Below are positions 1 to 24,778 of a stretch of 24,778 bases of DNA, piece by piece. The stretch comes from a virus. Made by a program: the position numbers and the translations under genes. The DNA lies in IMG/VR virus record IMGVR_UViG_3300007539_000198, positions 1 through 24,778 of that record; one strand, written 5' to 3'. The notes below the pieces were generated by a model. The model was not told where the DNA came from, ran no database searches, and worked only from the letters and a program-made list of their open reading frames with translations. How positions within the stretch are numbered: position 1 is the stretch's first letter; each line of letters starts with the position of its first letter.

Positions 1-549
1 TATGATAGTATAGCAATTATTGATAGTGACATTTATATTAGAAATGATATGAATGAATCTATCTTTGATCAAATTGGATCAAATGACTTTGCAGGTGTAC
101 TAGAAAGAGATTTACCCATTACAAAAGAACATAAGAATAAAATTGTAAATTATTCTCGTATGCAATATCAATCTATCCGTAATGTTAATTGGCAATGGAA
201 TGATCGTGGGGCCGCCTTCTATAATATGGGTATGATGGTTATTAACAAATCAATCACTAAATATTTGAATGGTGAAACACCTCAACAATTTTTACGTAGA
301 CCAAACTTTAAACCCTTTATTGATGGTGTAGGTCCATGGCAATGGTCTACAGATCAGACTTTACTTAATGTCTGGGTAAAAGAATCCGGAATGAAAACCA
401 AGAACCTAGACTGGACCTGGAATGCTCTTTATACTGCAATTGACGACTCAAGATTATCAGAAGCAAAGTTCATTCATTTTTATTTAAAAGACAAACTACC
501 CGCCAATGGTGAGAATGTCGAACAACTTAGAGGTATTATAAATGATTAA
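1..549 (+). CDS. NDP-sugar glycosyltransferase, 5' end cut off by the window
   Basis: The reading frame is open from base 1, so the gene begins upstream; the first internal ATG at 49 is unlikely to be the true start. Just before it the frame encodes I-D-S-D-I (D-x-D at bases 22-30), the metal/nucleotide-sugar motif of GT-A fold transferases, preceded by a hydrophobic strand. Further on, N-M-G-M-M-V-I followed by S-T-D-Q-T resembles the acceptor-side region of GT8/GT32-like enzymes. By family knowledge it moves a sugar from an NDP-sugar to an unknown acceptor in the cytoplasm. Its stop overlaps the next start by 8 nt, so it is the first visible member of the glycan operon. The exact GT family is uncertain. 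Confidence 0.7.
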   Translation, partial: YDSIAIIDSDIYIRNDMNESIFDQIGSNDFAGVLERDLPITKEHKNKIVNYSRMQYQSIRNVNWQWNDRGAAFYNMGMMVINKSITKYLNGETPQQFLRRPNFKPFIDGVGPWQWSTDQTLLNVWVKESGMKTKNLDWTWNALYTAIDDSRLSEAKFIHFYLKDKLPANGENVEQLRGIIND

Positions 550-1147
550 ACCCGACCTTACGGCATCAGCAACTAATCTTGAAGAATTTTATGAACAGAT
601 CACTGCAGCTCAACAGGGATCTCATGGTAAAGAATATACAGAACATCATAAGTCCCTTATAGCATGCGCTAATGATCCTGATGTAAATGTTATTAAAGAA
701 TTGGGTGTTTGTCAGGGTGCAACATTTGCTGCACTTATGATGACAAAGCCAAAGAAGCTTATCGGTTATGATATTGCTTCTAGATATATTGATCCCTATA
801 AACATCTATTTGATAAGTATGCTAAAGAACATAACCTTGATTATGAGTTCCATGAAATGAGTAGTCATGACACTAGATCGGTATCTCAGGTTGATATGTT
901 ACACATTGATAGTCTTCATACACCAGCACACCTACAACAAGAACTTCGGATGCATGCACCTAAGGTTAGAAAGTATATTGTATTACATGATACAGCAAAC
1001 TTTAAGGGTTCATCTGGGCTGTTTGTTACTATTGCTAAGTATATTACAGAAATGGAACAACTCTGGAAAGTCCACACACATTACATTCATCGTGTAGGAT
1101 ATACAGTATTGGAACGTGTAAATCGTATTCAACCCGAATGGAAGTAA
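542..1147 (+). CDS. Class I SAM-dependent methyltransferase (Methyltransf_24-like)
   Basis: This is a 201-residue Rossmann-type protein. Motif I is E-L-G-V-C-Q-G-A-T (about residues 53-61), the SAM ribose acidic residue is in G-Y-D (about 75-77), and H-I-D-S-L-H-T (121-127) plus L-H-D-T (148-151) match the D-x-x-H and H-D signatures of the methyltransferase group often linked to glycan or cephalosporin-hydroxylase-like enzymes. It probably methylates a sugar or a small metabolite, given its neighbours. The ATG overlaps the upstream glycosyltransferase by 8 nt and the next gene starts 1 nt after its stop, so co-translation is likely. The substrate cannot be read from the sequence. Confidence 0.75.
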   Translation: MIKPDLTASATNLEEFYEQITAAQQGSHGKEYTEHHKSLIACANDPDVNVIKELGVCQGATFAALMMTKPKKLIGYDIASRYIDPYKHLFDKYAKEHNLDYEFHEMSSHDTRSVSQVDMLHIDSLHTPAHLQQELRMHAPKVRKYIVLHDTANFKGSSGLFVTIAKYITEMEQLWKVHTHYIHRVGYTVLERVNRIQPEWK

Positions 1148-1148
1148 A

Positions 1149-1718
1149 ATGAAACTTTATGAATACAAAGATCATAATGAATATGTAAATGAACAAACTA
1201 GAGCAAATGTAGTAAAGTTACATAAGGTTTGGGTTTCTAAGCAAACTATTATTCTTATCAAATCTTTGGTCAACTATGCATCAAATGTTTTATGTCATGG
1301 TACTCGTAATGGTGCTGAACAAAATTATTTTAAAGAAGAGTATCCTGAAGCTAATATAATTGGTACTGAGATAGCATATACTGCAACACAATTTCCAATG
1401 ACAGTACAACATGACTTTCATGAAGATAGAGAAGAATGGTTTGATAAGTTTGATATTGTCTATAGCAATTCATTTGACCATTCATATGATCCCACAAAAA
1501 GTCTTACGGCCTGGAAAAAACAAATTAATGATTCAGGAAAAATTTTTATTGAACTCATGACAGGCGATGATCAAAAGTCAAAGAGTACAGATCCATTAGA
1601 AATATCAGAAAGTGAATTTGCGGCTTTATGTGTTGAAATTGATTTGAAAATAGAAGGTACGTATAGAACAATAGGTGGTGAAGGTCGTCATTCTATTCTA
1701 TATCAATTGTCAAAATGA
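1149..1718 (+). CDS. Class I SAM-dependent methyltransferase (type 11-like)
   Basis: The protein has 189 residues. V-L-C-H-G-T-R-N-G (about 47-55) is a modified motif I, G-T-E-I (72-75) is the post-motif acidic strand, and F-D-I-V-Y-S-N-S-F-D-H (101-111) is the motif IV strand of type 11 methyltransferases. A short C-terminal strand ends in S-I-L-Y-Q-L. Motif I has C-H-G-T-R-N-G rather than the usual D-x-G-x-G-x-G, so SAM binding is plausible but divergent. It sits between another methyltransferase and the GT25-like trio, which suggests methylation of a sugar or nucleotide-linked sugar. It overlaps the next gene in an ATGA junction. Confidence 0.65.
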   Translation: MKLYEYKDHNEYVNEQTRANVVKLHKVWVSKQTIILIKSLVNYASNVLCHGTRNGAEQNYFKEEYPEANIIGTEIAYTATQFPMTVQHDFHEDREEWFDKFDIVYSNSFDHSYDPTKSLTAWKKQINDSGKIFIELMTGDDQKSKSTDPLEISESEFAALCVEIDLKIEGTYRTIGGEGRHSILYQLSK

Positions 1719-2401
1719 AAGTCCAAATAATCTATATTGACACTGAGAAGTCAAAGAAGCAGGCCCAGACTTCTTTAAAGTCATTTAAGATGTATGGCTG
1801 GGATGCTGAGTTATATGAAGGCATCACTCCATCTACTTTAGATGAAAATGACTTTCCCTATAAAGACCTAAAGGATGGTAGATTAGAAGCCTTTAAGTAT
1901 AATGAGCCACATAAGTATCCCATAAAGAAAAGTTGTCTATTTAATAATTTAAAATTTGCTGAGAGAGTTATAGAAGCAAATGAACCAATGGTGTTTGCTG
2001 AACATGACTCTCTTTGTATTAGTAAACCCGAAGAATATTTCTTTACTGATTATTTGTTTTTATCTTTTGAGTATGCCTTTAGTCCCCCAACTGCATTGGC
2101 CAAAGAACCCTTTCTAAGTTATAAAACACCTTTTGGTATTGGTATATCCGATTTTCCTGATGATTATCCGTTGCGTTACTATAGAGATACATTATATAAT
2201 AATCATATTATGAGTCCAGGCACAGCATGTTATGCTTTATCTCCAACAGGCGCCAGAAAGATATTGGCCACGGCAGAACGTAATGGTTTGGAGCAATCTG
2301 ATTTTATTTACAATTCATATAATGTTTCAATGCAATATGTCAATCCAAGCCCCGTCAGATATCAAAAAGAAAACCTCAATACATCACATGTGATAATATG
2401 A
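1715..2401 (+). CDS. GT25-like glycosyltransferase, first of three tandem paralogues
   Basis: The 228-residue protein aligns by eye with the two genes that follow. It has an N-terminal M-K-V-Q-I-I-Y-I-D strand, a helix, then M-V-F-A-E-H-D-S (about 92-99), where E-H-D takes the place of the E-D-D or D-x-D motif of LPS GT25 enzymes, and later G-T-A-C-Y-A-L-S-P-T-G-A, the closing motif shared with its neighbours. The S-H-x-x-L-W-K motif of the other two is degenerate here (S-C-L-F-N-N-L-K), so its acceptor or activity may differ. It starts on an ATGA overlap. It probably transfers a hexose or similar sugar; the acceptor is unknown. Confidence 0.65.
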   Translation: MKVQIIYIDTEKSKKQAQTSLKSFKMYGWDAELYEGITPSTLDENDFPYKDLKDGRLEAFKYNEPHKYPIKKSCLFNNLKFAERVIEANEPMVFAEHDSLCISKPEEYFFTDYLFLSFEYAFSPPTALAKEPFLSYKTPFGIGISDFPDDYPLRYYRDTLYNNHIMSPGTACYALSPTGARKILATAERNGLEQSDFIYNSYNVSMQYVNPSPVRYQKENLNTSHVII

Positions 2402-3090
2402 AAACATATGCCATAGTCATAAAGGATTCTGAAGTATCAGAATTTGGTTATACTAACCTTTTAAACAGTTCTCAAAAGGTTAAAAACAATTTTGAAGTAA
2501 ATCGATTTGATGCTATAGTACCTAAAGAAGTCGACAAACTTCTTATGATATATGGATTAAAATGGAATTATCCATGGAGTGGTGAAATTATAGACATGCA
2601 ATCTGGTTTGCTTAAAAGAGCATATACCACTGCAAATCCTAAAGCAAGAATAGCGTGTGCACTTAGCCACTATACATTATGGAAAAAAGCTTCTATGATT
2701 GACGAACCTATTCTTATTATGGAGCATGATGCATATTTTCAAAATAAAATAGATTTTGATCCCAGTGAATGTAAGGGCAACATAATTGGAATTAATAATC
2801 CTTTGGGGTGTACTCGCAGGGCCAATCTTTATTATGAATCAATTTTATCTAAGCAAGACAAATTTCAATTAGCACCTTATATTGATGACAAGCAAATACC
2901 TCAAGGCTTGGCTGGAAATTCGTCATATATAATTAACAGAAAAGGTGCAGAAGATATGTTAAAATTAGTTGACGTATATGGTCTGTGGCCCAATGATGCT
3001 TTAATGTGTCGGCAACTAGTGCAGGGTTTATATGTCACTAGAAAATTTTATACTCATATTCAAAATCTAAAGAGCACCACAACGCTATGA
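2398..3090 (+). CDS. GT25-like glycosyltransferase, second of three tandem paralogues
   Basis: The 230-residue protein shows the clearest GT25-type features of the trio: A-C-A-L-S-H-Y-T-L-W-K (about 86-96) and I-L-I-M-E-H-D-A (105-112), matching the G-C-x-x-S-H...L-E-D-D signature of LPS biosynthesis glycosyltransferase family 25, then G-N-S-S-Y-I-I-N-R-K-G-A in the second half. N-terminal strand M-K-T-Y-A-I-V-I-K-D is typical. It overlaps both neighbours by 4 nt (ATGA). By family knowledge it is a cytoplasmic sugar transferase; donor and acceptor are unknown. Confidence 0.75.
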   Translation: MKTYAIVIKDSEVSEFGYTNLLNSSQKVKNNFEVNRFDAIVPKEVDKLLMIYGLKWNYPWSGEIIDMQSGLLKRAYTTANPKARIACALSHYTLWKKASMIDEPILIMEHDAYFQNKIDFDPSECKGNIIGINNPLGCTRRANLYYESILSKQDKFQLAPYIDDKQIPQGLAGNSSYIINRKGAEDMLKLVDVYGLWPNDALMCRQLVQGLYVTRKFYTHIQNLKSTTTL

Positions 3091-3740
3091 AAAACTACGT
3101 AATTACAATTATGGATAATCCCAATTCTGTAGAGGTGGCCGAAAGATGTATTTCTTCGGGACAGCGTTTTGGTATGCCCATAGAAAAGTTTGAAGCCGTA
3201 ACTCCCAAATCTGATTTAACAAACCTAATGGCAAAGGAAAAAATAAAAAAAGAAGGTTTTGAAGAGCGTTGGTCACGTATGCCAGAATGTATGTCAGCAT
3301 TTATGTCACACTATAGTTTGTGGAAAAAATCTGTAGAATTAAATGAAGAGATTACCATATTTGAACATGATGCTGTTATTATGGATCCTATACCATACAT
3401 AAATGATTATAGAGGTTGTATCTCTTTTGGTAGACCTTCTTATGGTAGGTATAACAATCCTCCCAATCTTGGAGTCAATAGTTTAATTTCTAAACCCTAC
3501 TTTCCGGGAGCTCATGCATATAGAGTCAAACCTAACATAGCACAATTGCTTATTGACGAAGCAAAGTATCATGCTCGTCCTACTGATGTATTTTTAAATG
3601 TAAACACCTTTCCATTTTTAGAAGAATATTATCCATGGCCCGTTGAAGCACATGATTCCTTTACAACTATACAAAATGAAAATGGAATTCAAGCCAAACA
3701 TAATTATGTAAAATTAAAAGATAAGTATGAGATTATTTGA
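3087..3740 (+). CDS. GT25-like glycosyltransferase, third of three tandem paralogues
   Basis: The protein has 217 residues. S-A-F-M-S-H-Y-S-L-W-K (about 70-80) and I-T-I-F-E-H-D-A-V (89-97) match the same spacing as the preceding gene, and G-A-H-A-Y-R-V-K-P-N-I-A supplies the later shared motif. The N terminus M-K-N-Y-V-I-T-I-M-D is nearly the same type as gene two. Similar order, length and 4-nt junctions in all three genes point to tandem duplication and divergence. It ends 1 nt inside the start of the following methyltransferase. Confidence 0.75.
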   Translation: MKNYVITIMDNPNSVEVAERCISSGQRFGMPIEKFEAVTPKSDLTNLMAKEKIKKEGFEERWSRMPECMSAFMSHYSLWKKSVELNEEITIFEHDAVIMDPIPYINDYRGCISFGRPSYGRYNNPPNLGVNSLISKPYFPGAHAYRVKPNIAQLLIDEAKYHARPTDVFLNVNTFPFLEEYYPWPVEAHDSFTTIQNENGIQAKHNYVKLKDKYEII

Positions 3741-4378
3741 TGTTGATACCAAAACAAATTGAAACCTACCTTGATGTGCCGGGATTTAATAATCCCAAAC
3801 ACTTAGATGCACTAGCAGAAACCGCAAGTAGCATTCAACCCGGATCGAGAGTATTAGAAATAGGACCTGCATTTGGTTGCTCTACTTGGGTCTTAATGAC
3901 CAATCTACAAAAGGGGGTTGAGTTACATACATGTGATACATTTGGTATGAACCACCCAGCTCTTAAACAAAGACATTATAATGGTGTTATGGCAAAGCAT
4001 GGGCACAATTCAGCCATATCATATGCTATGAATCTTTACCTCGAAAAAGATCACAGAACATTGTTTAATCATAATGTCAATCAACATCCAAGGCGTTATG
4101 AAGTACTTAAAGAAATTCATGCATATCCCAGCTTGGAATTATTGGCTAAAGATACTAATTGGGATATGGTCTACATTGATGGTCTACACTCATATGAAAA
4201 TGTATCTGCAGAATTAAACTTTTTAAAGGATGTACCACTTCTATGCGGAGACGACTATCATCCAGCACATCCTGGTACCATGCAGGCTATTGATGAATTT
4301 GTTGTCAAGAAAAAATTAAAATTAGAGCATCACGATTTTGATACTGGTTCAGGATTTTGGAAGATTGATAATGCATAA
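3740..4378 (+). CDS. Class I SAM-dependent methyltransferase (Methyltransf_24-like)
   Basis: I chose the ATG at 3740, which overlaps the previous stop as TGATG, over the in-frame TTG one codon earlier. The 212-residue protein has motif I V-L-E-I-G-P-A-F-G (38-46), then C-D-T-F, and a strong W-D-M-V-Y-I-D-G-L-H-S-Y motif followed by G-D-D-Y, the typical metal/acceptor region of Methyltransf_24 enzymes. It is longer and more canonical than the other two methyltransferases in the operon and belongs to the same broad group as the gene at 542. Its stop overlaps the next gene by 8 nt. The substrate is unknown; a sugar hydroxyl is a reasonable inference. Confidence 0.75.
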   Translation: MLIPKQIETYLDVPGFNNPKHLDALAETASSIQPGSRVLEIGPAFGCSTWVLMTNLQKGVELHTCDTFGMNHPALKQRHYNGVMAKHGHNSAISYAMNLYLEKDHRTLFNHNVNQHPRRYEVLKEIHAYPSLELLAKDTNWDMVYIDGLHSYENVSAELNFLKDVPLLCGDDYHPAHPGTMQAIDEFVVKKKLKLEHHDFDTGSGFWKIDNA

Positions 4379-4982
4379 AAAATTATTCATAACAGGATGT
4401 GATAAGAAAACAAGATGGATGTTACCTTGGTTTGAACAAAACTTTAGGAAACATAATCCCGATGCTTTGTTACATGTATATGATTTTGATAAAGAATTTT
4501 TATCCGAAAGTCATTGGTTTAAAAAACCAGCTGCTATGTTGGATGCAGCACGGCGTGCTCATAAGGTTTGTTGGCTCGATACAGATTGTCAGGTTAAGGA
4601 TAATATAGAAAATATATTTGAATATACTTTACCAAATAAATTATGCATGGTAGAAGATGTTCCGTGGTCTACGCGTAGAGGTGAAACTTGGCACAACTCA
4701 GGAGTAGTTGCATTTCAAAACAGGCCTACGATACTACGAGAATGGGTAAATCAGATAAAGAATGTAACAGATACAACCAATCCTATGTTTGGAGATCAGG
4801 ATGTACTTCATGATATTCTCAGACAGGAAATGAATAGGCTGATATATATTAGAGATCTTCCAAGAAAATTTAACACACTCAGATTAGATTTGCTTGATAA
4901 GTCTGCTCCCGAAAAAATTAGTATCATGCACTGGACTGGTGCAAAAGGTAAAGAATATATTAGAGAAATGATTAATGTCTAG
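4371..4982 (+). CDS. NDP-sugar glycosyltransferase with D-T-D motif
   Basis: The ATG at 4371 gives a natural start (M-H-K-K-L-F-I-T-G) and an 8-nt overlap with the upstream gene; a TTG 33 nt upstream only adds frame-shadow residues. The 203-residue protein has V-C-W-L-D-T-D-C (about 66-73), a classic D-x-D motif, followed by H-N-S-G-V-V-A-F (108-115) and G-D-Q-D-V-L (141-146), the acceptor and catalytic-side motifs of GT8/GT32-like NDP-sugar transferases. It resembles the truncated gene at the start of the window in layout, so the cassette has transferases of two folds or families. Acceptor unknown. Confidence 0.75.
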   Translation: MHKKLFITGCDKKTRWMLPWFEQNFRKHNPDALLHVYDFDKEFLSESHWFKKPAAMLDAARRAHKVCWLDTDCQVKDNIENIFEYTLPNKLCMVEDVPWSTRRGETWHNSGVVAFQNRPTILREWVNQIKNVTDTTNPMFGDQDVLHDILRQEMNRLIYIRDLPRKFNTLRLDLLDKSAPEKISIMHWTGAKGKEYIREMINV

Positions 4983-5571
4983 AGTTGCTCATATTATCGG
5001 TAATGGTGATAACCATTTTTTATATAAACCCGCTAAGGGTATTAAGATTACTTGTAATCTACCACCACAGGAAATTGCAAACACATATGCAAGCTGCATT
5101 GTTGATTTTAAAATGTGCCATGCCCTCACTGAAGGTTCTGTGCAGATTCCTGGAAATTGGGTTATGGGATATAGACCCAAGATTTGGTATGAACAAAACC
5201 GTGGAAACTTTAAGATGAGGTTTGGTCATAAGATCAGAGAATTCTATACTGTATTGCCTGAATATGCGGGTAACTATACAAATCTTAATTGTGGCCATTT
5301 CGCCGCGCACTATACAGCAAACAAACTGAGAGCCGACGAAATACATCTATACGGCTTCGATTCTTTGTTTGATATGAATTTAAGAAGTACCACCGATTTT
5401 ATAATTAATTCAGATCGTGGAGCTACTAATAACGTGAGACTTAATGATCGTTGGCGTCCTATCTGGAAAAGCATCTTTGAAGAATTTAATAACACTCAAT
5501 GGGTGCTACACCATAATCATCCCAACCTTAAATTTCCAAAAGGTGATAATGTAGAAATAAAAGTACATTGA
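4975..5571 (+). CDS. Rossmann-type protein, sialyltransferase/DUF115-like
   Basis: The 198-residue protein opens with a nucleotide-binding-like strand and turn (A-H-I-I-G-N-G-D-N, 5-13). Later N-C-G-H-F-A-A-H-Y (105-113) and A-D-E-I-H-L-Y-G-F-D-S (120-130) resemble the N-S-G...A...A-x-x-x-G...E-I-x-L-x-G-x-D core of GT42 sialyltransferases and DUF115/MptE-like proteins. It is the last gene of the glycan operon, overlapping the previous one by 8 nt. Transfer of a sialic-acid-like or other acidic sugar is possible but only an inference; no family is certain. Confidence 0.55.
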   Translation: MSRVAHIIGNGDNHFLYKPAKGIKITCNLPPQEIANTYASCIVDFKMCHALTEGSVQIPGNWVMGYRPKIWYEQNRGNFKMRFGHKIREFYTVLPEYAGNYTNLNCGHFAAHYTANKLRADEIHLYGFDSLFDMNLRSTTDFIINSDRGATNNVRLNDRWRPIWKSIFEEFNNTQWVLHHNHPNLKFPKGDNVEIKVH

Positions 5572-5576
5572 CCCCG

Positions 5577-5614
5577 TTGACATTTGATTTCAGATGAACT
5601 ATATTAATAATATA
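5577..5614 (+). promoter_or_regulatory. Sigma70-type early promoter with -10 dyad
   Basis: TTGACA at 5577-5582 is followed after exactly 17 bp by TATATT at 5600-5605. The -10 is the left arm of a perfect inverted repeat, TATATT-AAT-AATATA (5600-5614). The -35 is preceded by CCCCG, as at other promoters in this window. The predicted start lies just past the dyad, leaving a leader of under 20 nt before the ATG at 5628. Confidence 0.85.
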
Positions 5615-5627
5615 GAAGGAGAATCAA

Positions 5628-5792
5628 ATGAAAACTTTTCAAATCATCATCTCAGAAGAACAACTATCTCAATTACAATCTGCTTTAGCAGCAGATATCT
5701 TCTATACAGAAGAAGGTAATTATCTTATCGGTATGATCCAGGATGTTCTAGATCAAAAAGAAGAAGATATCATCAACGATTTTACATCTTAG
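5628..5792 (+). CDS. Small protein of unknown function (54 aa)
   Basis: A 54-codon frame starts at an ATG placed 6 nt after AGGAG and directly downstream of a strong promoter, so it is very likely translated. The product begins M-K-T-F-Q-I-I-I-S-E-E-Q-L and is acidic with no cysteine or membrane segment. The N-terminal strand followed by amphipathic helices is typical of tiny early phage proteins. It is the first gene of an early operon leading to the SprT-like gene, 9 nt downstream. I recognise no family. Confidence 0.75.
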   Translation: MKTFQIIISEEQLSQLQSALAADIFYTEEGNYLIGMIQDVLDQKEEDIINDFTS

Positions 5793-5801
5793 GATAATAA
5801 A

Positions 5802-6236
5802 TTGTTAGTCTTAGAATTCCAAACCAAAACAGCAAAGTATCGGCAGAAGGCTATTCAGCAGGCTGTCGATTTTGCTTTCTGTGAACTTATGCCTCGGATT
5901 AGAAAGCCGATTTATATAAATATTCGTACGATACGTAAGTTAGCAGAAAAGCAAGGAGTTTACGGCGACTGTATGGATGAAGGAGATCGTGAGTTTACGA
6001 TCCGCATCGATGTATCTCTTCCCCTAGATGAAATGATATCAACAATTCTCCATGAGATGGTTCATGTGTGGCAATACGTCTCTAAGCGTATGGTTCAGAA
6101 TTGGGTGCATGAGGTACGATTTGCAAAGCAGGTATATAGTTCTGATATGCCATATGATGATCGCCCCTGGGAAATAGAAGCGCATCGTATAGAGAAAGAA
6201 TTAAAGGAAAAATGGGATGGACTTAGACGGTATTGA
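5802..6236 (+). CDS. SprT-like zinc metalloprotease
   Basis: The 144-residue protein contains L-H-E-M-V-H-V-W-Q, an H-E-x-x-H zinc site at residues 84-88, in the helix after I-S-T-I. Downstream P-W-E-I-E-A-H (122-128) provides an acidic or His third ligand, as in SprT-type domains. The C-terminal zinc ribbon of cellular SprT proteins is absent. SprT/Spartan enzymes cleave proteins crosslinked to DNA; a similar role in phage replication is inference. There is no ATG near the 5' end; the TTG at 5802, 7 nt after AGGA, gives the full domain and is the probable start. Confidence 0.75.
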   Translation: MLVLEFQTKTAKYRQKAIQQAVDFAFCELMPRIRKPIYINIRTIRKLAEKQGVYGDCMDEGDREFTIRIDVSLPLDEMISTILHEMVHVWQYVSKRMVQNWVHEVRFAKQVYSSDMPYDDRPWEIEAHRIEKELKEKWDGLRRY

Positions 6237-6510
6237 AAAAGCATGTATTGATATATGCGATGACAATCCTAATATGCTTATACCATGGTATTTAATGGCA
6301 GCCTATGCTTATTATGTTGAAGATGATCCAATATTGAGTGATAATAGGTTTGATCAAATGGCAAAACGTATTTTGCATGTTTGGAATGATATAACACATA
6401 TGCATAAAGAGTGTCTCACTCAAGATATGTTAAAGGCAGGAACATTTATTGGAGAATACCCTTCACGAATTAAAGGAGCATTGAATGAACTCAGACACTC
6501 CTATCGATGA
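6217..6510 (+). CDS. Small protein resembling NAD-dependent DNA ligase domain Ia
   Basis: The 97-residue protein has Y-A-Y-Y-V-E-D-D-P-I-L-S-D-N-R-F-D (about 30-46), which matches the Y-Y...D-x-P-x-I-S-D-x-x-Y-D signature of the N-terminal Ia domain of LigA, the part that binds the nicotinamide mononucleotide half of NAD. None of the adenylation, OB, zinc-finger or BRCT domains are present, so it is not a ligase by itself. The start overlaps the upstream gene by 20 nt. It may bind NAD or only retain the fold; the match is by eye. Confidence 0.6.
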   Translation: MDLDGIEKACIDICDDNPNMLIPWYLMAAYAYYVEDDPILSDNRFDQMAKRILHVWNDITHMHKECLTQDMLKAGTFIGEYPSRIKGALNELRHSYR

Positions 6511-6658
6511 TCCCTTTGATGGGATTGATTTGAATAACTTAGATGGATGGATTAGATATGACAGTAGTGGAATGCGCAAGAAGGATAATGGAGAAGGATT
6601 GGGAGGGGATCAAGGAGATCGACGTCAAAACTCTTGGGTACGCCTTGGTGATGGTTGA
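6485..6658 (+). CDS. Small acidic protein (57 aa), overlapped by another frame
   Basis: The ATG lies 6 nt after AAGGAG (6473-6478), a strong ribosome binding site, inside the end of the preceding gene. The product begins M-N-S-D-T-P-I-D-D-P-F-D, is acidic in its first half, and turns Gly/Asp/Arg-rich later. From 6558 it shares its DNA with another protein-like frame. No family is recognised. The strong RBS supports the start; the second half may be real dual coding or a sign that one of the two frames is spurious. Confidence 0.55.
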   Translation: MNSDTPIDDPFDGIDLNNLDGWIRYDSSGMRKKDNGEGLGGDQGDRRQNSWVRLGDG

Positions 6659-6695
6659 CGCTGTAAAAAAAGTTAAAAAAAGTGATTTAATTTGA
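6558..6695 (+). CDS. Small protein in an alternative overlapping frame (45 aa)
   Basis: This frame overlaps the 57-aa gene by 101 nt and gives a plausible amphipathic protein, starting M-T-V-V-E-C-A-R-R-I-M-E-K-D-W and ending in a Lys-rich tail (K-K-V-K-K-S-D). An in-frame ATG at 6543 could extend it by five residues. No clear ribosome binding site is seen, so translation would depend on coupling to the overlapping gene. It ends 9 nt before the next promoter. Function unknown. Confidence 0.4.
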   Translation: MTVVECARRIMEKDWEGIKEIDVKTLGYALVMVDAVKKVKKSDLI

Positions 6696-6704
6696 AAATA
6701 ACCG

Positions 6705-6742
6705 TTGACATTTCTGGATAGATGCCCTATATTATTAATATA
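6705..6742 (+). promoter_or_regulatory. Sigma70-type early promoter with -10 dyad
   Basis: TTGACA (6705-6710) and TATATT (6728-6733) are separated by 17 bp. The -10 is again the left arm of a perfect dyad, TATATT-ATT-AATATA (6728-6742), the exact reverse complement of the 15-mer at 5600. The -35 is preceded by ACCG. AAGGAG and the ATG at 6761 follow at once, so the leader is very short. Confidence 0.85.
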
Positions 6743-6760
6743 GGATGAAGGAGAAATAAA

Positions 6761-7138
6761 ATGGCTTTTACTTTTGCAGATGAATTAATCTCTGATCTTC
6801 ATAAAGATGCTTATGGTTTTCGTCCAGTGCAGCGTTTCTTTGATGATTGGAAATCATATTCAGACGAAGAGAAACAAGAGGTTTGGGATTCTTTGGTTCA
6901 TACTATGGAGTATAATCAAAAAGAAGAAGCTCGTCATGAAGCCGATAACCTTAATAAGTTTCGTGATACGGTTCGTAAGGTAATGAAGACATGTGGTGTA
7001 GCATGGAACGACGCTATTGATTATCTTTGGGATGCCGAGGATGATACAACTGATTTTGATTATTTCCTTTGGAATTATGGTATTGGTTATAACGATCGTC
7101 GCAATATACGTAAGCTGTATGAGGAGGCTGCACAATGA
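6761..7138 (+). CDS. Conserved-looking early phage protein, function unknown (125 aa)
   Basis: The ATG follows GAAGGAGA and a strong promoter, so it should be highly expressed early. The product is acidic and rich in aromatic residues (several W, Y, F), mostly helical by appearance, with no cysteine cluster or membrane segment; one C sits near residue 80. The C terminus contains F-D-Y-F-L-W-N-Y-G-I-G-Y. It overlaps the next gene in an ATGATG junction. I do not recognise the family. Confidence 0.8.
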   Translation: MAFTFADELISDLHKDAYGFRPVQRFFDDWKSYSDEEKQEVWDSLVHTMEYNQKEEARHEADNLNKFRDTVRKVMKTCGVAWNDAIDYLWDAEDDTTDFDYFLWNYGIGYNDRRNIRKLYEEAAQ

Positions 7139-7353
7139 TGTTAAGTAGTGATCTGCAAGGTGCAATGGTTTTGCATATTATTGAGAAAGGATGGCACCAG
7201 CCATTTGTTGATGGTAAGGCCAATGAATATCAAATAGAAGAAGCCATCACACTTGGTTTATATCAAGGAGAAATTCCTCCCTTAGATCAAGATGATGTTG
7301 ATGTCATAATATCTTTAGTAAATGATTTAATCAAAAATTACGGAACGGTGTAA
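7135..7353 (+). CDS. Small acidic protein of unknown function (72 aa)
   Basis: It starts within the stop of the upstream gene (ATGA at 7135-7138; a second ATG follows at once). The product is acidic and probably helical (I-E-E-A-I-T-L-G-L-Y, then D-Q-D-D-V-D-V-I-I-S-L-V-N-D-L-I). No motif is recognised. Translational coupling suggests it may act with the 125-aa protein. Confidence 0.75.
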   Translation: MMLSSDLQGAMVLHIIEKGWHQPFVDGKANEYQIEEAITLGLYQGEIPPLDQDDVDVIISLVNDLIKNYGTV

Positions 7354-7368
7354 TGAAGGAAGAAACCA

Positions 7369-7839
7369 ATGAAAAAAAGTGTATTAACAATCCCCCTACT
7401 TGTGATGGGAATTGCAACGGCAGCTGCTGCTGATACAGTAGATCGTATCAAAGTATATGATCATACAACAACAGTTGTTACTCAAATCCCAACTACTCAG
7501 ACTCGTTGTCAGAATGTAGAAGTACCAATCTATCAAGAAGTGCAGCGACAAGGCGATGCTGCAGGTGGAGCCTTGGCTGGTATGATTATTGGAGGCATCC
7601 TTGGTAAAGGTGTTTCTGGTAACGATGATGGAGCAGCTGCAGGTGCAGTGCTCGGCGGTCTTATAGGCGCTGATAAAGGCTCTAAGCCTAAGACAGAACG
7701 TCGAATAGTTGGATATGAGACTCAACGACAATGCAGTGAAGTAGTTGTATATGTCGATGATAAAGAAGAACGTTATAGCCATTCTACAATTCGCTTCTAT
7801 CTAAACGGTAAGCGTTATGTGTTGGAGTTCGTTAGGTAA
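7369..7839 (+). CDS. Secreted glycine-zipper protein (17 kDa surface-antigen-like)
   Basis: The ATG follows GAAGGA. The 156-residue product has a signal peptide (M-K-K, hydrophobic core, A-A-A-A-D near residue 21, a type I site without a lipobox Cys). A glycine zipper occupies about 62-104, with repeats such as G-G-A-L-A-G-M-I-I-G-G-I-L-G and G-A-V-L-G-G-L-I-G, as in the Rickettsia 17 kDa antigen/Gly-zipper 2TM families. C47 and C122 flank the zipper and could form a disulfide. It should enter the host periplasm or outer membrane, perhaps changing the envelope of infected cells; that role is inference. Confidence 0.75.
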   Translation: MKKSVLTIPLLVMGIATAAAADTVDRIKVYDHTTTVVTQIPTTQTRCQNVEVPIYQEVQRQGDAAGGALAGMIIGGILGKGVSGNDDGAAAGAVLGGLIGADKGSKPKTERRIVGYETQRQCSEVVVYVDDKEERYSHSTIRFYLNGKRYVLEFVR

Positions 7840-8036
7840 TGGCTTGGTTATTGGTCTTTATGACATATTGGGATGGTCAGATCATGACTGTTGGTAATGG
7901 TGTATTTGAAACTCATTTAGAATGTTTTGCGGAGCGTGAAAAGCTCAGTAGTGAAGTTGGTGGTATGAATGGATACTTTCCACCCAACATGCAAGCTATA
8001 TGTATGAAGATAGAGCTTCCAAAAGACCCTACATAA
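7839..8036 (+). CDS. Small protein with hydrophobic N terminus (65 aa)
   Basis: It starts on a TAATG overlap with the glycine-zipper gene. The product begins M-A-W-L-L-V-F-M-T-Y-W and has two cysteines (residues 29 and 55), consistent with a small exported or membrane-associated protein, though no clear signal cleavage site is seen. Coupling suggests it acts with its neighbour. It ends 7 nt before the tRNA gene. Family not recognised. Confidence 0.7.
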   Translation: MAWLLVFMTYWDGQIMTVGNGVFETHLECFAEREKLSSEVGGMNGYFPPNMQAICMKIELPKDPT

Positions 8037-8043
8037 TTATAAT

Positions 8044-8120
8044 GGTCACGTAGCTCAACTGGATAGAGCAACTGACTTCTAATCAGTAGGTTGAGGGTTC
8101 GAGTCCTTCCGTGATCGCCA
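8044..8120 (+). tRNA. tRNA-Arg (anticodon UCU), CCA encoded
   Basis: A complete cloverleaf can be drawn. The acceptor stem 8044-8050 pairs with 8110-8116 (one G-U), the D stem is 8053-8056/8066-8069, the anticodon stem 8071-8075/8083-8087 with loop CTTCTAA, and the T stem 8093-8097/8105-8109 with loop TTCGAGT. Anticodon TCT is at 8078-8080 and reads AGA/AGG. G8117 is the discriminator and CCA is encoded at 8118-8120. It lies between + strand genes with no promoter of its own, so it is probably processed from the operon transcript. It fits the AGA-rich late genes of this phage. Confidence 0.95.
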
Positions 8121-8140
8121 ATATTATGAAATGGAAAACT

Positions 8141-8896
8141 ATGGTTAAAAAAATTATTTGTCGCACATCTGATAATCATCTTTATGATAAAGATTTAGAA
8201 GTAATACCAAGACCAAACCCAATTGTAAATTATATGCCATCTTGGTGGAAGAAACTTAAAAAAGATATGATACCAAACTTTAAGTTTGGCAGTAGATTTA
8301 ACTCTTCTATTAAGGGCTGCATTCCTTTTCAGGATACTCTTACTACTGGGTATACAATAACTGCATCTCAAGATTTTTATTTAAGGGCATGGGATAATGG
8401 CCATGACGAATTAACTTGGGAAGCTGAATATCCAATGGTTTATGATGTCTCTAGGGGATGGAGGTTAATTAGTGATCATCCTATTGCACAGGTTGGTGAG
8501 AGTTTTTCAAAACCAAAAGGAAAGTGTGTTATATTAAAATATTGCAACTTCTGGAGCTTTGAAACACCTGTAGGTTATAGTTTGCTATACACTCCTATTT
8601 TAAATAACCACACTTTACAAAATAAAGGCATACATTTTTTATCAGGTATAGTTGATCATGATCAATACAGTGGTGTTCCAGTTGAATTGCCTTTTATTTT
8701 TAATAATACTTCTGAGGAAGGTGTTGTTATAGAAAGAGACACTCCATTAGTACAGGTTATACCAATTAAAAAAGAAAACTGGCAAATGGAGTATGGAGTA
8801 AATGAACGTGAACACTGGACTCATCATTGGATGGGCATGACCGTGTTTAGGAATACATATCGTAAGTTTTATTGGAATAAAGCAAGGTATAAGTAA
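8141..8896 (+). CDS. Conserved phage protein, DUF6065-like
   Basis: The frame is open back to a GTG inside the tRNA. ATG 8141 (5 nt after GGA) gives the natural start M-V-K-K-I-I-C-R; ATG 8126 is the alternative. The 251-residue protein has P-S-W-W-K-K-L near residue 33, then C-I-P-F-Q-D-T-L-T-T-G-Y, a P-V-G-Y-S-L-L-Y-T-P strand, S-G-I-V-D-H-D-Q, and P-L-V-Q-V-I-P near the end. This order resembles the DUF6065 family and related uncharacterised proteins of marine phages, which look like all-beta folds. No catalytic residues are apparent. Function unknown. Confidence 0.7.
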   Translation: MVKKIICRTSDNHLYDKDLEVIPRPNPIVNYMPSWWKKLKKDMIPNFKFGSRFNSSIKGCIPFQDTLTTGYTITASQDFYLRAWDNGHDELTWEAEYPMVYDVSRGWRLISDHPIAQVGESFSKPKGKCVILKYCNFWSFETPVGYSLLYTPILNNHTLQNKGIHFLSGIVDHDQYSGVPVELPFIFNNTSEEGVVIERDTPLVQVIPIKKENWQMEYGVNEREHWTHHWMGMTVFRNTYRKFYWNKARYK

Positions 8897-9111
8897 TGCA
8901 GTTGGTATGGGAAAAAAATAGAGATCCCGAGACATGTGAGTTGTATCATATGCTATGGGATCCTGTTATTAATAGGTATGTAGCCGAGATCCACAAGGTT
9001 AAGAATACCAAACCATATCAAGTAAAGATATTAGATCGGGTACCATGGCACCGCAAATCACTTAAATCTGCTAAAAAAGATTGTGAATGGATCTACGAAA
9101 ATTGTAATTAA
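8896..9111 (+). CDS. Small basic protein of unknown function (71 aa)
   Basis: It starts on a TAATG overlap with the upstream gene. The product has an N-terminal half with W-E-K-N-R-D and Y-H-M-L-W-D-P-V and a basic C-terminal half (K-S-L-K-S-A-K-K-D-C-E-W-I), probably a small beta-alpha domain. Two cysteines near the end and one near the start are present but not in a zinc pattern. It is the last gene before a predicted terminator. Family not recognised. Confidence 0.7.
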   Translation: MQLVWEKNRDPETCELYHMLWDPVINRYVAEIHKVKNTKPYQVKILDRVPWHRKSLKSAKKDCEWIYENCN

Positions 9112-9133
9112 TTTTTAAGCCATTGATTTTAAA

Positions 9134-9168
9134 CGAAAACAAAATGCACTTTTCTGCACTTTTTTTCG
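9134..9168 (+). terminator. Probable intrinsic terminator
   Basis: An A-rich left arm ending in TGCA (9134-9148) can pair with TGCA followed by a seven-T run and CG (9155-9168), around a short CTTTTC loop. Stem GC content is low, so strength is uncertain, but the T-run and its place after the last gene of the unit, just before a new promoter, support termination. Confidence 0.55.
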
Positions 9169-9178
9169 TGTGCCCGGG

Positions 9179-9215
9179 GTGAAATCTCTGAAATAATCAT
9201 TATATTAATAATATA
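9179..9215 (+). promoter_or_regulatory. Early promoter with weaker -35 and the same -10 dyad
   Basis: TATATT (9201-9206) begins the 15-mer TATATTAATAATATA, identical to that at 5600-5614. The best -35 is GTGAAA at 9179-9184 (4 of 6 matches, 16-bp spacer), preceded by CCCGGG like its relatives. AAGGAG and ATG 9233 follow. It looks weaker than the two TTGACA promoters. Confidence 0.65.
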
Positions 9216-9232
9216 AGATGAAGGAGATCAAA

Positions 9233-9550
9233 ATGGAAATCATCGTAAAACATATGGATCGTAACGAAGTAACAGGTGATATGGAAGGATATACATCTGT
9301 AGCTAAGGTTGATGTATCTGATTTTGTTAATCATGGTACTAATGAAATGTTAGAGTATGCATTCCGTTATACAAATAATGTAATGGGTAGCTGGTCTAAG
9401 AAGATCGGTGAGGATGCTAATGATGATGTAACAGTTCTTGTTGAGCGTGAAGATGGTTTGGGTCTTCGTTCTACATCAGTATTTGATCGCATGGAGCTTG
9501 ACGGTGTTGAGTATGAAGTTGGTATGGTAGGATTCAAGGAGGTAGCATAA
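9233..9550 (+). CDS. Early phage protein of unknown function (105 aa)
   Basis: AAGGAG at 9221-9226 stands 6 nt before ATG 9233, so this start is preferred over ATG 9218, which would place the ribosome binding site inside the gene. The 105-residue acidic product alternates predicted strands (M-E-I-I-V-K-H-M, V-A-K-V-D-V) and ends V-E-Y-E-V-G-M-V-G-F-K-E-V-A, suggesting a small beta-rich domain. No family recognised. It overlaps the next start in TAATG. Confidence 0.8.
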   Translation: MEIIVKHMDRNEVTGDMEGYTSVAKVDVSDFVNHGTNEMLEYAFRYTNNVMGSWSKKIGEDANDDVTVLVEREDGLGLRSTSVFDRMELDGVEYEVGMVGFKEVA

Positions 9551-9837
9551 TGTCTATTAAAGTAATGCATGAGCAAAAAGAAAATCGTCGGACTGGCAAC
9601 ATAGAAGGCGAGACAATTTATTTTGAATCATCAGGCTGGTGGGGTAGTGGTCCTCTCTCATTTCGCCGTAGATATGGTTCTTGGTCAATGTCTACAACAT
9701 CAGGTGGTCAAAGCCAAGGCATTGATGTTCTTGATCAGATTCGTGAAATGAAAGCAATGCTAGATTATGCCGAATCAGCTATCTTAGAGTATCGTGCAGT
9801 TGAGCAAGAGTATGACGGTTTGGAGATCGTGGAGTAA
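9550..9837 (+). CDS. Early phage protein of unknown function (95 aa)
   Basis: It starts on TAATG after AAGGAGG. The first half is Gly/Ser/Trp-rich with strand-like character (S-S-G-W-W-G-S-G-P-L and R-R-R-Y-G-S-W-S-M), and the second half is a helical acidic tail (I-D-V-L-D-Q-I-R-E-M-K-A-M-L). No catalytic motif is recognised. Both junctions are TAATG overlaps, so it is probably translated together with its neighbours. Confidence 0.75.
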   Translation: MSIKVMHEQKENRRTGNIEGETIYFESSGWWGSGPLSFRRRYGSWSMSTTSGGQSQGIDVLDQIREMKAMLDYAESAILEYRAVEQEYDGLEIVE

Positions 9838-10070
9838 TGAGATATGTTGAATTCGAAGGAGAAGAATATGATGCTCGGCATGGTGGTCCTTTCGATCGCG
9901 GAGCGGCTGATTCGTATTACGGTCGTAGCTTTGATCCTCATTTTTTTATCGGCGCAACTAATACTACACCTCGTGTAGATAGATCAGGAATGTCTGATCG
10001 TCAAGTGGAAGAGTATTATAAGGGTTATGCCTATAATGAATCCACGGGAAATAAAAAGGATTGGGGATGA
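9837..10070 (+). CDS. Small conserved phage protein with D-R-G-A-A-D-S-Y-Y-G-R motif
   Basis: The 77-residue protein contains H-G-G-P-F-D-R-G-A-A-D-S-Y-Y-G-R then D-P-H-F-F-I-G and a C-terminal Y-K-G-Y-A-Y-N-E. I recognise this motif order from a widespread small protein of phages and some bacteria with no known function. The overlap with the upstream stop is TAATG, and the next gene starts in its stop codon. Charge is mixed and no membrane segment is visible. Confidence 0.75.
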   Translation: MRYVEFEGEEYDARHGGPFDRGAADSYYGRSFDPHFFIGATNTTPRVDRSGMSDRQVEEYYKGYAYNESTGNKKDWG

Positions 10071-10255
10071 AGTTCGTTCATGATAACCAGCCAGATAAGG
10101 TATACTATATCACCGAGTCTTGGCATGGTGGTGGTGCTACAATGAAAGAACACTTTAACGGTTGCTTTCGTACTAAAATTGAGTTAAACTCTTTAGAGTA
10201 TAAAAAAATGTTAGAAAGGTTGGCTGAGAATGGCTGGAAAGAATCTATTCACTAG
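10067..10255 (+). CDS. Small protein of unknown function (62 aa)
   Basis: I chose ATG 10067, in an ATGA overlap and after AAGGA, over a TTG two codons upstream. The product starts M-K-F-V-H-D-N-Q-P and includes E-S-W-H-G-G-G-A-T-M-K and a C-terminal helix L-E-R-L-A-E-N-G-W-K. It is likely a small alpha/beta domain. No family recognised. Confidence 0.7.
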   Translation: MKFVHDNQPDKVYYITESWHGGGATMKEHFNGCFRTKIELNSLEYKKMLERLAENGWKESIH

Positions 10256-10472
10256 TGAGTTGAAAAAAGAGCTTACAAAGTTTCGTAATGCGGAAAAGCG
10301 TAAGCAAGCTACCTTTATGAAGAAGCAGGCTCGTCAGGCTAAAGTAAAGCGTGAGGATCGTTCTATGCTTCGTAAAGAAGAGATGCACTACACAGATGCA
10401 TCAAAGTACGCTAAGCAGTACTATGGTGAAACATTTTACGAAACAACGAGGTTTGATAATGACTGGGATTAG
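10230..10472 (+). CDS. Small highly basic protein (80 aa)
   Basis: The ATG lies 26 nt inside the upstream gene. The product has a long Lys/Arg-rich helical middle (K-K-E-L-T-K-F-R-N-A-E-K-R-K-Q, then K-K-Q-A-R-Q-A-K-V-K-R) and a tyrosine-rich acidic tail (Y-A-K-Q-Y-Y-G-E-T-F-Y-E). This suggests RNA or DNA binding or contact with an acidic partner, but no family is recognised. It overlaps the next gene by 14 nt. Confidence 0.7.
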   Translation: MAGKNLFTSELKKELTKFRNAEKRKQATFMKKQARQAKVKREDRSMLRKEEMHYTDASKYAKQYYGETFYETTRFDNDWD

Positions 10473-10611
10473 TCAATTGGAAATGAAATTACATGAGCAG
10501 GCTGATCAGATTGGTTACCTGCGTCATGAAGTAGCTAAGCTAAAGCAACAGCTTGAAAAGAGTGATGCTATTCTTAAGAATCTCTGTGAAAGGTTATATG
10601 TACAGGGATGA
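10459..10611 (+). CDS. Short coiled-coil protein (50 aa)
   Basis: The true start is ATG 10459, with GAGG 7 nt upstream; longer versions of the frame only shadow the previous gene. The product is almost wholly a heptad-patterned helix: M-K-L-H-E-Q-A-D-Q-I-G-Y-L, then V-A-K-L-K-Q-Q-L-E-K and I-L-K-N-L. It is likely an oligomerising early protein. It ends in an ATGA overlap with the next gene. Confidence 0.75.
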   Translation: MTGISQLEMKLHEQADQIGYLRHEVAKLKQQLEKSDAILKNLCERLYVQG

Positions 10612-10916
10612 CCGGAATTTTTTATGATACAAAGGAAATGGAAATGATTTTACAAGAACATGAGGACGGTACTATGACATATGATCGTGGCTGGATGATT
10701 CAGGAATTGCAGAAGCGTGTGTGCCGTGTAATCTTTACAAAGGTTAATGGTGAAGAGCGGGATATGCAATGCACTCTTATGGAATCAGCATTAACCACTG
10801 CTGGTGATAAACATGATCCTAAACGCCAGCGCAATGAAGATACAATTGCTGTTTGGGATACTCTAAAATGTGAATGGCGTTCATTCCGTGTAGATCGCGT
10901 AATTTCATTTACATAA
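10608..10916 (+). CDS. WYL_2 / SH3-like beta-barrel protein
   Basis: The 102-residue protein contains V-C-R-V-I-F-T-K-V-N-G-E-E-R-D-M-Q-C-T-L (about 38-57) and I-A-V-W-D-T...E-W-R-S-F-R-V-D-R-V (80-98). This is the pattern of the WYL_2 family, small Sm/SH3-like beta barrels common in T4-like phages, in which a strand pair with T-K-x-x-G-x-x-R-x-M-x-C-T-L is followed by a W-R-S-F-R strand. The family is thought to bind nucleic acid or proteins; no enzyme activity is known. It starts on an ATGA overlap. Confidence 0.75.
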   Translation: MTGIFYDTKEMEMILQEHEDGTMTYDRGWMIQELQKRVCRVIFTKVNGEERDMQCTLMESALTTAGDKHDPKRQRNEDTIAVWDTLKCEWRSFRVDRVISFT

Positions 10917-10924
10917 ATATAATC

Positions 10925-11113
10925 ATGTTAGATATAATTTGGATACTTTTCGCGGCGGCTTCTTTCTGTGCCTTTATGATCGGTAGATCATGGAGTAATA
11001 GATTTCCGCCCGAATTCATCATTGAGAATACTATAGAGTATTTAATCGCTGAAGGCTTTTTACATGCCGAACGAACCGAAGATGGTGAATGGGAAATCTC
11101 TAAAAAAGACTGA
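10925..11113 (+). CDS. Small single-span membrane protein (62 aa)
   Basis: ATG 10925 starts the natural protein; the longer frame upstream is a shadow of the previous gene. Residues 3-18 are a hydrophobic helix (I-I-W-I-L-F-A-A-A-S-F-C-A-F-M-I), followed by a short acidic soluble tail with E-G-F-L-H-A-E-R-T-E-D-G-E-W-E-I. The tail looks like a small helix-strand unit facing the cytoplasm or periplasm. It is the last gene of this unit. Function unknown. Confidence 0.7.
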   Translation: MLDIIWILFAAASFCAFMIGRSWSNRFPPEFIIENTIEYLIAEGFLHAERTEDGEWEISKKD

Positions 11114-11121
11114 TCCCCGGG

Positions 11122-11158
11122 TTGACTTTATTTTAAAACTGTGTTATAATAATTTATA
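11122..11158 (+). promoter_or_regulatory. Sigma70-type promoter upstream of the gp33 unit
   Basis: TTGACT (11122-11127) and TATAAT (11145-11150) are separated by exactly 17 bp, with CCCCGGG before the -35. A 5-bp dyad TATAA-TAAT-TTATA (11145-11158) covers the -10, a variant of the pattern at the other early promoters. GGAGG (11163-11167) and ATG 11174 follow. Confidence 0.85.
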
Positions 11159-11173
11159 GTATGGAGGAATGAT

Positions 11174-11710
11174 ATGGTCAGGCCAATCAAAAAGAAAAGA
11201 GTTCTTACACCAAAACAAAAAGAAGAGTTGACACTACGCTTAGAAAAAGCACGAGCAGCTAAGGGTCCTGCTAAGAATGTCAGCGTACATGAATCCATTA
11301 GAGATCTTGCTGATGATCATCCATTATCACCCAAGAAGGTTCGTAAATGGATTAAGGATCAGCAACTAAAGCTTCGCGCCATTAAGGCTATGAAGAATTC
11401 TAATGATCGTAAAGAAAAAGCAGCATATCATGTTGAAGAAGGTTATCTGCATAATATGCAGGCCTATATTAGATCTGGTATCTGGCTTGATAATAGAGCA
11501 GGTGCTGACAGAGAACAAAAAGTAAAATTACGTTGCACACATTTGGCTTATGACAAAGATGGCAATGTAAAAAGAACATTAGGCGTCTACTATCCTGATC
11601 TAGGAAGTGAGTGGACTTTAGAAATGGAATTGGGAAATAATGCAGGAAGAAAGATTTCTAACAAAGGCAAGGTTCACAAAACTCGTAGAAAGAATCGTAA
11701 AAGAGCATAA
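11174..11710 (+). CDS. Conserved T4-like phage protein, function unknown (178 aa)
   Basis: GGAGG stands 6 nt before the ATG, behind a strong promoter. The protein is highly basic at both ends (R-P-I-K-K-K-R-V and R-R-K-N-R-K-R-A). It contains D-H-P-L-S-P-K-K-V-R-K-W-I-K (residues 48-61), a signature I associate with proteins found just before gp33 in marine T4-like phages, followed by a helical stretch and a strand region (V-K-L-R-C-T-H-L-A-Y-D, L-G-V-Y-Y-P-D). It may bind nucleic acid given its charge. Its last 71 nt overlap the gp33 gene. Confidence 0.75.
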   Translation: MVRPIKKKRVLTPKQKEELTLRLEKARAAKGPAKNVSVHESIRDLADDHPLSPKKVRKWIKDQQLKLRAIKAMKNSNDRKEKAAYHVEEGYLHNMQAYIRSGIWLDNRAGADREQKVKLRCTHLAYDKDGNVKRTLGVYYPDLGSEWTLEMELGNNAGRKISNKGKVHKTRRKNRKRA

Positions 11711-11870
11711 GTCATCTTACATGGATGCGATCATACATGTCTGTGATGATGTTGATTTAGATCTAGAGGATGTTAGAAAATACATAGCCCCAGCCATAAA
11801 AGATAAGCTTGAAGCTGAGGCTATGAATTTAAATTTTTTACCAAAAGGCAACACTTTGCCGATTGACTAA
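11640..11870 (+). CDS. 33: Late transcription coactivator gp33
   Basis: The 76-residue protein ends with the gp33 pattern: S-S-Y-M-D-A-I-I-H-V-C-D-D (25-37), D-L-E-D-V-R-K-Y-I-A-P-A-I-K (41-54), then K-L-E-A-E-A-M-N-L-N-F-L-P (56-68). T4 gp33 has the same order (S-Y-L-E-A...E...F-A-K-F-I...I-I-E-K-I-Q-S-E-A). In T4, gp33 bridges RNA polymerase and the sliding clamp to activate late promoters together with gp55. The protein is shorter than T4 gp33 (112 aa), as is usual in marine relatives. It overlaps the upstream gene by 71 nt, and the gp32 promoter begins inside its stop region. Confidence 0.8.
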   Translation: MQEERFLTKARFTKLVERIVKEHKSSYMDAIIHVCDDVDLDLEDVRKYIAPAIKDKLEAEAMNLNFLPKGNTLPID

Positions 11871-11899
11871 TACTATATAATTCTTTATAATGATATAGT
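11863..11899 (+). promoter_or_regulatory. Sigma70-type promoter of gene 32, overlapping the gp33 stop
   Basis: TTGACT (11863-11868) lies across the last codons of gp33 and TATAAT (11886-11891) follows after 17 bp. A 7-bp dyad ACTATAT (11872-11878) / ATATAGT (11893-11899) flanks the -10 with a 14-nt centre, an operator-like arrangement. Confidence 0.8.
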
Positions 11900-11947
11900 G
11901 GACAATAAAATACACAAAGATATACAATTAATATACGGAGAATACAT
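11898..11947 (+). promoter_or_regulatory. A-rich gene 32 leader, possible autoregulatory site
   Basis: About 50 nt separate the predicted start from ATG 11948. The leader is rich in A and T with very few G and no strong stem, and carries GGAG at 11937-11940. In T4, gp32 represses its own translation by binding an unstructured A/U-rich leader. This leader has the right composition for that, but no upstream pseudoknot is evident, so the role is inference. Confidence 0.35.
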
Positions 11948-12877
11948 ATGAGTTTTGCAGCGCTAAAACGTAACCGCACAGATCTTTCCGCTTTAGTAGA
12001 AGCAGCGGGTAATGCAGGTCCAGAAGAACAGAAGAAGCATAATGTTACTGATGATCGCTTCTGGCAACCAACTCGAGATAAAGCTGGTAATGGTTATGCT
12101 GTAATTCGTTTCCTTCCTGGAGACGCAGAAGCACCTACTCCTTGGGTGCGTTATTGGGACCACTTCTTTAAGGGTCCAACAGGTCAATGGTATGTAGAGA
12201 AATCTCTTACATCTATTGGTCAAGCCGATCCATTAGCAGAGATGAACTCTAAGCTTTGGAACCAAGACGGTTCAGAAGAAGCAAAGCGGACAGTTCGCGA
12301 ACGTAAACGTAACCTACGTTATGTTGCTAATGTATTGATTATCTCAGATCCATCAGCACCAGAGAATGAAGGCAAAGTAATGCTCTATCGCTTTGGTAAA
12401 AAGATCTTTGATAAGATTATGGATACAATGCAGCCTCAGTTCCCTGACGAGAAACCTATCAATCCATTTGATATGTGGGAAGGAGCTGACTTTACATTGA
12501 AGATTCGTAAGGTAGAAGGTTATCCGAATTATGATACATCCGCCTTTAAGTCTGCATCGGCCATTCCTGGTAGTGATGAAGAACTAGAAGCAATCTATAA
12601 TCAACAACATGATCTATCAGAGTGGACAGATCCTAAGAACTATAAGACATACGATGAATTGCAATCTCGTCTGGCTATGGTATTGGGCGAGTCTTCTACT
12701 CCAATGACAGCAAAGGTCATGGAGAGCCTAGATGATATTGATTCTATTCCGGGCTTTGATTCTCGTCCTGCTCCTACAGCAGCTACAGCACCCGAACCAA
12801 CTATTCGTACGGCTGAGTCTTCTATGGAAGAGGATGATACAATGAGTTATTTCGCTAAACTGGCAGCGGAAGACTAA
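11948..12877 (+). CDS. 32: Single-stranded DNA-binding protein gp32
   Basis: The 309-residue protein has the three gp32 parts. The N terminus carries a LAST-like basic motif (L-K-R-N-R-T-D-L) for cooperative binding. The OB-fold core includes F-W-Q-P-T-R-D-K-A-G-N-G-Y-A-V-I-R-F-L-P, Y-V-E-K-S-L-T-S-I-G-Q-A-D-P and N-L-R-Y-V-A-N-V-L-I-I-S-D-P. The C terminus is acidic (E-E-D-D-T-M-S-Y-F). It coats ssDNA in replication and recombination. There is no cysteine at all, so the zinc site of T4 gp32 is absent. All 16 arginines use CGN codons. GGAG precedes the ATG by 7 nt, and a strong promoter lies upstream. Confidence 0.95.
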   Translation: MSFAALKRNRTDLSALVEAAGNAGPEEQKKHNVTDDRFWQPTRDKAGNGYAVIRFLPGDAEAPTPWVRYWDHFFKGPTGQWYVEKSLTSIGQADPLAEMNSKLWNQDGSEEAKRTVRERKRNLRYVANVLIISDPSAPENEGKVMLYRFGKKIFDKIMDTMQPQFPDEKPINPFDMWEGADFTLKIRKVEGYPNYDTSAFKSASAIPGSDEELEAIYNQQHDLSEWTDPKNYKTYDELQSRLAMVLGESSTPMTAKVMESLDDIDSIPGFDSRPAPTAATAPEPTIRTAESSMEEDDTMSYFAKLAAED

Positions 12878-12884
12878 AAATCCA

Positions 12885-12964
12885 CCTAAGAGTCTGCAGC
12901 TCTTGGAATGGTGTGTGACCCTCAGCACTTAGTGAGGTACGGGCTTCCGGTATACAGAGAAGCT
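12885..12964 (+). ncRNA. Candidate structured RNA downstream of gene 32
   Basis: Between the gene 32 stop and the terminator, three hairpins can be drawn in a GC-richer stretch: AAGAG/CTCTT (12888-12892/12900-12904, extendable by CC/GG around a bulge), CCTCA/TGAGG (12920-12924/12933-12937) and GGCTTC/GAAGCT (12942-12947/12959-12964, one G-U). No open frame covers it. It could be a 3' UTR stabiliser or a small RNA released from the gene 32 transcript. It matches no RNA family I recognise. Confidence 0.45.
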
Positions 12965-12966
12965 AG

Positions 12967-12997
12967 AAAGGGAGGCACCTAGGAAGGCCTCCCTTTT
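12967..12997. terminator. Strong bidirectional intrinsic terminator
   Basis: A perfect 10-bp stem AAAGGGAGGC / GCCTCCCTTT (12967-12976/12987-12996) encloses a 10-nt loop, with T runs on the + strand and the complementary A run giving a U tract on the - strand. It lies between convergent genes, gene 32 (+) and the tape-measure gene (-), and should end both transcripts. Confidence 0.9.
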
Positions 12998-13000
12998 GAT

Positions 13001-14821
13001 TTAATTAACCACAAGGTCGTTTGTTACGGGTGTTATGTTTTGAGGTGAAAGTGGTGGTATATCACTTCCACCACCTGATGTAGAACCATTTACAGTATTA
13101 GTATCTCCACCATTAAAGATGTAGGTATCACCAGATTGAGTAATAGATCCACCATCAATGAGTCTTGAAACAATATCATTTACGGCGCCACGCTCTGCAT
13201 AGGCTTGAGTTCCTATTCTGGTTTTTCCACCGCCACTACCTCTAAAGAACCTACTGCGAATACCTTGGAAGCCCCTGCCTGACATATTTTCTAGTCTTCT
13301 GGCACTTAGATTTTCAATAGGTAAGAATGCATCATTTGGATCTTCATTTGCCACAACATTATAATCCATTATTTGTTTATAGCTATCCCATGTAGTATAA
13401 TCATCAGGATCAAATCCAGGAGCCTTTTCTGGGAATCTAAAGAAATGTTTTTCTTGAGCCCATGTCTTTAATTCTTCTGTTGACATTTTCATTAGTAATT
13501 CACAATAGGCACCCCATTCGCCTTGAGGCATACCTTGGCCACTAGTGGTTTTTATCCAATCCTTCATACCTTTTTGAATTGCTAACAATACTGCTATAGC
13601 ACCTTTACCTCTATCAGCAGCAACTTTTTCCATATCAAAAGCAGCTTGAATCATAGGTGCATCAATAGAACCATCCGCTAGAGAGCTTGGAGCTACCATC
13701 ATTTGTAGTGCGGCACCAGGTACTGACCCTGCAATTTTAAATGCACCAGATAATGTCTTGCCCGGTATTGATACTCCACTCATTAGAGTTCTACCAACCA
13801 TATTGTTGAGAGGGTTGAATCTTCCCTTTGTAATCGTTTGGGCCTTGGCTGCTACATTTGCGGCTGTTTCTACTGCAGCTTCAACCGGATTAAGAGCAGC
13901 CACAACAGCTGTTGCCCCTACTCTGTTCTTTACTATTCTACCATAATTTCTATATCTATTTCCTCTACCTCTTTCACTATCCATATCGGTGACTCTACGG
14001 TTTGGATCAATAGACTTGGTAGGATCTGCTACGAGTGGCTTAACGGTAGTTGTATCTATATCAACCGCGGATGTAGATGGATCGGGAGAGGCTAACGCCT
14101 GGGCTTCTCTTCTAACAACCATTGCATCGGCGCCACCTGAAAGTCTAGTAACATTACCATTCTTTACACTGTAATTTTTTCCAGTAGCATCTCTAAAGGT
14201 ATTTGTACCAACATTCTTTTGGAGATCTAATTTTTGCCCCTGATAATCAACTGTTACCTTTGGAATTGGTTTTGGTAAAGTTGGTGTTACTCTTGGAGCT
14301 TGAGCTGGTTGTTTAAGTGTAGGTGTAACCCTTGATACCTTAGGTGATGTGAGAGGAGCTGTGGTATTTTTTTTAATCTCCGAATTTTGGGATTGAATAT
14401 CATTTAATCTTTGATTAATACTGGCAATACTTAAGGTAATTTTTTGATCTAATGGATTCAATACAGTTTCTACAGCTTCTTTGACCTCTGTCTTTTGTCT
14501 TGAATCCAATTTATCTACATAAGCTTTTATTGCTGCGGCACCTGCAGCCAAACCCAAAGCACCCTGAGCCAAAGCACCCATTGAGGGTCTGCTGGTTTCA
14601 CCAGAAGATTTGTCTACTCTAGAACTTGCCTTTTGTGCCTGAAGTTTTTTATTCTGAGCCTCTAGTTGATCAAACTTGTTTCTGTCTTGACTTTTTAAAA
14701 AGGCCGTAAAGTTTTTATTGAGTCCTTCAACACCATCACCAACACGATTAATGCCTTCAAGAGTCTGGGCATTAAGTTTCTTTTGCTCTTCGAGCTTTTG
14801 GGCTAGGTTTGTTAAACTCAT
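13001..14821 (-). CDS. 29: Tape-measure/baseplate hub protein, gp29-like
   Basis: The 606-residue protein is close in length to T4 gp29 (590). It begins with a heptad-like coiled coil (about residues 1-65), then an Ala/Gly hydrophobic segment (81-100), a Pro/Thr-rich linker and another Ala-rich helix (A-A-V-E-T-A-A-N-V-A-A-K-A), an arrangement typical of tape-measure proteins. It lies directly downstream of the gp26 and gp51-like chaperone genes, where tape-measure genes sit in most tailed phages. By T4 knowledge it fills the tube lumen and sets tail length. The start (ATG) immediately follows the gp51-like stop (TAAATG). Identity rests on context and composition more than on motif. Confidence 0.65.
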   Translation of the reverse strand: MSLTNLAQKLEEQKKLNAQTLEGINRVGDGVEGLNKNFTAFLKSQDRNKFDQLEAQNKKLQAQKASSRVDKSSGETSRPSMGALAQGALGLAAGAAAIKAYVDKLDSRQKTEVKEAVETVLNPLDQKITLSIASINQRLNDIQSQNSEIKKNTTAPLTSPKVSRVTPTLKQPAQAPRVTPTLPKPIPKVTVDYQGQKLDLQKNVGTNTFRDATGKNYSVKNGNVTRLSGGADAMVVRREAQALASPDPSTSAVDIDTTTVKPLVADPTKSIDPNRRVTDMDSERGRGNRYRNYGRIVKNRVGATAVVAALNPVEAAVETAANVAAKAQTITKGRFNPLNNMVGRTLMSGVSIPGKTLSGAFKIAGSVPGAALQMMVAPSSLADGSIDAPMIQAAFDMEKVAADRGKGAIAVLLAIQKGMKDWIKTTSGQGMPQGEWGAYCELLMKMSTEELKTWAQEKHFFRFPEKAPGFDPDDYTTWDSYKQIMDYNVVANEDPNDAFLPIENLSARRLENMSGRGFQGIRSRFFRGSGGGKTRIGTQAYAERGAVNDIVSRLIDGGSITQSGDTYIFNGGDTNTVNGSTSGGGSDIPPLSPQNITPVTNDLVVN

Positions 14822-14983
14822 TTAAATACCCTGCGCAACCTTTCTTTCTTCGGCTATTCTTTTCATTTGCTCGATCAATAGATTTACATAAATTTCTCTC
14901 TCCCATGGCATCATCGATTCTATGTCGCTGAGTGAATAGTTATGGTTCTCCATTAATTGAAAATTCACTTGATAAAAATTCAC
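14822..14983 (-). CDS. 51: Tail assembly chaperone, gp51-like, probably expressed by -1 frameshift from gp26
   Basis: The frame encodes N-Y-S-L-S-D-I-E-S-M-M-P-W-E-R-E-I-Y-V and a helical E-Q-M-K-R-I-A-E-E-R-K tail, a pattern I associate with short gp51 (baseplate hub assembly) proteins of marine T4-like phages and with downstream tail chaperones generally. The only near-5' start is GTG at 14983-14981, with no ribosome binding site; ATG 14953 is internal. The frame stays open upstream through the end of gp26, where a T TTT TTT slip site lies. It is therefore more likely made as the C-terminal part of a gp26-51 fusion of about 298 residues. The tape-measure gene follows without a gap. Confidence 0.65.
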   Translation of the reverse strand: MNFYQVNFQLMENHNYSLSDIESMMPWEREIYVNLLIEQMKRIAEERKVAQGI

Positions 14984-15006
14984 TAGTGTGTCATGTGAGA
15001 GAGCTA

Positions 15007-15717
15007 TTAAAAAAAATCCTGTAATCCCTGTAATGTATATTTATTCTCTTTTTTACATTTTTCACAAGTAAATTCTGCATCATGTTTCAATGATGGTAGA
15101 TTGTTTACATATTCCAAAATCTTTTGATAGTGATCAGTGGAAAGACTATCCATAAATTGTTTAATTTCTTCTTCCGGTTCATCTTTAAATAAGAATGTAT
15201 CATCTTCTGTATGAAGTGTTTGTAGGCACATCAAAGATAAGTTATAAAGAATCTCAGTATAGCTTTCACCTTCAAGAATCTTTTCTTTCTGAATAGCATC
15301 TTTGTATTTTGGAAATCCCATTATCAATTCTATTTCATCATTTAATTTGATTTTTGGATTTGGAAATTCTTTTGATTCAATCTTAATAGTAGATACATCA
15401 ATATCAACTGAGTTGGGATGCTCACATTCACATCTCAGCAAGATAGTACTTGTCTCACCAACTGACTTTGATCTAATCTGTAAGAACATATATTCAACAT
15501 CAAAGGTTGACAAACTATTAATGTCTATGTCTTCCTCAATACATTGTTTTACTATATCAAGAATGGCCTGAGCAGCTATTAGACTATCATCAGATTCAAA
15601 TGCCATAAGCAATACTTTTTCTTCACCCACATTGTAGGGTCTAAAATGAATCTTTTGTTGGAGAGAAGGTAATACTGTATTAAATTTAGGATAATTGTTT
15701 AGTTTGGGTAGAGCCAT
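15007..15717 (-). CDS. 26: Baseplate/tail assembly protein gp26
   Basis: The 236-residue protein matches the T4 baseplate gp26 family: an N-terminal Y-P-K-F-N-T-V-L-P-S-L-Q-Q-K-I-H-F-R-P-Y and G-E-E-K-V-L-L-M-A-F strand-helix unit, then F-D-V-E-Y-M-F-L-Q-I-R-S-K-S-V-G-E. Two Cys pairs, C96-x-C98-x-H100 and C218-x-x-C221, could bind one zinc. T4 gp26 is needed for hub assembly, probably as a chaperone of the tape measure. The gene ends in an eight-T run before TAA TAG, suited to -1 frameshifting into the gp51-like frame. GAGG precedes the ATG by 8 nt. Confidence 0.85.
   Translation of the reverse strand: MALPKLNNYPKFNTVLPSLQQKIHFRPYNVGEEKVLLMAFESDDSLIAAQAILDIVKQCIEEDIDINSLSTFDVEYMFLQIRSKSVGETSTILLRCECEHPNSVDIDVSTIKIESKEFPNPKIKLNDEIELIMGFPKYKDAIQKEKILEGESYTEILYNLSLMCLQTLHTEDDTFLFKDEPEEEIKQFMDSLSTDHYQKILEYVNNLPSLKHDAEFTCEKCKKENKYTLQGLQDFF
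15010..15016 (-). promoter_or_regulatory. Predicted -1 ribosomal frameshift site (T TTT TTT)
   Basis: On the - strand the gp26 codons read GAT TTT TTT TAA. The heptamer T TTT TTT is in the correct phase (X XXY YYZ) for -1 slippage. The -1 frame then reads TTA ATA GCT and is open through the whole gp51-like gene. Only a weak downstream stem (TCAC/GTGA) is visible. Confidence 0.6.
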
Positions 15718-15733
15718 TTCAAAGCCTCATTAA

Positions 15734-16444
15734 TTAAAAAATATTATTTACAAACCCTATAATGTTAGATCTAATTGTACTAGTCAAAGCATCTTTAAGA
15801 TTTGATGGAGATACGACAAATGGAGCTTTCCAGTCAGTAAAACTTAATTGAATATTTAATTCAACTATACCATCCATCTCATTATTCAATTGTATTGCAT
15901 TCATAGTTGTTGGGAATGCATCAATTAGTTTGCATTTATAGATCACAAGATCGTTTAGCTGATCATTAAGACCTAAAATAGTTTCGCCAAGTTCAAAGTC
16001 AGAAATTTTAGGAAGAGCATTACCTATACCACTTGAGAATTCTTGTCTATATCTTTGAGGCAGGCTTTTGACTTTTTTAAACTGTTCTATTTCAACATCT
16101 CTAGAATAGTCTTTTTTGTAACCCACTTCATATGTATTTGTGTTTGTCGCAAGGTTTTGCCATGTTTCAAAATATTCCCTTACACCATAATCATTAAGAA
16201 CATGGAATGTCATAGATACATCTTGGATTAAAAATCCATTAGCAACACGCTCTTGTATTAAACCATAATTAAAAGTATTGGTAGTAATCTGCCTACCAGG
16301 TAACTGAACATCTCTACAAAGTATATTCATTTCCTCTGATCTAGCACCAGGGAGGCTTGGAAGCTTTACACGCCATAGGTTATTACGGGCAAGGCCACCT
16401 TTAGCACTTACTAAACTTTTAAACTGATCAACTGTACCAGCCAT
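15734..16444 (-). CDS. Tail-tube-fold protein, gp19/gp54-like
   Basis: The 236-residue protein shows the T4-type tube fold: R-N-N-L-W-R-V-K-L-P near the N terminus, I-L-C-R-D-V-Q-L-P-G-R-Q-I (41-53), then V-S-M-T-F-H-V-L-N-D-Y-G-V-R-E-Y-F-E-T-W and a late strand V-E-L-N-I-Q-L-S-F-T-D-W. Tube protein gp19 is shorter (163 aa) and the gp54 tube initiator longer (320 aa). The position among baseplate genes favours a gp54-type initiator, but a second tube-like protein is possible. It starts on a TAATG overlap with AAGGA upstream. It would sit at the baseplate-tube junction. Confidence 0.65.
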   Translation of the reverse strand: MAGTVDQFKSLVSAKGGLARNNLWRVKLPSLPGARSEEMNILCRDVQLPGRQITTNTFNYGLIQERVANGFLIQDVSMTFHVLNDYGVREYFETWQNLATNTNTYEVGYKKDYSRDVEIEQFKKVKSLPQRYRQEFSSGIGNALPKISDFELGETILGLNDQLNDLVIYKCKLIDAFPTTMNAIQLNNEMDGIVELNIQLSFTDWKAPFVVSPSNLKDALTSTIRSNIIGFVNNIF

Positions 16445-17028
16445 TAGATTTTCCTTCTTGAATCAGAATATACTTTGTTCTTACCAGCCTTTTGGAAATC
16501 AGCGGTAGGAAGAAATGTAGCAATCTCCCACTCAGGAGCTTCTACTCTGGCAAATCTACTTCTGACATGTTCATTTAAATAATGCTTTACACATGGTTTA
16601 AAGTGTTTATATTTACCGGCTCTTTTAAGTAGATTATATGAAACATTAAATTTAGTTGTCTCATCATATCTTTTGTTATTCGTAATATCTAACAGGCTAT
16701 CCAAGAACTTGGCTCTTAGTATTGGCGGTAGATAATGAAGATTAAGACCCAAGAATCCCTTTTCTGCGGGACCAATAACAATCACTAAAGGAAAGCTATC
16801 ATAGTAGGGCAGAGTTGATTTTAATTTTGGATCATAGAAAAACATATACATTGAACCAACGATTTGTCTATTCGACAATTGTATTGGTTCTTCTTTCATA
16901 AGAGCGTTTCTATTTACACTTCTCATAGCCGAAGCCTTACGACGAAACCATTCACGAGACTCCTGGGTTCGTGGTGTAATACCGTTGCGGAAAGCTTCCA
17001 TTTCTAATTTGTAAAATAAATTTGACAT
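16444..17028 (-). CDS. Conserved T4-like structural-cluster protein, unnamed (194 aa)
   Basis: The protein starts M-S-N-L-F-Y-K-L-E-M-E-A-F-R and carries T-L-P-Y-Y-D-S-F-P-L-V-I-V-I-G...G-F-L-G-L-N-L-H-Y-L-P-P (about 70-103), followed by a basic C-terminal region with R-S-R-F-A-R-V-E and D-F-Q-K-A-G-K-N-K. I recognise this pattern from marine T4-like phages, where it neighbours gp4, but cannot assign a T4 gene with confidence; a gp2-like DNA-end role is one possibility suggested only by position. It is co-transcribed with gp4 and starts without a clear ribosome binding site. Confidence 0.65.
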   Translation of the reverse strand: MSNLFYKLEMEAFRNGITPRTQESREWFRRKASAMRSVNRNALMKEEPIQLSNRQIVGSMYMFFYDPKLKSTLPYYDSFPLVIVIGPAEKGFLGLNLHYLPPILRAKFLDSLLDITNNKRYDETTKFNVSYNLLKRAGKYKHFKPCVKHYLNEHVRSRFARVEAPEWEIATFLPTADFQKAGKNKVYSDSRRKI

Positions 17029-17036
17029 ACCATTAT

Positions 17037-17528
17037 TTATCTACGTTTTTTCACTTTTAGGGGTTTTAAAGGTTTAAGAGTTCTTTTTGGTTTAGGCAGA
17101 ATACCCATTGAGGATAATTCTTTCTCTGTCCAAACCTGAAATCCCCAACCTCTATCTGCTGCATAGTTTTGAGCTGCAGCCCATTTGTTCATATTCTTTA
17201 TGTATGTCATTCCTTCAGAGATATACTTTTTTGTCTTGCGACCCTTAAACTCTGGTGGAGATGTTTCCTTCTCGGGTTTGATCTCAACTAAAAAAGTCTT
17301 GCCATCACTGTAGGTAATTTTGAGATCCATGAAGTAACGATGACACTTTTTGTCGACTTCATAGAAGTAGGGTATAACAACTTCTTCTGATGACCAAGAA
17401 CGTATTGACGAATTTTCATCACACCACTTAAAAGCATTTCTCTCCCATAAAGATCTAAATATTACATTATCTGGATCACCTTTATACTTGCTTCTGTTCT
17501 TTACCTTATATCTTCCAGAATATGCCAT
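17037..17528 (-). CDS. 4: Head completion nuclease-fold protein gp4
   Basis: The 163-residue protein matches T4 gp4/50: Y-K-G-D-P-D-N-V-I-F-R-S-L-W-E-R (15-30), W-C-D-E-N-S-S-I-R-S-W-S-S-E-E (35-49) and H-R-Y-F-M-D-L-K-I...F-L-V-E-I-K-P (63-85). D68, E82 and K84 form the D...E-x-K core of the PD-(D/E)xK nuclease fold, shared with TnsA. T4 gp4 is required to finish DNA-filled heads before tail joining, probably by trimming DNA. The C terminus is Lys/Arg/Pro-rich. AAGG precedes the ATG by 4 nt, and a late promoter-like box lies about 33 bp upstream. Confidence 0.9.
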   Translation of the reverse strand: MAYSGRYKVKNRSKYKGDPDNVIFRSLWERNAFKWCDENSSIRSWSSEEVVIPYFYEVDKKCHRYFMDLKITYSDGKTFLVEIKPEKETSPPEFKGRKTKKYISEGMTYIKNMNKWAAAQNYAADRGWGFQVWTEKELSSMGILPKPKRTLKPLKPLKVKKRR

Positions 17529-17536
17529 AATTACCT

Positions 17537-17544
17537 TATAAATA
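17537..17544 (+). promoter_or_regulatory. T4-type late promoter box (TATAAATA)
   Basis: A perfect match to the T4 late promoter consensus TATAAATA lies in the 54-bp gap between divergent genes, 39 bp before the gp48 ATG. Such boxes are read by gp55-RNA polymerase with gp33, which is encoded in this window. Confidence 0.7.
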
Positions 17545-17560
17545 CTTTAAAGTTTTTTAA

Positions 17561-17568
17561 TATTTATT
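17561..17568 (-). promoter_or_regulatory. T4-type late promoter-like box on the minus strand (AATAAATA)
   Basis: The minus strand reads AATAAATA, one mismatch from TATAAATA, 33 bp before the gp4 ATG. It is the best candidate to drive the gp4-to-gp29 operon. Its predicted start falls near that of the opposite promoter. Confidence 0.5.
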
Positions 17569-17582
17569 AGGATAAAAACACG

Positions 17583-18674
17583 ATGCTTAAAACAGAAGTC
17601 ACAGAAGGTGGATGGTCATATAACTTTCCAATAGAAAATAATAGTGACTATAAGGCTAAAGTTCAGTTTAGAGCTATCCAAGAAAGTTATGCTGGATTGT
17701 GGGATGCTGGTGTTTCGGTAGTAAGTAGTCAAATAAGTCCAAATGTTCCAAATGAAAGTTTTTTCCCAAATAGAGATCTAGCCAAGAAAGCAGCACAACA
17801 ATCTATTGATGTGCAAAAACATAAAGGTATAAATTACTCCCAAAAGTTAAGAAACAGCAAAACAAATAAAGGCTCTGTTGAATTATTTTTACCACAATCT
17901 ATACAAATTGCAGATAAAATTGATTATACTCAGCCTGAATTAGGTATGCTTGGTGGAGCGGCCTTTATGGGGGCCAGAGCAGCTGCTATGGGTGCTAATG
18001 TTGGTGTAGGTACTATGATGGATGCCGGGTCTAAAATGGTAGGGCAGACACTTGGAGCTTTGTTTAATGGCAATCTTGGTAATACAGCCACTTCACTTGC
18101 TGTACAAAGAGCAGCCCAAAAAGCCAGTATGCCAGAGGTTGCAGGCGCGGTCGCATCAGCGACAGGCATTGCCGTAAATCCAAATAAAAGAAATATTTTA
18201 AATGGCATTGCTCTAAGATCATTTAGATTTACATTTAAGTTGATACCCCGCACCGCTGAAGAGTCTCAAAGGATAAAGGACATAATTTATTTCTTTCGAA
18301 AAAATATGTATCCATCTCTAACTGATGATTCTAAAATATTTAATGGTGATGATGAAGGCATTGGTGCTACAACAGCTGGAAATGAAATTTTAAACTTTGA
18401 GGGTATGTCTGCTGGTTTAGAATATCCATGCAAGTGGGAAATTGATATGTATTATCTTGGTGAAGGTGTATATGGAGAAACCTGGACTAAGATAGGAACA
18501 GAAATTCTGCCATGCTTCTTAGAATCATTTGAAGCTGTTTATAATCCAAACACTATGGCATTTCATACAGATGGATCTCCTCAGGAAGTAGATATCTCTT
18601 TAACCTTTGTTGAAGAACGTGCCATGAATGCTACTGATATTAAAAAGCCCGCTCCATTAGAATCTACCTTTTAG
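17583..18674 (+). CDS. 48: Baseplate tail-tube cap gp48
   Basis: At 363 residues it matches T4 gp48 (364). The second half has N-P-N-K-R-N-I-L-N-G-I (about 198-208), R-S-F-R-F-T-F-K-L-I-P-R-T-A-E-E-S (211-227), and near the C terminus F-H-T-D-G-S-P-Q-E-V-D-I-S-L-T-F-V-E-E-R, the gp48 signatures. The middle (about 118-185) is Ala/Gly-rich and hydrophobic. By T4 knowledge it caps the baseplate and starts the tube with gp54. It is first in the late baseplate operon, after AGGA and a TATAAATA box. Confidence 0.9.
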   Translation: MLKTEVTEGGWSYNFPIENNSDYKAKVQFRAIQESYAGLWDAGVSVVSSQISPNVPNESFFPNRDLAKKAAQQSIDVQKHKGINYSQKLRNSKTNKGSVELFLPQSIQIADKIDYTQPELGMLGGAAFMGARAAAMGANVGVGTMMDAGSKMVGQTLGALFNGNLGNTATSLAVQRAAQKASMPEVAGAVASATGIAVNPNKRNILNGIALRSFRFTFKLIPRTAEESQRIKDIIYFFRKNMYPSLTDDSKIFNGDDEGIGATTAGNEILNFEGMSAGLEYPCKWEIDMYYLGEGVYGETWTKIGTEILPCFLESFEAVYNPNTMAFHTDGSPQEVDISLTFVEERAMNATDIKKPAPLESTF

Positions 18675-18687
18675 AAAGTTTTAAACT

Positions 18688-19731
18688 ATGCCAATGTTTG
18701 CTAATTTTCCAATTACAACCTATAATTTTGGTGAAGAGACATCAAATGTTTTATTTGATAATATCACCACCTATATAGATCTTGTTAATGAATTTAAAGA
18801 TGATTTAAGTTATTACTCAGAATACTTTATTCAGGACGGCGAAAGACCAGACATACTTTCTTACAAACTTTATGGCACAACTGAATATTATTATCTATTT
18901 TATCTTTTAAATGATAAGTTAAGAGTAAGTGGCTGGCCGCTAGATGAATCTGAATTGATTGAAAAGGCCAACGAATTCTACCCACACAAAGCAATTCAGA
19001 CTGATAACAACATAGCAGTAGGAATGTATAAAGGTGATTGGGTTGCATCTAGTGATTACAACACCGCAGAATATCCAACCTTTAAAGGTAAGATCATAGA
19101 GAAAAATCTCATGCTTGGACAATTAATTGTAGAGCCAGCAACTGAGATAAGAGACATTGATATTACTAACCCAGGTTCTGGATATACATCACCTCCTACA
19201 GTAACCATAACAGGTGGTAATGGTGAAGGCGCAACAGCAATCGCAACAATTGCCAATGGATCAGTAACAGCTGTTACCATTACTAACAGAGGCACTGGTT
19301 ATACATCTATACCTACAATTACTTTATCATCTCCTCAGGTTGGTGCTAATACAGCAACAGCTGATGCTCTTATTTCATCTACTACAATTAACGCAGGTGA
19401 CAGATTATATTCTGATCCAGGTGAAGACAATATTGACAATTGGAACCAGGTACCAAGTTCTATTCCCAACTTTAGAGTTGTAGGAGTAAAGGACCAAACC
19501 CTTGGTATTCATCATTATGAAAATGCAGATGGAGAATGGATAGACCTAGATGTACTAAATACTGGTGGGGTTAATATTGCTCAATTTATTGGTGATACAA
19601 CAGGTGCTGGTGGAGTAACCTATCGTCAACAACTACGCAAAGAAAATGATGAGTTAAGACAAATTAATGTTTTTCTTCCACGAATTGCACGACAGCTGCA
19701 TTTACAATTTAATAAACTTTTAAGGGTTTAA
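18688..19731 (+). CDS. 53: Baseplate wedge protein gp53 with inserted repeats
   Basis: The N-terminal domain is typical gp53: F-A-N-F-P-I-T-T-Y-N-F, then D-G-E-R-P-D-I-L-S-Y-K-L-Y-G (50-63) and L-F-Y-L-L-N-D-K-L-R-V-S-G-W-P-L (70-85). T4 gp53 has 196 residues and this has 347. The extra length includes a two-unit repeat region (157-229), with S-G-Y-T-S-P-P-T-V-T-I-T and T-G-Y-T-S-I-P-T-I-T-L, as seen in many phage tail proteins. The last 40 residues are helical. In T4 gp53 clamps the wedges at the baseplate centre. It follows gp48 by 13 nt. Confidence 0.85.
   Translation: MPMFANFPITTYNFGEETSNVLFDNITTYIDLVNEFKDDLSYYSEYFIQDGERPDILSYKLYGTTEYYYLFYLLNDKLRVSGWPLDESELIEKANEFYPHKAIQTDNNIAVGMYKGDWVASSDYNTAEYPTFKGKIIEKNLMLGQLIVEPATEIRDIDITNPGSGYTSPPTVTITGGNGEGATAIATIANGSVTAVTITNRGTGYTSIPTITLSSPQVGANTATADALISSTTINAGDRLYSDPGEDNIDNWNQVPSSIPNFRVVGVKDQTLGIHHYENADGEWIDLDVLNTGGVNIAQFIGDTTGAGGVTYRQQLRKENDELRQINVFLPRIARQLHLQFNKLLRV
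19156..19374 (+). repeat. Two GxGYT protein repeats inside gp53
   Basis: Two imperfect units, each with I-T-N-x-G-x-G-Y-T-S-x-P-T and a following short strand and G/A-rich turn, lie at about residues 157-190 and 196-229. They look like small beta-domain repeats inserted between the conserved N-terminal domain and the C-terminal part. Confidence 0.7.
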
Positions 19732-19732
19732 C

Positions 19733-21187
19733 ATGGCCTATTTGACGCCAGAATCTTTTGATTTAGGTTCAGTATACTTTTATACAAATCGCATGTCGGT
19801 TGATAATCCTAATGTTGATAATAAGATTGACATTAAAGAGGGTATAAGTGAATTTAGTATATATGAACATCTAGGTAAGGCATATCTTACGGCCGAGATG
19901 ATATATGTTGATGATCTTAATCTTTTTGAAATGCCTGGCATCATTGGCACTGAAAGAATTCAATTTAATATTTCTACACCTCTTACTGAATCTGAATCAA
20001 ATGTGTTTACTACTACTAAAAACTTTGTCATTAATGGAATAAACAAATTTAATAAACACAATGAAGGTACATCCGTATATCATATTTCTCTTATAGAAGA
20101 CCATGGATATTTTAATTATGTTCAGAAGATCAGTAAATCTTATTTTGGTAGTGGCGAGGATATTATACAAACTATATTAAAAGATAATCTTAAAAAAGAA
20201 ATTGATTTTGAATTTAATGACGGCAATCCGTTTAGAAAGTCAGTACAGGGTGATATGAGGTATAATGTACCATTCCTTAAACCTCTTGATGCAGTAAAGG
20301 CTATTCTTGGTAAAATTACAACTTCTCATGGAATGCCATATCTACTCTATTCAAGTATACACAGTGATAAACTTATTTTTACCGATCTAGAAACACTACT
20401 TGAAAAAGAACCATTTAATAAAGATAGAGCAGCTACGTTTAATCCGGCTATGTCCTATACTTCTGGTAACTTTATAGAGCAGATGTATAATATAAGTAAA
20501 TATTCAATAACATACTCTACAGCAGAAGATACACTTAAACTTGCTCAAAATGGCGGTCTAGGGTTTAGATATGAAAACGTTGATACTAATGATGGTACGT
20601 ATTATAATCAAAGTATGAATCTTAGAAATTTTATTGTGCCTTGGTTGGAAAATATATTTGATAAAAATGCATTGAGCTTTTTGGTAGATGATGATGTATT
20701 TGACCCTGATCCTTCAAACCAGAATGAAACAAATATATCAGCGCCGACTTTAGGTGATTATAATTCTCAAGTGTATACTACTCTCAAGTCAAGTAACTTT
20801 GCGCCTAATAATGAAAAAGGTATAAATGAGTCTCGTTCATTTCTTAATGATGTAGTAAGAGATGCTACTATGCATTATCTCACAAAAAATGTTTATGATA
20901 TTGAAATGGCTGGTATGATATGGCTGGCCACTGATACGTCAAGAAGTGTGGGGGGCCAAGTTAACATTGCTGTAAATCAAGATACTGGTTTAAGTACTAA
21001 TCAACATAATTATTCTTTATCAGATGATAAAAGATCTGGACCTCATTTAATAATTACTAAAAGACATCTATTCACACCCCATAATAAAAAAACAAGGGTA
21101 AGTGTTCAGGTATCAAGACTAGCCAACAGAGTATCTAAAGCAGGTGTTCGTGTAGTTGAGAATCAATCTTTGGCCGGGAGAGTATAA
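19733..21187 (+). CDS. 27: Baseplate hub protein, gp27-like
   Basis: The 484-residue protein begins with a strand region (I-S-E-F-S-I-Y-E-H-L, Y-L-T-A-E-M-I-Y-V-D-D) and carries Y-H-I-S-L-I-E-D-H-G-Y-F-N-Y and K-S-Y-F-G-S-G-E-D-I-I-Q-T-I-L, patterns of the gp27/gpD hub fold, in which a trimer continues the tube and holds the spike. T4 gp27 is 391 aa. It lies just before the gp5-like gene, as expected for its partner, and overlaps it by 1 nt. Of 17 arginines, 14 use AGA or AGG. Homology to T4 is distant, so the identity rests on fold-like features and order. Confidence 0.7.
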   Translation: MAYLTPESFDLGSVYFYTNRMSVDNPNVDNKIDIKEGISEFSIYEHLGKAYLTAEMIYVDDLNLFEMPGIIGTERIQFNISTPLTESESNVFTTTKNFVINGINKFNKHNEGTSVYHISLIEDHGYFNYVQKISKSYFGSGEDIIQTILKDNLKKEIDFEFNDGNPFRKSVQGDMRYNVPFLKPLDAVKAILGKITTSHGMPYLLYSSIHSDKLIFTDLETLLEKEPFNKDRAATFNPAMSYTSGNFIEQMYNISKYSITYSTAEDTLKLAQNGGLGFRYENVDTNDGTYYNQSMNLRNFIVPWLENIFDKNALSFLVDDDVFDPDPSNQNETNISAPTLGDYNSQVYTTLKSSNFAPNNEKGINESRSFLNDVVRDATMHYLTKNVYDIEMAGMIWLATDTSRSVGGQVNIAVNQDTGLSTNQHNYSLSDDKRSGPHLIITKRHLFTPHNKKTRVSVQVSRLANRVSKAGVRVVENQSLAGRV

Positions 21188-22158
21188 TGTATTATGGAGA
21201 TAAGACCCGTTGGTTTATAGGCACCGCAATTGAAATCAATAAAGATTTTCCTGGGAAGATTAAGGTAAGAATATTTGGTATTCATGGACCCGATATTGAT
21301 AATGCCAATTTACCTTGGGCAGACATTTTAATACCCACCACAGAAGCCGGGACATCAGGTATTGGTAAAATACCTCAGATACATCCACCGGCTAGGGTTT
21401 ATGGATTTTTCTTGGATGGTGAAAATTCACAGTCTCCTATTGTATTAGGATCAATGTTTACCACAGAAAGAGAATCAGCAACCCAACAAAGATTGAGAAC
21501 CACTGTTAATAGAGGTTCCACAAGCAGCAGTGTAGACGCAAGTAGTACTATTAAGCATGATGGGTTTATACAACCCAATAATCTTATAAAGAATTACAAT
21601 ACAGTTGATAGGGCTGCTGGTGGTTACGGTTCATCAGCCATGGTAAAAAAATCTGTAATTATTATGAGTTATCTTACCCAAAATGGATATACACCATTAC
21701 AGGCTGCTGGTATAGTAGGTAACCTCACAAAAGAAAGTTTTAATGCAAAGGACAATGTGTATTTTGATCCAACTGCTTTGGGTGACAACGGTAATTCTTA
21801 TGGCTTGGCACAATGGAATAATAGTGCTAATGCAGGATTTAGATGGAATAAATTAAAAAATTATGTCAACCTTAGAAATTTACCCGAAAGTGATTTCTTT
21901 GGGCAGTTGGGTTATTTGGTTAATACTTTAAACGGTTCATTAGGTGGTAAAGATACTGATGCGTCAGAATATTCTTATGTGCATCGTAGGCTCATAAACA
22001 GTAATAGAATAAACGGTCCTAAAGGCGATAATAACGCAACGTGGGTTTTTCTTGATAGATATGAAAACCCTGCTAATAAGGATAGTGAGTATATTACACG
22101 GTCTAAATATGCAACAGATGCCCTATCTTGGTATGAAGCATCTATTAATGGAGTATAA
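21187..22158 (+). CDS. 5: Baseplate spike OB-fold plus tail lysozyme (gp5-like)
   Basis: Residues 8-95 are the gp5/VgrG OB-fold: W-F-I-G-T-A-I-E-I-N, K-I-K-V-R-I-F-G-I-H-G, L-P-W-A-D-I-L, R-V-Y-G-F-F-L-D-G, S-P-I-V-L-G-S. After a Ser/Thr linker a lysozyme-like domain follows, with A-A-G-I-V-G-N-L-T-K-E-S (173-184, E183 the likely acid) and N-S-Y-G-L-A-Q-W (203-210). This is the phage tail lysozyme (Phage_lysozyme2) type, not T4-lysozyme. It would open peptidoglycan at infection. The C-terminal beta-helix of T4 gp5 is absent here and encoded two genes later. The overlap with the upstream gene is TAATG. Confidence 0.85.
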   Translation: MYYGDKTRWFIGTAIEINKDFPGKIKVRIFGIHGPDIDNANLPWADILIPTTEAGTSGIGKIPQIHPPARVYGFFLDGENSQSPIVLGSMFTTERESATQQRLRTTVNRGSTSSSVDASSTIKHDGFIQPNNLIKNYNTVDRAAGGYGSSAMVKKSVIIMSYLTQNGYTPLQAAGIVGNLTKESFNAKDNVYFDPTALGDNGNSYGLAQWNNSANAGFRWNKLKNYVNLRNLPESDFFGQLGYLVNTLNGSLGGKDTDASEYSYVHRRLINSNRINGPKGDNNATWVFLDRYENPANKDSEYITRSKYATDALSWYEASINGV

Positions 22159-22160
22159 TT

Positions 22161-23807
22161 ATGTCACTGTCAAATGATCTTAACTTTATTGCGGCTACCG
22201 TAACATCAACCGCTAAAAAATTAGACCACTCTGTAAAAGAAAAATTAAATGATGCCCAGGCCCAACAAATACTTGAAAATACATCTAAGGCAGGTCTTAA
22301 AGTAAATGAGGAAATAGGTGGTATAATATCTTTAAATGCCTCTAGTGATATGATTAAAAACGTAGAGGGTAGTATACCGACTCAATCTATAGGCCAACTA
22401 CCAATCACAAAGCTTACTTCAAATATGAAAGGCCTGAAGGCAACACTAGAACCTGTTGCATCTACAGTGCTTAAAGAAACAAGTAAAAATCTTACCAATG
22501 ATACTCTTGCAGTTGAAACAAATTTAAATGAGGTTATATCGTTGGGATCAATAGAAGCAATATCATCATCGCTAAAATCTATTGTACCTGACATTAAGGC
22601 AAATGAAATAAATTCTATTATTAAAGAAGCCGTTGTTGATGTATCAAAGCCCATTGTAGATCTAAAGGCTGCTGGTAATAACTTTGATGAATTTTTAGAA
22701 GACCTAGATGAGATTAATGAAATTCTTGAAAAAAACCTTAACAATGTAATTGCAACTGTCGCTGGCACTAGTGGAGTAAAACCAGGTCTTGCCGGGCTTC
22801 TAAATAGTGTATCTAGTGATGTAATAAAATTTAAAAATGAAGCTCTATCTATTTTTAACATTGGATTTAATTCAATGGTTGAAAATGCTATTGAAAAATC
22901 CTTTGCCCCGGCCACAAATATTCTTAATGAATTTGCAACTAAGAATGGTATTCCTATAAAAATAAAAGATAAAGATAAAGCAGCAATTTTTACAAATGTG
23001 CAAAACGGAAATATTTTGGCAGCGGTCAATATTTTACAAAAATATAGTGATAGACCTCTAGATGATTTAGTAACAGGGGTCAGAAAAATTGATAATAGAA
23101 TGTCAACATTTCAACATAAAAAATCAGAGGCTGCTGTTTCGGTAACTCCAGTATCAAGAGATCTTTCTAAAATAGAAGTTGACTGGAGAAATGGATATCC
23201 AGTAAATAATGGATATGATTATTACTTAGACTATATGGTATCTTCAGAAGAAGAATTAATTACAGAAATATCTACTATCAAGAGAGCCTTCACTGAAGTA
23301 ATAATTGATTGTACTGGTACACCATCTGATGTAGCAAATGATATGTACAGCATTCATTATCATGAAGCCCGAGACTATATTAAAAGTAATGGGTTTCCAT
23401 GGCACTATTATATTTTAAAAACAGGTATAATAGAAAGAGTGAGACCCGTAAATATTGAATCTATTAATGTTGGTGGTACTAAAAATCATGACAAGAGATC
23501 TATTATTATAATGATTGATGGAGGTACTACTACGCCATATTATGAAGACTATGATTATAATAAACATGCCGTAAGAGATAAGGGTATTAATCAAGCCCAA
23601 TATGCTACTCTAGAAAAGATGCTTAGAAACATTTATTATTACTATCCGGGCACACAGGTTTTTGGTTATCATGAAATAAACAAAGAAGCATTTCCATATC
23701 TCAATGTACCTAATTACATTCAATCAAAATTTAATAAGAAAAATATTTTTAACCCATTTGAAAGAGATTCCTTGACACTTGATGAACTAAGAAGGGGTGG
23801 TGTATAA
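22161..23807 (+). CDS. Baseplate-operon protein with degenerate amidase_2/PGRP domain
   Basis: The 548-residue protein has a helical N-terminal part (about 1-325) and a C-terminal domain (about 335-520) with the order of T7-type N-acetylmuramoyl-L-alanine amidases: I-I-D-C-T-G-T-P-S-D (381-390), F-P-W-H-Y-Y-I-L-K-T-G (412-422), K-N-H-D-K-R-S-I-I-I-M-I-D-G-G (441-455) and F-G-Y-H-E-I-N-K-E-A-F-P (501-512). Aligned with T7 lysozyme, the zinc ligands H17, H122 and C130 become D383, Y503 and F511, so amidase activity is unlikely; peptidoglycan binding is possible. It lies between the lysozyme and needle genes and overlaps the latter as TAATG. Confidence 0.75.
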   Translation: MSLSNDLNFIAATVTSTAKKLDHSVKEKLNDAQAQQILENTSKAGLKVNEEIGGIISLNASSDMIKNVEGSIPTQSIGQLPITKLTSNMKGLKATLEPVASTVLKETSKNLTNDTLAVETNLNEVISLGSIEAISSSLKSIVPDIKANEINSIIKEAVVDVSKPIVDLKAAGNNFDEFLEDLDEINEILEKNLNNVIATVAGTSGVKPGLAGLLNSVSSDVIKFKNEALSIFNIGFNSMVENAIEKSFAPATNILNEFATKNGIPIKIKDKDKAAIFTNVQNGNILAAVNILQKYSDRPLDDLVTGVRKIDNRMSTFQHKKSEAAVSVTPVSRDLSKIEVDWRNGYPVNNGYDYYLDYMVSSEEELITEISTIKRAFTEVIIDCTGTPSDVANDMYSIHYHEARDYIKSNGFPWHYYILKTGIIERVRPVNIESINVGGTKNHDKRSIIIMIDGGTTTPYYEDYDYNKHAVRDKGINQAQYATLEKMLRNIYYYYPGTQVFGYHEINKEAFPYLNVPNYIQSKFNKKNIFNPFERDSLTLDELRRGGV

Positions 23808-24778
23808 TGTTTAGTAAAAGTAATCTGGCCAAAACTGCAGCGCAGAATCAAAAAAATAATCAGCATGAAGATATTACAGGTACTTACCCCACCATTGATT
23901 ATGTTGGTGCTTTTAATTATTCCAAAGAAGCCTTAGGTAATAAAAGGACAGAACTTTATTATAATGGCGCAATTGATGGAATACCTATTGATAATACAGA
24001 TTTGATTCAATCTGAATATCCCCTTAATCAAGTACAAAAAAGCTTTTCGGGCCACAGCTTTGAAATGGATGATACACCAGGTGCTGAACGTATCATCATA
24101 AAACACACTACAGGTGCGGGTGTAGAAATAGGTAAGGATGGTTCTATCTCTATTTCAACAATTAAAAATAGTATTCAAGTTACGGGTGGTGATCAATTTA
24201 TTACAATTACTGGTGACGGTACAATTAATTATGGTGGTAACCTTGAACTAAATGTAACAGGTGATTTTAACATAAATTGTATGAATTTTAATGTAAAGAC
24301 CAGAGGAAATAAAACCGAAAATATTAGTGGCTTTAGCAAATCAAAAAGTCTTGGACAAGAAAATATTGTAAACGGCCCATCATTTGAGGTTTATACTCAA
24401 CAGGTAACAGAATTGATGTTGGCCAATCATGATCATATGGTAAAGGGTATATCTACTCATCTTGTTGAGAATGATTTGAAAACCTTTGTAGGTGGAAATC
24501 TATACATGACAACAGAGGGCATCTTGGCCCAGTCAGCAGACGATATGAACCTATCTGCTAATAATATGACTGTACAAGGTGGCACGGGTATTATTGGCGG
24601 CACTGCTGTTGATTTTGTCGGCAATGGGGCTGTATTTGATCAAGGGGTTAAGGCACCAACATTTCATGGAGATCTAACAGGTAGAGCTGATGAAGCAATT
24701 TCGGCAGACACATCAGTATTTGCTGCTACAGCAGGAGCTGCAGCAACTGGTCTGGCAGGAGCAGCAGAAGGTTGGACA
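23807..24778 (+). CDS. Spike beta-helix needle (gp5 C-terminal-like), 3' end outside the window
   Basis: The frame is open from ATG 23807 to the last base (324 codons, no stop). After a short N-terminal region it carries D-D-T-P-G-A-E-R-I-I-I-K-H-T-T-G-A-G (88-105) and then short repeated strands with G turns (V-E-I-G-K-D-G-S-I-S-I, I-T-I-T-G-D-G-T-I-N-Y-G-G-N-L-E-L-N-V), typical of the triple-stranded beta-helix of gp5C and VgrG. It then has a looser region with further Gly/Ala repeats (A-A-T-A-G-A-A-A-T-G-L-A-G-A). As a trimer it would form the membrane-piercing needle. In T4 this is part of gp5 itself. Confidence 0.75.
   Translation, partial: MFSKSNLAKTAAQNQKNNQHEDITGTYPTIDYVGAFNYSKEALGNKRTELYYNGAIDGIPIDNTDLIQSEYPLNQVQKSFSGHSFEMDDTPGAERIIIKHTTGAGVEIGKDGSISISTIKNSIQVTGGDQFITITGDGTINYGGNLELNVTGDFNINCMNFNVKTRGNKTENISGFSKSKSLGQENIVNGPSFEVYTQQVTELMLANHDHMVKGISTHLVENDLKTFVGGNLYMTTEGILAQSADDMNLSANNMTVQGGTGIIGGTAVDFVGNGAVFDQGVKAPTFHGDLTGRADEAISADTSVFAATAGAAATGLAGAAEGWT

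Follow-up and report, generated by a model that had tools for sequence, protein, structure and literature searches.

The question raised by this locus is whether the stretch of DNA behind gene 32 holds an RNA in its own right, or is the 3' end of an mRNA followed by its terminator. The DNA studied, referred to below as the window, is the IMG/VR record IMGVR_UViG_3300007539_000198, a virus record of 24.8 kb taken at full length (positions 1 to 24,778). T4-like genes in the window comprise gp32 (11948-12877) plus tail genes, and the tblastn matches of its gp32, themselves annotated as gp32, lie in Phage C48C1 (52%), Methylophilales phage Melnitz (50%) and cyanophages. Downstream of the gp32 stop codon the order is the element stretch, a GC-rich hairpin and the end of a convergent ORF at 13001. 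An earlier note had described positions 12878-12966 as a stretch of higher GC than its flanks, without an open frame, that forms three successive hairpins. Its GC content was indeed 51%, compared to 43% on both flanks and 36% in the window, placing it in the top 1.8% among 89-nt windows, and no plus strand ORF of at least 60 aa runs across it. All three stem-loops were borne out, with the correction that the second is one stem of an H-type pseudoknot; an 11-bp hairpin comes next, at 12966-12997. Folded alone, 12878-12966 performed no better than chance (z -0.62, with 49 of 200 shuffles equally good), while addition of the 3' hairpin brought the fold z to -2.25. Since the fold of the lone sequence was not significant, the case rests on comparison with relatives.

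A search of IMG/VR with the gp32 protein provided a starting set of 80 loci. At most of these, gp32 was followed by an ordinary terminator or another gene; several carried an altered form of the window element. At still others the element was related but had a different centre, in one case (L059) preceded by a tRNA-Pro. The family was enlarged by pattern scans of IMG/VR with conserved stretches, and two false matches were removed, leaving 80 distinct sequences. Of these, 26 share the type of the window copy (type B) and 54 form a second type (type A). Members share a common architecture, consisting of AAAnCC, a hairpin P1 closed by GG, a U, an H-type pseudoknot with stems S1 and S2, a hairpin P4, AUA or similar, a hairpin P5 and usually GA. 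The central sequences of the types differ, with CGGU/ACCG crossing ACUGG/CCAGU in the type A pseudoknot and GUGU/GCAC crossing CCUCA/UGAGG in that of type B, but order and topology are identical, and the type B covariance model picked up type A members outside its alignment with E values of 1e-13 to 2e-17. Regarding retrieval bias, 6 of the 80 members were found solely by a pattern containing the P5 loop, the rest by patterns or proteins that exclude it. Judged from these comparisons, the stretch behind gp32 appears to belong to an apparently uncatalogued family of folded phage RNAs of ~125 nt. In the window, the gene and the parts of the element are as follows, with pairing statistics referring to type B:

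11948-12877, plus strand: gene 32 homologue, a ssDNA-binding protein of 309 aa (ORF and tblastn), with the element directly downstream.
12878-13003, plus strand: whole structured RNA element, family type B (alignment of 26 relatives, covariation, model R2).
12882-12911, plus strand: hairpin P1, pairing 12882-12884 with 12909-12911 and 12886-12892 with 12900-12906 (covariation; double-sided changes in 5 of 10 pairs, 87% of cells paired).
12894-12899, plus strand: palindrome CUGCAG in the P1 loop (UCUGCAG), candidate kissing loop 1, invariant in type B.
12913-12928, plus strand: pseudoknot stem S1, GUGU 12913-12916 with GCAC 12925-12928 (covariation; GUGU/GCAC, GAGU/GCUC and AAGU/GCUU, 100% paired in 26 sequences).
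12920-12937, plus strand: pseudoknot stem S2, the second hairpin of the earlier note, CCUCA 12920-12924 with UGAGG 12933-12937 (covariation; CCUCA/UGAGG changes to CAUCA/UGAUG, 100% paired).
12943-12963, plus strand: hairpin P4, GCUUC 12943-12947 with GAAGC 12959-12963, and C12948 with G12957 (covariation; double change from G-C to U-A, 98.7% of cells paired).
12966-12997, plus strand: hairpin P5, the terminator of the earlier note, 11 bp (covariation, fold z -2.84; double changes in 8 of 11 pairs, 100% of cells paired).
12978-12983, plus strand: palindrome CCUAGG in the P5 loop ACCUAGGAAG, candidate kissing loop 2, a position that is palindromic in all 80 members.

Covariation was measured separately for the two types. 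Among the 26 type B sequences, 96.5% of cells were paired and 18 of 39 pairs showed double changes; the covariation score was 0.343, compared to 0.149 for shuffles and at most 0.104 for slid partners, and none of 500 shuffles reached it. When partners were slid by one to three columns, paired cells fell to 37-52%. Type A behaved likewise, with 96.2% of cells paired, double changes in 20 of 33 pairs and a score of 0.356 versus 0.150 in shuffles (0 of 500 reaching 0.356); slid partners left 27-45% of cells paired. Both pseudoknot stems covary in type B. In type A, S2 displayed double changes in three pairs, while S1 is invariant and thus uninformative on pairing. In this test, which the earlier note had named, compensatory changes were abundant in both types and by a wide margin, indicating that the structure is real; on the strength of the alignments, we regard the predicted RNA fold as established with near certainty.

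An optional domain of ~33 nt, GGGGAAAGCCU-GAC-AAUnnC-GUC-GAACGUACCC, occurs just upstream of the element in some members, and its inner stem changes in step (GAC/GUC, GGC/GCC and AGC/GCU). It precedes 15 type A members and one type B member (L016:1890-1927, L219, L204, L271 and 12 more) and is absent from the window.

We then asked whether the element belongs to gene 32. Based on a conservative C-terminal motif for calling gp32, 22 of the 80 distinct members follow this gene immediately, 34 lie in or beside tRNA arrays, and the neighbours of 24 were not resolved. Many of the tRNA-array copies begin 2-8 nt behind a tRNA gene on the same strand, whereas the window copy follows gp32 instead. Contigs of 30-221 kb as a rule carry one strong copy each, and among 22 family contigs, 13 contain a gp32 homologue as well. 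Because copies stand behind either gp32 or tRNA genes, the element is not gp32-specific and constitutes an independent gene. The earlier note had derived a stable RNA from the gene 32 transcript. There is strong support for a conserved structured RNA at the 3' end of that transcript, but in light of the copies at tRNA arrays this origin is too narrow for the family. In the window phage, the RNA gene would sit in the 3' untranslated part of gp32 and presumably be released from, or carried by, its transcript.

Several neighbouring features were recorded in passing. The sole tRNA of the window is a tRNA-Arg (TCT) at 8044-8120, and tRNA-Arg is also a frequent family neighbour in other contigs. Loci L001 and L002-L006 encode the same gp32 protein, followed either by a type B element at once or by an extra ORF plus a type A element; such a difference in the DNA downstream of an identical gp32 points to a possible recombination hotspot. 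Unrelated-looking non-coding stretches of 70-100 nt plus a terminator stand behind gp32 in L022, L026, L028, L065 and Melnitz-3 (L362:2407-2530), so that the gp32 3' end seems to be a common site for RNA genes. Finally, a second structured RNA with its own terminator lies behind tRNA-Pro on the minus strand of L357 (positions 1-280, in the 221-kb contig G001). It contains CUGGUGACGUGAAAACCAGAUAGG, which resembles the family P4 plus AGAUA, gives a weak match to model R1 (15.6 bits) and occurs in four related contigs.

The earlier note had further placed a strong terminator directly after the element. The hairpin is present at 12966-12997 and in the window it ends in UUUUGAUUU, one of 35 cases among the 80 members with 6 U in 8 nt after P5. 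It is nonetheless part of the RNA. In 19 of 80 members the best 8-nt stretch after P5 holds no more than 2 U, and in four (L242, L263, L325 and L330) a tRNA gene begins ~20 nt or less after P5, so transcription must pass P5 there and the hairpin seems not to be simply a terminator. Our terminator scan did not list P5; since it was limited to loops of 8 nt and the P5 loop has 10 nt, the missing call is evidence neither way. Given its conserved palindromic loop and its frequent lack of a U-run in relatives, P5 is an integral domain and the element reaches to ~12997-13003. P5 may still end transcription in the window, with its loop conserved for another reason.

These observations bear on the best-surviving of the alternative explanations, a cis-acting 3' UTR whose pseudoknot and hairpins only shield the gp32 mRNA from 3' exonucleases and whose P5 is an intrinsic terminator. 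The members directly behind gp32 and the U-runs just described are as this explanation would have them. We nevertheless consider it unlikely, as it is at odds with the tRNA-array copies, the tRNA genes close behind P5 and the U-poor members; a palindromic loop would be superfluous in a terminator, and mRNA protection alone leaves both the palindromic loops and the tRNA-array copies unexplained.

What, then, are the loops conserved for? The P5 loop holds a perfect 6-nt palindrome in 80 of 80 distinct members, compared to 44 of 466 (9%) other strong hairpins of the same DNA. Five hexamers are in use, CCUAGG (37 members), CUGCAG (31), CCGCGG (7), CUCGAG (3) and CCAUGG (2). On trees made without the P5 hairpin, the palindrome switched at least 8 times in type A and at least 5 times in type B, at least 13 times in total. 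Each switch needs two to four letter changes, and no intermediate was present among the members. The central two letters vary together (UA, GC, AU, CG). As neighbours in the chain they are unable to pair within it, and their joint change therefore signals symmetric kissing between molecules. Covariation of neighbouring letters supported symmetric kissing loops in OLE and GOLLD that were seen by cryo-EM (Kretsch et al., PMC12286853), and the P5 loop displays this feature of GOLLD- and ROOL-type RNAs as well. It is thus likely, as far as sequence variation can tell, that copies of the family RNA pair with each other.

A similar tendency was found in P1, where 16 of 20 clusters carry a palindrome of at least 6 nt, compared to 5.2 in shuffles. 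The longest extend up to 10 nt (CCUACGUAGG, CCUGUACAGG and CCCGUACGGG), and the remaining four clusters have one of 4 nt only (GGCC, GCGC, TCGA). In type A, none of the 11 members with CUGCAG in P1 has CUGCAG in P5, versus 31 of the 43 members without it (Fisher P 1.4e-5, uncorrected for kinship), which looks as if the two putative kissing contacts were kept apart. The two are not always separate, since member L271 has CUCGAG in the P1 and P5 loops alike. At L292, near position 14700, a P5 hairpin with a CCTAGG loop stands behind tRNA-Pro with no recognisable P1, pseudoknot or P4.

Three other readings of the palindromes were weighed. They might act in DNA, where a short palindrome can be a site at which a dimeric protein binds, a nuclease cuts or recombination takes place, and the contigs with identical gp32 and very different downstream sequence (L001 vs L002-L006) would suit a recombination site. 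We find this improbable, because the palindrome always occupies the apical loop of an RNA hairpin that shows covariation, its stem being free to vary, and because a protein site would keep one sequence rather than the five in use. A trans-acting antisense RNA, with loops pairing to host or phage mRNAs and palindromes as seeds, is more improbable still: although small size, a structured body and exposed loops suit a base-pairing small RNA, all five P5 hexamers are self-complementary, and a seed following its target would not require that every time. Least credible of all is pairing of the P5 loop inside its own RNA, for example with the P4 strand in type A (CUGCAU/AUGCAG), since, despite a 5-nt complement elsewhere in the RNA in 18 of 31 type A members with a CUGCAG loop, P4 remains CUGCAU alongside CCUAGG loops, CUGCAG loops persist with UUGCAU P4 stems, the type B complement is at most 3-4 nt, and P5 showed no joint change with P4 or P1 of the same chain.

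The element was also compared with catalogued RNAs and genomes. Against Rfam 15 (4227 families, including GOLLD, ROOL, pRNA, tmRNA and riboswitches) it scored below every gathering score, and far below in a permissive search; only the window tRNA and three tRNAs in 16 relatives reached a gathering score. BLAST against 50,697 phage records returned one 33-nt chance match in a microvirus for the window element and none for a composite type A sequence. Models R1 and R2 scored at most 18.6 bits on eight marine isolates plus T4, and the four places inspected fell within coding sequences and were judged to be chance. The exact type A pattern occurred at three places in 84,980 bacterial and archaeal genomes, each without the remaining architecture and likewise judged to be chance. 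No description of the family was found in the open-access journal literature searched.

GOLLD is the closest counterpart. It is phage-encoded, structured and often beside tRNA genes, and has palindromic symmetric kissing loops whose neighbouring letters covary (PMC12286853). In contrast to the family, it exceeds 800 nt, forms a 14-mer cage and has a different sequence and secondary structure. ROOL, encoded by phages or prophages close to tRNA islands, likewise uses kissing loops for its assembly (PMC12286853), but it has ~660 nt, an octamer cage and many more contacts. The family has an Rfam match to neither. Encoding by a phage near tRNA genes, as in GOLLD and ROOL, was found in many of the relatives and not in the window itself. 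Both RNAs are 5-6 times larger than the family RNA and make at least 5 contacts per chain; two loops therefore do not by themselves imply a cage. Judged by sequence and predicted structure, the family is like GOLLD and ROOL in type of contact and often in genomic place, and is a member of neither.

Smaller RNAs offer partial likenesses. The phi29 pRNA is a phage RNA of ~120 nt that forms rings through loop-loop pairing; this pairing joins mutually complementary loops rather than self-complementary ones, and the RNA belongs to a different phage group. The family had no Rfam match to it. The HIV-1 dimerisation initiation site carries a 6-nt palindrome in a 9-nt loop with flanking purines. This hairpin, with its GC-rich apical-loop palindrome, forms a kissing homodimer (PMC4588261), but it is one hairpin of a retroviral genome leader and the likeness is limited to the contact. 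The T4 stable RNAs C and D (species 1 and 2) have 139 and 119 nt and lie at the end of the T4 tRNA cluster. We rejected them as homologues, since NC_000866 gave no match to R1 or R2 at E 1 and the likeness is one of place and size only.

Taken together, we propose that the family is a compact phage RNA gene whose product associates with itself and functions in the manner of GOLLD and ROOL; we hold this complete statement to be moderately probable. The product would be a non-coding RNA of ~125 nt composed of the P1 hairpin, the H-type pseudoknot, P4 and P5. In the window phage it would form the 3' end of the gene 32 transcript and in relatives a gene inside a tRNA array, with transcription and processing presumed in both settings. 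The P5-loop palindrome would pair with the P5 loop of another copy and, in most members, the P1-loop palindrome would do likewise. Homodimers would result or, where each molecule makes two different contacts, possibly rings or chains. By analogy with the role proposed for GOLLD and ROOL, the assembly may act in lytic growth as an RNA-only scaffold or compartment. More tentatively, and at less than even confidence, the family could represent a new class of very small phage RNAs that build open or closed RNA-only assemblies, either rings or filaments, via two separate palindromic kissing loops per molecule.

Work on GOLLD and ROOL in 2025 revealed RNA-only cages built by phage RNAs that are encoded near tRNA genes. 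The family described here adds a well-supported RNA family that current annotation has missed, and indicates that what looks like a 'terminator' hairpin can be the functional part of an RNA. At only ~125 nt, its RNA is easily made, mutated and solved, and its loop palindromes can be swapped, providing a test of whether copies must pair. If the more tentative reading is true, RNA oligomers would arise generally from phage tRNA islands and gene 32 transcripts rather than being peculiar to giant ornate RNAs.
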